This document shows positions 1-64,000 of a stretch of 64,000 bases of DNA, in pieces; the stretch's first letter is position 1; the number at the start of each line of letters is the position of its first letter. A program made the translations under genes and the position numbers. The notes beneath the pieces were generated by a model. That model saw only the letters and a list, made by a program, of their open reading frames with translations. It had not been told where the DNA came from and searched no databases. The DNA comes from Pseudomonadota bacterium (GTDB taxonomy: Bacteria; Pseudomonadota; Gammaproteobacteria; Steroidobacterales; Steroidobacteraceae): positions 1 to 64,000 of the forward strand of contig JANXOV010000144.1 of the NCBI GenBank assembly GCA_025357635.1, read 5' to 3'.

Positions 1-174
1 AACGAAGTGACCGTGACGGTCCTGGGTGTCAAAGGCAACCAGGTGCGCATCGGCGTCAATGCGCCGAAAGATGTTTCCGTTCACCGCGAAGAAATCTACG
101 AGCGCATCAAACGCGAAGAAGGCCAAGGCCAGAGTGCGGACCCAAAGGGCGCGAAGCTGGCTGACCCGCTCTGA
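1..174 (+). CDS. csrA: Carbon storage regulator CsrA, C-terminal part (5' truncated by window)
   Basis: Frame 1 reads [43 protein letters not shown]..., a typical CsrA sequence, ending at TGA 172-174. Confidence 0.95.
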
Positions 175-296
175 GCTTCAACGGCCAGCGCCGAATCCAG
201 GCGCCGGTCGTCTTTCCAACCAAATTCGTTGATTGCTTTACGCAGCCTCACCTGGGCAGTTATGATTGCGCGCCCGTGAGTGGGGTCGATCCCGCC

Positions 297-387
297 GGAG
301 AGATGGCCGAGTGGTCGAAGGCGCGCCCCTGCTAAGGGCGTAAGGGTCAAAAGCCCTTCGAGGGTTCGAATCCCTCTCTCTCCGCCA
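297..387 (+). tRNA. tRNA-Ser(GCT)
   Basis: GGAGAGATGGCCGAGTGGTCGAAGGCGCGCCCCTGCTAAGGGCG...GGTTCGAATCCCTCTCTCTCCGCCA: long variable arm, GCT anticodon, encoded CCA. Confidence 0.95.
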
Positions 388-389
388 AT
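364..389 (+). repeat. Putative att core, copy 1 (inside tRNA-Ser)
   Basis: 26-bp exact direct repeat of 3678-3703. Confidence 0.85.
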
Positions 390-533
390 ATTCTCTTATA
401 AATCTGAGCGTTAGCGCTTCTCCTCGAGCGCTACTGCCAAATTCAGTGGCGAATTCTGGAGAGAGCAAGAATCCCTCGCACGGAACAGGCGAAATCGTTC
501 CCGCTTTGTGAACTGCCTGGCGACTGCTGAACT

Positions 534-1361
534 TCAGCCACGGTTACGCGCCGTCCAATTGCCGCCTTGCTTCCATAGCAAATTGATCGCTGACGCATAG
601 CGAGCCTCGTCTTCGGGAACGAGTGCTTGATCATCGTGTGTTCCTGCAACGTGCAGTACGGTCGCAACACCGGCGTAACTGGCGACGACCGCATCTTGCA
701 TGTGTGGCCATGAGAGGCGATCAGCCGTCGAGATCACGAAAAGGGCTGGACAATGACTGCGGTGGTCCCACAACCGCGGACGAAATTCGGCTGGAATGCT
801 TGACTTGATCGCGTCTGTAATCGGTCTTGGCACCCACCGACTGACCCGTTGGTGCACCGTTGCCTGAACATCAATCAAGTTCTTCACTACCAGCGCGGAT
901 AGGGGGCGATGGGCCGCGAGATACATTGCCGCGGTCCCGCCGATGCTCTTGCCGTACACCCAAATTAGCGCGCCCGCGTAGCGGGCCGCCAAGAAATCGT
1001 AAGCCGCGACCACGCTGCCGAGATAGGTGGCGACGGTTACCGGACCGGAACTTCCCCCGAATCCCGGAGGATTCAGCGTCCAAGTCATGGACCGAATGCC
1101 CACTAGGCGGTTCGATGGATCTTGAGTAGCAAGTTCTGCGCGGCCCCGCCGGCCGAGTAGGCGCAGGATGACTAATTCGGGCGCACCTTCGTCGGCGAAT
1201 TCTCCGCCAGGACTCGGTTCGGCCCACAGTTGCACTGCTCCATGTCGATATGGGACCTGAACTTCCTGCTTCTCGCAGGGGATGCGTCGCGAACTGGGGG
1301 CCAGTAGCATCCTCGACCACAGACGCTGTCGCCATGCACCGGACGTTTCTGATCTGCCCAT
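534..1361 (-). CDS. Alpha/beta hydrolase
   Basis: GKSIGG nucleophile elbow, later STADRLS (Asp) and GTHDDQ (His) in triad-compatible order. Confidence 0.7.
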   Translation of the reverse strand: MGRSETSGAWRQRLWSRMLLAPSSRRIPCEKQEVQVPYRHGAVQLWAEPSPGGEFADEGAPELVILRLLGRRGRAELATQDPSNRLVGIRSMTWTLNPPGFGGSSGPVTVATYLGSVVAAYDFLAARYAGALIWVYGKSIGGTAAMYLAAHRPLSALVVKNLIDVQATVHQRVSRWVPRPITDAIKSSIPAEFRPRLWDHRSHCPALFVISTADRLSWPHMQDAVVASYAGVATVLHVAGTHDDQALVPEDEARYASAINLLWKQGGNWTARNRG

Positions 1362-1375
1362 CGGTCCACCGACCG

Positions 1376-2029
1376 TTACTGTTGGGCGAGCGTGGCGGTC
1401 GCTCGTTCAAGATTTGCGCGAGCCGTTGCCTCATAACGATCGTGAAAGGGCGCAAATCGGTAGATTTTAGGTCGCGCTTGGAAATACCTCAAAATCTGAC
1501 CGCGAGTGCGCGCAAAGAGCCACGATGGAACCCACCAGTACTCTCGCCGGACATTGCGTTCGAATTCGTCGTAGATTTCTGGCGCTTGCCCGAGGATTGA
1601 CAGATCAATGTCGACGATGAGGGCGGCATCGCCCATCAGTTGGTGGTCCCCTGGCGTCGTAGCCAGAATGAGGTTGCGAATTCGCGAGACAACTTCCGCG
1701 GGGGCGCCGCGCCTGGCAAGCAATCGTGCCGCCCAATTCGCGCTAAGGGCTTCATTGTCCCTGCGCCATGTTCGATATATCGCGTCATGAAACCATAGCG
1801 CGAACTCGACCTCAGCGGGATGCTCGGCCAAGTGCCGTGCGCCGTCGAGTTCACGGAGGCAAGCAGACAGGTGTTTGAGCGTGTGGTAACGACGCCCCCG
1901 CCTGGCCCACGCGCGAATGAGGTTACCGTGGTCCACTGCAAGGCACGAAATTCCCAACGCGACGCATGAGTCTGTCCATCGCTGCAGTGAGACTACGTCC
2001 ATCGATCCCGTCGTCACTCCCAACTCCAT
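1376..2029 (-). CDS. Predicted metal-dependent HD-superfamily phosphohydrolase (COG4339-like)
   Basis: RYHTLKHL...FALWFHDAIYRTWRRDNEALSA...ALIVDIDLSILG; start chosen at MELGV, overlapping the end of AbiEii. Confidence 0.75.
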   Translation of the reverse strand: MELGVTTGSMDVVSLQRWTDSCVALGISCLAVDHGNLIRAWARRGRRYHTLKHLSACLRELDGARHLAEHPAEVEFALWFHDAIYRTWRRDNEALSANWAARLLARRGAPAEVVSRIRNLILATTPGDHQLMGDAALIVDIDLSILGQAPEIYDEFERNVRREYWWVPSWLFARTRGQILRYFQARPKIYRFAPFHDRYEATARANLERATATLAQQ

Positions 2030-2907
2030 CGGGCCGGGACCCACGTGCCGTCCAGTCCGGCAAGGACAGGATCGAGGAACGCCGCCACTGATGCCGTAAG
2101 TTGTTCGAGACTTGTCCAAGGCAGTTCATTGTCGTGCGCCATCCGAAGATAAGGCGTTGACCAGGTCGTCGGCGGAAACGGCAGAGCGGTCGGCAGCGGA
2201 TGTGTAGCGCGGTGCTCGAACGTCTTTTCAAGTGCTTGTCGAAGTCGCTCGGCCTGCAGCGGGCGTATCGTTGCCAGTAGTGCGATATCAGGCAGATCCT
2301 TCAACCGCGTGTTCGGTCGCTCACGGGGCATCGTGTAGGCGTGCAGCTTCTCCGCGATGTGAGTCTCCACGGGATAGAGCCAAAGAACCGGCGATGCAAT
2401 GCCGGCAAAATCGAGCACGTCGTCGGCTGTGACGCTGTCGACTACTCCGATGATGGGATCACCGAAGGCAACGTCGACGCCGAATCGCTGTCCGTAGAGT
2501 TTTCCGGCCAGCCGGCACTCGGCGCGAAACCGCTGGCCCTCGTACTGCATGCCGTCGTTCTGGATCGTCGGGTGCTCCGCGTCGTGGCCAATCTCAAAGG
2601 CCATGAAGTCACCGAGATCCAGGCGGCCAGCCTCCTGAAGTTGGGCGAGGACCGTGTCGGAGGGGCTGACCAGCCGTAAGTCGACGTCTTTGGTGGTGCG
2701 GGCGCGCTCCAGCCGGAGTTCCAGCACAAGTCCGCCCTTGAGCATCACTGCGTCTCCGAACACGGCGGACACTCGCGCCAGAAATCTGTCGAAAACCAGT
2801 AGTTGACGCCGGCGTGCGAAATCGAGACCGTTTATCGATGCGGCCTTCATGCGTTGCTCCAGCGCCTGCTTGAACGCCGGCGGCGAGGCGTATGACCGAA
2901 TCGTCAT
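2014..2907 (-). CDS. Nucleotidyltransferase AbiEii/AbiGii-type toxin
   Basis: VMLKGGLVLELRLERARTTKDVDLRLVS (GG...DxD nucleotidyltransferase motif); 4-nt overlap with upstream AbiEi. Confidence 0.85.
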   Translation of the reverse strand: MTIRSYASPPAFKQALEQRMKAASINGLDFARRRQLLVFDRFLARVSAVFGDAVMLKGGLVLELRLERARTTKDVDLRLVSPSDTVLAQLQEAGRLDLGDFMAFEIGHDAEHPTIQNDGMQYEGQRFRAECRLAGKLYGQRFGVDVAFGDPIIGVVDSVTADDVLDFAGIASPVLWLYPVETHIAEKLHAYTMPRERPNTRLKDLPDIALLATIRPLQAERLRQALEKTFEHRATHPLPTALPFPPTTWSTPYLRMAHDNELPWTSLEQLTASVAAFLDPVLAGLDGTWVPARWSWE

Positions 2908-3488
2908 GGCTCGAGGCCGCCGTAGGGTTTGAGTGTCCTGCCGATGTGCTTAAGTTCGGACTTGGCTACCAGCCCGCGGCTGAGCGCCTGCTGTGCGGCC
3001 TGCCGAAGCAGGTCGGGCGTGATGCCAGATTCGGCGCAGTCCATGAGCGTGCAAAGCACAGCCGTCACAGGCACGGGCCCGGCCCAAGCGCGCTGTCGGG
3101 AGGGGACGTCCGCGAAATGTAGGGTCAGACCCTTGGGCACGCGCAGCCGTCGCGCCTGCCAGTTCGTCGGCAGGGTCAGGTGGATTTGCGCGGGCAGGAC
3201 ATCCGAAAGGGCGTGTAGCGACAGCGCCGTCTGGTGCGAAAAGACGCCCGCGGCGTCGGCCCAAAGCCACGCGGCGACAAGTTCCTCGTGCTCCCCAGGT
3301 GGAAAGTGAGTCAGGCGATAGATGCTGCGGCGAACGCGCGCGAGACGACCCGCTTTCTGGTGGTGCGCCAGCAGCGGGGCCGAATATCCGGCTGCCGCGG
3401 CTTGTCGGGTCGTGAAGAGCCCCTCCTGCGAAGCGGCTGTGTCGTAAAGCGCCTGCCAGGCGGGCTCAATAGCGCGCTTCGATGCCAT
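2904..3488 (-). CDS. Type IV toxin-antitoxin AbiEi-family antitoxin
   Basis: N-terminal winged-helix-like region (LFTTRQAAAAGYS...RLARVRRSIYRL) and SHQTALSLHALSDVLPAQIHLTLP; coupled to AbiEii. Confidence 0.85.
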   Translation of the reverse strand: MASKRAIEPAWQALYDTAASQEGLFTTRQAAAAGYSAPLLAHHQKAGRLARVRRSIYRLTHFPPGEHEELVAAWLWADAAGVFSHQTALSLHALSDVLPAQIHLTLPTNWQARRLRVPKGLTLHFADVPSRQRAWAGPVPVTAVLCTLMDCAESGITPDLLRQAAQQALSRGLVAKSELKHIGRTLKPYGGLEP

Positions 3489-3577
3489 GCACCAAAGTTA
3501 AATAGAATTTAAGGTTTGTGCAAGCGTCGAATGTGACCTTTCAATGCTATTTCGCGGGCTGCGACCTCCGCGGCTAT

Positions 3578-3597
3578 TGCCAAATCTACTGCCAAAT
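3578..3597 (+). repeat. Two TGCCAAAT repeats with 12-nt period (3578-3585, 3590-3597)
   Basis: TGCCAAATctacTGCCAAAT; a third copy within CTACTGCCAAAT at 431-442. Confidence 0.6.
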
Positions 3598-3677
3598 CGG
3601 GGGATTCGAGGGGGTCGCAGGGAACAAAATTATCTTTGAAGTCAGTAAGTTATTGATTCTGCAAGCGCCTCCGCCAA

Positions 3678-3703
3678 GTTCGAATCCCTCTCTCTCCGCC
3701 AAT
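3678..3703 (+). repeat. Putative att core, copy 2
   Basis: 26-bp exact direct repeat of 364-389; preceded at 3669-3677 by another CTCCGCCAA. Confidence 0.85.
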
Positions 3704-3727
3704 TCTTTCCCGTTCGATGTCATGGGC

Positions 3728-4491
3728 TTAGGTACAGGCGCCGCGTTCCTGGTGCCAGATCCAGTGCCAGACGCTGAATGACTTCGACGCTGACCGTTCC
3801 AGCGTACCCTCCGGAAGCCATCGCCGCACTAGTCGCCGGAACAGTCCACGACGGGGGCTTTGCACGTCGCCGACGGGCAGCTCCATCGCGCGACGGATTG
3901 CTGCCACGTCCGATTCGACGGCACCCTCGGCCCACGCGGCGTAGACCTCAAGCATGGTCCGCACGGTGTGACCGTGCTGCCGCGCCACCCACAGCGGGTT
4001 CTTGCCGAGCATCAGGTTCCAGCTCACGCTCGAGTGGCGCGCGCAGTAGGGCCGGCGCGGGCGGATGGGCAATCGCGCCAAGGTCTTCGCCCACCGTGCA
4101 CCCGACTCTTTGATTGAGCGGAACGGCGAGCCGTCTTCGGTGAAGAACAGGTGCGGATGCCGAATGGCGCCTTCCCGAATCAATCGCTCGCGCAGTGCGA
4201 GTTGTCGCCGGAGTACGGCGAGGGCGCGAGGGCATAGCTCGAAGACGCTATGGACGCCGGTCTTGGTCGTCGCTCTATCAACTCCCGCGACGCGCGCCTT
4301 GCTCACGCTCAGGGTACCGCGTGCTGCATCGAGATCCGACACCGTGAGCGCGATCTGCTCCGAGGGCCGGACCAGATTCCATTCAGGATCGTCCGGTAAG
4401 AGCTCAGCGTCACCGAGGCCATGTCGAGGCGGGCGACGCGCTCCATGGTCGGGGTGAGAGCGGGATATGGCGCGCGTTTAACATCTTTCAT
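3728..4491 (-). pseudogene. Tyrosine recombinase/phage integrase remnant (internal deletion and frameshift)
   Basis: N-terminal fragment MKDVKRAPYPALTPTMERVARLDMASVTLSSYRTILNGIW in one frame; catalytic fragment DPEWNLVRPSEQIALTVSDLDAARGTL...LARQHGHTVRTMLEVYAAW-like in another. Confidence 0.8.
3753..3772 (+). repeat. Two TGCCAGAY repeats with 12-nt period (3753-3760, 3765-3772)
   Basis: TGCCAGATccagTGCCAGAC, inside the 3' end of the integrase remnant. Confidence 0.55.
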
Positions 4492-4551
4492 GTCAGCGTG
4501 CAAAATCGTGTTGGTAGTCGCGGCGCCGAAGTGCCATTGGATAGGGGTCAG

Positions 4552-4586
4552 TTGAAGCAGGACTGATAAAGGACTATATTCAGTCC
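4552..4586 (+). promoter_or_regulatory. Sigma70-like promoter with overlapping dyad operator for the Phd/ParE module
   Basis: TTGAAG-N17-TATATT (4552-4580) with palindrome GGACT-ATATTC-AGTCC (4571-4586) over the -10 and an extra GGACT half-site at 4560-4564. Confidence 0.5.
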
Positions 4587-4606
4587 GATACAATCCGGGA
4601 GTCCCC

Positions 4607-4885
4607 ATGCGGTATTCGACCCAGATCCGACCGATCAGCTACCTTAAGGCCAATGCCGCCGAGGTGCTACAGGAACTGACAGACCAGCGGCAGCCTATGG
4701 TCATTACCCAGAACGGGGAAGCCAAGGCTGTAATCCAGGACGTGGCCACGTACGAGCAGACGCAGGAGACCTTGGCGCTGTTGAAGATCCTGGCGCTGGG
4801 CAACCAGCAGGTCTCGCAGGGCAGGGTCAAGCCGCTGGCCGATGTCGCCAAGCGAGTGCGGGCCAAGCTGGCAACGGAAGACTGA
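4607..4885 (+). CDS. Type II antitoxin, Phd/YefM family
   Basis: IRPISYLKANAAEVLQELTDQRQPMVITQNGEAKAVIQDVATYEQ; overlaps start of toxin. Confidence 0.9.
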   Translation: MRYSTQIRPISYLKANAAEVLQELTDQRQPMVITQNGEAKAVIQDVATYEQTQETLALLKILALGNQQVSQGRVKPLADVAKRVRAKLATED

Positions 4886-5214
4886 TGCGCTTCGAAGTCG
4901 TCCTCACCGAAGACGCGGAGCGCGACCTGGAAGGCATCGTTACCCATATTGCGACGCACGATTCGCCCCAGAGTGCCGAGCATGTCCTCGGTCGAATTCT
5001 GGAGATCGCTGAAAGTCTCTCGGCTGAGCCGACGCGCGGATCGCAGCCAAAGGAACTGCGCGGCCTCGGTGATCAGGAGTACCGGCAGGTATTCTTCAAG
5101 CCCTACCGGTTTATCTATCGGGTCGTTGGGGAGCGGGTGGCCATTTACCTGATCGCCGATGGGCGACGCGATATGCAATCCCTGTTGGCGCGCCGACTGC
5201 TCGGTGGCGGTTAG
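4885..5214 (+). CDS. Type II toxin, RelE/ParE family
   Basis: FEVVLTEDAERDLEGIVTHIA...RQVFFKPYRFIYRVVGERVAIYLIADGRRDMQSLLARRLLG. Confidence 0.9.
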   Translation: MRFEVVLTEDAERDLEGIVTHIATHDSPQSAEHVLGRILEIAESLSAEPTRGSQPKELRGLGDQEYRQVFFKPYRFIYRVVGERVAIYLIADGRRDMQSLLARRLLGGG

Positions 5215-5225
5215 CCCGTCGTCTG

Positions 5226-5834
5226 GTGCGGGAGCGACTGTGGCCGTGCGCGAACGCAGTGATTTCTCTCTGCTGTTCCCAGGTTGTTCGCAGCCGGCTT
5301 GGAATCACTGGCCGGCCGTCCGCCGCGTCCGAACCCACGACGCGCCTCGGCAACTGGTATGTGCATCTGGTGCGCCTTGGGCCCCAGCAACTCGTCCTCG
5401 CCACCAGCGAACGTTCATTGCTGACTGTCATTCTCCCGGCGCGTGAGCTGCGGGCCACGATCGAAGGAAATCTCCGGATCGGCGCCGGCATCACGTTCGA
5501 GCAGCTCGTGGCGCAGGCCAGTTCCGACATCCGTGAAACCTTCGAAGGCTTCGTGATGCGCGGGGCACCGCACGAGGTCTCCGAAGCAGTCTACGCCGCC
5601 GCGCGCGACGTGCATCTGCCGGCGCTGCGCCGCTTGTATCAGGACTTCTTCGCGCGCAACATCTCTCCCGGCAGTACCGCCGGGGTGCCCAGACTGGTGA
5701 TGCCGGCGGGACTGACCAGAGAGGGTCTTCCCGTGGGCATCGAATTCGACGGACTCGCCGGCAGGGCCCGCGCGCTGTTGCAGCTGGGTGAGGCGGCGGA
5801 GCGCGTGTTGGGAAAGCTCGCTCCGCCCAACTGA
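5226..5834 (+). pseudogene. Chimeric ORF: DUF6933-like N-terminal segment fused to an amidase C-terminal remnant
   Basis: TTRLGNWYVHLVRLGPQQLVLATSERSLLTVILPA (DUF6933-like), then TFEQLVAQASSDIRETFEGFVMRGAPHEVSEAVYAAARDVHLPALRRLYQDFFAR/NISPGSTAGVPRLVMPAGLTREGLPVGIEFDG (amidase C-terminus, apparent internal deletion). Confidence 0.6.
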
Positions 5835-5841
5835 GTCGGGA

Positions 5842-7923
5842 TTACGTCGCGCCGCGCGCCTTGGCGAAATCAATAAACCAGTCCATCGACTGCGGATTGC
5901 CCATGGAATCGCGATTCACGGATTTCTCGACGGAGTGGCCCAACAGTATCTTTTTTACCGGCACTTCCAGTTTCTTGCCCGACAATGTGCGTGGCACCTG
6001 GGCAATGGCAAAGACTTCGTTGGGAACGTGGCGCGCGGAAAGTCTGGTGCGAATGGCATCCAGCAATCGCTTGCGTCCTTCGGCCGTCACGCCGGTTTCG
6101 GCCGGCAACGGATTCGCAGTATGCGATGCGCGGCCGGCAATGGCCGGATCCGACGCAAACCCATCGCGCAACACGACAAACAAAGCAAGGTAAGACTCCC
6201 TGCCAAGATATTCAAGGTCGATCACCAGTGAATCGAGTACGTCGGGAAACTCCTCGATGACACGATACAGTTCGCTGGTACCCATGCGAATGCCATGCCG
6301 ATTGATGGTGGAATCCGAGCGGCCAAAGACGATCCCGCCGATGGCATCGGGACGCTCGATCAGCTTCAACCAATCACCATGTCGCCATACGCCAGGATAG
6401 GTTTCGAAGTAACTTTCGAAATAACGTTTTCCGTTTTCGTCATTCCAGAAATACAGCGGCATGCTGGGAATTGGCAATGTCATCACAAGCTCGCCGACTT
6501 CGTTCAGCATGGGCTTGCCTGTATCGTCGAATGCAAATGTCGCAACGCCGAGTTCGCGACAGGCCATCTCTCCCGCGTAGATCGGCAGCGTCGGACACGC
6601 AGTCAAAAAGCACGCCGCCGGATCAGTGCCGCCGGTGATGCACGCGAGCATTACATCCGGGTGCACGTGCTCATAGACCCAGCGAAAACCGGACTCGGTC
6701 AGCGGCGAGCCGGTGCAGCCCACCGTGCGCAGCGATGACAAATCGAATTGCGCGCGCGGACTGATACCCGCCTTGCTGCACAGGGTAATGAAGGCAGGGC
6801 TGGTGCCGAAGGAATTTGCGCGCTCACGTTCTGCAAACCGCCACAACGTGCCGAGATCCGGATACCCTGGATTGCCGTCAAACTGCATGATGGTCGCGCC
6901 GTTGATGAGTCCGTTGACCAGCGAGTTCCACATGATCCACGTGGTCGAGGTGAACCAGAACGCGCGATGACCGGGTTTGACATCAAGATGCAGTACGCCG
7001 GACTTGATTGTTTCCAAAATCAACCCGCCATGCGAATGCACGATGGGCTTGGGCATGCCGGTGGTGCCTGAGGAGTAGACCACCCACAACGGATGCGAGA
7101 ACGGCAGTGCCTTGAATTCAAGCGATGCAGGTTTAGCCACCGCATCGGCAAACGAGACGACAGTCACCGCACTGCCAAAATCAAGGCCTTCGAAGGTAGA
7201 TTGCGCATCAAGATACGGTACAAAGATCACGGCCTGCACAGTCGGCAGTTGGCTGACCAACTCGCGCACCGTCTGACGGCGATCGACATCCTTGCCACCG
7301 TAGCGATAGCCATCCACGGCAAACAGCACTTTGGGTTCAATCTGTTTGAATCTGTCGAGCACACTGACCGGACCCATGTCGGGTGAGGTGCAGGACCAGA
7401 TCGCTCCGTGGCTTACCGCCGCGAGAAGTGCCATCGTCGCTTGCGGAATATTGGGCAGGTACGCCACCACGCGATCACCCGGCTGCACACCCAGTTGCGT
7501 GAGCGTGGCCGCGAGCGCAGCTACTTTTTCGGCCAGCTCGCCCCACGACACTTCGGCTCGCGGCACGATCTCTGATTGAAAAATAATCGCGGGCGTATTT
7601 ACAGTACCGGGATTCGCAGCGTGGCGCAGCGAATGCTCGGCGTAGTTGACGGTGGCGCCTTCGAACCATCTGGCGCCCGGCATCGTGCGCTTGTCCAGGA
7701 TCTGGCTGTACGGGGAATGCGAAATCACCTCGCCAAATTGCCAAATCGTTTCGTAGAACGCTTCAATCTCGTCAATCGACCAGCGCCACAGCGATTCGTA
7801 ATTCTTGAAATCCAGGCCACGATGTTCTTTGAGCCATGCCAGATAGCGCGTGATGTTGGCATTGGCAATGCGCGTCGCTGATGGCGTCCACAGGGGGCTG
7901 CAACCTTCTTTGACATTCAGCAT
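5842..7923 (-). CDS. Acetoacetate-CoA ligase (acetoacetyl-CoA synthetase)
   Basis: WVVYSSGTTGMPKPIVHSHGG; TRYLAWLKEHRGLDFKNYESLWRWSIDEIEAFYETIWQF; PRTLSGKKLEVPVKKILLG; start at MLNVKEG. Confidence 0.9.
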   Translation of the reverse strand: MLNVKEGCSPLWTPSATRIANANITRYLAWLKEHRGLDFKNYESLWRWSIDEIEAFYETIWQFGEVISHSPYSQILDKRTMPGARWFEGATVNYAEHSLRHAANPGTVNTPAIIFQSEIVPRAEVSWGELAEKVAALAATLTQLGVQPGDRVVAYLPNIPQATMALLAAVSHGAIWSCTSPDMGPVSVLDRFKQIEPKVLFAVDGYRYGGKDVDRRQTVRELVSQLPTVQAVIFVPYLDAQSTFEGLDFGSAVTVVSFADAVAKPASLEFKALPFSHPLWVVYSSGTTGMPKPIVHSHGGLILETIKSGVLHLDVKPGHRAFWFTSTTWIMWNSLVNGLINGATIMQFDGNPGYPDLGTLWRFAERERANSFGTSPAFITLCSKAGISPRAQFDLSSLRTVGCTGSPLTESGFRWVYEHVHPDVMLACITGGTDPAACFLTACPTLPIYAGEMACRELGVATFAFDDTGKPMLNEVGELVMTLPIPSMPLYFWNDENGKRYFESYFETYPGVWRHGDWLKLIERPDAIGGIVFGRSDSTINRHGIRMGTSELYRVIEEFPDVLDSLVIDLEYLGRESYLALFVVLRDGFASDPAIAGRASHTANPLPAETGVTAEGRKRLLDAIRTRLSARHVPNEVFAIAQVPRTLSGKKLEVPVKKILLGHSVEKSVNRDSMGNPQSMDWFIDFAKARGAT

Positions 7924-8021
7924 AGACAATCGGTACTTTCGTGAACCTGGACGCGTTGCACGAGCTGATTGTAGTCGGGTGCGAACAGCATCCGAAAAAT
8001 GTCCTAAACAACCCAGGACCA

Positions 8022-8049
8022 AGCCCCCGCATCAAGTGATGCGGGGGCT
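8022..8049 (-). terminator. Strong hairpin downstream of the GFA-family gene; probable terminator
   Basis: AGCCCCCGCATCA-ag-TGATGCGGGGGCT 13-bp perfect inverted repeat; weak T tract. Confidence 0.55.
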
Positions 8050-8072
8050 CGAGTTCCAGCTTGAGTTGCGCC

Positions 8073-8510
8073 TCAGGCTGAAGCGGGCCAGACGAAGTCC
8101 GGCCTCAGACCGGCGTGCACAGGACGACCGTCGCTGGGGCGCGGTACGCCGGTCGCCGGATCGTAAAACGCGTGGTACGTCGCCGGCAGGTTCTTCGACT
8201 CATAACCCATCAGGTTCGGCACGATGGCGCGGATTCGATGCTGCTTGTCGTCCAGCATGATCGGCTTCCCGCACTTTGCGCAGGTGCACAGCTCGAGCGG
8301 GCCGTTCGGGTTCTCGCTGTTGAACGGCTGCCGCTTCAAACCCGCCACATTGTCGACCGACAGGTCCTCGTAATTGAAGAAGACTACGTGCGTCGTGGGC
8401 TGCGCGGTCACGCGTTTGCAAACCGAGCAGTGGCAAGTGTGATTGTCGATCGGATTGTGATCGGAATGCGTGTGGACGTGCTCGCATCCGCCAGCGTACT
8501 TGTGTGACAT
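8073..8510 (-). CDS. GFA/CENP-V domain protein (glutathione-dependent formaldehyde-activating-like)
   Basis: Cys-rich HTCHCSVCKRVTAQPTTHVVFFNYEDL...CTCAKCGKPIML. Confidence 0.7.
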   Translation of the reverse strand: MSHKYAGGCEHVHTHSDHNPIDNHTCHCSVCKRVTAQPTTHVVFFNYEDLSVDNVAGLKRQPFNSENPNGPLELCTCAKCGKPIMLDDKQHRIRAIVPNLMGYESKNLPATYHAFYDPATGVPRPSDGRPVHAGLRPDFVWPASA

Positions 8511-8709
8511 GGCTTGTTACCCTTGTTGTTGAGGTCAGATGAGTTGAATCCTCGCAGGGCGCCAATCATATAGAAATCCCACTTACGGGTCAGCCGTTTT
8601 TCGCTGAGCCGCCCACAAGCTTGGCCGACCGCCCCAGATGGCGCCTGGAGCGCTTCGAATGCTCCGACCGGCTCGCCAGCCGGTGCGCAACCATGCGAAC
8701 ATCGGTGCG

Positions 8710-9813
8710 ATGGCAAGACACTGCGCACTGCTGATTACGTCGTGGTTGGTCGTTGGTGCTGCGGCGGTGGGAGCGACGCCGGCATTTGAATTTCCTGCGT
8801 TTCATTCGAAAGATCCGCAGCAGCCCGTGCAGATCGTCGCGCAGAAAATCGTCGGACCTGAAGCTGAAGGGGGCAGGCAGACCCTTGGCAAATACGGGCC
8901 GCTTGATCCTGCCATCGGTGGGTGGCGCATCGATCCGCAGCGTCCGTTCGGCGCGGTGTCGCTGCCCTTGGGTTTGGTCACGGCGCGCGGTTCTGCGCCG
9001 ATGCGTATCGTGTTCGACTATGCCGGCTATAGCAACGATGCGCTTGGCGGAGATTCCCGGCGGCAATTGGCTCGGTTTGTGGGGGCGGCTGTGTGTGAGC
9101 CAGCGGCGCTGGCTTGTTTGGTTCGCGACGATACCGGCATCTGGGACAGTGATGCCGAGATGAGCGGCGTCAAACACTTGACCGTCCGCGTCGATGGCAT
9201 CGAGAGGCATCTTCTGGTTGGCCGCGCGGAGCTGACCTTGGAGAATCCTGCGGCCCTTTCTCGCAACGTGTTCATCGCCGTGCACTCGACCGCGCATATG
9301 GAACTGGTGCAATTGCGCGCGACCGCATTGTTCGGCGAGTACTCGAGCGAAGATCCCGGCAATACGAAAACGTTTCGTGCGTGGATTAGGGCTCAGCGCG
9401 TCGGCCGCTTCACGCCGTTCGGGGTGCTTGCCGCTGTGCTGCTGGTTGCGGGGTTGGCGCTGCACGCGAAGCGTCGCGCGCCACCCAACCCGGCCGCGCC
9501 ACGTTTGCTCGGCGTTTTGTTGGTGGTGCTGGGTCTGAGCGCGTCGATTGGAACGCTGGTTGCGAACGATCCGGCCTCGCCGAGTTCACTTTACTTCGTG
9601 ATCATCGGACTTTTGTGGTCATTCGCCGGGGTACATCTGTTTTTCGGGCGCGTCGCCGCCCGCACCTGGTATGGCTGGAGTCTGGCCCTGGTGTGGTTCT
9701 GGTCGCTCGCCGAGTTCGAGCTTTCGGAAAGTCAACTTTACCTGCAGCTGATCATGCCGACGCTGCTGGGCCTGTACCTGTTTTCGAACCGCGTCACCGA
9801 TCGGCTCGATTGA
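8710..9813 (+). CDS. Uncharacterised exported/membrane protein with C-terminal TM segments
   Basis: Signal-like N-terminus MARHCALLITSWLVVGAAAVGA; several hydrophobic helices in the last ~130 aa. Confidence 0.6.
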   Translation: MARHCALLITSWLVVGAAAVGATPAFEFPAFHSKDPQQPVQIVAQKIVGPEAEGGRQTLGKYGPLDPAIGGWRIDPQRPFGAVSLPLGLVTARGSAPMRIVFDYAGYSNDALGGDSRRQLARFVGAAVCEPAALACLVRDDTGIWDSDAEMSGVKHLTVRVDGIERHLLVGRAELTLENPAALSRNVFIAVHSTAHMELVQLRATALFGEYSSEDPGNTKTFRAWIRAQRVGRFTPFGVLAAVLLVAGLALHAKRRAPPNPAAPRLLGVLLVVLGLSASIGTLVANDPASPSSLYFVIIGLLWSFAGVHLFFGRVAARTWYGWSLALVWFWSLAEFELSESQLYLQLIMPTLLGLYLFSNRVTDRLD

Positions 9814-9996
9814 CTTAGGCGTCTGGCGCGAATTGACAGTCGATTCGAACCCCGGCTCTGCGCACGGCGGATCGGTGCAACCCTTGTGCACGCGAATTGA
9901 GGCGCGTAGTCTCCCGGCCACGCCGTCCAAAGGCGCAATAAGAAACCCGGCCTCATTACCGAGGTCTTGCAGTCTGTTCACTTTCCCGAGGGACCC

Positions 9997-10479
9997 ATGA
10001 AAACCATGCTTAAAACTCTCTTGATCGGAGCCGCTCTCGCGGTCGGATCCACGTCACTGGTCACGACTGCGCAGGCGGCGGACTCCGTGGTTGGAACCTG
10101 GAAGCTCGATGTCGCCAAGTCGAAATTCACGCCCGGCCCGGCGTACAAGAGCCAGACCCGCGTGTATTCTGAATCGGCAAACGGTTTGACTTTGATAACG
10201 ACGACGACCGATGCGAGCGGCAAGGAAATGACGAATCAGCTGACCTTCAAGTACGACGGCAAGCCCTATGCTGCCACCGGCAACGCGGACTTCGACATGG
10301 TGTCGGTGACGCGCGTGGACGCCATGACAGTTCACAGCACGCAGACCAAGGCGGGAAAGACCGTCGGCAGTGGCATCCGCACCGTTTCCAAGGACGGCAA
10401 GACGCTGACCTTCAAACAGAAGGGCACGCATGCCGATGGAACCAAGTACGACGACGTACTGATGTACGACAAACAGTAG
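9997..10479 (+). CDS. Small secreted hypothetical protein
   Basis: Signal peptide MKTMLKTLLIGAALAVGSTSLVTTAQA followed by VVGTWKLDVAKSKFTPG... Confidence 0.7.
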   Translation: MKTMLKTLLIGAALAVGSTSLVTTAQAADSVVGTWKLDVAKSKFTPGPAYKSQTRVYSESANGLTLITTTTDASGKEMTNQLTFKYDGKPYAATGNADFDMVSVTRVDAMTVHSTQTKAGKTVGSGIRTVSKDGKTLTFKQKGTHADGTKYDDVLMYDKQ

Positions 10480-10570
10480 AAGCCGCGTTCGATTCGGCCG
10501 CGGGTGGCAACAGCACTCGCGGCCCAGCGCGCGGCCGCGTTGCACTGGGCTCGCGCCGCTCGCTCACGCC

Positions 10571-11998
10571 TCAGACAAAGCTGGCAATAGCGCTCGGGAA
10601 ACTCCCGATGTTGGGCAATATGCCCGGCAACTCACCGGCGCTGACGCCAAACCATCGTGCCAGCGTCGCTGCGAACTGGTCTACGGCGGTGCTTGGCAAG
10701 AGCCGACCCTGGCCGACCTGATCATCGCTACTGGTTGAGACATGCGGCGCGGTGCCGTAGAAGCGGCCGCCGTTCACCGCGCCGCCCATGATGAAATGAT
10801 GACTGCCCCAGCCGTGATCGGAACCATCAGAGTTCGATGTCAAAGTGCGCCCGAAGTCCGAGGCCGTGAAAGTGGTGACATTGCCGGCGATGCCCAATTC
10901 CACCGTCGCCTGGTAAAAAGCGCTCATGGCATTGTTGACGCGCGACATCAGTCCAGGATGATCCTTCATCAAGGAATTGTGGTTGTCGAAACCGCCCAGC
11001 GACACAAAGAACACCTGGCGTTTGACGCCGAATGCGTTGCGCGCGCCAATCAGCCGCGCCACGATTTTCAACTGAGAGGCCAGCGGATTGGGCGGATCAG
11101 CTGCGGGAAACGGCGTACTCAGGGTCACGCCATCCAGGGCCGCATTCACGGACCCTTCCAGCTGGATCGAGCGCCGCGTAACGGCCGCATACGCATCCTC
11201 CAGTGAATGAGAGCTGCTCTGCGTGATCAACGTGGACATGGCGTCGCGAACGCTGTCCAGGCCATAGGGCGAGGACTGCAGTGCATTGACCTTGATGGCG
11301 CCAGCCGGGCTGATCTGGTATTGCAGCGCATCGCTGCCTGCAACGAAAACGGCGTTGCCGGCGGCGGAAATGCAGGTCAGCAGGGCGTCGCCATTGTTGG
11401 ACATGGCAAGATCGCCAAGTCGTCCACCCCAACCGATTGTCGATCCTTCGCTGCTGAGCGATTGCCAGGTCGACTGCTGATCGTTGTGCGAAAACAGCTT
11501 CGGCGGCAGCGGGTAGAGGGTTCGATTGGGGCTTTCGTATTGCGCCAGCGTCAGCGGCACGATGAGCGGACCGACGTTGAGTTGTACGGCGAGCTTGCCG
11601 GCTTCGAACAGCGACTTCAATCCGGAAAGCGAGGGAGCCAGGGCGTATTGCAGATCATCGGTAAGGGTCTGTGCGCTGATGGGCGTCAGCGCCGTGGCGG
11701 TCAGGTCATCGCGGCCGATGGCAATGCCGCCGGTGGTGCGATTGGCGCCGCCACCGCGGATGGCGCTGTACAGATCGTAATTGGGGATGTCGTAGGGTAT
11801 GAGCGTATTGGCGTAGTCGTTGCCGCCATATAGGAACACACAAACCAGCGCTTTGTAGTCGGTGGCATCGAACGCCGCCGCTTCACCGATGGCCGCGAGG
11901 TTGACGGCCAGCGGACCGGCAACTCCCATGGTTCCTAACTGCAGGGCGCGCTTGATGAGCAGACGCCGTGTCCATAGATTGGGTTCGTGTACTGACAT
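10571..11998 (-). CDS. DUF1501 domain-containing protein (Tat-like signal)
   Basis: WTRRLLIKRALQLGTMGVAG leader; LVCVFLYGGNDYANTLIPYD; HGWGSHHFIMGGAVNGGRFYG. Confidence 0.9.
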   Translation of the reverse strand: MSVHEPNLWTRRLLIKRALQLGTMGVAGPLAVNLAAIGEAAAFDATDYKALVCVFLYGGNDYANTLIPYDIPNYDLYSAIRGGGANRTTGGIAIGRDDLTATALTPISAQTLTDDLQYALAPSLSGLKSLFEAGKLAVQLNVGPLIVPLTLAQYESPNRTLYPLPPKLFSHNDQQSTWQSLSSEGSTIGWGGRLGDLAMSNNGDALLTCISAAGNAVFVAGSDALQYQISPAGAIKVNALQSSPYGLDSVRDAMSTLITQSSSHSLEDAYAAVTRRSIQLEGSVNAALDGVTLSTPFPAADPPNPLASQLKIVARLIGARNAFGVKRQVFFVSLGGFDNHNSLMKDHPGLMSRVNNAMSAFYQATVELGIAGNVTTFTASDFGRTLTSNSDGSDHGWGSHHFIMGGAVNGGRFYGTAPHVSTSSDDQVGQGRLLPSTAVDQFAATLARWFGVSAGELPGILPNIGSFPSAIASFV

Positions 11999-12000
11999 GA

Positions 12001-13725
12001 TTACTTTTGCACCAGGTATTCAGGACAGCTCAGGATCATCAGACAAGCCGCCGCGAGCAGATAGAGCTTGAAGTCCTCGGAGCTGGACGCGGTGAGGCCA
12101 AGCGCAGTCAAAGCGGTTTGCATGGCGTTGACAGAATTGCCGGACAGCTGATCCGCGCACAACCGCAGGTTGAGCCAGGCGATAACCTTCGGCACGTCGT
12201 GCGCCATGGGCAGCAGTTCTGCGTAGCTGGGCTTCACGTCGCTGTAGCCATAGCGAATCACCCACTCCAGGAAGTTGATGTAACCGGCCGTCGTCGTCTC
12301 GTTGTGCAGTTGAAACTCAGGCGCCTGTTTTTGGCTGGAAGCGATGACGGTATTGGGCGGGACGTACCCGGGTCTGAAGAAATTGAAAACCGACGGTGAG
12401 CGCAGCGCGCTCTGACCCAGGCCATTGTCGCTGGAGGACAGATCGTAGATTTCAAACCCGCCATTGCTGGACGTCACGCCGACGGTGCGCGCCCATTGCA
12501 CAAACCGCACCATCGGTTCGCGCAGTTTGCCTGCGAGAGTGGCGTTCGATGCCGGGGCGGCATGCGCCTCCGCGTCGGTCAGAATGGCTTTCCACACCGC
12601 GCGCAGGTTGCCGCGCACCCCGGTGCCATCGTCGTTGAATGCGCTGCTCACGCGCTGAACATAGGCGGGCGAAGGATTGCTGGTTACCAGGCGTTGAATC
12701 ATCTGCCGGCCGAAGAATGCGCCGGCATTGGGGTGATTGAACAAGGTGTCCAACGCGATGCGCAATGCCTCTTGCCCGGGTGTATTGGCGGGAATGGTGG
12801 TGCCGAGGAATGTGACCTCCAGATTGGAGTGGTCACCGGGATTGAACCGCATCGGGTCGAGCGTGAATTCAGTGCTGGGTATCGCATAGTTGACCCAGGT
12901 GACGTTGGTCAGCTTGACGCGCGAGAAGTCATAGTCATAGCCGGTGAACACCCGCGCAAGATTGGATACGTCGCTTTGGGTGTAGGTCTCGATGGGTTTG
13001 CCCGATGAATCCATTTTTTGAGTGCCATCGCCGTTCAGCTCATACAGCCCTATCGTAAACAGCTGCATGACTTCACGGGCATAGTTCTCATCCGGCTGGC
13101 GCCCGCTCGCGGTGTCTTCCTTCAGATTGCCCTTGGTGTTGAGAAAGAATCCCATGGCGGGATTCAGGGTGATTGCCTCGAGCAGGGCACGGAAGTTGCC
13201 GAACGCGTTGGCAGCCAGCAGATCCCAGTAGGCGGCGATCATGTAGGGTGGATAGAAGCCGTCGATCAGGTTCAGCGACACGACGAAAAATTCCGACAAC
13301 GCCAGCGCCATGCGCTTGCGCATCTGGTCGGCGCCGGTCAGCAGCTGATTCCAGATCATGAAATCGCCGAACTGCGGCCAGAAGTAGCGTTGTTCGGCGG
13401 TGATCGAATTGTGGCCGCGGCTGTTGAGCCATGCGACGCCGGTCTGTCCACGCGGAATATTGAATTGAGCATCCAGCCAGGCCGCATAGCCTTGCGATTT
13501 GACGGCAGCGATATCCGCGCCCGATGCTGCGAACTGTGCCTGTTGCAGGAAGCGCGAGGCCGCCGCGTCGGTCGGGGTTTCGGTGGGCGTGGGCGTCGTC
13601 GAGGGTGAGGACTCCTTACCGCCCGAGCAAGCTGCCAGGGCCAATGCAGCGGCCGCCAATGCAGCCGCCGGCAGCGCCTGGGGAGCCTCAGGATCCTCGA
13701 TTTTCAACGGTGATTGGACGTCCAC
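12001..13725 (-). CDS. DUF1800 domain-containing protein (lipobox)
   Basis: LAACSGG lipobox; NYAREVMQLFTIGLYELNGDG; adjacent to DUF1501. Confidence 0.9.
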   Translation of the reverse strand: MDVQSPLKIEDPEAPQALPAAALAAAALALAACSGGKESSPSTTPTPTETPTDAAASRFLQQAQFAASGADIAAVKSQGYAAWLDAQFNIPRGQTGVAWLNSRGHNSITAEQRYFWPQFGDFMIWNQLLTGADQMRKRMALALSEFFVVSLNLIDGFYPPYMIAAYWDLLAANAFGNFRALLEAITLNPAMGFFLNTKGNLKEDTASGRQPDENYAREVMQLFTIGLYELNGDGTQKMDSSGKPIETYTQSDVSNLARVFTGYDYDFSRVKLTNVTWVNYAIPSTEFTLDPMRFNPGDHSNLEVTFLGTTIPANTPGQEALRIALDTLFNHPNAGAFFGRQMIQRLVTSNPSPAYVQRVSSAFNDDGTGVRGNLRAVWKAILTDAEAHAAPASNATLAGKLREPMVRFVQWARTVGVTSSNGGFEIYDLSSSDNGLGQSALRSPSVFNFFRPGYVPPNTVIASSQKQAPEFQLHNETTTAGYINFLEWVIRYGYSDVKPSYAELLPMAHDVPKVIAWLNLRLCADQLSGNSVNAMQTALTALGLTASSSEDFKLYLLAAACLMILSCPEYLVQK

Positions 13726-13878
13726 GATTGGCGAGACCCCTTCGGCGAACCACAGCTTTCACCCTTACTGTCTTGCTGCCAAAAAATCCAGTCAAGCTGT
13801 TGCTCAAAGCAGACGAGGCGTATCGACATAAGACGGTCTGTCTTGCCGGTCAGGGCCCATGACTGCTAGTTTGGGCGC

Positions 13879-14964
13879 ATGAAAATGTCAGTCCCTGGCC
13901 TTTGCGTGCCGCTGCTGGTCATTGCGTGTGGAGCCTGTGCGCAACGGATAAAAGCGGATCAGCCTTTCGCGACAACGAAGCGCGCGGTTTTCAATCAGCC
14001 CTGGGCGATGACCTTCCTGCCTGGCAGCGGTGTGCGCATAACGTCGATGGCACTGGTCACTGAAAAAGCCGGCCGGGTGTTGTTGGTCGACACGAGTACC
14101 GGGCAGGTGACGCCGGTAGCCGGGGCTCCAGCGGTTGCCGAAGGCGGGCAAGGCGGTTTGGGCGATGTGGTGGCCGATCCGGATTTTGCCGGCAATCAGC
14201 GGATCTGGCTCAGCTGGGTCGAATTGGGCGAAGGTGGATTCGGCGCGGTTGTCGGCAGGGGGCGATTGGTGCTGGGCAATGCGCCGCATCTTGAGGGTCT
14301 GGCCATTGTGTGGCGACAAGACAAGACCAGCGGCACTGGTCATTTTGGCCACAGGCTTGCTTTCGCGTCCGATGGCTCGCTGTTTGTTTCGTCGGGTGAG
14401 CGCCAGAAATTCGATCCTGCGCAAGACCCCAAGACCAATTTGGGCAAGATCATCCGGATTGCCCCCGGCGGTACGCCGGAAATCTGGTCGATGGGCCACC
14501 GCAATCCACTGGGTCTTGCCTTCGATGCCAGCGGCCGGTTATGGGAAATCGAAATGGGGCCGATGGGCGGCGATGAGTTGAATTTGATCAAGCACAATGC
14601 CAACTACGGCTACCCGCGCGTCTCGAATGGCACGCACTATGACGGCCGCGATATTCCCGATCATGCACCGGGCGATGGTTTCGAGCCGCCGAAGCTCTGG
14701 TGGAATCCGTCCATCTCGCCTGCCAGCCTGATGATCTACTCGGGCTCGCTGTTCCCGCAATGGCAGGGCGATGCCTTTGTCGGCGCACTGTCGGGTCAGG
14801 CATTGATCCGGGTCCACCTGAATGGCGAAGAGGCAAAAAAAGCCGATCAATGGGACATGGGTGAACGCATCCGTGAGGTGGAACAGGGCCCGGACGGCGC
14901 GATCTGGGTGCTCGAAGATGGACCCAAAGGGCGGCTTCTCAAGCTGACGCCTCAAACCCACTGA
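13879..14964 (+). CDS. PQQ-dependent sugar dehydrogenase (glucose/sorbosone dehydrogenase-like)
   Basis: PWAMTFLPG, GHRNPLGLAFDASGRLWEIEMGPMGGDELNLIKHNANYGYP. Confidence 0.85.
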   Translation: MKMSVPGLCVPLLVIACGACAQRIKADQPFATTKRAVFNQPWAMTFLPGSGVRITSMALVTEKAGRVLLVDTSTGQVTPVAGAPAVAEGGQGGLGDVVADPDFAGNQRIWLSWVELGEGGFGAVVGRGRLVLGNAPHLEGLAIVWRQDKTSGTGHFGHRLAFASDGSLFVSSGERQKFDPAQDPKTNLGKIIRIAPGGTPEIWSMGHRNPLGLAFDASGRLWEIEMGPMGGDELNLIKHNANYGYPRVSNGTHYDGRDIPDHAPGDGFEPPKLWWNPSISPASLMIYSGSLFPQWQGDAFVGALSGQALIRVHLNGEEAKKADQWDMGERIREVEQGPDGAIWVLEDGPKGRLLKLTPQTH

Positions 14965-15028
14965 TAGCGGAAGCATCAGATTTCATGGGCCGCGGATAGC
15001 TGGAAATGGCCTTCATAGCGAGTTGGGT

Positions 15029-16258
15029 TCATCCGCTCGATTTCGCAAGCGGACGCCGCGGCGCTGCGAACAAACGCCCGGACTCCGTCGCAATCACGAT
15101 CAACAGTCCCGCCAGGCCAAAGCCGAAAAATCCAACCGTCAACGGGATCGTGGTCTGGTCGTAGTGCTGGCTCACCGCCAGACCCAACAAGGCGCCGCCG
15201 CCGGTGGCGATGAATCCTTGCAGGGCGGAGGCGCTGCCGGCCACGGCGCCCAAGGGCTCCATCGCAATGGCGCTGAAGTTGGACGTGACCAGCGAAAAGC
15301 AGCCCATGATGCACGACTGAAGAACGATGAAAGTGACTTCGGTTTCCTGCCCGCTCCAGGCGATCCAGGCATGGACACCCGCAAACAGGACATAAAGAAC
15401 CGCCGCGGTGTGGGACACACGTTGCATGCCCACGCGCACGACGATCTTCGAGTTCAACAGCGCGCAAACGGCCATCATGCCGGCGACGAGAGCGAACATG
15501 ATCGCAAAGCGATGCGGCGCGTGGAAGATATCGGTGTAGATCTGCTGAATCGAATTGATGAAACCAAACAGCGCGCCCAGAAACAGCATGCTGGCCAGTG
15601 TGTAGCCCATCGCCACTCGATTGCCCAGCACGAACTTCCAGGCTTGAATCAGCTGCGGCATCGACATCGAACGCCGGTACTCCGGATGCAGCGTTTCACG
15701 AAGTCGGAAATGGGACCAGATCAGAATGCCGACGGTGCTGACAGCGAGAAAATGGAAAATATACTGCCACGGCGCCGCCTGCAAGATGAGCTGCCCGAGC
15801 GATGGCGCCAGGATGGGGACCAGCAGGAACACAATGAATGTCAGCGACATGACGCGCGCCATGGGCGCACCGGAATACCGATCGCGGACGATCGCCACCG
15901 CCATGACGCGCGTGCCCGCGGTGGCGATCCCCTGCAGAGTGCGCGCGATGAGCATGCCTGCCACGCTGGTGGTCAGGCCGGCGAACAAGCTCAAGAGGGC
16001 ATAAGCGGCCAGACACGCGAGCAGAATCCCGCGTCGACCATAGCGGTCCGAGAGCGGCCCATAGAACAACTGCCCAACGGCATAGCCGAGCAGATACGCA
16101 CCGATGACCCACTGCGATTGGTTGGTGCGGTCCATGCCCAGGGTTTGCGCAATGGCGGGAAGCGCCGGCAGCATGGTGTCGATGGCCAGCGCGTTGAGCG
16201 CCATGAGGGTGGCGATGAGCGCCACGAATTCACGAAAGCCGATATCAGGTCGATTCAT
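15029..16258 (-). CDS. MFS multidrug efflux transporter, Bcr/CflA family
   Basis: IDTMLPALPAIAQTLG...QLFYGPLSDRYGRRGILL. Confidence 0.88.
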   Translation of the reverse strand: MNRPDIGFREFVALIATLMALNALAIDTMLPALPAIAQTLGMDRTNQSQWVIGAYLLGYAVGQLFYGPLSDRYGRRGILLACLAAYALLSLFAGLTTSVAGMLIARTLQGIATAGTRVMAVAIVRDRYSGAPMARVMSLTFIVFLLVPILAPSLGQLILQAAPWQYIFHFLAVSTVGILIWSHFRLRETLHPEYRRSMSMPQLIQAWKFVLGNRVAMGYTLASMLFLGALFGFINSIQQIYTDIFHAPHRFAIMFALVAGMMAVCALLNSKIVVRVGMQRVSHTAAVLYVLFAGVHAWIAWSGQETEVTFIVLQSCIMGCFSLVTSNFSAIAMEPLGAVAGSASALQGFIATGGGALLGLAVSQHYDQTTIPLTVGFFGFGLAGLLIVIATESGRLFAAPRRPLAKSSG

Positions 16259-16488
16259 CGCAGGTCGAGGTCAGGGTACGTGGGAACAAGGCCGCCCAAC
16301 GCCAGATAAGACAAGGCGTCTCGTTGTGGTAGGATGCGGCCCGCGACAAAGCAGGCAAGGGTATTGGCAGTCGGCATTGATGACGAGTGAAATCCAAACG
16401 CCGGCCTGAATGTCGTATTATATCATTGATTTTTCGTCGGTTTTTGTCGTTTAGTTGCCCGGCCGCACTCCGCTTGCCGGGGAGCCAT

Positions 16489-16565
16489 GCGCCCGTAGCT
16501 CAGCTGGATAGAGCACCACGCTACGAACGTGGGGGTCGGCGGTTCGAATCCGTCCGGGCGCACCA
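16489..16565 (+). tRNA. tRNA-Arg(ACG)
   Basis: GCGCCCGTAGCTCAGCTGGATAGAGCACCACGCTACGAACGTGG...GGTTCGAATCCGTCCGGGCGCACCA; anticodon ACG, encoded CCA. Confidence 0.95.
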
Positions 16566-16652
16566 TTATCCGCAAACCTCATCGACCGATCGAAGCTCAC
16601 CGCGTCGGCAAACCAAAATTCGAACCGCCGACAGACAAACAAGCCGGTTCGA

Positions 16653-16712
16653 GCGCCGCGTAGCGGCGCATCGGCCGAAGGCCGACCCCGAAGGGGCGAG
16701 GGCCGCAGGCCC
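16653..16712 (+). repeat. Array of four adjacent short hairpins, all with GNA triloops
   Basis: GCGCCGC-gta-GCGGCGC, TCGGCC-gaa-GGCCGA, CCCC-gaa-GGGG, GGGCC-gca-GGCCC read directly. Confidence 0.8.
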
Positions 16713-16754
16713 GAGTAATCCGTCCGGACACCCCAAGTAGTTCGGGTCTTCTCC

Positions 16755-17034
16755 ATGGACGAACCGGCCTGGGTCGTGTTGTCGACGGTTCTCGCGGTGC
16801 ACGACGAACAGCTGGCCGATGCTTGCGGCGAGTCTTGCGTCTGGCATCGCGCGAAATCATCCCTTCGTGGACGGGAACAAACGAACGAGCCTTATTGCAG
16901 CCGAACTTTTCCTCGAGTTGAATAGTTGCGAGCTCGTCGCCTCTGACGAGGAATGTATCGTAATGTTCTTGGCCCTTGCCGCCGGCGAGCGAACTGAAGA
17001 GCAGCTTGCTTCGTGGAATCTCGAGCGCGCCTGA
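16755..17034 (+). pseudogene. Doc/Fic-family (death-on-curing) toxin remnant with internal deletion/frameshift
   Basis: MDEPAWVVLSTVLAVHDEQLADACGE in one frame, SGIARNHPFVDGNKRTSLIAAELFLEL in another. Confidence 0.7.
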
Positions 17035-17176
17035 TAGCTGCCGGCCGCCAGGTTCTTGGAGTCAAACGCGTTGGTGGCATTGACCCTGTGCAGCGCTGAG
17101 GTACGCTGCATACACGCCACTGCTTCTCGCGACGCTGGCTCATCGATAGACATGGGATGATCATGATCGTAGCCCG

Positions 17177-18301
17177 ATGGTGAACTCTCGCTGGCGGGCC
17201 TTCGCACTTGCCGCCGGCGCGGCGGTGAGCGTGGGCGTCGCGCGATTTGGCTACGCGCTCATTCTCCCGGCAATGCGCTTGGACTTGCGCTTGAGCTACG
17301 GTGCCGTGGGATCCCTGGGTACCGCCAATGCCGTCGGCTATCTGCTGGGCGCGGTGGCTGTTACCGCGGTGGTGCGAAGAACCGGCAGCCGTCGTCTTTT
17401 CCTATGGGGCCTTTGGCTGACAACACTTGCACTGCTTGCCTGCGCTGCCACGCGCAGTCTGGGATGGCTGGCGTTGTGGAGAATCCTGGCGGGGGTCGGC
17501 GCGGCGGCGACATTCATCAGCGGCGGCGTGTTGGCGGGCGCGCTCGGCGGATCGGCAATTGCCGTCTTCTTCAGCGGCGCGGGAATTGGCATGGTCGTGA
17601 CCGGATTGTGCGTACCCTGGCTGTTCGCACTGGCCGGGAACGCCGCATGGCCCTGGTCGTGGGCGCTGCTCGGTGTCCTTTGTGTTCCGCTGTCGGTGGC
17701 AGCCGGGCGCGCCGCGGGATTCGCACCGGATCATCCGCCAAGACTGGACATAGCTCCTTGGCCGTGGCGTGATTGTGTGCCGGAACTGGTGGCTTACGGA
17801 TTGTTCGGGCTCGGGTACATCGCGTATATGACGTTTATCCTCGCGTTGCTTCAAGGCGGGCGACACTCTGCGACTGAACTTGCGCGGACGATGTCTCTTA
17901 CCTGGTGTGTGCTGGGGATTGCCAGCATCGTCGCGCCCCGGCTCTGGCGGCGTCTCCTGAGTGCAAGAAAGGATGGCGTACCGATGGCGTGTTGCATGGC
18001 GGCCCTGGCCGGTGGCGCGGTCATGCCGGTTTTCTTTCCGACGATGGTCGGAATGTTGCTTTCCGCCACGCTCGTCGGGCTGTCCGTTTTCATGGTGCCT
18101 GCGACTGCGACGACATTCATCAAGCACAATCTTCCGCAGGTCTCTTGGGGGGTCGCCATGTCGGTTGTCACCGTCGTGTTTGCAATCGGGCAGGCGCTGG
18201 GGCCGCTGGTGACCGGGCTGTTGACAGACCTGACCGGATCATTGTCTCTCGGACTGGCCGTATCGGCTGCTACGCTGTTGATGGGGCAGCTGTTGCCCTG
18301 A
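17177..18301 (+). CDS. YbfB/YjiJ-family MFS transporter
   Basis: GVARFGYALILPAMRLDLRLSYGAVGSLGTANAVGYLLGAV. Confidence 0.8.
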   Translation: MVNSRWRAFALAAGAAVSVGVARFGYALILPAMRLDLRLSYGAVGSLGTANAVGYLLGAVAVTAVVRRTGSRRLFLWGLWLTTLALLACAATRSLGWLALWRILAGVGAAATFISGGVLAGALGGSAIAVFFSGAGIGMVVTGLCVPWLFALAGNAAWPWSWALLGVLCVPLSVAAGRAAGFAPDHPPRLDIAPWPWRDCVPELVAYGLFGLGYIAYMTFILALLQGGRHSATELARTMSLTWCVLGIASIVAPRLWRRLLSARKDGVPMACCMAALAGGAVMPVFFPTMVGMLLSATLVGLSVFMVPATATTFIKHNLPQVSWGVAMSVVTVVFAIGQALGPLVTGLLTDLTGSLSLGLAVSAATLLMGQLLP

Positions 18302-18386
18302 TGCAAAAGTCCGTGCCGGCTGTCCGGCAGACACGCGCATGATCCGCATCGGGCCTGCGCTTCGCCTCTGGTTGGGAGATTCATAG

Positions 18387-19544
18387 ATGCAAAGTTTCGT
18401 CACACCCCGCTCAAAACTACCCGACGTCGGCACGACGATTTTCACCGTCATCGGCCAGCTCGCCGCCCAGCATGATGCGCTGAACCTGTCGCAGGGCGCT
18501 CCGAACTTCGAGTGCGATCCGGCACTGGTGGATGCAGCCGTGCGCGCAATGCGTGCCGGACACAATCAATACGCACCGATGACCGGTCTGGCCACGCTGC
18601 GACAGGGGATCGCCAACAAGGTCAAGCGCCTCACCGGAACCTCGTATGATGCCGACGATGAGGTCACGGTCGTGGCCAGCGCCAGCCAGGGCCTGTACGC
18701 GGCGATCAGCGGACTCGTGCATCCCGGCGATGAGGTCATCTATTTCGAGCCGGCCTTCGACAGCTACGCGCCGATCGTGCGTCTGCAGGGCGCCGTCCCC
18801 GTGGCGATCAAGCTCTCCGCGGCCGCGGGCTTCCGCGTGGACTGGGCGCAAGTCGCGGCGGCTGTGACGCCGCGAACGCGGATGATCATCGTCAACACGC
18901 CTCACAACCCCTCTGCCACGGTGTTCGCGCCGTCGGATCTCGAGCAACTCGCCGCGCTCACGCGCGAAACCGGAATCGTGATCCTCTCGGACGAGGTCTA
19001 CGAGCACGTTGTATTCGACGGCGGGGTTCATCAGAGCATGGCCTGCAGCGCGGAACTGGCCGCGCGCAGCGTCATCGTGTCCTCCTTCGGCAAGTCCTAC
19101 CATGTCACCGGCTGGCGGGTCGGCTACTGCCTGGGGCCCGCGCCGCTCACCGAGGAAATCCGCAAGATTCATCAGTTCATGATGTTTGCGGCCGACACGC
19201 CGATGCAGTACGCCTTCGTCGAGATGCTCGCCAACGAGCGCACCTACATGGGTCTGTCGGACTTCTACCAGAAGAAACGTGATCTGTTCGCCGCTGCATT
19301 GGCCGGCTCACGTTTTGAACTGCTGCCAAGCGAGGGAAGCTTTTTCATGCTGGCGCGATTCAGGCACTTCTCCGATGAGGGCGACAGCGACTTCGTGTTG
19401 CGGCTGATCCGCGACTTCCGCGTCGCGACCATTCCACTGTCGGCGTTCTACAGCGACGCAACCGATCATGGTCTGATCCGCCTGAGCTTTGCCAAGGACG
19501 ACGCGACGTTGATTGAAGGTGCCCGACGCCTTTGTTCGGTGTGA
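18387..19544 (+). CDS. PLP-dependent aminotransferase (methionine aminotransferase-like)
   Basis: NLSQGAPNFECDPALV; SSFGKSYHVTGWRVGY (PLP lysine). Confidence 0.82.
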   Translation: MQSFVTPRSKLPDVGTTIFTVIGQLAAQHDALNLSQGAPNFECDPALVDAAVRAMRAGHNQYAPMTGLATLRQGIANKVKRLTGTSYDADDEVTVVASASQGLYAAISGLVHPGDEVIYFEPAFDSYAPIVRLQGAVPVAIKLSAAAGFRVDWAQVAAAVTPRTRMIIVNTPHNPSATVFAPSDLEQLAALTRETGIVILSDEVYEHVVFDGGVHQSMACSAELAARSVIVSSFGKSYHVTGWRVGYCLGPAPLTEEIRKIHQFMMFAADTPMQYAFVEMLANERTYMGLSDFYQKKRDLFAAALAGSRFELLPSEGSFFMLARFRHFSDEGDSDFVLRLIRDFRVATIPLSAFYSDATDHGLIRLSFAKDDATLIEGARRLCSV

Positions 19545-19574
19545 GGCGCGCCGCGTCCGCAACGGATCGCAACG

Positions 19575-20342
19575 ATGAAACTCGCCCTCTACTCTGACCT
19601 GCACCTTGAGTTCCAGGATTGGACCCCACCGCCTCTGCAGGCGGATGTCATTGTCCTGGCCGGCGACATTCACATCGGCGATGCAGCGTTTGCCTGGGCG
19701 CGGCGGCATTTCCCCTCCAAGCCGGTCGTCTATGTGGCGGGGAATCACGAGTTCTTCGGCTCCTGCATTCCCGCGGTGCTCGGCGAAATGCGCGCCGCAG
19801 CATCGCAATCCGGCGTTCACTTTCTGCACGATGGCGAGTTGCGTATCCAGGGCGTGCGGATCCTGGGCACGACTCTGTGGACTGATTTTGAGTTCTATGG
19901 CGCGGACGCTGCGCGCATCAGCCGCTCGATGGCGCATGCGCGGCGCGGCATGCGCGACTATGCGTTGATCGAGCACGCGCCCGGCTGCCCGCTCTCACCT
20001 GAACTGACGCGGCAGATTCACCTGGAGCAGCGGCGCTGGCTGGAGAGGCAATTGGCGCTGGAGTGCGATGTGCCGACGGTGGTTGTGACCCACCATCTGC
20101 CTCATCCCCTGTGCGTACATCCGAAATACGAGCACAGCCCGGTCAACCCGGCCTTCGTCAGCGATCTATCCCCTTTGTTCCGCGATTCGGTCAAACTGTG
20201 GGTTCACGGTCACACGCACGAGTCGCGGGATTTCACGGTAGGCGCAACACGCGTGGTGTGCAATCCGCGCGGCTATCTGCCGCATCAGCCCAACCCGGAT
20301 TTCGATCCGGCGCTCGTGGTTGAAATAGAGGGAACGACATGA
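19575..20342 (+). CDS. Metallophosphoesterase
   Basis: YSDLHLEF, VLAGDIHIG, AGNHEFFG, VVTHHLPH, WVHGHTHES. Confidence 0.88.
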   Translation: MKLALYSDLHLEFQDWTPPPLQADVIVLAGDIHIGDAAFAWARRHFPSKPVVYVAGNHEFFGSCIPAVLGEMRAAASQSGVHFLHDGELRIQGVRILGTTLWTDFEFYGADAARISRSMAHARRGMRDYALIEHAPGCPLSPELTRQIHLEQRRWLERQLALECDVPTVVVTHHLPHPLCVHPKYEHSPVNPAFVSDLSPLFRDSVKLWVHGHTHESRDFTVGATRVVCNPRGYLPHQPNPDFDPALVVEIEGTT

Positions 20343-21514
20343 GATTTGCTCCGCTGGTTGAGCGCATCGCCGGCAAAGGCGCGGACGCCTGGATCACGCA
20401 TTACGAGGCGTGTGCGGCGCGCGAACGCGGCGAAGATGTGATTTTGCTGAGCGTCGGCGATCCGGACCTCGATACGCCGGCGCCGGTGCTCGAGCGTGCC
20501 ATCGAGCGGCTGCGCGCCGGCGATACGCATTACACGCCGTCGCTCGGACGTACGCCGCTGCGCGAGGCGATCGCCGCGGACCATTCGCGCCGCTATGGTC
20601 ATACAGTCGGGTTGGACAATGTCATCGTACTGTCCGGGGCGCAGAATGCCTTGTTCGTGACTTCGCTGTGCGTTGCCGGCCCAGGGGATGAAGTCATCGC
20701 GCTGGATCCGATGTACGCCACGTACCCGGCCACCGTTGAAGTGAGCGGCGCGCGGCTGGTGCGCTCGGGTTCCACTGCTGCGCGGGGTTTCCGCGTGGAT
20801 CTGGATGCGCTCGCGCGTTCGATCACGCCGAGGACGCGAGCGCTGATGTTCGCCTCGCCCAACAATCCGAGCGGCGTCATCTTGAACGAGGAAGAGCTGG
20901 CCGTCATTGCCGAACTCGCGCGCCGGCACGACTTCTGGATCGTTGCGGATCAAGTGTATGCGGGGCTGGCGCCGGGCGGGCGCGTGCCCAGTCTGGCCAA
21001 GGCCCTGCCGGACCAGGTGGTTACGATATGCAGTTTGTCCAAATCGCTGTCCATGCCTGGGTGGCGCGTTGGCTGGCTGGTGGGTCCGCAGCCGATGGTT
21101 GCGCACGCCGAGCACCTGGCCATGTGCATGCTGTTCGGCTTGCCGGGCTTCATTCAGGATGCTGCCGTGACGGCATTGTCGATCGCGCCGCAGGCCGAGC
21201 AGAACGTGCGCGACTATTGCGCGCGGCGGCGCGACTTGATGCACGCCGGCCTAGCGGGGATTCCGGGGCTTCGATGCCATTTGCCCGACGCGGGCATGTT
21301 CATACTGGCGGACGTGAGCGCTACCGGGCTGACGGGCGAGCAGTTCATGCGCGCGCTGTACGCGGCTGAGAAAGTTTCCGTGCTGGATGGCGGCGTATTC
21401 GGCCGCGAGACGGCCGGCGTAGTGCGCATCTGCTTTGCCACTGAGGAGCATGCGATCAAGGATGCCTGCGAGCGAATCCGCCGGTTCGTCAAAGCGCACG
21501 GCGCGGGATCCTGA
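20339..21514 (+). CDS. Pyridoxal phosphate-dependent aminotransferase class I/II
   Basis: LSVGDPDLDTPAPVLERA; CSLSKSLSMPGWRVGW; overlaps previous gene by 4 nt. Confidence 0.85.
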   Translation: MRFAPLVERIAGKGADAWITHYEACAARERGEDVILLSVGDPDLDTPAPVLERAIERLRAGDTHYTPSLGRTPLREAIAADHSRRYGHTVGLDNVIVLSGAQNALFVTSLCVAGPGDEVIALDPMYATYPATVEVSGARLVRSGSTAARGFRVDLDALARSITPRTRALMFASPNNPSGVILNEEELAVIAELARRHDFWIVADQVYAGLAPGGRVPSLAKALPDQVVTICSLSKSLSMPGWRVGWLVGPQPMVAHAEHLAMCMLFGLPGFIQDAAVTALSIAPQAEQNVRDYCARRRDLMHAGLAGIPGLRCHLPDAGMFILADVSATGLTGEQFMRALYAAEKVSVLDGGVFGRETAGVVRICFATEEHAIKDACERIRRFVKAHGAGS

Positions 21515-23843
21515 GCACGTCTGTCGCATCCAGCAAGCTGGCATCCTCGACCATGAACCCCCGCGGCATCGCCACCACAGGCATCCGTGGCCGGCCATCC
21601 AGCCAGCGCTCCAGATCCACAACCGGCATGGGTTTGGCAAACAGGTAGCCTTGCGCCAGATCGCAGTCCAGGCCGAGCAGGCGCGCCGCCGACACCTCGG
21701 TTTCGATGCCTTCGGCCACTACAGTGAGTCCCAGATTGTGGCCCATGTCGATGGCCGCGCGCACCACCGAAGCAAAATTGCTGTCGCTCTCCAGTCCTTG
21801 CACGAAACTGCGGTCTATCTTTACTTCGTCCACTGGCATCCGCGCCAGGTAGCTGAGTGAGGAATAGCCGGTGCCGAAATCATCGATCGACAGCCGCACG
21901 CCCAGGACCGACAGCGCCTCGAGCATTTGCAGCGCGCGCGCAGGGTCATCGATGAAGCCACTTTCGGTCACTTCCAGCGTGAGCAGCGTGGGCGAGAGAT
22001 CATATTTCGACAGCACGGCGGCCACGCGCTGATCCAGCATCGAGTCGGCGATGTCCTCGGCGCTGATGTTGACGGCGAGCGGCAGCGGCGTGCCGGCTTT
22101 TTCCCACGCGGCGGCTTGCGCCACGGCCTTGTCCAGCGTCCAGCGCGTGAGTCGCCGGATGAAGCCGGTCTGTTCGGCGAAGGGTATGAACTGTGCGGGC
22201 GCCAGCAATCCGCGGCTGGGATGTTGCCATCGCAGCAGCACCTCCGCGCCCGCCACATGGCGTGACTTGAAGTCCATCTTGGGTTGGTAGAAGAGCACCA
22301 ACTCATCCCGCTCGAGTGCATGCTGCAGATCGCCGAGCATCGACAACTGATCCCGTGGCGCCGGGTTGAGCATCGGCTCGTAGACTGCCAGAGAACGTTT
22401 TGCAAATTGCCCGCGCTCCAGCGCCAGATCCGCGCAGCGCATCAGTTCGTCGGCGACCTGCGCATGCTCCGGCGCGGTCGCAAGTCCCACCTTGGCAGTG
22501 ATGTCGATCGGCTGAGATTCAACGATGATGGCTTCCTTGAAGCGCTCCAGCAGCGCTGCGCCCCAGGCATGTACGTTCATGTTCTTGTCGATCCGCACGA
22601 AGGCCGCAAACTGATCTGCGGCCAGCCGCGCCACCGCGTCGGCGACGCGCGGCTTGGTATTCAAGCGGCTGGCGATGGTCTTCAGAACCTCGTCGCCGAC
22701 GCTGTATCCCAGGCATTCGTTGATGCGGCGGAAGCGCTCGATGTTGATCAAAGCCACGGCGATCGGCATATCGCCTTCGCGCTGGCTCAAGGCGTGGTCC
22801 AGTGATGCGACGAATGCCGTGCGATTCATCAGTCCGGTCAGAGCGTCTTCATAGGCAAGCTGTCGAATGGATTGGTCGCGTGTCTGCACCGCCTGCTGCA
22901 TCAATTGCAATCCCTCGGCGAGCACACCGAGCTCGTCGCGGCGTTGCACAGGAAACGAAGTCGAATAGCGTCCGTGCCGGATGTGATCGACGGCTTCGGT
23001 GAGGTCTTGCAGCGGGCGGGTGATGTTGCGCGCCAGCAGGTAGGCGGCCAGACCTGAAGCTGCAAGACTCACCAGCGCCACCAGGTACAGCACATTGGTG
23101 AGACGTTCAAACGGCGCGCGCGCCTCCGACAGGGAGCGCGACAACACTGCCACGACCTGTGCCGGCTGATCGGCTGACAGCTGCAAACGGCGTTCGATGA
23201 TATCTGCCGAACGGCGCTGCTGCGGCGCCAGGGTACTGACCGCTTCGATCCATCGGTCCGGCGAACCCACGGACAACGTGACGCCCAGCCCGGTGATCGC
23301 CGCCATTTCCTTGGCCGCCGCGGCGCCCAGTTCAAATCCCATGGCGATCCACGCCACGGGCAGCGGGCTGCGCACTGCCACCATGACAACCTGGTAGACA
23401 TGCCCGCCGTCCACCATGATGGTCGCCACATTGGCCGGCACGGACTTCCCGGCGAAAAGCCCGGACGGAGCGAACTGCGAACCGCTCTGCAGCGCAATGC
23501 CCGATGCCGCCAGCACCCGGCCTTCCAGCGAGACGAGCACGACCACATTGGCGCCGATTCGCGCACCGCTGTTTTCCAGCGCCGACACGACGGTGTCGGT
23601 GTCGCGCGTGGCCACCGCTTCACGAAATCCATAATCGGAGGCGACGGCCTGGGCGGCCTGCATCAGCTGCCGCCGGTTGGTATCGAGCACACGCGAGAAC
23701 ACCAGCGTGCCGACGTCCAGCTGCCGCTGCACCTCGCCTTCTGCGTTGGACCGATTGGCGGCGGATACGATGCTCAGCGCCACCGACAGCACGGTGGTGA
23801 GCAGGAGAATGAAAATGACCGCAATTCGCGTGCGCAGCCGCAT
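21489..23843 (-). CDS. Membrane sensor with HAMP, degenerate GGDEF and EAL domains
   Basis: GGDEF position reads AADQF; EAL signature reads AEVLLRWQHP; HAMP-like NITRPLQDLTEAVDHI. Confidence 0.88.
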   Translation of the reverse strand: MRLRTRIAVIFILLLTTVLSVALSIVSAANRSNAEGEVQRQLDVGTLVFSRVLDTNRRQLMQAAQAVASDYGFREAVATRDTDTVVSALENSGARIGANVVVLVSLEGRVLAASGIALQSGSQFAPSGLFAGKSVPANVATIMVDGGHVYQVVMVAVRSPLPVAWIAMGFELGAAAAKEMAAITGLGVTLSVGSPDRWIEAVSTLAPQQRRSADIIERRLQLSADQPAQVVAVLSRSLSEARAPFERLTNVLYLVALVSLAASGLAAYLLARNITRPLQDLTEAVDHIRHGRYSTSFPVQRRDELGVLAEGLQLMQQAVQTRDQSIRQLAYEDALTGLMNRTAFVASLDHALSQREGDMPIAVALINIERFRRINECLGYSVGDEVLKTIASRLNTKPRVADAVARLAADQFAAFVRIDKNMNVHAWGAALLERFKEAIIVESQPIDITAKVGLATAPEHAQVADELMRCADLALERGQFAKRSLAVYEPMLNPAPRDQLSMLGDLQHALERDELVLFYQPKMDFKSRHVAGAEVLLRWQHPSRGLLAPAQFIPFAEQTGFIRRLTRWTLDKAVAQAAAWEKAGTPLPLAVNISAEDIADSMLDQRVAAVLSKYDLSPTLLTLEVTESGFIDDPARALQMLEALSVLGVRLSIDDFGTGYSSLSYLARMPVDEVKIDRSFVQGLESDSNFASVVRAAIDMGHNLGLTVVAEGIETEVSAARLLGLDCDLAQGYLFAKPMPVVDLERWLDGRPRMPVVAMPRGFMVEDASLLDATDVLRIPRRAL

Positions 23844-24043
23844 GCGGGTCTACTCAAACCACGTCGCGGCGGCGACGATGTCGAAGGCCATGCTTAACGC
23901 CACCTGGATCGGGCGCGAATCGGCCGTGATTGGAACTGTGAAGTCCGTCATGTTTTGCAATCCAGTGTCGATTGCAAGCCTAGTCAGATCCGCAGTTCAA
24001 GGCTGTGCGGCGCGGCACAATATGTCGTCTATCATACGCACCC

Positions 24044-25858
24044 ATGCCCATCGCGCGCCTTGACAAGGTTTCCCTGGCCTACGGACTGCGCCCACTGCTT
24101 GATTCGGTGGATCTGCAGATCGGCCGTGACGAACGCCTGTGCCTGTTGGGCCGAAACGGCGAGGGCAAGTCCTCGCTGCTGAAGCTGATCACCGGGGAGG
24201 TCAAAGCCGACAGCGGGGAGGTGTGGGTACGGCCCGGCGCCCGCGTCGCCGTCCTTGCGCAGGAATTGGGCGCGTTGCGGGATGAACGGGTCGACGAGGT
24301 GGTGGCGTCCGGTCTTGCCGATAATCCCAAGGGGCTGGAGCCTTGGGAGATTCAACGACGCATCGAACGCACTGTGGAGCGGCTGGGTTTGAATCCCGAT
24401 GCCAGCATGCGCTCGCTCTCCGGCGGATGGCAGCGACGGGTCATGTTGGGGCGGGCGCTGGTCAACGATCCGGATCTGCTGCTGCTGGATGAGCCGACCA
24501 ACCACCTGGATATCGAGGCCATCACCTGGCTTGAGGAGTTCGTGCTCGGCTTTTCCAGCGCGTTGCTGTTCATCAGTCACGACCGCTCATTCGTGCGGCG
24601 CGTCGCCAGCCGCATCATCGAACTGGATCGCGGCAGTCTGAGTTCTTGGCCCGGCAATTACGATGACTATCTCTTGCGCAAGCGCGACTCACTGGAAGTG
24701 GAGGCGCGCCACGCCGCCTTGTTCGACAAGAAGTTGCGGCAGGAGGAGGCGTGGATCCGCCAGGGCGTGGAGGCGCGCCGCACCCGCAATGAAGGCCGCG
24801 TGCGCGCGCTCAAGCAGCTGCGGCGCGAGCGTGCTGAGCGGCGCGAACGTGCCGGGCAGATACAAGCGAAGCTTCAGGACACGGAGAAGTCGGGAAAGCT
24901 CGTTTTCGAAGCGCTGAATGTGCGGCAGGAGTTCGACGGCCGCGTCGTGGTGCGGGATTTTTCCGCGCGCATCCTGCGCGGCGACCGTGTCGGCATCATC
25001 GGTCCCAACGGCTGCGGCAAAAGCACGCTGCTCAAGCTGCTGCTCGGCGAGATCAGCCCCACCGCCGGCGAGGTTCGCATCGGCACCGGCCTGCAAAGCG
25101 CCTATTTCGACCAGCAGCGAGAGCAGTTGAATCCGTCGATGTCCATCATCGACAACGTCACCGGCGGCAGCGGCGATACGGTGCTGATCAACGGCGCACC
25201 GCGCCACGTTGCAAGCTACCTGCGCGATTTCCTGTTTTCCAGTGAACGCCTGCAGGCGCCGGTGAGCATGCTGTCGGGCGGTGAGCGCAATCGCCTGCTT
25301 CTGGCGCGACTGTTCGCGCGGCCGATGAATCTGCTGGTGCTGGACGAGCCCACCAACGACCTGGACGTCGAAACGCTGGACATGCTGGAGGAACTGATCG
25401 CCGAGTTCGCCGGCACGCTCTTGCTGGTCAGCCATGACCGTACGTTCCTGGACAATGTCGTCACCAGTTCGCTCGTATTCGAAGGCGGCGGCGTCATCAA
25501 CGAATACGTCGGCGGATACGCCGATTGGCTGCGGCAACGCAAGCCGGCGCTGCAGGAAGATCGGCCGCGTTCGAAGCTCGCGCCTGTTGCGACGGCTGTG
25601 GATACCAAGCCGGCAACTCCGCGCAGCGGGGCGCGAAAACTCTCCTTCAAAGAGGTGCGGGAATTGCAGGCCATGCCCGCCCGGATTCAGGCGCTCGAAG
25701 CGCAGGTGATCGAGCTGCAGGTGCGCATCGGAGATGCGGCGTATTACCGCCAGCCGCCCGCGGAGGTGGCGCGCGGACTGCAGCAATTGCAGTCGCTGAA
25801 TGCGGACGTGGAAACCGCCTATGCGCGCTGGCAGGTGCTCGAGGCGGCGGAATCTTGA
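24044..25858 (+). CDS. uup: ABC-F family ATP-binding protein Uup
   Basis: Two ATP-binding cassettes (GRNGEGKSSLLK, GPNGCGKSTLLK), LSGGWQRR, LSGGERNR, coiled-coil C-terminus. Confidence 0.88.
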   Translation: MPIARLDKVSLAYGLRPLLDSVDLQIGRDERLCLLGRNGEGKSSLLKLITGEVKADSGEVWVRPGARVAVLAQELGALRDERVDEVVASGLADNPKGLEPWEIQRRIERTVERLGLNPDASMRSLSGGWQRRVMLGRALVNDPDLLLLDEPTNHLDIEAITWLEEFVLGFSSALLFISHDRSFVRRVASRIIELDRGSLSSWPGNYDDYLLRKRDSLEVEARHAALFDKKLRQEEAWIRQGVEARRTRNEGRVRALKQLRRERAERRERAGQIQAKLQDTEKSGKLVFEALNVRQEFDGRVVVRDFSARILRGDRVGIIGPNGCGKSTLLKLLLGEISPTAGEVRIGTGLQSAYFDQQREQLNPSMSIIDNVTGGSGDTVLINGAPRHVASYLRDFLFSSERLQAPVSMLSGGERNRLLLARLFARPMNLLVLDEPTNDLDVETLDMLEELIAEFAGTLLLVSHDRTFLDNVVTSSLVFEGGGVINEYVGGYADWLRQRKPALQEDRPRSKLAPVATAVDTKPATPRSGARKLSFKEVRELQAMPARIQALEAQVIELQVRIGDAAYYRQPPAEVARGLQQLQSLNADVETAYARWQVLEAAES

Positions 25859-25882
25859 GCGCGTCGCGCCCGCCGCAGGTCC

Positions 25883-26284
25883 TCAGCGGCGGGCGCGTCC
25901 ACCGCGTCCCATCAAATCGTTTGGGTTGGCAAGCGCCGCACCGCCCGCATCCGGAATAACCAGCGAAGAGGCCGACTCGCGCCGCATTTCCTGCAATTCA
26001 CGCATGGTCTGCTGAACCGCAATCTCCGCGGCAGGCCCGAATTTTTCGATCGCGGCCGCCAGTGAGTCTGCCTCAATCTCGAAGCTCAGGGGCAGGGCGC
26101 CCATGGGCGTCATGATCTGCGCCTGACCCAGGTACAGGACCGGTCGTGACGCATCGGCTTCGCCGGCGGCAGTCACGGGGCTCATGCGTTTGATGGTGCC
26201 GACGCGGCGGTCCGTGAACGTGTCTTCGCGATAGACCTGCGTGGAGTCCATTTGTGCCTGGTTGTTATCCGGTCCCGGAGTCAT
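25883..26284 (-). CDS. Conserved hypothetical cytoplasmic protein
   Basis: Intact 133-aa ORF with no competing ORF of similar quality. Confidence 0.6.
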   Translation of the reverse strand: MTPGPDNNQAQMDSTQVYREDTFTDRRVGTIKRMSPVTAAGEADASRPVLYLGQAQIMTPMGALPLSFEIEADSLAAAIEKFGPAAEIAVQQTMRELQEMRRESASSLVIPDAGGAALANPNDLMGRGGRARR

Positions 26285-26396
26285 GAGCGTCGATTCCTTA
26301 TGCATGCGTTGATGATCGGCGTAACCCTAACAGTTTCGAGCGCGGCTGTGCAGGCCTGCGGCGCCGCTGGCGATGCGCTATTCTAGCGGGCAAGGC

Positions 26397-28961
26397 ATGA
26401 CTTCCGCCGGCGCCAAAGTACGACTTCCTGTGTGGACGACCTTGCTGGGTCTCGTCCTGTTCGTGCTGGCGTTTTTCTGGCTCGACCATGTGCTGGCGCA
26501 GTATCGCTGGCGGACCATTCTCGCCGGGCTGGTTGCCATTCCTTCCTACGACCTGGCCCTGGCGGGCGTGCTGACCTGCTGCGGATACGGGTGCCTGACA
26601 CTGTACGAGCTGCTGGGCCTTCGATTCGCCGGGGTCAAGCTGCCGTACTCGCGCATTGCATTGACCTCGTTTGTGGCCTACGCCATCGGCCACAACGTGG
26701 GAATGAACACCTTGAGCGGCGGCGCCATCCGCTACCGGGCGTACTCGGCGGCCGGTCTGAACCCCACGCAGATCGGCACCGTGGTCGCGTTCGGCACGCT
26801 GACCTTTGCGCTTGGTGCTGCGTTGCTGCTGGGCATTTCATTGCTGACCCAGGCTGGCGTATCCGGATCGGTGCTGCATGTGCGCGCATCCCTGGCGCTG
26901 AGCGTCGGCGCCTTGCTGATCGGGCTGGCAGCCGGCTATATCGTGCTGACTTTCCTGCGCTCCGAGGCCTTGCCGATCGGCAGGTTTCGGCTGCCCATTC
27001 CCGCTCCGCGGTTTGCGTTCGCACAGGTCGGGGTTGCCTGCACGGATCTGCTGCTCGCGGCCAGCGTCTTGTATGTCCTGCTGCCGAACGACGCCGCTGT
27101 TTCCTTCATTGCGTTCGCCGGTCTGTATCTGGTGAGCGTCGCCGCCGGCATCGTCACCAACATTCCGGGCGGACTGGGCGTTTTCGAATCCGTGATGATT
27201 CTGCTGTTGCCGGCGGTGCCTGCCGACCGGCTCATCGTGTCGATGCTCGGCTACCGTGTCATCTACTACCTGTTGCCGTTTCTGATCGCGCTCGGGCTGC
27301 TGGCAATGCACGAACTGTGGTTGCATCGCCAGGCCCTGAGTCGCGCGATGCGTCTGGCGCGCGGATGGTTGACGGCCGTGATGCCGCAGGCCGCTGCGGT
27401 GGCCGTGTTCGCCGCGGGCGCGGTGCTGCTGTTCTCGGCCGCGACGCCGGGGCTGGAGGATCGCCTGGTTTGGCTGCGGGATATCGTGCCGCTGCCGATT
27501 CTGGAATTTTCGCATTTGCTGGGCAGCGCCGTCGGCGTGGCTTTGTTGATTCTCGCCAACGGCCTGTATCGGCGCCTGGACGGCGCATGGTGGATCACGG
27601 TCTGGCTGCTTGGCGCGGGCTGTCTGGCATCACTGCTCAAGGGCTTCGACTATGAGGAAGCCATCATTCTGGGCATGGTCAATGGCGTGCTGATCATGGC
27701 GCACGCGCGCTTCAATCGCCGCGCCTCACTGATCGAGCAGCGCTTCTCGGGCCCCTGGATCGTTGCGGTGGTGCTGGTGCTCGGCGTCGCGCTGTGGCTG
27801 GTGATCCTGGCCTACAGCCACGTACCGTACGCGAATTCGTTGTGGTCGGAGTTCGCCTTCGAGGCCGATGCACCGCGCAGCCTGCGCGCGCTGCTGGTGG
27901 CCGCGCTGCTCGCCGGCGCCTATGGCCTTTGGCGCCTGCTGCGGCCCGCGCCGCCCACGTTCATTGCGCTGACGGCGCAGGACTTCGAGCGGGCCAGTGC
28001 ACTGATCGCCGCGAACCCCGATACGACTGCCAACCTGGCGTTGCTTGGCGACAAGAACATCATGTTCGATGAGGCCGGCACGGCGTTTATCATGTATGAG
28101 GTTTGCGGCAGCAGCTGGGTTGCGATGGGGGACCCGGTCGGTGGCGCGCGCGCATGCGAGCAATTGGCCTGGTCTTTTCTGGAACAATGCGATCGTGTCG
28201 CCGCCTCACCCGTGTTTTATCAGGTGTCCCCGGAGAATCTCGCACTGTACGTCGATCTGGGCTTGAGTCTGATCAAACTCGGCGAGGAGGCGCGCGTGGA
28301 GCTGGCGCATTTCGGCCTGGAGGGCAGTGAACGTGCCGATCTGCGGCAGTCGCATCGGCGCGCGGTGCGTGACGGGGCACGTTTCGAAATTGTCGCGCGT
28401 GCGGACCTTTCAAGCGTGCTGCCGGAATTGCGCGCCGTGTCGGAGGCCTGGCTGGCAGAGCGGAAAACAGGCGAAAAAGGCTTTTCTCTAGGCTTTTTCG
28501 ACGAGCAGTACCTGTCTCATTTCGATTGCGCCGTGGTGCGCAGCGAAGGCAAAGTCGTGGCGTTCGCCAATATCTGGAAAGCCGGACCGTTGCATGAAAT
28601 GTCCGTCGATCTGATGCGGCAGTGCGAAGGCGGCCCGAAAGGCGTCATCGATTTTCTTTTCATCGAGTGCATGCTGTGGGCCAAGGCGCAGGGCTATCGC
28701 TGGTTCAATTTGGGAATGGCGCCGTTGTCAGGCCTGGAAACGCACCCGCTGGCGCCTGCCTGGCACAAGGTGGGCAGACTGGTGCAGCGCTATGGCGAGA
28801 ATTTCTACAATTTCGAAGGACTGCACAGGTACAAGGAAAAATTCCTGCCGGTGTGGCGCCCCCGCTATCTGGCGGCGCCCGGCGGTATTTCCATGGCGGG
28901 CGCCCTGTTGGACGTGACTTCGCTGATTTCCGGTGGAGTGACCAAGGTGTTGAGGAAGTAA
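26397..28961 (+). CDS. mprF: Bifunctional lysylphosphatidylglycerol flippase/synthetase MprF
   Basis: N-terminal multi-TM domain with GGAIRYR and NIPGGLGVFE; C-terminal DUF2156-like domain (WVAMGDPVG, RWFNLGMAPLSGL). Confidence 0.88.
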   Translation: MTSAGAKVRLPVWTTLLGLVLFVLAFFWLDHVLAQYRWRTILAGLVAIPSYDLALAGVLTCCGYGCLTLYELLGLRFAGVKLPYSRIALTSFVAYAIGHNVGMNTLSGGAIRYRAYSAAGLNPTQIGTVVAFGTLTFALGAALLLGISLLTQAGVSGSVLHVRASLALSVGALLIGLAAGYIVLTFLRSEALPIGRFRLPIPAPRFAFAQVGVACTDLLLAASVLYVLLPNDAAVSFIAFAGLYLVSVAAGIVTNIPGGLGVFESVMILLLPAVPADRLIVSMLGYRVIYYLLPFLIALGLLAMHELWLHRQALSRAMRLARGWLTAVMPQAAAVAVFAAGAVLLFSAATPGLEDRLVWLRDIVPLPILEFSHLLGSAVGVALLILANGLYRRLDGAWWITVWLLGAGCLASLLKGFDYEEAIILGMVNGVLIMAHARFNRRASLIEQRFSGPWIVAVVLVLGVALWLVILAYSHVPYANSLWSEFAFEADAPRSLRALLVAALLAGAYGLWRLLRPAPPTFIALTAQDFERASALIAANPDTTANLALLGDKNIMFDEAGTAFIMYEVCGSSWVAMGDPVGGARACEQLAWSFLEQCDRVAASPVFYQVSPENLALYVDLGLSLIKLGEEARVELAHFGLEGSERADLRQSHRRAVRDGARFEIVARADLSSVLPELRAVSEAWLAERKTGEKGFSLGFFDEQYLSHFDCAVVRSEGKVVAFANIWKAGPLHEMSVDLMRQCEGGPKGVIDFLFIECMLWAKAQGYRWFNLGMAPLSGLETHPLAPAWHKVGRLVQRYGENFYNFEGLHRYKEKFLPVWRPRYLAAPGGISMAGALLDVTSLISGGVTKVLRK

Positions 28962-29021
28962 GCGTTCGGCGAGAGGTCGCCGTACCTCCCGGGCATTGAA
29001 CGGGCGGTAAACCTTGCCGCT

Positions 29022-29807
29022 CTAGAGTTGTCGCTCGAGTGTCGACGCCACCTCGCGCATGCGTGGCAGAAATTGGTCGACTGCCGCACGCAGGGGTACG
29101 GCAGTGGCGGAAAACCGCACCATCAGTGTGGCCAACGCGCGGTTCTGATTCTGGATTGGAATCGCAAGACTGGTCTCTTCCGACACGCGCCGTGCGCGCG
29201 TCGCCATGCCGAACCCTTGGGCGCGTGTCTCGCTCAACAAGCGCTCGAGTTCCTGCCGGTCCTGTGCCAGCCGGTCGTCGGGGCGCGAGGAGCGCGACAG
29301 CAGGTCGATGAGGGCATCGCGTTGCGGCGGCGTGCAATATGCAAGGTAGGCACGTCCTGCGGCGTTGGTGAGCATGGGAATGCGTGTGCCGACGCTGTTC
29401 TGCTCCAGGGCCAGCGGACTTTGACGGTCCGTGCTCTCGCGCACGAGCATGTTGGGCCCCGAAGGTGTGGCGATGCTGAGCGGCCAGACGATTTCTTTGC
29501 ACAGCGCGGCCAGCAGCGGTTTGGCGCGCTGCGCAAGCGCAGCCTCGGCATCGAAACCGCCGGACAACGCGCACACCATGATGGTGGGCAGATAGCAATC
29601 GTCACGCCGGTCGCGCTCGACATAGCCCGCGGCGCGCAGCGTTTCAAGGATGCGATAGGTCGTGGTGCGCGGCAGTTTCACCGCGAGCGCGAGCGTGTTG
29701 ATGGGGGCCCGCTGCAAGCGGTTCAATTCCATGAGCACGTCGAGGCCACGGTTCAGCGCGCGGATGGGGCGGGTGGATTCTGTCGGCGTCTCGACCTTTT
29801 CAAGCAT
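29022..29807 (-). CDS. IclR-family transcriptional regulator
   Basis: IRALNRGLDVLMELNRLQRAPINTLALAVKLPRTTTYRILETLRAAGYVERD. Confidence 0.88.
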   Translation of the reverse strand: MLEKVETPTESTRPIRALNRGLDVLMELNRLQRAPINTLALAVKLPRTTTYRILETLRAAGYVERDRRDDCYLPTIMVCALSGGFDAEAALAQRAKPLLAALCKEIVWPLSIATPSGPNMLVRESTDRQSPLALEQNSVGTRIPMLTNAAGRAYLAYCTPPQRDALIDLLSRSSRPDDRLAQDRQELERLLSETRAQGFGMATRARRVSEETSLAIPIQNQNRALATLMVRFSATAVPLRAAVDQFLPRMREVASTLERQL

Positions 29808-29885
29808 GGCGGTAATTCAAGTGGCTAACGAAACTGAAGTTGGCATAGTTTAGCCTGAACGCACCGCTGAACGGTTATGAAATGA

Positions 29886-31331
29886 TTACGAGTCAGTTTG
29901 ATTTTTCAGGGCCGACAGTGCCGCAAGCGCCCGCTTGCGCGCCGCGCCGTGATCTACGATGGGCAGCGGATAGCTAACTCCCAGTTCGATGCCGGCGCCC
30001 TGCAGCAGCTGCGGCGGCGCGTTCCACGGCGCGTGAATCCAATCGCTGGACAGCGCCGACAATTCCGGGATGAACTTGCGCACATAGTCGCCTGCGGCAT
30101 CGAACTTCTGCCCCTGCGATACAGGATTGAAGATGCGAAAAAAAGGCGCCGCATCCGCGCCGCATCCGGCGCTCCACTGCCAGCCGAGTGTATTGCTGGC
30201 CAGATCCGCATCCACCAGCGTGTCCCAGAACCAGCGCGCGCCCTCCTGCCAGGGGATCATCAAGTCCTTGACAAGAAACGAGGCGACGATCATGCGCACG
30301 CGGTTGTGCATCCAACCGGTTTTCCACAATTGCCGCATCCCCGCATCGACAATGGGGTAGCCCGTCTGGCCGCGCTGCCAGGCGCGCAGCGCGGCAGCGT
30401 CGTTGCGCCAGGCAAAGCGCGCAAACGGGGCGCGCAGCGGCTGCAGTGGCGTTTCCGGGAAATGGTACAGCAGGTGATGGGCAAATTCGCGCCAGCCGAT
30501 TTCAGTGAGAAAGCGCGATTCGCGCCAGCCGGCGATGCGGTTGTCGGCGGCATGCGCGCGCAGCGCATGCCAGATTTCCCGCGGACTGATCTGGCCGAAG
30601 TGCAGATACGGCGACATTCTGGACGTGCCATCCAGATCGGGCCGGTCGCGTGCCGCCGGATAGCCGCCCAGGGCGTGTCGCAGAAAGTGTTGCAGAAGAG
30701 CGTGAGCCTGATGGCTGCCGGGCGTCCATGCAGACTCAATGCCGGTGGCCCAGGCGATGCGCGGCAGCAGGTTCAGTTCCTCCAGGCTGCTGGAGCGGGG
30801 CCAGCGTTGCGGAGCTGGGAGCGAAGTGGGCGCAGGCAGGGGAGGCGCAGGGTCGGCCAGGCTCAGGCACTGCCGCCAGAATGGCGTGAACACCTGATAG
30901 GGTCCGCCGCTCTTGGTGTTGATTTCCCACGGTTCGCGCAGCAGCGCGCCGTTGAAGCTTTCACAGTGCAGCTTTTCCCCGCGCAGCATGGATTTGATGC
31001 GCGCATCGCGCGTGATTGCAGCCGGCTCGTAACGGCGATTCCAGACGATGCGATCGGCCTGCGTCTGGCTCGCAATGTTCAACAATTCCGCGCCGGTATC
31101 CGCGCAACTGCGCAGGATCAGCTCCGAGCCGCGTTGTCTGAGATCCTCGCGCAGCGCCCGCAGGCTGTGGTGCAGCCACCAGCTCGATGCGCCACCGGCC
31201 GCCCAGGGGCTTTCTTCCCCGGGGGCGTGTATATAGACGGGGATGACCGGGTCGGGGCCCTTCAGTGCGAAAGCCAAGGCTGGGTTGTCCGCGAGACGCA
31301 GATCCTGTCGAAACCAAAGGAGGGTGGGCAT
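29886..31331 (-). CDS. phrB: Deoxyribodipyrimidine photolyase
   Basis: LLWFRQDLRLADNPAL; GRTRSGYP-type region GQTGYPIVDAGMRQLWKTGWMHNRVRMIVASFLVKDL. Confidence 0.93.
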   Translation of the reverse strand: MPTLLWFRQDLRLADNPALAFALKGPDPVIPVYIHAPGEESPWAAGGASSWWLHHSLRALREDLRQRGSELILRSCADTGAELLNIASQTQADRIVWNRRYEPAAITRDARIKSMLRGEKLHCESFNGALLREPWEINTKSGGPYQVFTPFWRQCLSLADPAPPLPAPTSLPAPQRWPRSSSLEELNLLPRIAWATGIESAWTPGSHQAHALLQHFLRHALGGYPAARDRPDLDGTSRMSPYLHFGQISPREIWHALRAHAADNRIAGWRESRFLTEIGWREFAHHLLYHFPETPLQPLRAPFARFAWRNDAAALRAWQRGQTGYPIVDAGMRQLWKTGWMHNRVRMIVASFLVKDLMIPWQEGARWFWDTLVDADLASNTLGWQWSAGCGADAAPFFRIFNPVSQGQKFDAAGDYVRKFIPELSALSSDWIHAPWNAPPQLLQGAGIELGVSYPLPIVDHGAARKRALAALSALKNQTDS

Positions 31332-31404
31332 ACGGGATTATGGGCCAGATCGGCTACAATTCCAGATCAAATCAGAGTCACCCCACGGAGTCGATGGAAC
31401 AGTC

Positions 31405-32463
31405 ATGACGGCAGAATCTGCGCAGCACACGGGCACGCCCAAGAATACGGATGTGGTGATCATTGGCGCAGGCCCGGTGGGACTGTTTCAAATCTTCGAG
31501 CTGGGGCTGCTCGGCATCCAGGTGGACATCGTCGATTCGCTGAGCCAGCCTGGCGGCCAGTGCACGGAGCTGTATCCGGATAAACCCATCTACGACATTC
31601 CGGCGCTGCCCATTTGCGGCGCACAGGAGTTGATCGATCGGCTGATGGAGCAAACCAAGCCGTTTGGCGCTGCATTTCATCTGGGCCAGGAAGTCACCGA
31701 ACTGCAGAAGCTGGACAATGGCTCGTTCCAGGTCGGCACATCGACCGGCACGCGCTTCATTGCGCGCACCGTGGTGATCGCCGGCGGCGTCGGGTCCTTT
31801 CAGCCGCGGCGGCTGAGCGTTCCCGGCGTCGAGAGCTTCGAAGGAAAGAACGTGCATTACCGCGTCAAATCCGCGGCCGATTTTCACGGCAAGGATCTGC
31901 TGATCCTGGGCGGCGGCGATTCCGCTCTGGACTGGACGGTGGCCTTGTGTGAAAAGGCCCGGACCCTGAGCTTGGTGCACCGCCGAGCCGAGTTTCGTGG
32001 CGCGCCGGCCACTGCCGCGCGCATGAAGGAATTGGTCGAGGCAGGAAAAATGCGCTTTTTCCAAGGCACCGTGCAGGCGTTGCAAGTTCAGGGCGAGCGG
32101 CTGACCGGAGTGACCATTCAAACCGCCGATGGACAGAACCCGACGCTTCCGGCCGAGCATGTGCTGGCATTTTTCGGGCTCCACCCGAAGCTGGGGCCGA
32201 TCGCCGAATGGGGCCTTGAACTGGAAAAGAAGGCATTGAAGGTGGACACGGAAAAATTCCAGACTAGCGTGCCGGGCATTTTCGCCATCGGCGACATCAA
32301 CACCTACCCGGGAAAGAAGAAGTTGATCCTGAGCGGGTTTCATGAGGCGGCGCTGACGGCATTCGCGATCCAGCATCATCTGAACCCGGAGAAGCGTCAG
32401 TTCCTGCAATACACGACCACCAGCCCGATCATGCAGAAGCGGCTGGGCGTCATTGTAGCGTGA
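31405..32463 (+). CDS. Ferredoxin--NADP+ reductase (thioredoxin reductase-like type)
   Basis: VVIIGAGPVGLFQIFELGLLGI; GGGDSALDW; FAIGDINTYPGKKKLILSGFHEAAL. Confidence 0.88.
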   Translation: MTAESAQHTGTPKNTDVVIIGAGPVGLFQIFELGLLGIQVDIVDSLSQPGGQCTELYPDKPIYDIPALPICGAQELIDRLMEQTKPFGAAFHLGQEVTELQKLDNGSFQVGTSTGTRFIARTVVIAGGVGSFQPRRLSVPGVESFEGKNVHYRVKSAADFHGKDLLILGGGDSALDWTVALCEKARTLSLVHRRAEFRGAPATAARMKELVEAGKMRFFQGTVQALQVQGERLTGVTIQTADGQNPTLPAEHVLAFFGLHPKLGPIAEWGLELEKKALKVDTEKFQTSVPGIFAIGDINTYPGKKKLILSGFHEAALTAFAIQHHLNPEKRQFLQYTTTSPIMQKRLGVIVA

Positions 32464-33332
32464 TTGATATGGACCAACTGCTCGCCGACCTCCTCAAGGT
32501 CCTGACGCTCGAACGCATCGAACTGAATTTGTTTCGCGGTGAGAGCCGTGACATCGGCAGCCCGCAGGTGTTCGGCGGGCAGGTCCTCGGTCAGGCCCTG
32601 GTGGCCGCCTCCGGCACGGTGACGGGCCGCGAGGTGCATTCCTTCCACGCCTATTTTCTGCGCCGCGGCGATTTCAACTTTCCCATCGTCTACGAAGTCG
32701 ACCGCGCACGCGATGGCAATCACTTTTCGACGCGGCGGGTGGTTGCCATCCAAAACGGCGAGCAGATCTTCAACATGTCGGCCTCCTTCCAGTTGCCCGA
32801 GGAGGGGCTTGATCATCAAATGGACATGCCGGTCGTGCCTGCGCCGGAGACGCTTCGCGATCTGCAATCCCATGCGCAGGAATGGATCGCGCACATCCCG
32901 GAGAGACTGCGCAACGTATTGGCTCACAGCCGGCCCTTCGAGTTTCGACCCGTGCAGCCGGCCGACTACCGCAACCCACAGAAGCTTGCGCCGCAGAAGA
33001 GCGTCTGGTTCAAGGCGGCCGACCGGCTGCCCGACAATGAGGCGCTGCACCGCTCATTGCTGGCCTATGTTTCTGACTACGCGCTGCTGGAAACCGCGCT
33101 GATGCCGCATGCGATCACGCCGATGTCCGCCCCGCTGATCATGGCGAGCATCGATCACGCAATGTGGTTTCATCGCAGCGTGCGGGTGGACGACTGGCTG
33201 CTGTATTCCACCGACAGCCCGAGCGCCTCCGGCGCGCGCGGCTTTGCCCGCGGCAGCGTTTTCTCGCGCGACGGACGACTGGTCGCCAGCACCGCGCAGG
33301 AAGGCTTGATGCGCGTTGCCAAACGCGACTAG
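32460..33332 (+). CDS. tesB: Acyl-CoA thioesterase II
   Basis: RGESRDIGSPQVFGGQVLGQAL; ASIDHAMWFHRSVRVDDWLLYSTDSPSASGARGFARG. Confidence 0.92.
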   Translation: MIDMDQLLADLLKVLTLERIELNLFRGESRDIGSPQVFGGQVLGQALVAASGTVTGREVHSFHAYFLRRGDFNFPIVYEVDRARDGNHFSTRRVVAIQNGEQIFNMSASFQLPEEGLDHQMDMPVVPAPETLRDLQSHAQEWIAHIPERLRNVLAHSRPFEFRPVQPADYRNPQKLAPQKSVWFKAADRLPDNEALHRSLLAYVSDYALLETALMPHAITPMSAPLIMASIDHAMWFHRSVRVDDWLLYSTDSPSASGARGFARGSVFSRDGRLVASTAQEGLMRVAKRD

Positions 33333-33340
33333 GGGCGCCA

Positions 33341-33517
33341 ATGTCCACCGCCGCACTCATCATCATCGCCGTCGTGGGGCTGCTGGTGGGCGCGCTCATG
33401 GCGCTTCGCAGCAGCGCAAAAACCGGGATGCCCTCTCAGGAGGTGCTGGACCGGGCCAGGCGTCATGCACGCGAACTCGAGGCCGAGGAGAAGAAGGACG
33501 AGGATTCGCCCGGTTAG
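33341..33517 (+). CDS. Small DUF2897-like membrane protein
   Basis: MSTAALIIIAVVGLLVGALMALRSSAKTG...; ATG at 33341. Confidence 0.55.
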   Translation: MSTAALIIIAVVGLLVGALMALRSSAKTGMPSQEVLDRARRHARELEAEEKKDEDSPG

Positions 33518-33546
33518 CGGCGGGCAGCGTGGTCACCGGCCCCGGT

Positions 33547-34116
33547 TCAGTGGGTGGCTCGGGTCTCTTGCTCCAATTCCCACACCGTGCGCGCCAGCAC
33601 GTACAGATGGCAGTCCCACCAGCGGTTCTTGGCGCGGCGCGATTTGCGAAAAGTTGCTTCCCAGCGCATCCCGGTCTTTTCCAGCACGTTGAGCGATGCT
33701 CTGTTATTGACCTCGACCGTGGAAATAACCCGCTCGGCGTTCAGGTCGAAAAATGCCGCATCGGTCAGCGCCAGCGCGATTTCGGTCGCGAATCCCATGC
33801 CCCAGCTGGCGTGTTCGAGCATGTAGCCCAGGTCCATGACGCCTTTTTCGATCATGGACAGATCGCAGGCGCCGATGACACGGCCGGTCGCCGTGTGCTC
33901 GATCGCCAGCTCGAAGCGGGTGCGCGGCCGTTCGGATTGCGAGTCCAGCACGCCGTCCAGATAGTCGCGGCTGGCCTCTTCATCGCGCGGCCCGAAGAAC
34001 ATGTAGCGCGTCACGCGTGCATCGCCGGAAAAGGCGATGATGCTGGCGAGGTCCTGCTCTTGAAACTCGCGCAGGCAAAGCCGCTCGGTCTGTATCGGCA
34101 GCGTCAGGGTGCGCAT
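33547..34116 (-). CDS. GNAT-family N-acetyltransferase
   Basis: TERLCLREFQEQDLASI...GYMLEHASWGMGFATEIALAL...NNRASLNVLEKTGMRWE. Confidence 0.85.
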   Translation of the reverse strand: MRTLTLPIQTERLCLREFQEQDLASIIAFSGDARVTRYMFFGPRDEEASRDYLDGVLDSQSERPRTRFELAIEHTATGRVIGACDLSMIEKGVMDLGYMLEHASWGMGFATEIALALTDAAFFDLNAERVISTVEVNNRASLNVLEKTGMRWEATFRKSRRAKNRWWDCHLYVLARTVWELEQETRATH

Positions 34117-35405
34117 CAGCCGCGCGCCGCACCGGTCGCGATGACGGCGCGGCGCGAGCGCGGCTTGGTCAACAGCATCTGCACATTGCCGAGCTGCCGT
34201 TCCTCGAAGCCGCCTTCGCAATAGCAAAGATAATAGTCCCACATGCGGATGAACGAATCCGGATATCCCTGCGCACGCACCTCGGGCAGCCGCGACTCAA
34301 AGCGCTCACGCCACAGCCGCAAGGTGCGCGCGTAATGAGGCCCGATATCCTCCAAATGGGACAGCTTCATGTCGGTGGTGCGCGCCACGGAATCCACGAT
34401 GGCCTGCACCGACGGAATGAAACTGCCGGGAAAGATGAAGCGCTTGATGAAATCCACTGAGCGCGTCGCCTGCTCGTAGAACTGATCGGCGATGGTGATG
34501 GCCTGCAGCAGCATGGCGCCGTCGGATTTGAGCAAGCGGCCGCACTGTTTGAAGTACGTATCCACGAATTGGTGGCCGACGGCCTCGATCATCTCGATCG
34601 ACACGAGCGCATCGAACTCACCGCGCACGTCGCGGTAGTCGTCCTTCAGCAGGGTAATGCGATCGCTCAGACCGGCGCGCTCGATGCGCTCCTTGGTAAG
34701 GTCGTGCTGCTCCTGCGAGATGGTGGTCGTGGTCACGCGGCAGCCATAACGGCTGGCGGCATGAATGGCCAGGCCGCCCCAGCCGGTGCCTATTTCCAGC
34801 AGATGCTGACCGGGTCGCAGCGCCAGCTTGCTGCAGGCGGCGTCGAACTTGGCGATGGATGCTTCGTGCAACGTGGAGTGCGGATGCTCGAAAATGCCGC
34901 ACGAGTACGCCAGGGTCTCGTCCAGGAACAATTCGAAAAAGCGATTGCCAAGATCGTAGTGCGCTGCGATGTTGCGGCGGCTGCCAAGCTTGTCGTTGCG
35001 GTTGAGCCAGTGCGCCAGCTTGAACAGCGGCTCGCTGAGGCGCGACCAGCCCGAGTCGATGTCGTTCATCAAATGACGGTTGACCACCATCAGGCGCACC
35101 AGCGCAGTGAGGTTATCGCATCGCCAGGCATCGTTGATGTAGGCCTCGCCCGCCCCGACGGTGCCGCCGAACACCGCATCGGAATAAAACTCCGGCGAGC
35201 GCACGCGAATGGTGGAATCCAGGGGTGTTTCGGCGCTGAGGCGCCCGAATACGCGCTCCTGTCCGGCATCGATGAGCCGCAGTCGGCCATGCTGGATCTT
35301 GCTCAGCTGCGACATCAACAATATCTTGGCCAACCGCGTCAGCGCCGACAGGCTCTGCGGCTTGTCCTGCGTGTCAGCCTGTGCCGGAATGATGGAGGGC
35401 CTCAT
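34116..35405 (-). CDS. Cyclopropane-fatty-acyl-phospholipid synthase-family methyltransferase
   Basis: LLEIGTGWGGLAIHAASRYGCRVTTTTISQEQHDLTKERI; IEMIEAVGHQFVDTYF. Confidence 0.9.
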   Translation of the reverse strand: MRPSIIPAQADTQDKPQSLSALTRLAKILLMSQLSKIQHGRLRLIDAGQERVFGRLSAETPLDSTIRVRSPEFYSDAVFGGTVGAGEAYINDAWRCDNLTALVRLMVVNRHLMNDIDSGWSRLSEPLFKLAHWLNRNDKLGSRRNIAAHYDLGNRFFELFLDETLAYSCGIFEHPHSTLHEASIAKFDAACSKLALRPGQHLLEIGTGWGGLAIHAASRYGCRVTTTTISQEQHDLTKERIERAGLSDRITLLKDDYRDVRGEFDALVSIEMIEAVGHQFVDTYFKQCGRLLKSDGAMLLQAITIADQFYEQATRSVDFIKRFIFPGSFIPSVQAIVDSVARTTDMKLSHLEDIGPHYARTLRLWRERFESRLPEVRAQGYPDSFIRMWDYYLCYCEGGFEERQLGNVQMLLTKPRSRRAVIATGAARG

Positions 35406-36148
35406 GTTCGCACCGGATGATCGTACAGCGGGGTCTTTTTCAGCCACAACTTCAGCGCCTGCCAGTGGATGGCCGCGGCGACCTGGACGGTCATCAGCGG
35501 ATAGCCCAGCAGCAGGCGCACCAGGGCGGCCGCGCTGAAGGGTACGCGGTTCAATGACAACGTGGCGTCGAACATCGAGCGGCCTTCGCGAAAGTTTTGC
35601 ATGTGGACGAACAAGTGATCGTCGGGCGCATTGAAACGCCACTCATATTGCATGTCCATGGGCATGAATGGCGATACGTGGAAACGCTTGTCGAAGGCGA
35701 ACCGCTGCACGCGTTGCGGATGTTGCGTCGCATCCAGGACATAGGCATGGCGCTCGCCCCAGGGCGTATTGGTGATCTCCGCCACGATGGTTTCCACTCG
35801 GGCATCCTGGGCGTCGAAACAGTAGTAAAAGCTGACCGGATTGAAGCAGTGTCCGAAGTAGCGCAGGTGGGTCAGCAGTCGGATGGGGCCCTGCGGACGC
35901 CTCGACAGGCGCTTTTCGATCAGATCGCGCACGGCGGTGTCCAGCGGCACGGAGTCCGGGCCCAGATAGTCGCTGCGCTTGAACCGCGCCAGCGCCCAGC
36001 GCCGCGCCGACCAGAACGGAACGCCGTCGAACAGCCGCGGCAGTTCCGCCAGATCGATGTACAGCATGAACATCCGGTAGGAGAACCGGTTGCGGGTCGG
36101 CGCCGTGCGCCGGTGCCTAACCCGCCCTTTGTAAATGCGGCTGTGCAT
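35402..36148 (-). CDS. DUF1365 family protein
   Basis: MHSRIYKGRVRHRRTAPTRNRFSYRMFMLYIDLAELPRLFDG; LTHLRYFGHCFNPVSFYYCFD. Confidence 0.88.
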   Translation of the reverse strand: MHSRIYKGRVRHRRTAPTRNRFSYRMFMLYIDLAELPRLFDGVPFWSARRWALARFKRSDYLGPDSVPLDTAVRDLIEKRLSRRPQGPIRLLTHLRYFGHCFNPVSFYYCFDAQDARVETIVAEITNTPWGERHAYVLDATQHPQRVQRFAFDKRFHVSPFMPMDMQYEWRFNAPDDHLFVHMQNFREGRSMFDATLSLNRVPFSAAALVRLLLGYPLMTVQVAAAIHWQALKLWLKKTPLYDHPVRT

Positions 36149-37394
36149 GACCGGACTGTTGTTTGAATTGCGCCAGCGCGTTGAGTGCGCTGCGTACGCC
36201 GTCTTCGTGGAAACCGTAACTCCAGTACGCGCCGCAGTAGTAGGTGCGCCGCACGCCGCTGACTTCGGCATGGCGCTTCTGAGCCGCCACCGCGGCCGGC
36301 GTGTACACGGGATGATGATAGACGAGCCGCTGCAGAATCTTGGATTCATCCACGTCCGCTGACCGGTTCAAGGTCAGCATGAATTGAACCGGTGCGCGCA
36401 GCGATTGCAGGATGTTCATGTTGTAGGTGACAGTGACGCGCTCGTACTGCTCGATGGGCAGATGATAGTTCCAAGCCGCATGCGCCAGATTCCGGCGCGG
36501 CATCATGCGCTTGTCCGTGTGCAACAGCGCTTCGTTGGCCTGGTAGCCGATGGCGCCGAGAATCTCCGACTCTTGCGGCGAGGGGTCGGACAGCAGTCGC
36601 AATGCCTGGTCGCTGTGGCAGGCGATGAACACCTGGTCGAAATTCTCGACCACGCCGGCGCGCGTGCGCAATGTGACCTGATGCGGCTGGCGCTGGATGG
36701 AGGTAACCGCCGAGTTGAGGCGGATATTGCGCGCCAGCGGCGCCGCGAGCCGCTTCATGTACTCGCGCGAACCGCCCTGGATGACCCTCCAGGTGGGGCG
36801 ATCGTTCACGCTCAGGAAGCCATGGTTTGAAAAAAATTCGACGAAAAAGCGCATCGGGAACTGCAGCATGTCCACGGGGCGCGAGGACCAGATTGCCGCG
36901 CCCATCGGTATGATGTAGTGATCCACGAAATACCGGGAGTAGCCTTCGCGCTGCAAGTACTCGCCCAGACTCAGATCGCTGGCCTGGCCACGCAGCAGCT
37001 CTGGCGCCGTGCGGTTGAATCTGACGATGTCGGCGACCATGCGCAGGAAGGAAGGCCGGACGAAGTTGCGCCGTTGCGCAAACAGCGCGTTGAGGGAGGT
37101 GCCGTTGTATTCCAGCCCGGTTTTCTCGCAGCGCACGCTGAAGCTCATGTTGCTGGGCTGCCAGGGCACGCCCAGTTCCTCCAGCAACTCGATGAATCGG
37201 GGGTAGGTCCAGTCGTTGTAGACGATGAAACCCGTGTCGATCGCATAAACCTGCCCCGCGTTCTCCACGTCCACGGTATGCGTGTGCCCGCCGACATAGT
37301 GGGCGGACTCGAACACGGTCACTTCATGGTCGCGGCATAGACGGTAGGCAGCCGTCATCCCGGAAATTCCCGACCCGATCACAGCAATGCGCAT
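36117..37394 (-). CDS. FAD-dependent amine oxidase-like oxidoreductase
   Basis: MRIAVIGSGISGMTAAYRLCRDHEVTVFES; VGGHTHTVDV. Confidence 0.88.
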   Translation of the reverse strand: MRIAVIGSGISGMTAAYRLCRDHEVTVFESAHYVGGHTHTVDVENAGQVYAIDTGFIVYNDWTYPRFIELLEELGVPWQPSNMSFSVRCEKTGLEYNGTSLNALFAQRRNFVRPSFLRMVADIVRFNRTAPELLRGQASDLSLGEYLQREGYSRYFVDHYIIPMGAAIWSSRPVDMLQFPMRFFVEFFSNHGFLSVNDRPTWRVIQGGSREYMKRLAAPLARNIRLNSAVTSIQRQPHQVTLRTRAGVVENFDQVFIACHSDQALRLLSDPSPQESEILGAIGYQANEALLHTDKRMMPRRNLAHAAWNYHLPIEQYERVTVTYNMNILQSLRAPVQFMLTLNRSADVDESKILQRLVYHHPVYTPAAVAAQKRHAEVSGVRRTYYCGAYWSYGFHEDGVRSALNALAQFKQQSGHAQPHLQRAG

Positions 37395-37578
37395 GCGGTA
37401 TGGCGATCCTTTATCGCGCCGGCTTCAGCTCCGGCGTTCATGCTTTATTCGGACAGTGGGGCTGGGTGGATGCACCCGGCGTCGCCTATTTTGCAGTAGA
37501 CCTCGGCAGAGCGCTACCGGCCCTAAATTGGGCCAGCAGGCCCCCGGCGCCGGCGCACTCTTAGGCACGGAAGGGCAA

Positions 37579-38541
37579 TCAAAGGCGGCGTGAGGAATCC
37601 CGAATGGTGGCCGGAACGGGGTTCAGGTCCCAGATGAGGCCGGTGAAGGACAGCAGCTTGAGCAGATAGAAGGTGATGTCGACCTCCCACCAGTAAAAAC
37701 CCTGCCGGACCGAGGAGGGGTAGTGGTGGTGGTTGTTGTGCCAGCCTTCGCCCAGGGTCAGCATCGCCAGCCAAGGGTTGTTGCGGCTGTCATCGTTGGT
37801 CTTGTAGCGCTGCCGGCCGAACACGTGCGAGAGCGAATTGATGGTGTAGGTGCCGTGATAGGTGAGCACGGTTGAGACGAAAAAGCCCCAGACCAGCATC
37901 TGTGCGCCATTGGTCCGAAGTTCAGGCGCAACGCTTTCGAGCAGCACACCGAACAGGAACACGGCCAGGCCCAGCATGAACGGCACGAATATGTCGAACC
38001 GGTCCAGGAAGCGCAGCTCCGGGTATTTCATCAGATCTTTGACGCGATTCAGATCGGGCGCGAAGTGCTTTCCCGACAGGAACCAGCCCATGTGGCTCCA
38101 GAAAAAACCCTGCTGCCGCGGCGAGTGCACGTCACTGGGCTTGTCGGAAAACGCGTGGTGATGACGGTGATGCGCTGCCCACCAGATGGGGCCGCGCTGC
38201 ACTGCTGAGGCCCCGAGGATGCCGAACAGCAACTGCCCCGCACGCGAGGTCTTGAAGCTGCGGTGTGAAAAGTAGCGGTGATAGAAGCCGGTGATTGCGA
38301 ACATGCGCACCAGATACAGGACGAGGGCAGTGGCCAGCGCCGCCCAGCTGAATCCGACCCAGATGATCGCCAGGCACGCCACATGCATTCCCAGGAACGG
38401 TAGCACGCGTCCCCACTCGACCTGATGATCGTTCTGTCGGGATGCCGGTGTCGCGGAGGAGGTATCGAACCAGCCTCGCAAGGTGCGCAGCAGACGCGCA
38501 AACAGGTTCGTGCGGACCGGGGAATCAGGCGGATACATCAT
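37579..38541 (-). CDS. Acyl-CoA/fatty acid desaturase
   Basis: His boxes HRYFSH, HRHHHA, HNNHH. Confidence 0.9.
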   Translation of the reverse strand: MMYPPDSPVRTNLFARLLRTLRGWFDTSSATPASRQNDHQVEWGRVLPFLGMHVACLAIIWVGFSWAALATALVLYLVRMFAITGFYHRYFSHRSFKTSRAGQLLFGILGASAVQRGPIWWAAHHRHHHAFSDKPSDVHSPRQQGFFWSHMGWFLSGKHFAPDLNRVKDLMKYPELRFLDRFDIFVPFMLGLAVFLFGVLLESVAPELRTNGAQMLVWGFFVSTVLTYHGTYTINSLSHVFGRQRYKTNDDSRNNPWLAMLTLGEGWHNNHHHYPSSVRQGFYWWEVDITFYLLKLLSFTGLIWDLNPVPATIRDSSRRL

Positions 38542-38598
38542 TGAAACTCGTTCGCGGCATGCGAGTACTTAAGGGGCGTTGATGGTGTTGGGCGCAGT

Positions 38599-39474
38599 CT
38601 ATTGGTTGCGCAGGGCCGCAATCCGCTCATCCAGCGGAGGATGACTCATGAACAAGCGCTGCAGTCCTTGCGCGCGGCCGGCATTGATGGCAAAGGCCTG
38701 CATCTGCTCCGGCAGCGGGCCATCGTGGCCGCGCTTCAGCGCTTCCAGGGCGCCGATCATGTTCTGCGTGCCGGTGAGGCTGGCGCCGCCCGCGTCGGCG
38801 CGGAACTCACGCCGCCGGGAGAACCACATGACGATCATGCTCGCCAGGATCCCCAGCACCAGCTGCGCCACCATGGTGGAGATGAAATAGCCGATACCCG
38901 CGCCTTCGCGGTCGTTTCTGAAGATCGCGCGGTCGACGAAGCTGCCGATGATGCGCGAGAGGAAAATGACGAAGGTGTTCACCACGCCTTGTATCAGCGT
39001 CAGCGTCACCATGTCGCCATTGGAGACATGGGTGATTTCATGCCCCAGAACCGCCTCGGCCTGCGAGCGCGACATGCTGGAGAGCAGGCCGGAGCTGACC
39101 GCTACCAGCGCCGCATTGCGCCTCGCGCCGGTCGCAAACGCATTCATGTCGGGCGAATCGAAAATGCCGACCTCGGGCATGCCGATGCCGGCCTGATTGG
39201 CCAGCCGGGTCACGGTGTTAACCAGCCAATGTTCCTGCTCGGTTTGCGGCTGGGTGATGACTCGCACGCCCATCATGCGCTTGGCGGTCCATTTGGAGAT
39301 GGCCAGGGAAATTAATGAACCGCCAAAGCCGAACACCGCAGCCATGACCAGCAGACCGCCGTATCCGCCGCTGCCGAAATGCACGCCAAAAGCGCTTTCG
39401 AGCACGAACAGGACCAGGCTCAGCAAAGCCAGAACGGCAAGGTTGGTGGCGATGAACAGGAAGATGCGCTTCAT
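38599..39474 (-). CDS. htpX: Protease HtpX
   Basis: Zn-metalloprotease [24 protein letters not shown]. Confidence 0.95.
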
Positions 39475-39504
39475 GGATGGATGCAACCTCAATTTGAATG
39501 CAGA

Positions 39505-39533
39505 AGGTCGGGACTTCCCTGCCAATTTTCAAG
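39505..39533 (-). promoter_or_regulatory. Sigma32-like promoter candidate upstream of htpX
   Basis: Minus strand CTTGAAA-N14-CCCGACCT versus heat-shock consensus CTTGAAA-N13/14-CCCCATNT. Confidence 0.4.
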
Positions 39534-39615
39534 GGACCGGCTTTCAAAATGCTCTGAAAACCTCCGGCGCCCATCAACCGCTGATTGGATGTAGTAAGGT
39601 TGTCGAAGTTCCGCT

Positions 39616-39643
39616 CTTGAGAATCGGTCAATCGTCTCAATGG
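39616..39643 (+). promoter_or_regulatory. Weaker sigma32-like promoter candidate upstream of cbpA
   Basis: CTTGAGA-N13-CTCAATGG, ~22 nt before the ATG. Confidence 0.3.
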
Positions 39644-39665
39644 TCGCATTGTTCGAAAAGACGCC

Positions 39666-40550
39666 ATGGAATACAAGGATTACTACAAAACGCTCGGCAT
39701 CGACCGCACGGCCACCGCGGAGGAGCTGAAGCGCGTCTATCGCAAACTGGCCCGAAAATACCATCCCGACGTCAGCAAAGAGAAGAACGCTGAGGAAAAG
39801 TTCAAGGCGGTGCAGGAGGCGTACGAGGTCCTGAAGGACCCGGAAAAGCGTGGCCTGTACGACCAGCTCGGCCCCAACTACCGGGCGGGCCAGCAGTTCC
39901 GGCCGCCGCCGGATTGGGAGCAGCGTTTCGGTGGCGGTGGAGGCGGCGGTTTTCGCCGTGGCTCGGCGGAGGATCTGAACGGTTTCAGCGAGTTTTTCTC
40001 ACGCATGTTCGGTGGCGGCGGAGACGAGGAATTCGTCCAGCCGGAGGCCGACGCGGGCAATCTGGAAGTGACTCTGGAGGAAGCCTTCAGCGGCACGAAG
40101 CGCCGGGTGCAGCTGAGCGATCGCGGCCGCGCCAAGAGCATCGACGTGCAGATTCCGGCCGGTGTCACCGAAGGCCAGGCGCTGCGTATCGCCGCGGGCG
40201 GTGATCGGCCCGCCCTGATATTCAAGATCCGGATCCGCCCGCATGCGCGTTATGCGGTGGAGGGCAAGAACGTGACGCTGGAATTGCCACTTGCCCCCTG
40301 GGAGGCGGCGCTAGGCGCCAAGGTGACCGTGCCCACCCTGGCAGGCTCCGTGGACTTGACCATTCCGGCCGGGGCACAATCTGGCCAGAAGCTGCGCCTG
40401 CGCGGCCGCGGACTGCCAGGCACCGCCCCCGGCGATCAACTGGTCATGATCAAGATCGTCAATCCGCCTGCGACCTCAGCGCACGACAAGGCGATCTACG
40501 AACGGATGCAGAAAGAGTTCAAGTTCGACGCCCGCGCCAATTGGCCGTAA
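39666..40550 (+). CDS. cbpA: Curved DNA-binding protein CbpA-like DnaJ co-chaperone
   Basis: J-domain [34 protein letters not shown]-rich linker; C-terminal peptide-binding domain without zinc finger. Confidence 0.9.
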
Positions 40551-40569
40551 CGGCGTTTTTGGCGCCGTT
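40549..40569. terminator. Short hairpin between convergent cbpA and E2 gene
   Basis: AACGGCG-TTTTTGG-CGCCGTT. Confidence 0.3.
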
Positions 40570-40581
40570 GTCCAATCCCGG

Positions 40582-41982
40582 CTAGGAAATCAACCGCAGC
40601 GGCTTCTCGATCAGATCGCGCAGCGCGGACAAAAAGCGCGCGCCGACTGCGCCATCGATCGCGCGATGATCGCAGGACAGCGACAGCTTCAAGGTGTTGG
40701 CAAAGGTGACCGAGCCGGCATCCTCGACGAAGCGCCGCTGCAGCGCGCCGACCGCCAGGATCGCGCCTTGCGGCGGATTGATGATGGCATCGAACTCATC
40801 GACCCCGAACATGCCCAGATTGGTCACGCAGAACGACCCGCCCGCATATTCCTCCACCTTCAGCTTGCCGGCGCGTGCGCGTTCGGCAAGATCGCGGATT
40901 TCCGAGCCGATCTGTGCGACCGGCTTTGTGTCGGCGCAGCGCACGATGGGCGTGATCAAACCGCGGTCGGTGGCCACCGCAACCGCCACGTCGGCATGTT
41001 TGTAGCGGTGAATTTCTTCGCCGTGCACCTGGATGTTGACCTGTGGCACGTCGATGAGCGCAAGCGCTGCGGCACGGATCAGATAGTCGTTGACGCTGGG
41101 CGGCTTGCCGCCGTCCTTGCGTATGCGCTCGCGCAGCGCCATGAGCGCATCCACGCGCACCCGCATGCGCAGGTAAAAGTGTGGGATGGTTGACTTGGAC
41201 AAGGTCAGCTGCCGCGCGATGACTTTTCGCATCGGCGTGAACTTCTCGATGGTGAAGCTCTGCGAACTCGCGGCCGCCGCTGGCGGTGTCGCCGCGCTCT
41301 TCAGTACATCCGCTCGGCTGATGCGGCCGCGCGGACCCGTGCCTTTGAGCCTGGACAAGTCGACCGCATGTTTAAGCGCCAGCCGCTTCGCATAGGCAGA
41401 GGCGTGGAAGACATCCAGTGCCGCGGTGGTCACCGCGACTGAAACGGGCTTGCCGGCCGCCGGAGCCGCCGCGGGTTTAGAGGCCTGGTCAACATCCTGC
41501 AGTGTGATGCGGCCGCGCCGGCCACTGCCGCGCAGTTGCCCGACTCCGAAACCCAGCTTCTCGGCCAGCAGGCGGGCCGGCGGACTGATGTTCGCGTTTT
41601 TCGGAATTGCCGCGGTCGTTGGCGGTGGTGCGGCGGCGGTTGCGGTCGCGGCCGCGGTGCCCGGCGACTCGGCCGCGGCACTGCCGGCCGCCGCGCGGAA
41701 GGAGCGTACGAAGTCTTCGATTTCCGTCGCGGTTGCCGGCTCCATGGCAAGCACCGCAAGCAGCGCCCCCACCGGGTACACGGTCGCGGCGTCCGCGACC
41801 ACCCGTGCCACCGTGCCTTCGAATTCGCATTCAAGATCGTTGGCTATCTTGTCGGTTTCAATGAGCGCGATCACCTGGCCTTTCTTGATGCGGTCTCCGG
41901 CCGTGACTTTCCATTCCGCGATCGTTCCTTCGACCATCTCTATGCCCCACTTGGGCATCGTCAATGCGCGCAGCTTGCTCAC
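40582..41982 (-). CDS. 2-oxo acid dehydrogenase E2 (dihydrolipoamide acyltransferase), one lipoyl and two apparent PSBD domains
   Basis: Lipoyl motif ALIETDKIANDLE; ISPPARLLAEKLGFGVGQLRGSGRRGRITLQDV and HASAYAKRLALKHAVDLSRLKGTGPRGRISRADV; catalytic CDHRAIDG. Confidence 0.9.
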   Translation of the reverse strand: MSKLRALTMPKWGIEMVEGTIAEWKVTAGDRIKKGQVIALIETDKIANDLECEFEGTVARVVADAATVYPVGALLAVLAMEPATATEIEDFVRSFRAAAGSAAAESPGTAAATATAAAPPPTTAAIPKNANISPPARLLAEKLGFGVGQLRGSGRRGRITLQDVDQASKPAAAPAAGKPVSVAVTTAALDVFHASAYAKRLALKHAVDLSRLKGTGPRGRISRADVLKSAATPPAAAASSQSFTIEKFTPMRKVIARQLTLSKSTIPHFYLRMRVRVDALMALRERIRKDGGKPPSVNDYLIRAAALALIDVPQVNIQVHGEEIHRYKHADVAVAVATDRGLITPIVRCADTKPVAQIGSEIRDLAERARAGKLKVEEYAGGSFCVTNLGMFGVDEFDAIINPPQGAILAVGALQRRFVEDAGSVTFANTLKLSLSCDHRAIDGAVGARFLSALRDLIEKPLRLIS

Positions 41983-41993
41983 GGGATGTGCCT

Positions 41994-43007
41994 TTAGTGT
42001 CGGTATGCCAGCGAGCGGCGCACGGCGGCTTCAATGCCGGCCGCATTGGGCAGGTATGCCTTTTCCAGCTCGCGTGCGAAGGGGACTGGCGTGTGCGGTG
42101 CGGTCACCATTTCGATCGGCGCCTTGAGGGCGGCAAAGGCTTTGCTTGCGACCAGCCCGGCGATGTCGCTGGCCAGACTGCAGCGAGGCGGACTCTCGTC
42201 GGCCACGATCAGGTGCCCGGTGTTCTCGACGCTGTCAAGAATGCATTCTTCATCCAGCGGCGAGGTGGTGCGAAGGTCGATGACATCGCAGCTGATGCCG
42301 TCCTTCGCCAGCGCGTCCGCGGCCTTTTCAGCCGCACGCACCAGCTGTCCGCAGGTGACGATGCTGGCGTGGTTGCCCTCGCGCGTCATGCGCGCGTTGC
42401 CGAAGGGCAGCAGGTACTCGCCATCGGGCACTTCGCCGCTGATGCCGTAGAGCGTCTTGTGTTCGAAGAACATCACCGGATCATCGCCGCGGATCGCGGT
42501 CGTCAGCAGACCTTTGGCATCCGCCGGGGTGGTGGGCATGACCACTTTCAGACCGGGGATGGAGGTCAGCATCGAGTACACGGCCTGGCTGTGCTGGGCA
42601 GCCGCATTCATGCCGGCGCCGTAGGTGATGCGCACGGTGACCGGGCATTTGGTCTTGCCGCCGAACATGTAGCGGAACTTTGCCATCTGGTTGTAGAGCT
42701 GGTCCAGGCAGACGCCGACGAAATCGGCGAACATGAGTTCGGCGATGGCGCGTTTGCCGGCCAGCGCAGCGCCGGCGGCGGCGCCCACGATGCAGCTTTC
42801 GGAGATCGGCGTGTCGATGACGCGGTTGGCGCCGAACTTGGCATACAAGCCGCCGGTCAGTCCCCAGATGCCGCCGATGGCTTCGGGTCCGCCGGCCGTG
42901 CCCATGCCGCCGACGATGTCCTCGCCCATGATCACGATGTTCTTGTCGCGCTCCATTTCATCGTGAATGGTTTTGTTGATCGCTTCCCGCAACATCATTT
43001 TCGCCAT
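41994..43007 (-). CDS. 2-oxo acid dehydrogenase E1 beta (transketolase-like)
   Basis: NIVIMGEDIVGGMGTAGG; DTPISESCIVGAAAGAALAGKRAIAELMFADF. Confidence 0.9.
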   Translation of the reverse strand: MAKMMLREAINKTIHDEMERDKNIVIMGEDIVGGMGTAGGPEAIGGIWGLTGGLYAKFGANRVIDTPISESCIVGAAAGAALAGKRAIAELMFADFVGVCLDQLYNQMAKFRYMFGGKTKCPVTVRITYGAGMNAAAQHSQAVYSMLTSIPGLKVVMPTTPADAKGLLTTAIRGDDPVMFFEHKTLYGISGEVPDGEYLLPFGNARMTREGNHASIVTCGQLVRAAEKAADALAKDGISCDVIDLRTTSPLDEECILDSVENTGHLIVADESPPRCSLASDIAGLVASKAFAALKAPIEMVTAPHTPVPFARELEKAYLPNAAGIEAAVRRSLAYRH

Positions 43008-43022
43008 GTGGGCTCGCCTGTC

Positions 43023-43991
43023 TTAATAAGTGACGTAAACATCTTCGAACACATCCGCCGCCTGCGGCACCGGTGCTGCCCGCGCTTGCGTGACGGCTGA
43101 TTCGATCAGCTGCATGACCTGGGCATCGATGGCATCGAGCTCGGCCAGGTCGATCAGCTTCCTGGCTTTGGCGGTGGCGCGGAAATTTTTCAGGCAGTCG
43201 CGCGTCTCGCGCAGCCGCTCCAGTTCGCCGGGACCGCGGTAGCGCTGTGGATCGCCTTCGAAGTGGCCGAAGAAGCGCTCGGTGTCCAGCTCCACCGAGG
43301 CCGGACCTGCGCCGCTGCGGCAATGCTGCAGCACTTCGGTCATCAGGTCGTACACGGCAAAGAAATCGCAGCCGTCCGCCTTGCGCGCCAGCATGCCGAA
43401 GCCCGCGGCGCGTTTGGTCATGTCCTTGGAGCCCACCGCATAGTCGGCGCCGGTGTGCTCGCTGTAGTGATTGTTCTCGTAAACGAAGATGACCGGGAGC
43501 TTGAGCACCACCGCCATGTTCATCGCTTCGAAAGTCGTGCCCTGATTGCAGGCGCCGTCGCCGCTGAAGGCGATGGACACTTTGCCGGCGCCGTCCATTC
43601 TGGCGGCGACGCCGGCGCCGACGGCGAGCGGCGCGCCCGCGCCCACAATGCCGTTGGCGCCAAGCATGCCCACATTCACATCGGCGATGTGCATGGAGCC
43701 ACCCTTGCCCTTGCACAGCCCGTCGCGGCGGCCGTAGATCTCTTTCATCATGCCCACGACATCACAGCCCTTGGCGATGCAATGGCCGTGTCCACGGTGC
43801 GTGGAGACGATGAAGTCATCGTTGGCGAGGTGTTCGCAAACTCCGACCGCGACAGCTTCCTGTCCGCAATACAAGTGCGTGAAGCCGGCAATGTCGCCGG
43901 TGGCGATTTCCAGGTGCAGGCGTTCTTCGAACTCGCGTATCGTTTTCATTTGCCGATAGGCGCGGCGCAATTGATCTTTGCTCAGAGGCAT
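43023..43991 (-). CDS. 2-oxo acid dehydrogenase E1 alpha (thiamine pyrophosphate-dependent)
   Basis: GHGHCIAKG; FSGDGACNQGTTFEAMNMAVVLKLPVIFVYENN (TPP motif GDG...N). Confidence 0.9.
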   Translation of the reverse strand: MPLSKDQLRRAYRQMKTIREFEERLHLEIATGDIAGFTHLYCGQEAVAVGVCEHLANDDFIVSTHRGHGHCIAKGCDVVGMMKEIYGRRDGLCKGKGGSMHIADVNVGMLGANGIVGAGAPLAVGAGVAARMDGAGKVSIAFSGDGACNQGTTFEAMNMAVVLKLPVIFVYENNHYSEHTGADYAVGSKDMTKRAAGFGMLARKADGCDFFAVYDLMTEVLQHCRSGAGPASVELDTERFFGHFEGDPQRYRGPGELERLRETRDCLKNFRATAKARKLIDLAELDAIDAQVMQLIESAVTQARAAPVPQAADVFEDVYVTY

Positions 43992-44017
43992 ACGCAAACT
44001 CCCACAATGCCAATTGG

Positions 44018-45199
44018 TTACAGTTGCAATACGGTTTTGGCAATGATCGATCGCTGGATCTCATTGCTGCCGCCAAAAATCGTCCAGGCCTGGCTGTTCA
44101 GATACCGTGGCATCGCGATCTGCGAGTCCTTGGTCAGCTCCGCCTCCGGGCAATGCTCTCCGTACAGCGGCCGTGCGCCGGTCAACTGCAATCCAGCGTA
44201 ACCCAAAACCTGCACTGCGATCGAGTCGATTTGCTGGCGCAGGGTGGAGGCAATCAGTTTGACCAGCGAGGTTTGCGGCCCGGGTTGCTCGCCGCGTTCC
44301 ATCTGCGCAAGGATTCGCAGCTCGGTGATCTCCAGCGCCTGGGCTTCGAGTTCGGCTTTCGCGACGCGGTGTGCCAGCGTGGTATTGCGCTGCAGATCCG
44401 GGTTCGCCTGCAAGGTGGCGATGTCCGCCAGCAGCCTGGGCGCAAAGCAGGAGCCGCCGCGCTCGTTCTCCAGCAGGAATTTCGCGATGGTCCAGCCCTG
44501 GCCCTCTTCTCCGATCAGACTTTCCCGCGGCACGGTCACGTTTTTCAAGAAGACTTCGTTGACTTCGTGGTCGCCGGCCAGCCCGTGGATCGGGCGCACC
44601 GTGACGCCGGGATCGCGCATGTCGAGCAGCAGAAAGCTGATGCCGCGCTGTGGCTTGACGGTCGAATCGGTGCGCGCAAGACAGAACATGTGCGTCGCGA
44701 AATGCGCGTGCGTGGTCCAGATCTTGCCGCCGTTGATGAGATAGCCGTCGTTGCTGCGCTCGGCGCGCGTGCGCAGACCGGCAAGATCGGAACCGGCGCC
44801 GGTTTCGGAAAATCCCTGGCACCAATAGTGTTCGGCGCTGAGAACCCGCGGCAGGTAATGCGACTTCTGCTCGGGCGTGCCAAAGGTATACACCACCGGG
44901 GCGAGCAGTTTCAGTCCCAGCAACGACAGCCGCGGCGCATCGGCCAGCGCGCATTCCTTCTCAAAAATGTAGCGCTGCATCGGTGACCAGCCGGTGCCGC
45001 CGTATTCGCGCGGCCAGGTGTACGCCAGCCAGCCGCGCTGATTCAAGATGTGCTGCCATTCCAGTCCGATATCCGGTTCGGCGAATACGGTGGGGGTCGC
45101 GCGCGTGCCGGCCCGCAAGGCCTGGGTCATTTTCTGTTCGAGGAAGCCGCGCACCTCGTCACGAAACGCTTCCTGTGCGGCGCTGAGCTGCAGGTTCAT
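44018..45199 (-). CDS. Acyl-CoA dehydrogenase
   Basis: WCQGFSETGAGSDLAGLRTRAERSNDGYLINGGKIWTTHA; GGSNEIQRSIIAKTVL. Confidence 0.92.
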   Translation of the reverse strand: MNLQLSAAQEAFRDEVRGFLEQKMTQALRAGTRATPTVFAEPDIGLEWQHILNQRGWLAYTWPREYGGTGWSPMQRYIFEKECALADAPRLSLLGLKLLAPVVYTFGTPEQKSHYLPRVLSAEHYWCQGFSETGAGSDLAGLRTRAERSNDGYLINGGKIWTTHAHFATHMFCLARTDSTVKPQRGISFLLLDMRDPGVTVRPIHGLAGDHEVNEVFLKNVTVPRESLIGEEGQGWTIAKFLLENERGGSCFAPRLLADIATLQANPDLQRNTTLAHRVAKAELEAQALEITELRILAQMERGEQPGPQTSLVKLIASTLRQQIDSIAVQVLGYAGLQLTGARPLYGEHCPEAELTKDSQIAMPRYLNSQAWTIFGGSNEIQRSIIAKTVLQL

Positions 45200-45201
45200 G
45201 C

Positions 45202-46347
45202 TCAGCGCTCCAGAATGACCACGGCCGAGACGCCCGGTGCGCCGTAGACATGGCTGTATGCGGTCTTGGGTGTGTTGGGAACCTGGCGCGCGCCGCCTGC
45301 GCCGCGCAGCTGCACGACGTTTTCGTACACCTGCCGAAGTCCCGATGCGCCGATGGGTTCACCGCAGGCCAGGCAGCCGCCGTCCGTATTGATGGGAAGC
45401 GGGCCGTTGATCTCGGTCCGGCCTTCGGCAAGCCAGGCCTCCTGCTCGCCGTCGGCGCAGAAGCCGTTCTCGGCCATATGCATGATCTCGGCGCCGGATT
45501 CGGTGTCCTGGACTTGCGCCACATCGATATCTTCGGGCCCGATGCCCGCCATGTCGTACGCGGCACGGCTCGCAATCGAGGTCGCGGAAGGCCCGCGCAC
45601 AATGTCAAGGCAAGGCGCGAACACTTCGAATGATCCGGGCGGACGCGTGCGCGTGGTCACCGCTGCAATGCGCGCCTGCGTCCGGCCAAGTTCGCTCGCT
45701 TTGCGCTCGCTGGCCAGCACCAACGCGACCCCGCCTTCGGCCGGCGAACAGAACATGAACTTGTTGAGCGGGTCGCTCACCATCGGCGCATTGCGAATCG
45801 TCTCCAGATCCACCGGCGTGCGGCGCCAGGCATGTCCGGCGTGCGCGCCGTTGCGAAACGCTTTGTGCGCAACGCGCACCAATGATTCTGAGGTGATGCC
45901 GTGCAGGTGCATGTAGCGGCGGATTTTCGTCGCAAAGAACTGCGTGGTGAGCATCAGTCCAATTTCGCCATACCATTCCGGCAGACCCCAGTCCGCGGGG
46001 CGCGGATCGAATGCGCCGCGCGGGTGCTTGTCAAAGCCCATGGCGATGCCCAGATCAAACTGGCCCGACAGGATGCTTGAATAGCTGCCGAACAAGGCCG
46101 ACCCGCCGGTTGCACAGCCGTTCTTGACGTTGATGAAAGGCAGGCCGGTCAGTCCCAATTGCGTGACTAGGGTGTCGGCATTGCCGGAGGCATCCGAGCC
46201 GCCGAACGCAAACTGCATGTCGCTCCACTGCAGCTTGCAATCCGCCAGCGCTGCGCGAACCGCGACCTCACCCTGCTTCAGTCCGCTGCTGCCCTCGCTG
46301 CGGCCAAAGGGATGGATGCCGATGCCAACGATGTAGACGCCGCTCAT
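45202..46347 (-). CDS. Thiolase-like/lipid-transfer protein with altered C-terminal motifs
   Basis: VKNGCATGGSALFG; NTDGGCLACGEPIGASGLRQVYE; VYGAPGVSAVVIL. Confidence 0.85.
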   Translation of the reverse strand: MSGVYIVGIGIHPFGRSEGSSGLKQGEVAVRAALADCKLQWSDMQFAFGGSDASGNADTLVTQLGLTGLPFINVKNGCATGGSALFGSYSSILSGQFDLGIAMGFDKHPRGAFDPRPADWGLPEWYGEIGLMLTTQFFATKIRRYMHLHGITSESLVRVAHKAFRNGAHAGHAWRRTPVDLETIRNAPMVSDPLNKFMFCSPAEGGVALVLASERKASELGRTQARIAAVTTRTRPPGSFEVFAPCLDIVRGPSATSIASRAAYDMAGIGPEDIDVAQVQDTESGAEIMHMAENGFCADGEQEAWLAEGRTEINGPLPINTDGGCLACGEPIGASGLRQVYENVVQLRGAGGARQVPNTPKTAYSHVYGAPGVSAVVILER

Positions 46348-46356
46348 GTCTGATGC

Positions 46357-46764
46357 TCAGGCTGGCCGAAATGCATAGGTGGTCACGCTACTGCCGTCAG
46401 GATCGGTGCGCAGCGCAATGACAGTGAGCCTCATCGGCATGCCGATGCGCAGCTGATCGAATGCCACACCGGTCAGCCGGCCTTCCACGATGACCGCGTC
46501 CGGCAGTTCGACATAGCCGACGGCGAAGGGCTCGAAACTTTCCGGTCCTGCGTAGGGCGGAGATTTTGGTCTGAAGCGCTGAATGGTGTAGGACCACAGC
46601 GTGCCGGCGCTGGGCAGCGCGCAGGCCTGAAACTGCTCATCGTTCGCATCCAGCGGGAACACGATGCGCCCGGTTTGCCGATGCCTGCCGCCGATCAGGT
46701 GCGGAACGGGCTCGGTTTCGAAGACCTGAGGAGCGATGGGCTGCGATCTCATGCGATCAAGCAT
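46357..46764 (-). CDS. DUF35 OB-fold protein (ChsH2-like), zinc ribbon degenerate
   Basis: FEPFAVGYVELPDAVIVEGRLTG; next to thiolase-like gene; Cys positions of the ribbon absent. Confidence 0.75.
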   Translation of the reverse strand: MLDRMRSQPIAPQVFETEPVPHLIGGRHRQTGRIVFPLDANDEQFQACALPSAGTLWSYTIQRFRPKSPPYAGPESFEPFAVGYVELPDAVIVEGRLTGVAFDQLRIGMPMRLTVIALRTDPDGSSVTTYAFRPA

Positions 46765-46805
46765 CGTTGACTGCGCCGCCAAGCGCAGCTGTGAAAAAGA
46801 CTAGG

Positions 46806-47603
46806 TCAATGCCCCAGGCTGATGGCGCGCTCGCTCACGGCGCCCAGATATCCCAGCTGCGAGGCCTTGAACAGGGTCTGACTGCGATTCACCGCGTCGA
46901 GTTTGACGGCCGCGTTGTGGATATGGAAGCGGATGGTCGCGCAGCTGCGGTGAATGATGGTGGCGATTTCCTGATCGGTCTTGCCCAGCGCCGCCCAGCG
47001 CAGGCATTCGACCTCGCGTTTGCTCAGGCGCACATCGGAGCGGATCAGGCTCTGCTTGCTGCGGACTTTGACGTAGCTGCACACAAATCGGCGCGCCCAC
47101 AGCTCCAGGGTATCCGCGTGTGCAGCAAACTCGCGCGACAGCTCGATGCGTTGCGGCTCGATCGGGCTGAAGCTCACCGCCGCGATCTGACCGAAGGGCA
47201 GGTGAATGGGCACCACGATGGCTGCCTCGGACATGGCTCGATTGCAAAAATCGGCGAGGTCGAGTGATTCGATGTGCGGGTTGCGCTGCCGCGTGTGGAT
47301 GCCGTGCTTGTTGCACCAGAAGGGTTCGCTCTCGTAGCGGCAGGCGATGACCAGCGGGGAGGTCAGTGCAATGCGGGTGTTTTCCCACCACCGCTGGGCA
47401 GGCCCGACCCAGCCGAAAACCTCGGAGGCGAGCACGGCACCCTGCTCATCCAGCATGGGATGCTTGGAGGCGATGTTGGCGCTCGGCGCGGTTCGCAGGC
47501 CCGCCAGCGCCAGAGACGCGTGATGCAATACTTCCGCCGCGGGGCGAATGTCCGCAAGCGAGCGTATGGTCAGCCGGTCGACCAAATCCTGAGCTGTCGA
47601 CAC
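46806..47603 (-). CDS. LuxR-family transcriptional regulator (no LuxI nearby)
   Basis: C-terminal HTH LSKREVECLRWAALGKTDQEIATIIHRSCATIRFHIHNAAVKLDAVNRSQ; GTG start at VSTAQ. Confidence 0.82.
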   Translation of the reverse strand: MSTAQDLVDRLTIRSLADIRPAAEVLHHASLALAGLRTAPSANIASKHPMLDEQGAVLASEVFGWVGPAQRWWENTRIALTSPLVIACRYESEPFWCNKHGIHTRQRNPHIESLDLADFCNRAMSEAAIVVPIHLPFGQIAAVSFSPIEPQRIELSREFAAHADTLELWARRFVCSYVKVRSKQSLIRSDVRLSKREVECLRWAALGKTDQEIATIIHRSCATIRFHIHNAAVKLDAVNRSQTLFKASQLGYLGAVSERAISLGH

Positions 47604-47754
47604 CCGTTCATTCCCCGTCGAGGCCGCTGGGCGGCTGCAAGGCCTGCGATTGTAGGCGTCGGGCCTGTGCCCGGCTAGTGGCTTTGCCAGTCGCGTGCCG
47701 CGCAAAAACGTGGTGTCGTTGGATACAGAGCGGCAACGGTTGGGGAATGCGCAG

Positions 47755-48867
47755 ATGCAGTTCAGCCTTAACGATGAACAGGTTATGTTGCAATCACTGG
47801 TCCAGCGGCTGGTGACGGAGCAGTACGCGCCCGGCAAGCGCGCGGCCTACCGTGCCACCGCAACCGGCTACTCGGCCGGCAATTGGGCGCAGATGGCCGA
47901 ATTGGGCGTGCTGGCTGCCCCGTTTTCGCCCGAGCAGGGCGGTCTGGCCGGCGGGCTGGTGGAAATCATGGTGCTGATGGAAGCCCTGGGGCGGGGCCAG
48001 GTGGTCGAACCGGTGCTCGAGCAGGTGGTCACGCCAGGGCGATTGATTTCGTACGCCCAGAGAGCAGACCTTGAGGCGCCGTGGCTGCATCGCCTCATGA
48101 GCGGCGAGGCGCATGTGGCGGTGGCGCATTTCGAACAGGCGGCCGGTTTCGAGTTGGACGATGTCAGGACGCTCGCCCGCAGCGCCGCTTCTGGCGTGCG
48201 GCTTGACGGGGAAAAAACGGTTGTGCTGGGTTGCGGGGGCGCCGAGGTCTTCATCGTTTCCGCGCGCACGCCTGGTTCGGCCGGCGCCGACGGCATCGGC
48301 TTTCACTTCGTCGATCGCGATGCGCCGGGTTTGAAGATCACTCCTTTTCGGATCGCGGACGGATCCGTGGCGGCGAGACTGCGGCTGGAGGATGTGCCGG
48401 TCCGCGAAACACTCAAGGTGAATTTCGACGGTTTTCTTCGCGCCGTGGATGACTCGCGCATCGCGGCCTGCGCCGAGATGCTCGGCATCATGAGCACCTT
48501 GTTCGAAGCGACGCTGGATCATGTGCGCACGCGCAAACAGTTCGGCGTGCCGCTGGGCAGCTTTCAGGTGATCCAGCATCGGCTGGCCGATTTGTACGTG
48601 CTGCTGGAACAGTCGCGTTCACAGCTGTACCGCGCCGCGCTCAGCGGCGAGCAGGGGCGGGCGCAGCCGGCGGCGGTGGCGGGAATGAAGAGCTATGTCA
48701 GCGCCGCGGCGCTGGAGATGGGCGAGCAATGCATCCATCTGCACGGCGGCATGGGCATCACGGATGAGCTGATGATCGGTCACGGGCATAAGCGGCTGCT
48801 GGTGCTGGCTGCGATGTTCGGCGACGCCGATCACTCGCTGCAGCGCTTCGCGCGCTTTGCGCATTGA
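47755..48867 (+). CDS. Acyl-CoA dehydrogenase family protein
   Basis: MQFSLNDEQVMLQSLVQRLVTEQY; IHLHGGMGITDELMIGHGHKRLL. Confidence 0.9.
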   Translation: MQFSLNDEQVMLQSLVQRLVTEQYAPGKRAAYRATATGYSAGNWAQMAELGVLAAPFSPEQGGLAGGLVEIMVLMEALGRGQVVEPVLEQVVTPGRLISYAQRADLEAPWLHRLMSGEAHVAVAHFEQAAGFELDDVRTLARSAASGVRLDGEKTVVLGCGGAEVFIVSARTPGSAGADGIGFHFVDRDAPGLKITPFRIADGSVAARLRLEDVPVRETLKVNFDGFLRAVDDSRIAACAEMLGIMSTLFEATLDHVRTRKQFGVPLGSFQVIQHRLADLYVLLEQSRSQLYRAALSGEQGRAQPAAVAGMKSYVSAAALEMGEQCIHLHGGMGITDELMIGHGHKRLLVLAAMFGDADHSLQRFARFAH

Positions 48868-48886
48868 GCGCGCAAGGCGCGCCTGA

Positions 48887-49300
48887 TCACTCGCGGTGAA
48901 CGTTGCGGAAACTGCGCTTCAGGAACAACCACTTGCCGCCGCGCTTGACCACCACGTCCTCGTAGCGGCCGCGATCGCGCTTGGTCGTGCCGGCGGCGTC
49001 TTTGTAGACCTCGGAATTGTAGGAGCGCACCTTTGCGGTATCGCCGCTGATTTCGATCGAACCCGGCGTGGCGACGAATACGATGCCGGGGAAGTTCGTC
49101 ATCGCTGCCTTCCACATCTCCACGATCTGCTTGCGACCTTTGACCGTGCCCACCTGCGGGTAGTCCGGCAGCTCCCATACGCCATCCTCGGCCCAGGTGG
49201 CTCCCCAGGCCTCGGCATCGACGCGGCACACGGCATCGGCATAGGTTTCGAGCAGCTCGCGGATCGCAAGGCGATCTTCAAAGGCGCCGGCAAAGGGCAT
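48887..49300 (-). CDS. SnoaL/NTF2-like family protein
   Basis: FEDRLAIRELLETYADAVCRVDAEAWGATWAEDGVWELPD. Confidence 0.8.
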   Translation of the reverse strand: MPFAGAFEDRLAIRELLETYADAVCRVDAEAWGATWAEDGVWELPDYPQVGTVKGRKQIVEMWKAAMTNFPGIVFVATPGSIEISGDTAKVRSYNSEVYKDAAGTTKRDRGRYEDVVVKRGGKWLFLKRSFRNVHRE

Positions 49301-49312
49301 CGCAATTCTCCT

Positions 49313-50848
49313 TCAGCTCTTGGGGCGAAACGACTCGCGCAATTCTCGACGTAAAATCTTCCCCGCCGCATTGCGCGGCAGCGCCGCCACGAACTCGATG
49401 CGCTTTGGACACTTGTAGCGCGCGATCCGCGTGCGCGCGAATTCGATGATGCTCTGCGCCTGCCGGTCTTCCTCGCTGCGCGGCACGACCACGGCGGTCA
49501 CTACTTCGCCCCAGGTGGCGTCGGACACGCCGATGACGGCGACGTCGAACACGCCCGGGTGCGAACGGATCGCATTTTCCACTTCGGCGGGGTAGACGTT
49601 TTCCCCGCCGGTGATGATCATGTCCTTGACCCGGTCGCGCAGGAATAGATAGCCATCCTGGTCGATGAAGCCCGCATCGCCGGTGCGCAGCCAGCCCTGC
49701 GCGTCGAGGGTCTTCGCCGTTTCCTCGGGTCTGCCGAAATAGCCGCTCATATTGGCGATGGAGCGGGTGAGAATCTCACCGGTCTCACCGCTCTTGCAGG
49801 GGCGCCCCTGCGCATCGCAAATCTTCAGCGCGACGCCGGGCAGCGGCACGCCCACAGAGTTCAGGCGCGCTCCGCGAGCGGGGTCATGATCCTCGGGCGG
49901 CAGCGCGACGATGGTGCCCGAGGTTTCCGTCATGCCGTACATCTGCACGAAGCCGCAGCCGAATACCTGCATCGCTTCATCCAGCAACGCGGCCGGCATG
50001 GGCGCGCCGCCATAGCAGATGTGGCGCAGGAAGGAAAAATCGCTCGTGCGCGCCTGCGGGTGGCGGATGGCGATCTGAATGGCGGTGGGCACCATCATGA
50101 TCTTGTTGATGCGGTGCTCGACCATCAATTCGAACACGGCATGCGGATCGAAATCCGCGCTGACCACGCCCGTGGCGCCGCTCATCAAGGACCAGATGCC
50201 CCAACCGGTGCCGCTGATGTGCGCGGCCGGCATGGCGATCAGGCTGATGTCCTCGCTCGACCAGGTGTACCAGGGCGGCATCGTGTCCGGCGTCATGCCG
50301 GCACGCAGGCCGAACAGGCTCTGGTGCGTGAGCACCACGCCCTTGGGCCGCCCGGTCGTTCCGGAGGTGTACAACTGCAGTGCCGCGTCGGTGACTGCGG
50401 CCTGGTGATGCGGATTGGAGGCCACCTGCGCGTCGCGCCAGGCTGCAAAGCCGTCGCGCCCCGCGTTGTCGAGCCGCACGATGCGCGGCGCGATCTGCGT
50501 GGCGGTGGCTTCGAAGCCGTGTTCGGCGAGCAGCCATTTGGGCTGGCAATCCTCGATGAGATCGGCCACTTCGGGTGCAGCGAGCCGCCAGTTGATGGGC
50601 GCCATGACGGCGCCGGTCTTGGCTGCGCCAAGCAGTGCTTCGAAATAGTGCAGGGAGTTCTTGCCCAGATAGGCGACGCGATCGCCGGGCAGCACGCCGG
50701 CACTGATCAGTCCATTGGCAACCTGGCAGGCATGCCGCTCCAGTTCACCGAAACTCAGCGCCCCGCCGGCGCCGCGCAACGCGATCTTTGCGCCGCGCTC
50801 CGCGACGTGCTGCCGCGCGATGTTTCCGAGTGTGATGCCCGCCTGCAT
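49313..50848 (-). CDS. AMP-dependent acyl-CoA synthetase/ligase
   Basis: LYTSGTTGRPKGVVLTH; LRTGDAGFIDQDGYLFLRDRVKDMIITGGENVYPAEVE. Confidence 0.92.
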   Translation of the reverse strand: MQAGITLGNIARQHVAERGAKIALRGAGGALSFGELERHACQVANGLISAGVLPGDRVAYLGKNSLHYFEALLGAAKTGAVMAPINWRLAAPEVADLIEDCQPKWLLAEHGFEATATQIAPRIVRLDNAGRDGFAAWRDAQVASNPHHQAAVTDAALQLYTSGTTGRPKGVVLTHQSLFGLRAGMTPDTMPPWYTWSSEDISLIAMPAAHISGTGWGIWSLMSGATGVVSADFDPHAVFELMVEHRINKIMMVPTAIQIAIRHPQARTSDFSFLRHICYGGAPMPAALLDEAMQVFGCGFVQMYGMTETSGTIVALPPEDHDPARGARLNSVGVPLPGVALKICDAQGRPCKSGETGEILTRSIANMSGYFGRPEETAKTLDAQGWLRTGDAGFIDQDGYLFLRDRVKDMIITGGENVYPAEVENAIRSHPGVFDVAVIGVSDATWGEVVTAVVVPRSEEDRQAQSIIEFARTRIARYKCPKRIEFVAALPRNAAGKILRRELRESFRPKS

Positions 50849-50874
50849 GCATCGTTCTTTAAGGGCCGGCCGCG

Positions 50875-52047
50875 CTACAGCACCGGTTTGGGAAGGGACG
50901 CATCATCCTGCAGATACCAGTTCACCCATTCGTGAAAATATTGATTGCCGCGCTCATTGTGGCCAAACACCAGATTGTCGAATGCGTGGGCCTGAAGCCC
51001 TTTCTGGATGTCCATGCCGATGACGTAGTCCTCGTTATAGGTGACATCGCGCAGGAAGTTGATCATGGTTTCGATGCCGGCGCGATCCGCATCGTCCGTG
51101 GGTGGAGCGCGGCGCGCATACAGCAGCACCGTGCGGTTCTTGTCCGGTGTCGGTCCGGGGAACAGCTGTGCAATCTGCGCCAGCTCCGGTGCGAGAAATG
51201 CCGATACGTTGGGAAAGAAGATGCGTACGAAATCGAAACCGTTGTTTTCCTGGTCGCCCCAGGTCTCTCGCGGCAGTTCTTTCAGTTTGCCGATGCTGCG
51301 CTGGGGGAAGCCGATGCGCAGGTGCGGACCGAACGCTTCATAGTGCGTCACGTTGGCCGGCGTGCGCGGAAAAATGGTCTGCGGATGGAGCTTGGCGAAG
51401 TGATACCCCTCCAGATAGCCGTCGAAGGCGATTTTCCAATTGGCGCCCTCGATCACCCGCGACCCGAGGAAATTCCAGTTCGCCAGATCGGCCGCTTCGT
51501 AGTCCAGCAAGAATTTGCCGTAGTACGCATCCAGGTCCAGCGGGGCGTTGGGGGTGAGGGAGACGAAAATCATCCCGGCGCGTTCTTCGCAGGGCAGTTC
51601 GCTCAGCCGCTTGGACTGCTTGTCGATTTCGCCGAATTTCTGCGCATCGGCCACGCTGATGAGCTTGCCGTCATTGGCATAGGTCCAGCCGTGGTAGGCG
51701 CAGGAGAAGCGTGCGCAATTGCCGTGACCTTCTTTGGCGATGGGCGCGCCGCGATGGCTGCAGACGTTGAAGAATGCGTGGCACCTGCCGCCCTTGTCGC
51801 GCGTGATGAGCAGGGGCAGTCCCAGCGCATCCATCGCCTTGTAGTCGCCCGGCTTGGGCATTTCGCAGCTCAAGGCCAGCATGAGCGGCACGCGCTTGAA
51901 GATCAGCTCGACTTCGGCGTGCCATTGGTCAGGATCAGTGTAGCTGCGCGTGGGCACCGACAAAATTTTGTCGGTCATGAAGGTTTTGTCGTTCTCGACG
52001 TAGTCGAGCATGACCTGCGCAATATCGCCGATGTGTTGGCGGTCCAT
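50875..52047 (-). CDS. Rieske aromatic ring-hydroxylating oxygenase alpha subunit
   Basis: Rieske motif CSHRGAPIAKEGHGNCARFSCAYHGWTY; Fe site GYHFAKLH. Confidence 0.9.
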   Translation of the reverse strand: MDRQHIGDIAQVMLDYVENDKTFMTDKILSVPTRSYTDPDQWHAEVELIFKRVPLMLALSCEMPKPGDYKAMDALGLPLLITRDKGGRCHAFFNVCSHRGAPIAKEGHGNCARFSCAYHGWTYANDGKLISVADAQKFGEIDKQSKRLSELPCEERAGMIFVSLTPNAPLDLDAYYGKFLLDYEAADLANWNFLGSRVIEGANWKIAFDGYLEGYHFAKLHPQTIFPRTPANVTHYEAFGPHLRIGFPQRSIGKLKELPRETWGDQENNGFDFVRIFFPNVSAFLAPELAQIAQLFPGPTPDKNRTVLLYARRAPPTDDADRAGIETMINFLRDVTYNEDYVIGMDIQKGLQAHAFDNLVFGHNERGNQYFHEWVNWYLQDDASLPKPVL

Positions 52048-52058
52048 GGGTTGCTCCG

Positions 52059-52850
52059 TCAGGCCTTGCCGGTTGCCTTGGCGATGGACTGGGCCATGTC
52101 CTGCTTGGTGGGGTTGGTGCGCAGCGTCAGTCCGCCGTTGACCTGGAGGTTTTCGCCGGTCATGAAGCACTCATCGCTCGCCAGCCACACGGCCGCCGCG
52201 GCGATATCCTCCGAGGTGCCGATGCGGCCGAGCGGATAGCCCTTGAGGAAGGAGTCGAACAGGCCCGGAATGGCCTTGCCCTGCGCGGTCATCGGCGTGT
52301 CGGTCAGGCCCGGGGAGATGGAATTGGCGCGGATGCGCTGTCGGCCGAACTCGTTCGCCACGCAGCGGATCACGTGGTCGGTGCCGGCCTTGGTGCCCAT
52401 GTAGGCGGCGTGATCGTTGAGCATGATTTTGGCCGTGGCCGAGCTGATCTGAATGATCGAGCCGCCCTTGGGCATGGACTTGATCATGGTCTGAAAAAAC
52501 TGGAAGGGGCCGATGTATTGTAGAGCGGTCATCTGCAGCAGTTCTTCGCCAGTGGTTTCCAGGAAGGGCTTGAGCAGGCCCCAGCCGGTGGCGTTCACGG
52601 CGATGGAAATGCTGCCCATGGTCTGCAGTGCCGTTCTGGCCAGCGCTTCCAGGTCGGCCAGGCGCGTGATGTCGCATTGAGCGGCATGTCCGCCGATTTC
52701 GGCGGCGAAGCGCTGCAGCTCGTCCATCTTGCGCCCGGCCACCAGCACCTGCGCGCCTTCTGCGCGAAAGCGGCGCGCGATGACCTGCGCCATGTTGCCG
52801 CGATTGCCGGCGCCGAGTACCACTGCACATTGACCGTTGAGTCGTCCCAT
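52059..52850 (-). CDS. SDR family oxidoreductase
   Basis: AVVLGAGNRGNMAQVIARRF; AAYMGTKAG; SISPGLTDTP. Confidence 0.88.
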   Translation of the reverse strand: MGRLNGQCAVVLGAGNRGNMAQVIARRFRAEGAQVLVAGRKMDELQRFAAEIGGHAAQCDITRLADLEALARTALQTMGSISIAVNATGWGLLKPFLETTGEELLQMTALQYIGPFQFFQTMIKSMPKGGSIIQISSATAKIMLNDHAAYMGTKAGTDHVIRCVANEFGRQRIRANSISPGLTDTPMTAQGKAIPGLFDSFLKGYPLGRIGTSEDIAAAAVWLASDECFMTGENLQVNGGLTLRTNPTKQDMAQSIAKATGKA

Positions 52851-53002
52851 AGGCTGCTATGGTTGCGCAGGATCCAGCGCATATGCAACTGTTGCGAACG
52901 TTAGGTTCGAGGGCGCGAATCCTATTCAAAACGCCAGTAGCGCGGCTTGCCGCTTTGGCCGAGCATCGGTAAGAATCGCATCCGCTCAACGGGAGAAGGC
53001 AT

Positions 53003-53761
53003 ATGGATCTGGGTTTGAAAGGCAAGAAAGTCATATTGACCGGCGGCAGCCGCGGTATCGGCCGCGCCGCGCTCGACATCTTCGCGGCGGAGGGCTGCGA
53101 TGTGGCCTTTTTCTCACGCAATCAGGCGCAGGTGGACGACACGGTGAAAGCGCTGTCGACACACGGCCACAAGGTGTACGGATCCACCTTCGACATGAAC
53201 GACATGTCTGGCTATGCGGCCTGGCTCAAGGGCGCGGCGGAGCAGCTCGGCGGATGCGACATTTTCGTCCCTGGCGCCAGTTCCTCGGGTTCGCAGGCCA
53301 CGGGCGATTGGAAGAAGACCGTGGACTTCGATCTGTTGGGCACGGTTCAGGGCTGCGAGGCGCTGCAGCCCTATCTGAAGAAGTCCGGCTCCGGCTCGGT
53401 GATCATCATGTCGAGCACCGCCGCGTTTGAAACATTCCTCGTGCCGCAAGCCTTCAACGCCATCAAGGCGGCGCTGCTCACCTACAGCAAGCAATTAAGC
53501 CAGGCGTGGGGCCCGAAGGGCATTCGCGTCAACGCAGTGTCACCGGGGCCCATCACTTTTCCGACCGGCAATTGGGAAACCATCAAGACGGCCGCGCCGG
53601 CGCTGTATGAGTCCACGCTTGGCCAGTTTGCGCTGGGCCGGTTTGGCGTGCCCGAAGATGTGGCACGAACCATCGTGTTTCTGGCCAGCCCGGCCTCCGG
53701 CTACACCACCGGCACCAACGTCGTGGTCGACGGCGGCTATACCAAACGGGTTCAGTTTTAA
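53003..53761 (+). CDS. SDR family oxidoreductase
   Basis: KVILTGGSRGIGRAALDIF; VNAVSPGPI; VVVDGGYTKRVQF. Confidence 0.88.
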   Translation: MDLGLKGKKVILTGGSRGIGRAALDIFAAEGCDVAFFSRNQAQVDDTVKALSTHGHKVYGSTFDMNDMSGYAAWLKGAAEQLGGCDIFVPGASSSGSQATGDWKKTVDFDLLGTVQGCEALQPYLKKSGSGSVIIMSSTAAFETFLVPQAFNAIKAALLTYSKQLSQAWGPKGIRVNAVSPGPITFPTGNWETIKTAAPALYESTLGQFALGRFGVPEDVARTIVFLASPASGYTTGTNVVVDGGYTKRVQF

Positions 53762-53781
53762 GCGCAGTTCAATCGGGGCCG

Positions 53782-54495
53782 TTACTGCGCCTGCATCGCA
53801 CCGCCGTCGACGAAGAATCCCTGCCCGCTCATGAAGCGCGCATCGTCGGAGGCAAGGAAGGCGATGACGTCAGCAATGTCCTGCGGTTGCCCAAGCCGGC
53901 CTAGGGCCGCCTTGTGTTCCCAATAGTCTTTGAACTGCGGCATGGCGGTGAAGGCGGGCGCGGTCATCGGCGTCTCGATGGCGCCGGGCTGCAGACAATT
54001 GACGGTGATGCCAAAGGGTCCGAGTTCGCAGGCGATGGAGCGCGTCATGCCGAGCACGGCGTGCTTGGATGTGCCGTAGGCCACCAGTCCCGCGGCGCCG
54101 AAGCGTGACATCGTGGAGCCGATGGTGATGATGCGGCCGCGGCGGGACTTCTTCAGCGGTTCCACGGCGGCACGAATGATGCGAAACACGGCGGTGACGT
54201 TCACCGCCAATACCTGATCCCAGTATTCATCCGTGTGGTCTGCGAGCGGCGCGAACGCGCTGATGCCGGCGCAGGGGACGAGAATGTCCAGGCCGCCGAG
54301 GCGAGCAACCGCCTCGGCCACCAGTATTTCTGAAATGCCCGGAGCGGTCACATCAGCGATGCGCCCGACTTCACCGGCGCGGTCTACCGTATACACCTGA
54401 GCGCCGTCCGCGGTCAGTCGCGCCGCCGTCGCCGCACCGATGCCCGAGCCGGCGCCGGTCACGAGTGCGACGCGCCCGTGCAGCGCCGCGCTCAT
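53782..54495 (-). CDS. SDR family oxidoreductase
   Basis: VALVTGAGSGIGAATAARL; YGTSKHAVLGMTRS; GQGFFVDGGAM. Confidence 0.9.
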   Translation of the reverse strand: MSAALHGRVALVTGAGSGIGAATAARLTADGAQVYTVDRAGEVGRIADVTAPGISEILVAEAVARLGGLDILVPCAGISAFAPLADHTDEYWDQVLAVNVTAVFRIIRAAVEPLKKSRRGRIITIGSTMSRFGAAGLVAYGTSKHAVLGMTRSIACELGPFGITVNCLQPGAIETPMTAPAFTAMPQFKDYWEHKAALGRLGQPQDIADVIAFLASDDARFMSGQGFFVDGGAMQAQ

Positions 54496-55511
54496 GCGCC
54501 GATCTTGAGAATCAGCTTGCCGTCGTTGGCGCCGGAGAACAATTTCATGAAGGCGGGGTAGGCGTTCTCGATGCCCTCTTCGATCTGCTCGTCCAGCAGA
54601 AGCTTGCCCTGCGACATCCATTGTGCCAGCTGCGCTCCCCCTTCGGCGAAGCGTGGCACATAGTCACGCACCAGAAAGCCGATCATCGAGGCCTGCTTGA
54701 CGATCAGCTGCCAGATGTTGCGTGCGCCGACCTTGCCGCTGGCACTGTTGTATTCGCTGATCAAACCGCACACTACGATGCGTGCCTTGTCCGCCAGGTT
54801 CATCAGGCCCGCATCCAGAATGTCGCCGCCCACGTTTTCGAATATGACGTTGACGCCCTTGGGTGCAACCGCGGCGATCGCCGCGCTGAGTTGCGCTGCG
54901 GATTTGCCGCGGTAGTCGATGGCCTCGTCATACCCATAGCGCTCTTTCAGCCGCTTGCACTTGGCCGCGCCGCCGGCGATGCCGATGGTACGGCAGCCCT
55001 GGATCTTGGCGATTTGTCCCACCAGGGAGCCGACCGCGCCGGCGGCGCCGCTGACCAGTACAGTCTCGCCGCTGCGGGGCCGGCCCGACTCGAGCAGTCC
55101 GAAATAGGCCGTCATGCCGACCGCGCCAAGACCGGAGAGGAAAAAACTCGGGGAGGGCACGCGCGAGACGTCGATCTTGCTGGTGAAGCCGCCGGGCGCG
55201 ACCAGGGAGTATTCCTCGATGGCATTGAGCCCCAGCACCCAGTCACCGGGTTTGAAATCCGGATTCGCCGAACTGTGCACTCTGCCTACGGTGGTAGCGC
55301 GCACCGGGTCACCCAGTTTGATGGGCGGCATGTAGGAGGGTTCGTCGTCCATCCAACCGCGCTGTGCCGGATCCAGTGAGGCGAAGTGGTTGCGCACGTA
55401 GAACGAGCCTGCCGGCGGCTCGGCAAGGGGCGTCTGGGCCAGCGAAAAGTCCTCCGGCACGGGCGTTCCTTTGGGGCGTCTAATCAGAAGAAACCGGCGA
55501 TTCATGGTCAT
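54492..55511 (-). CDS. NADP-dependent MDR-type oxidoreductase
   Basis: GETVLVSGAAGAVGSLVGQIAKIQGCRTIGIAGG; 4-nt overlap with SDR. Confidence 0.88.
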   Translation of the reverse strand: MTMNRRFLLIRRPKGTPVPEDFSLAQTPLAEPPAGSFYVRNHFASLDPAQRGWMDDEPSYMPPIKLGDPVRATTVGRVHSSANPDFKPGDWVLGLNAIEEYSLVAPGGFTSKIDVSRVPSPSFFLSGLGAVGMTAYFGLLESGRPRSGETVLVSGAAGAVGSLVGQIAKIQGCRTIGIAGGAAKCKRLKERYGYDEAIDYRGKSAAQLSAAIAAVAPKGVNVIFENVGGDILDAGLMNLADKARIVVCGLISEYNSASGKVGARNIWQLIVKQASMIGFLVRDYVPRFAEGGAQLAQWMSQGKLLLDEQIEEGIENAYPAFMKLFSGANDGKLILKIGA

Positions 55512-55619
55512 GGGAGACTCCGCGCTTTCGTTGACCGGCAACCTTACCATGGCGCGTTAAGGCAGCACCTGCGCATAATAATAAGTGGGGCGTATTTTGC
55601 GCCGATGTCAGGATGCACC

Positions 55620-56384
55620 ATGACTTCATCTGCACGTTTGACGGGAAAGATCGCCTTGGTGACCGGCGCAGCGTCGGGCTTGGGTGAGGCCATCAGCCGC
55701 CGCTTCGCGGCCGAAGGCGCGCGCGTGATCATCGCAGATATTGATGAAACGGCCGGAAAGGCGGTGGCCGCCTCATTGGGATCAACGGCGCGCTTTGTGC
55801 GGCTGGATGTGACCGATGAGAACAGCTGGCTGGGCGTGTTTCAGGACCTCAAAGCGCAGGAAGGCCGGCTCGATGTGCTGGTCAACAACGCCGGCATCAC
55901 CACCATGGGATCCATCGAATCCTTGTCGGTGGCGGGCTTCAAGAACATGCTGGAAATCGATCTCGTGGGCGTGTTCATCGGCTGCAAGCACGTGGCCGCG
56001 TTGATGCGCCCCAAGGGCGGATCCATCATCAACATGTCTTCGATGTGCGGCATCCGCGCGCAAGCCGATCTTGCCGGCTACAACGCGGCAAAGGCGGGCG
56101 TCACGCTGCTCACCAAATCGGTGGCGCTGCATTACGCCAGGCAACGCGATGGGATTCGCTGCAATTCCATTCATCCGGGCGCCATCCACACCCCCATTCT
56201 GGAGAAGGTGATGGCGCAGGTGGAGGATCCCAAAGCGCTGCTCGCCAGTTTCGAGGCCGGCCATCCCATCGGCCGGCTGGGCAGGCCGGAAGAAATCGCC
56301 GCCATTGCGTTGTATCTGGCCAGTGATGAGTCCGCCTTTGCCACCGGCGGGGAGTTCGTCGTCGACGGCGGCTCCTCGCTTTGA
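55620..56384 (+). CDS. SDR family oxidoreductase
   Basis: KIALVTGAASGLGEAISRRF; YNAAKAGVTLLTKS; GGEFVVDGGSSL. Confidence 0.9.
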   Translation: MTSSARLTGKIALVTGAASGLGEAISRRFAAEGARVIIADIDETAGKAVAASLGSTARFVRLDVTDENSWLGVFQDLKAQEGRLDVLVNNAGITTMGSIESLSVAGFKNMLEIDLVGVFIGCKHVAALMRPKGGSIINMSSMCGIRAQADLAGYNAAKAGVTLLTKSVALHYARQRDGIRCNSIHPGAIHTPILEKVMAQVEDPKALLASFEAGHPIGRLGRPEEIAAIALYLASDESAFATGGEFVVDGGSSL

Positions 56385-56404
56385 ACCTTTAGTCGCAGCG
56401 CCAC

Positions 56405-56935
56405 TTGAAACCGTCGCTTCCCATTCGACAGATCGCCTATTTCGGCACGGATGCCCGCGCCGCCGCGATCCTGCACAGTCAAGCCTATGGGTCGGGTCCG
56501 TTCTTCGTGGCCGAACACATTCCCTTGCGCCGTGCAGTGCATCGCGGCGTGGAGCGCACGCTGGATCACACCTCCGCCTATGGGCAGTGGGGACCGGTCA
56601 TGATCGAATTCGTGCAGCAGAATAATTCCGGACCGTCCGCCTTTCATGACATGTACCCCGAGGGTAGTGGCCGCAGCGGCATTCATCATGTCGCGCTGTT
56701 CGTGGATGACATCCACGAATCCATCGTGCAGTACAATGCCAACGGCCAGGAAACGGCCTTGTACGCGGAAATGAACGGCGGCTTCGCGTTCGCCATGATC
56801 GACGCGCGCGCCGAACTTGGCCACATGATAGAGCTGTATCAGCCGCTGCCGCAGCTCACCGGCTTTTACCGCATGGTCGCCGACGCAGCGAAGGATTTCA
56901 ATGGCCGCGAGCCGCTGCGCGCCATCAGACTGTGA
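56405..56935 (+). CDS. VOC (glyoxalase/bleomycin resistance-like) family protein
   Basis: IRQIAYFGTDARAAA...SGIHHVALFVDDIHESIVQYNANGQETALY...ELGHMIELYQP; TTG start. Confidence 0.8.
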   Translation: MKPSLPIRQIAYFGTDARAAAILHSQAYGSGPFFVAEHIPLRRAVHRGVERTLDHTSAYGQWGPVMIEFVQQNNSGPSAFHDMYPEGSGRSGIHHVALFVDDIHESIVQYNANGQETALYAEMNGGFAFAMIDARAELGHMIELYQPLPQLTGFYRMVADAAKDFNGREPLRAIRL

Positions 56936-56941
56936 GTTGCG

Positions 56942-57709
56942 CTAGGCGGGCCGGTCCTTGATCCAGGCGATGCCACGCCGCAGCATGGTGTAGAACACCG
57001 GCAGATCCCAGGCGCAGCGTTCCACGGTCGGCCACCACTCCAGCAGCGGCTGCAGATCGTAGTGACCGCGGCAATGCCCCAGCGTCAGATACAGAACGGC
57101 GCCTTTGCCGATGGTGTGAATGTAGAACACCGGATGACTGCGCGATTCTTTCCAGTCGTGTTCGACGAAGCCCGTGCCGTCACCGGCGAACTGCGTCTCG
57201 AGCAGCACGTGCAGCTTGCCGTGCGTCTCCATCAAATATAGTTCATCGGTGGTGTCGAACGGCTCAACGCCATTCACCAGCGGATGTGAGGGGTCTGCCA
57301 CCGTGACGCGATACGGCGCAATCGGCGGATGCGCGATGAATTGCGAGCCCAACGTCTGCATGTGCAGCGGCGCCCAACGCGGCGCATCCCACAGTCCGTT
57401 GGACAACAAACGCAAAATGGAGTTGGTGCCGTGCAGCGCATACCAGCGCCCGCCGGCTTCCAGCCATTTCTTCAACGCTTCCTGCGCGGGCAGCGAGGGC
57501 ATGACATCGCAGGTGTAGCTGATGAGAATGTCGGCCTTGGCGATGGCTTCCAGATTCTCGTAGTCCTCGAACACGCGCACCCGCACGCGTTCATCTTCAG
57601 CCAGCAGCTTCAGTAATTCCAGCCGCGCGAAATCGATGTCGTGATACTTGCCGCCGGCAATCAGCATACAGCGGATTTTTTTGGGATGCGCCGTCTGCGT
57701 CAAGCTCAT
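56942..57709 (-). CDS. ThuA-like domain protein
   Basis: LIAGGKYHDIDFARLELLKLLAEDERVRVRVFEDYENLEAI; WYALHGTNSILR; GKGAVLYLTLGHCRGHYD. Confidence 0.8.
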   Translation of the reverse strand: MSLTQTAHPKKIRCMLIAGGKYHDIDFARLELLKLLAEDERVRVRVFEDYENLEAIAKADILISYTCDVMPSLPAQEALKKWLEAGGRWYALHGTNSILRLLSNGLWDAPRWAPLHMQTLGSQFIAHPPIAPYRVTVADPSHPLVNGVEPFDTTDELYLMETHGKLHVLLETQFAGDGTGFVEHDWKESRSHPVFYIHTIGKGAVLYLTLGHCRGHYDLQPLLEWWPTVERCAWDLPVFYTMLRRGIAWIKDRPA

Positions 57710-59112
57710 TTCTCCAGGTACTTGTCGAGCGTCTGGTGAAACTGCCGGATGCGGATTTCCTGGTAGTCGCTCAGATTCACCTGATTCGTCTTCGACAGCT
57801 TCAAACCATCTTGAACGTAGGGAATATTCGTCATGTCCTGTTCGAACACCGCTCCGAGCACGCCGAGTTCCGGCGCGTCGGTCCACGGTTGCTCCTGCCC
57901 CAGCAGCTTCATCGGCACGCCGCGCGGCATCGGCTTGCCCGGCGGCACGCGCGTCAGAATGCGCACTTCCATCAGGCTGTGGTCTGGATCGCCCCAGGGT
58001 CTGAAGCGATAGACGATGTTGGGCATGAAGCCGCCCCAGGGCGCGAAGTTCGGAAACACGTTGTAGACCAGCGCATCGAGCAGTTCCGAATCCGTCGCCT
58101 GACTGTGATCGTGCCCAAAGGCATTGCTGTAGTTTTCGCGCATGGCTTGACCGAGCGCGCGCCGCGCCGTGGCGCCTGGCGGCACCTTCACGGCGAAGGC
58201 ATCGGTGTTCTCATCGTAGTTCTCGGCGGAGCGGCCGTTGAACTTGATGAATTCATCCACGATCCATTGCTGTTCCTTGCCCTTGGGGTCGACGTGCGGC
58301 GACATGATGCCGAAGGGCACCAGGTTGACGTTGACGTTGTCGCCCCAGGTCCAATAGGCGCTGTTCTCATCCGCCGTGAAAGGCAGAAGCTGCGGATGCG
58401 TGACCACCGTGTGCCACGCTTCCATGAATGCCTCCATCGTGACTTTCCAGTTGGCTGGGATCACTTTGCCGACCCAGATCACCGTGGTGCACTGATCGTG
58501 GCGCCAGCGTTCGAAATGCTGTGGCAGCGGTGCCAGGAATTGCGCCAGGCTCGCACCGCCTGGGTTTTCGCGCAGGAAGATGTAGCCGCCCCAACGGCTG
58601 ACCTGCGCTTCGGGCAGGCGCATGTTCTCGTCCTTCAGGTTCGGAAAATCCCAGCGGCAGGGGATGCTCTTGAAACTGCCGTCGTTGTTCCAGGTAAAGC
58701 CGTGGAAAGGGCATTTGAATTGGTCTGCATTGCCGTCGGCCGTGCGCAGCTTGCGGCCGCGATGCAGGCACACGTTGTGAAAAGCTCGCACCGAACCGTC
58801 TTTCTGGCGGCTGACGATGTAGGAGCGGCCCGCGTTCTCATAGACGACGTAATCGCCGGCCTCCGGCATGTCCTCCTCGCGCGCGGCAAACTGCCACACA
58901 TTGGGCCACATTTTCGCGTTTTCCAATTGCTGGAACTCGATGCTCGTGTAGCGATCGGCCGCGATCGGCTCGGAACCGCGATACGTGTAGCTTTCCCGCG
59001 TCAGATATTCCGGGACCGGGCGGGCGTCGGTTTTCATCAGATCGGTCCAGCTGATGCCGGCCGAGCGATTGGTGCCGCCGGCGGGTCGCGAAGGATTGCC
59101 AGTGTTGGACAT
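57706..59112 (-). CDS. Rieske aromatic ring-hydroxylating oxygenase alpha subunit
   Basis: CLHRGRKLRTADGNADQFKCPFHGFTWNNDG; EAFMEAWHTVVTHPQ. Confidence 0.9.
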   Translation of the reverse strand: MSNTGNPSRPAGGTNRSAGISWTDLMKTDARPVPEYLTRESYTYRGSEPIAADRYTSIEFQQLENAKMWPNVWQFAAREEDMPEAGDYVVYENAGRSYIVSRQKDGSVRAFHNVCLHRGRKLRTADGNADQFKCPFHGFTWNNDGSFKSIPCRWDFPNLKDENMRLPEAQVSRWGGYIFLRENPGGASLAQFLAPLPQHFERWRHDQCTTVIWVGKVIPANWKVTMEAFMEAWHTVVTHPQLLPFTADENSAYWTWGDNVNVNLVPFGIMSPHVDPKGKEQQWIVDEFIKFNGRSAENYDENTDAFAVKVPPGATARRALGQAMRENYSNAFGHDHSQATDSELLDALVYNVFPNFAPWGGFMPNIVYRFRPWGDPDHSLMEVRILTRVPPGKPMPRGVPMKLLGQEQPWTDAPELGVLGAVFEQDMTNIPYVQDGLKLSKTNQVNLSDYQEIRIRQFHQTLDKYLEK

Positions 59113-59250
59113 GGGCGTCAGGACTCCTGAACTTCAAATCGGATTTGAGTGTTTAGCATGCGCGCAAAGCCTCCGGTGCGTCACCTATCCGAAAGCATAG
59201 ATTGATTCCGGCCTGGATTGAGTCATCCTGTGGTCAAGGGGAGAGTAACC

Positions 59251-60033
59251 ATGTCAAAACGCTTGGAAGGTAAGGTTGCCCTGGTCACGGGTGGAACGTC
59301 GGGTATCGGCGCCGGCGCGGTACGCCGCTTGATAGCCGAAGGCGCCAAGGTTGCCTTCACCGGCTCGAACACGGAAGCCGCTGCCCGGATCACGGCGGAA
59401 ACCGGCGCCAGCTTCCATCCCAGCCGGGTGGAGGATGCGGCCGGCTGGCCTGTGCTGATGGATGACATATTGAATCGGTATTCCCGCCTGGACATCGCCT
59501 TCGCCAACGCCGGCAAGGAGCTGGGCGACGGCAGCATCGAGTCGATCAACATCGATGCCTGGAATCAGTTGCTGGCGGTCAACCTCACCGGCGTGATGCT
59601 CACCGCACAGGCCGCCGTCAAGGCCATGCGCAAGAATCCGGGTGGCCCGAGCGGGTCCATCATCATCAACTCGTCCATGAATGCCTACCGGCCGATGGGC
59701 AACTTCATCGCCTATTCGACCACCAAGATGGCGCTGATTGCGGTCAGCAAATCCACTGCGCTTCACTGCGCCAACCAAGGGCTTAAGATCCGCTGTAATT
59801 CCATTCATCCCGGCGTGGTCGAAACCGACATGATCCGCGGCGTCATCGACCGGGCGCCCGACCCGAAAGCCGCTCGCGCTCAATTCGAAGGCATGGCGCC
59901 GATGAAGCGCATGGCGCGGGTGGAGGAGATCGCGGGACTGGTGGTGTTCCTGGCATCGGATGAAGCGGCCTTTGTTTCCGGTTCCGAGTACGGCATGGAC
60001 GGCGCGTCGACTGCCGGCATGATGGGGGTGTGA
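59251..60033 (+). CDS. SDR family oxidoreductase
   Basis: KVALVTGGTSGIGAGAVRRL; YSTTKMALIAVSKS; GSEYGMDGASTAG. Confidence 0.9.
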   Translation: MSKRLEGKVALVTGGTSGIGAGAVRRLIAEGAKVAFTGSNTEAAARITAETGASFHPSRVEDAAGWPVLMDDILNRYSRLDIAFANAGKELGDGSIESINIDAWNQLLAVNLTGVMLTAQAAVKAMRKNPGGPSGSIIINSSMNAYRPMGNFIAYSTTKMALIAVSKSTALHCANQGLKIRCNSIHPGVVETDMIRGVIDRAPDPKAARAQFEGMAPMKRMARVEEIAGLVVFLASDEAAFVSGSEYGMDGASTAGMMGV

Positions 60034-60072
60034 GCCGGCGGTACGCAGGCTGCGCGCTGCGTCAAATGAACT

Positions 60073-60552
60073 TTAATTCAGCGGCAGCAGCGTCGATTCT
60101 TTGATGGCCGTCACCGCCACGGCGGAGTTGACCGATTGCACGCAGGGGATGCGCGACAGATAGTCCAGATAAAACGCCTCGTAGGCCTTGATGTTCTTTG
60201 CCACGATCTTGAGCAGGAAGTCCCATTCGCCGGTCAGCGTATGGCAGTCCAGCACCTCGGAGCGGTCGCGGATGGCCGCCTCGAATTGCGCGATCGCGTT
60301 GCGGCTGGTGGTCGCGAGTTTCACGTGCGCGAAGATGGTCAGATCCAGGCCCAGCGCCGCCCGGTCCAGCAGCGCCACGCGTGCCTTGATGACGCCGGCC
60401 TGCTCCAGTTGCTGGATGCGGCGCCAGCAGGTGGTGGTCGATATGCGCACGCGCGCGGCCACGTCCGCCACCGACAGCGCGCCTTCGCGCTGCAGAATGT
60501 CGAGCAGCCTCAGGTCCAGCTTGTCGATTCCCGGATGGACTGTTTTTTCCAT
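60073..60552 (-). CDS. Lrp/AsnC-family regulator (BkdR-like by position)
   Basis: IDKLDLRLLDILQREGALSVADVAARVRISTTTCWRRIQQLEQAGVIKARVALLD; divergent to bkd genes. Confidence 0.9.
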   Translation of the reverse strand: MEKTVHPGIDKLDLRLLDILQREGALSVADVAARVRISTTTCWRRIQQLEQAGVIKARVALLDRAALGLDLTIFAHVKLATTSRNAIAQFEAAIRDRSEVLDCHTLTGEWDFLLKIVAKNIKAYEAFYLDYLSRIPCVQSVNSAVAVTAIKESTLLPLN

Positions 60553-60646
60553 AATGAAGCGCATATTGGAATGAACGTACCGCATTATTGCGCCGCATAC
60601 GCTTAATTACAACATCATGCTGCGAGCGCGCGTAAATTAGCCGCCC

Positions 60647-61891
60647 ATGAACAGACGCTCCCGACTGCATGTTCCGCGCGTGCCTGCCCGTCCGGGCGAA
60701 GCGCCGGATTTCTCCTACGTCGATTTATCGCCCGCCGGTGCTGTTGCAAGGCCGGATGTGAATGCGCGTGCGCGCGACATCTCCTTCCTTGCGGTCGAAC
60801 TGGTGCGCGTGTTGGACGACAACGGCGAAGCGCTGGGTCCGTGGCATCCGCATCTGGATGTGCACGAGCTGCAGCTGGGTCTTCGCCACATGCTGCTGAC
60901 GCGAGTGTTCGATGATCGCATGCAGCGCACGCAGCGCCAGGGCCGCATCTCGTTTTACATGCGTTCGCTGGGCGAAGAAGCGGTGTCGGTGGCGCAGGCA
61001 ATGGCGCTGCGGCCCGGCGACATGTTGTTCCCCTCGTACCGCAATCAGGGCGTGAACATCGTGCGCGGCCGTCCGCTCGTGGACCTGATGTGTCAACTGC
61101 TCTCCAATACCCGCGACATGTGCAAGGGACGGCAGCTCCCGGTCATGTATCACTGGGTGGCTGGAAACATTTTCTCCATTTCCGGCAATCTGGCCACACA
61201 GTTCCCGCAAGCAGTGGGCTGGGCCATGGCCGCGGCCATCAAGGGCGAGGACCATATCGCCGCGTCCTGGATCGGGGAGGGCAGCAGTGCGGAGGCGGAT
61301 TTCCATCACGCCTTGCTGTTCGCTTCGGTGTATCAGGCACCGGTGATCTTGAACGTCGTGAACAATCAATGGGCCATCTCCACTTTTCAAGGGTTCGCCG
61401 GCGGCGAGCAGCGCTCTTTCGCCGCGCGCGGACCCGGATATGGCATCGCCGGCATCCGCGTCGACGGCAACGATTTTCTGGCCGTTTATGCCGTCACGCA
61501 GTGGGCTGCCGAACGCGCGCGCACCGGCGCAGGTCCCACGCTCATCGAGCTGGTCACCTATCGCGCCTCGGCGCACTCGACCAGTGACGATCCGGCGCGC
61601 TACCGGCCGAAGGACGACTTCGATCGATGGCCCTTGGGCGATCCGATCGCGCGGCTCAAGCAACACCTGATCCGGCTGGGTGAATGGAGCGAACAGCGAC
61701 ACCTGGCGTTGAGCGCCGAGTTGGAAGAACTGGTGGCGGCGAACTGGAAGGAGGCCGTGACCTACGGCATGCTGAACGAAGGGCCGCGGTTGAATCCGGA
61801 CCTGATGTTCGACGACGTGTTCAAGGAGTTGCCGCCGCATCTGCAGCGGCAGCGAGAGCAGATGCGCGCCGAGATTGCGAAGAAGGACTGA
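60647..61891 (+). CDS. bkdA1: Branched-chain 2-oxoacid dehydrogenase E1 alpha
   Basis: FYMRSLGEEAVSVAQAMALRPGDMLFPSYRNQGVNIVRG; IGEGSSAEADFHHALLFASVYQAPVILNVVNNQWAIST. Confidence 0.9.
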   Translation: MNRRSRLHVPRVPARPGEAPDFSYVDLSPAGAVARPDVNARARDISFLAVELVRVLDDNGEALGPWHPHLDVHELQLGLRHMLLTRVFDDRMQRTQRQGRISFYMRSLGEEAVSVAQAMALRPGDMLFPSYRNQGVNIVRGRPLVDLMCQLLSNTRDMCKGRQLPVMYHWVAGNIFSISGNLATQFPQAVGWAMAAAIKGEDHIAASWIGEGSSAEADFHHALLFASVYQAPVILNVVNNQWAISTFQGFAGGEQRSFAARGPGYGIAGIRVDGNDFLAVYAVTQWAAERARTGAGPTLIELVTYRASAHSTSDDPARYRPKDDFDRWPLGDPIARLKQHLIRLGEWSEQRHLALSAELEELVAANWKEAVTYGMLNEGPRLNPDLMFDDVFKELPPHLQRQREQMRAEIAKKD

Positions 61892-61896
61892 CGCGC

Positions 61897-62913
61897 ATGC
61901 CCCAGATGAACATGATTCAGGCCTTGAATTCCGCGATGGACATCATGCTCACGCGCGATCCAAGCGTGGTGTTGATGGGCGAGGACATCGGTTATTTCGG
62001 CGGCGTGTTCCGCACCACGGAAGGGCTGCAGCGCAAGCATGGCGAACACCGGGTGTTGGATACGCCGATTGCCGAAGGCGGCATCATCGCCGCGGCCATC
62101 GGCATGGGTGTGAACGGGCTGCGTCCCGTCGCAGAAATCCAGTTTGCCGACTACATCTACCCCGGCTTCGATCAGATCGTGAGCGAACTGGCGCGCCTGC
62201 GCTTTCGCACCGCCGGGGATTTTTTCGCGCCGGTCACCATCCGCACGCCCTGCGGCGGCGGCATCCGCGGCGGACAGACGCATTCTCAAAGTCCCGAAGG
62301 CATTTTCACGCATGTGTGCGGCGTGAAGGTGGCGATGCCCTCGAACCCCTACGATGCCAAGGGCATGCTGATCGCCTCGATCGAGGATGACGATCCGGTG
62401 CTGTTCTTCGAACCCAAGCGGCTTTACAACGGTCCCTTCGATGGTGATCCGAACAAGCCGGCCGTGCCGTGGAGCACGCATCCCAAAGGCGAAGTGCCGG
62501 ATGGCTATTACACCGTGCCGCTGGGCAAGGCCGACATCGTCCGGCCCGGCAATGACCTGACCATCGTCACCTACGGCACCATGACCTTCGTCGCCGCGGC
62601 GGCCGCGGCGGCCATGGGCCTGGATGCGGAGGTCATCGACCTGCGCAGCATGGTGCCGCTGGATGTCGACACCATCTGCACCTCGGTGAAAAAGACCGGT
62701 CGCTGCGTGGTCGCGCATGAGGCGACGCGATTCTCCGGTTTCGGGGCCGAGCTCGTTGCCTTGATTCAAGAAGAATGCTTCTGGAATCTGGAAGCGCCGA
62801 TTCAGCGGGTGGCGGGCTGGGATACGCCTTATCCGCACGCCTTCGAGTGGGAATATTTTCCAGGTCAGGCGCGCGTCACCACGGCGCTCAAGGCCGTCAT
62901 GGAGTCCGCGTGA
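61897..62913 (+). CDS. bkdA2: Branched-chain 2-oxoacid dehydrogenase E1 beta
   Basis: MNMIQALNSAMDIMLTRDPSVVLMGEDIGYFGGVFRTTEGLQRKHGEHRVLDTPIAEGGI. Confidence 0.92.
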   Translation: MPQMNMIQALNSAMDIMLTRDPSVVLMGEDIGYFGGVFRTTEGLQRKHGEHRVLDTPIAEGGIIAAAIGMGVNGLRPVAEIQFADYIYPGFDQIVSELARLRFRTAGDFFAPVTIRTPCGGGIRGGQTHSQSPEGIFTHVCGVKVAMPSNPYDAKGMLIASIEDDDPVLFFEPKRLYNGPFDGDPNKPAVPWSTHPKGEVPDGYYTVPLGKADIVRPGNDLTIVTYGTMTFVAAAAAAAMGLDAEVIDLRSMVPLDVDTICTSVKKTGRCVVAHEATRFSGFGAELVALIQEECFWNLEAPIQRVAGWDTPYPHAFEWEYFPGQARVTTALKAVMESA

Positions 62914-64000
62914 GCCAGTACATATTCAAAATGCCCGATCTGGGTGAAGGCACGGTCGAGGCGGAAATCGTCGCCTGGCACGTGAGCGTTGGCGATCAGG
63001 TGACCGAAGACAAGGTCATCGCTGAGATCATGACCGACAAGGCGGCCGTGGAAGTGCCATCGCCGGTCACCGGCCGCATCGTGTCCTTGAACGGCAATCC
63101 GGGCGATAAGATCGCGGTGGGCGCATCCTTGATCGTATTTGAAACCGGCGAATCCTCTGGAGTGGCGGCGCCCGCGGCCGCTTCACCTGCACCGGCTCCA
63201 CCATCTGCCGTGATCGCTGCCGCAGCGTCGCATCAAGCCACGGGCGCCCGTGTCATGGCCTCGCCCGCCACGCGCCGCCGGGCGAGCGAGGCGGGCATCG
63301 ATCTGGCGACGGTGAGCGGCTCAGGTCCGGGTGGACGAATCCTGCGCGAGGATCTTGCGGCCGCGCCGCAGGGCGCCGCTGGCGTAGCGCCGGTCTGTGT
63401 CCGCGATGAGCGCAGCGAAACCACCGAGATCAAAGTCATCGGCGTGCGGCGCCTCATCGCCGAGCGCATGAGTGAGGCGAAGCGCACCATTCCGCATTTC
63501 GCCTACGTCGAAGAAGTCGACGTCACCGAGCTGGAGTCGTTGCGGCAGTACATGAACGGCAAGGCCGAAGGCCGCGCGAGCCTCACGTATCTTCCCTTCA
63601 TCATCGCTGCGTTGACCCGGGTGCTCGAGTCCTTCCCGCAATGCAACGCCCTTTACGATGCTGCGCGCAACACCATCGTGCGCCACCGGGCGGTACACGT
63701 GGGCGTAGCCACCCAAACGCCGGATGGATTGAAAGTTCCGGTGGTCCGCAATGCGCAGACCCTGGACGTATGGGAACTTTCCGCGCAGATCCGCACGCTG
63801 TCCGAACGCGCGCGCAACAATCAGGCCACGCGCAACGAACTGGTCGGCTCCACCATCACGGTCACCAGCCTGGGAAGACTAGGTGGCATCGCCTCCACGC
63901 CGGTGATCAACGCGCCCGAAGTGGCCATCATCGGCCTCAACAAGGCGGTGGAGCGGCCGGTGGTGGATCGCGGCGCCGTGGTCGTGCGTCGTATAATGAA
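62910..64000 (+). CDS. bkdB: Branched-chain 2-oxoacid dehydrogenase E2 (3' truncated by window end)
   Basis: GTG start overlapping the E1 beta stop by 4 nt; MSQYIFKMPDLGEGTVEAEIVAWHVSVGDQVTEDKVIAEIMTDKAAVEV. Confidence 0.9.
   Translation, partial: MSQYIFKMPDLGEGTVEAEIVAWHVSVGDQVTEDKVIAEIMTDKAAVEVPSPVTGRIVSLNGNPGDKIAVGASLIVFETGESSGVAAPAAASPAPAPPSAVIAAAASHQATGARVMASPATRRRASEAGIDLATVSGSGPGGRILREDLAAAPQGAAGVAPVCVRDERSETTEIKVIGVRRLIAERMSEAKRTIPHFAYVEEVDVTELESLRQYMNGKAEGRASLTYLPFIIAALTRVLESFPQCNALYDAARNTIVRHRAVHVGVATQTPDGLKVPVVRNAQTLDVWELSAQIRTLSERARNNQATRNELVGSTITVTSLGRLGGIASTPVINAPEVAIIGLNKAVERPVVDRGAVVVRRIM

Follow-up and report, generated by a model that had tools for sequence, protein, structure and literature searches.

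The segment at positions 364-3703 of the analysed window (the whole stretch of 64,000 nucleotides, from genome G000) is a real small island in a serine tRNA gene. This 3.3-kb segment, element A, encloses genes for AbiEi, AbiEii, an HD phosphohydrolase and an alpha/beta hydrolase. It is probably best understood as a CIME-like element lying against a second, decayed element (element B), with AbiE as its core and with the HD and hydrolase genes as lineage-specific cargo of the operon. Judged by sequence comparison, these two genes look like exchangeable cargo and not like an established new defence part. The target site and the features of element A are as follows.

297-387, plus strand: tRNA-Ser(GCU), the integration target, whose 3' end is the first repeat (ARAGORN, Rfam)
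364-389, plus strand: left att repeat, the 3'-terminal 24 nt of the tRNA plus AT (exact 26-nt repeat; core at the tRNA site in relatives)
390-470, no strand: left arm, in which TGCCAAAT occurs once (435) as a putative arm-type site for a recombinase (weak alignment to the 3' ends of integrase genes in related elements)
534-1361, minus strand: alpha/beta hydrolase, 275 aa, putative triad S139, D214, H242 (GKSIGG nucleophile motif; predicted model)
1376-2029, minus strand: HD-superfamily phosphohydrolase, 217 aa (invariant residues; AlphaFold model)
2014-2907, minus strand: AbiEii nucleotidyltransferase toxin, 297 aa (Pfam PF08843, E 1e-30; PADLOC, E 1e-86; motifs kept)
2904-3488, minus strand: AbiEi antitoxin and HTH regulator, 194 aa (Pfam PF13338, E 3e-12; PADLOC, E 3e-68)
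3488-3522, no strand: inverted repeat with 16-nt arms at the AbiEi start, putative AbiEi operator/promoter (kept in 8 AbiE loci)
3574-3677, plus strand: right arm, with two copies of TGCCAAAT 12 nt apart (3578, 3590), shared with other tRNA-Ser elements
3678-3703, plus strand: right att repeat (exact 26-nt repeat; similarity to the relative G475 stops in it)

The left edge of the window is the edge of the contig, where the end of csrA is followed by the tRNA gene. The original prediction of an att-flanked mini-element with an exact 26-bp repeat at both ends is borne out, and to it can be added a point that it lacked, namely that the first repeat is the 3' end of tRNA-Ser(GCU). The 24-nt core of the repeat occurs twice in the 64-kb window and never in 100 shuffles, and the window holds no third copy even when three mismatches are allowed; genome-wide there are two more copies, differing by one and two bases. 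Between the repeats, ORF and Pfam analysis found the four cargo genes only, with no recombinase or transfer genes. The element had also been called 'sealed', a description that suits its right end, since similarity to G475 (record L013) stops at the second repeat, but that has to be set against the lack of an integrase inside and the presence of a decayed one just outside (3728-4608).

The four genes are arranged on the minus strand as predicted, the coordinates agreeing with a 4-nt overlap of AbiEi and AbiEii, a conserved 16-nt overlap of AbiEii and the HD gene and a 14-nt gap between the HD and hydrolase genes. Inspection of the sequences likewise upheld the claim that the motifs of all four proteins are intact. 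AbiEii is a nucleotidyltransferase with the conserved motifs and the AbiEi gene is directly upstream of it; the two are likely to be co-transcribed. The palindrome at the AbiEi start is the strongest promoter feature of element A, and when the element was scanned with a simple promoter consensus, promoter-like sites were no more numerous than in shuffles. Because the palindrome is the strongest such feature and is kept in eight AbiE loci, the HD and hydrolase genes are probably under AbiEi control. The four genes probably share one operon, which would be transcribed from the palindromic promoter and repressed by AbiEi.

AbiEii-type toxins that have been studied halt growth, either by adding nucleotides to tRNA 3' ends or by disturbing tRNA levels (PMC7725324, PMC10435456). 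AbiEi represses its own promoter via palindromes, and AbiE may serve in phage protection or in stabilising the element that hosts it (PMC7725324, PMC11062541). By analogy with these relatives, the AbiEii of the window is likely to be a tRNA-acting nucleotidyltransferase toxin, and its toxicity could bring about abortive infection, stabilisation of the island, or both.

The HD protein gave nothing above the curated cut-offs of Pfam and NCBIfam, and a sequence search of the PDB returned nothing useful. Across 46 aligned homologues, H49, H53, H81-D82, D140 and D142 are invariant. The AlphaFold model (pLDDT 94.7) has HD-superfamily phosphodiesterases as its nearest structures, though these matches are weak (best E 0.019, TM about 0.5-0.6), and the protein has the metal-binding H...HD...D residues and, in its model, the HD fold. 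One homologue carries the annotation 'NMDAR2C subunit', a common mislabel of COG4339, to which the HD protein may belong; a literature search on COG4339 found no relevant paper. HD homologues are mostly solitary, with unrelated neighbours, and in distant genomes there are relatives fused to or beside nucleotidyltransferases, CTP_transf_like in one case (L018) and CTP_transf_like plus RlaP in another (L019).

The hydrolase, too, matches no Pfam or NCBIfam family above the curated cut-off. Its predicted model, with a pLDDT of only 65, matches solved alpha/beta hydrolases at E about 1e-11, and the nucleophile elbow, the Ser-Asp-His triad and the fold of such enzymes all seem to be present in it. 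Besides the G475 copy, no relatives above about 30% identity were found among 291 genomes of the class and 218 of the family, and plasmids gave no match. The family profile matched the alpha/beta hydrolase domain of RTX toxins in the PDB, but the window protein alone gave only weak matches to monoacylglycerol lipases, so no function is assigned to it. Codon 171 is CAA in the window and TGA, an in-frame stop, in G475; as this stop precedes the Asp and His of the triad, the hydrolase looks dispensable in G475.

The relative G475 belongs to another genus of the same family and has the corresponding four-gene set, at the same tRNA and with the same flanking repeats. It is one of only two genomes with the four-gene form, the other being G000; both are drafts and G475 is a metagenome bin. 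Element A and its G475 counterpart are 83.6% identical in DNA, with an alignment that ends at window position 3701, within the second repeat, and different DNA beyond. The dN/dS values of 0.15-0.27 for all four genes show purifying selection on each of them, the HD and hydrolase genes included. Neutral debris was rejected as a description of these two genes on the strength of the low dN/dS, although the G475 hydrolase is truncated. The element genes have dS of 0.29-0.54 and 81-86% amino acid identity between the two genomes, and the host genes compared are alaS (dS 1.10, 66% amino acid identity) and recA (dS 0.67, 84%). Because these host genes are more diverged, element A was probably passed between the G000 and G475 lineages after their split, as a unit, on a comparison of two host genes in one relative. 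The same divergence disfavours plain vertical inheritance of the element.

The HD and hydrolase proteins had been suggested as possible functional parts of an extended AbiE module, which would lead one to look for them beside AbiE in other genomes. Neighbourhoods were searched in 218 genomes of the family, 291 of the class, 20 genome-collection loci, five annotated plasmid or phage regions and 24 viral contigs, and the expected recurrence did not appear: HD and hydrolase genes beside AbiE were confined to G000 and to G475, whose copy is the same element. Outside these two genomes, no HD homologue was beside an AbiE pair at about 50 other cellular loci (12 other genomes of the family, 2 of the order, 18 of the class and about 18 further genome-collection loci) or on the 24 viral contigs, AbiE being sought by tblastn with the AbiE proteins of the window as queries, in most cases no further than 1.5 kb from the HD gene, so that an AbiE of high divergence or at a larger distance could escape. 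On one viral contig (L167) an orphan stub of 63 aa that resembles AbiEi lies 1.8 kb from the HD gene, on the opposite strand, with AbiEii absent. The best HD relative in G004 (66%) lies at a contig end, and AbiEii was not found elsewhere in that genome.

The other examined AbiE pairs, for their part, have neither HD nor hydrolase. In G416, G418 and G444 a TOTE primase-helicase comes directly after the pair (AbiEii about 70%), and a locus in G412 begins in the same way before a contig end cuts it. A viral contig with a 61% AbiEii has neither gene, and no second locus with an HD-hydrolase pair was found in the genomes searched. Since a primase-helicase or an integrase can stand in place of HD and hydrolase, and since HD homologues occur elsewhere without an AbiE pair, the slot behind AbiEii is subject to turnover, with HD plus hydrolase as one lineage-specific filling of it. 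The original interpretation is borne out in part: the att-flanked mini-element has AbiE at its core and a single probable operon, and purifying selection extends to HD and hydrolase. The comparison does not support the further step of making these two functional parts of an extended AbiE system, since other AbiE pairs lack both and the G475 hydrolase has a stop codon.

The ends of element A place it in a family of tRNA-Ser elements. Over its last 130 nt (3574-3703) it shares 80-88% identity with the right ends of such elements in G468, G396, G050 and G477, and its right arm can also be aligned in G473 and G475. Related tRNA-Ser elements that share this arm encode a tyrosine recombinase. The 64-kb window contains four copies of the octamer TGCCAAAT, three of them in the arms of element A. 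In G473 the element has the order att, integrase, AbiEii (80%, split by an IS), AbiEi (73%), att, with HD and hydrolase absent; its recombinase is at the place equivalent to the cargo of element A, and between the left arm of element A and integrase 3' ends the similarity is weak. The G473 arrangement and this weak similarity would fit a step in which an integrase was replaced by cargo. Element A would then be an integrative element minus its recombinase that has retained its att repeats as well as putative arm sites for a recombinase, and it may be mobilised in trans by a related recombinase.

Just past the second repeat are the remains of element B.

3728-4608, minus strand: decayed tyrosine recombinase of element B (C-terminal part with about 98% DNA identity to the intact G477 integrase; N-terminal part lost)
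4607-5214, plus strand: Phd/YefM antitoxin and ParE-type toxin, the remaining cargo of element B (Pfam; same pair in G477 and G050)

The intact G477 integrase has 477 aa, with arm-binding and catalytic domains. In G477, element B is directly at tRNA-Ser without element A, and continues with its own, distantly related AbiEi-AbiEii pair and Phd-ParE. The window copy has kept Phd-ParE and has about 2.5 kb deleted, including the recombinase N-terminus and AbiE. Since the likeness between element B and G477 far exceeds that between element A and G475, element B probably arrived after element A. It would be a second element of the tRNA-Ser family, acquired more recently, joined to the right end of element A and then decayed. 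Such a later arrival agrees with the tandem accretion model, reviewed together with CIMEs in PMC5704250.

A functional link to AbiE would likewise be compatible with the overlap between AbiEii and the HD gene and with purifying selection on the two cargo genes. In an extended AbiE module, the HD protein might, for example, trim or remove the nucleotides that AbiEii adds to tRNA ends, with the hydrolase as a second effector or reset. The conserved gene overlap within one probable operon, the purifying selection on both genes, the probable transfer as a single unit and the nucleotidyltransferases fused to or beside members of the HD family (L018, L019) all speak for such a module, which is nevertheless unlikely, given that no AbiE pair outside G000 and G475 has HD or hydrolase, that HD homologues elsewhere lack an AbiE pair, that close AbiE relatives persist without either gene and that the hydrolase is truncated in its sole relative. 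That the HD protein acts on the AbiEii product itself, for example by removing or maturing tRNA 3'-end nucleotides to give a reversible tRNA-end switch, is distinctly improbable; if true, the links of the HD family to nucleotidyltransferases elsewhere would reflect a general pairing. It is also unlikely that HD and hydrolase are a separate system, a defence or metabolic pair of their own sharing the island and its promoter. Selection acts on both genes and HD homologues are mostly alone among unrelated neighbours, but no second HD-hydrolase locus came to light and the hydrolase stop leaves HD alone in G475. The preferred reading is that the HD and hydrolase proteins are passengers co-expressed with AbiE, which would act on substrates of their own, in the slot where a related element has its integrase.

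A different view of the boundaries would make 364-3703 the eroded tRNA-proximal end of one larger island, with the second repeat as the left end of element B only. The integrase remnant just past that repeat, and the fact that element B is eroded too, could be taken in this sense. It is very improbable, since the G475 stretch stops at the same repeat with different DNA after it, the arm that precedes this repeat is like the genuine right ends seen in other elements, and in G477 element B is at the tRNA with no element A. Two adjoining elements, a CIME-like element A and a decayed element B, remain the preferred interpretation.

Within one close AbiE family the slot behind AbiEii is variously filled by a TOTE primase-helicase, an integrase, or HD and hydrolase. 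If AbiE is a self-regulated stabilising core and this slot a cargo port, the slot offers a simple route to new defence cargo. Elements with and without an integrase share a single tRNA site, which also makes them a natural set for testing mobilisation in trans.

Element A is like the CIMEs of tandem ICE/IME-CIME accretion (PMC5704250) in that it has attL and attR flanks, lacks genes for integration or transfer and adjoins an att-sharing element. It differs in its very small size (3.3 kb), in belonging to a tRNA-Ser element family and in its Gammaproteobacteria-like genomes, and its mobilisation is putative. The AbiEi-AbiEii pair resembles the AbiE type IV toxin-antitoxin systems and their MenAT relatives in its Pfam and PADLOC matches, 4-nt overlap and promoter palindrome, whereas in the window two more genes are in the same probable operon and the activity of the pair is a prediction. 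The AbiE of ICESsuHN105, which stabilises its own element (PMC11062541), is also in an integrative element and has a palindromic operator (putative in the window), but element A is without conjugation genes and carries HD and hydrolase cargo. The loci of G416, G418 and G444 have a similar palindrome, an AbiEii about 70% identical and a gene directly behind it; in contrast to element A, this partner is an AEP primase-helicase of the TOTE type, and the tRNA-Ser att core is absent from their examined stretches.

Genes or remnants of AbiE lie within a few kilobases of the 24-bp tRNA-Ser att core in seven genomes (G000, which contains the window, G475, G473, G396, G050, G477 and G026), and this recurrence suggests that the core is a defence hotspot in the family. 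Beside the AbiE island, the window contains a further element:

3704-5490, second integrative element, decayed (element B), with a truncated tyrosine recombinase and a Phd-ParE pair

The Phd-ParE pair of element B looks intact. Compared with its relative in G477, where the integrase is intact, element B of the window lacks some 2.5 kb, including an AbiE of its own.

In G420 (L126 282-2624), the tRNA-Ser repeat that bounds the AbiE island stands at both ends of another mini-element without an integrase, 2.3 kb long. Its cargo, one gene for an HTH protein and one for a DUF6036 nucleotidyltransferase, resembles the AbiE pair but belongs to another family. In the related element of G473 (L117 3559-6063), AbiEii is interrupted by an IS-type transposase gene.

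A different neighbour is seen at four loci, L118 (G412), L119 (G416), L120 (G444) and L121 (G418), where the gene directly behind AbiEi-AbiEii encodes a TOTE AEP primase-helicase. In L118 the contig ends within this gene, and in L121 it is divided between two ORFs. This arrangement, found in two genera, is possibly a single operon.

Relatives of the window HD gene also occur fused to or beside nucleotidyltransferases. In an archaeal bin (L018), a domain scan shows a cytidylyltransferase-like domain fused to the HD protein; L022 and L023 have HD family ORFs of similar length. In a Verrucomicrobiales bin (L019), genes for a cytidylyltransferase-like protein and an RlaP RNA-repair polymerase flank the HD gene. 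In the viral contig L167, an orphan 63-aa ORF (2040-2231), 64% identical to the N-terminal 44 residues of AbiEi and with no accompanying AbiEii, lies 1.8 kb from an HD gene on the opposite strand. Two other records, labelled phage (L157, CAKLQH020000004.1) and plasmid (L153, NZ_CP133752.1), may be mislabelled or chimeric, since both carry ordinary chromosomal genes (rpoH and thiG, and pyk and eutH, respectively).
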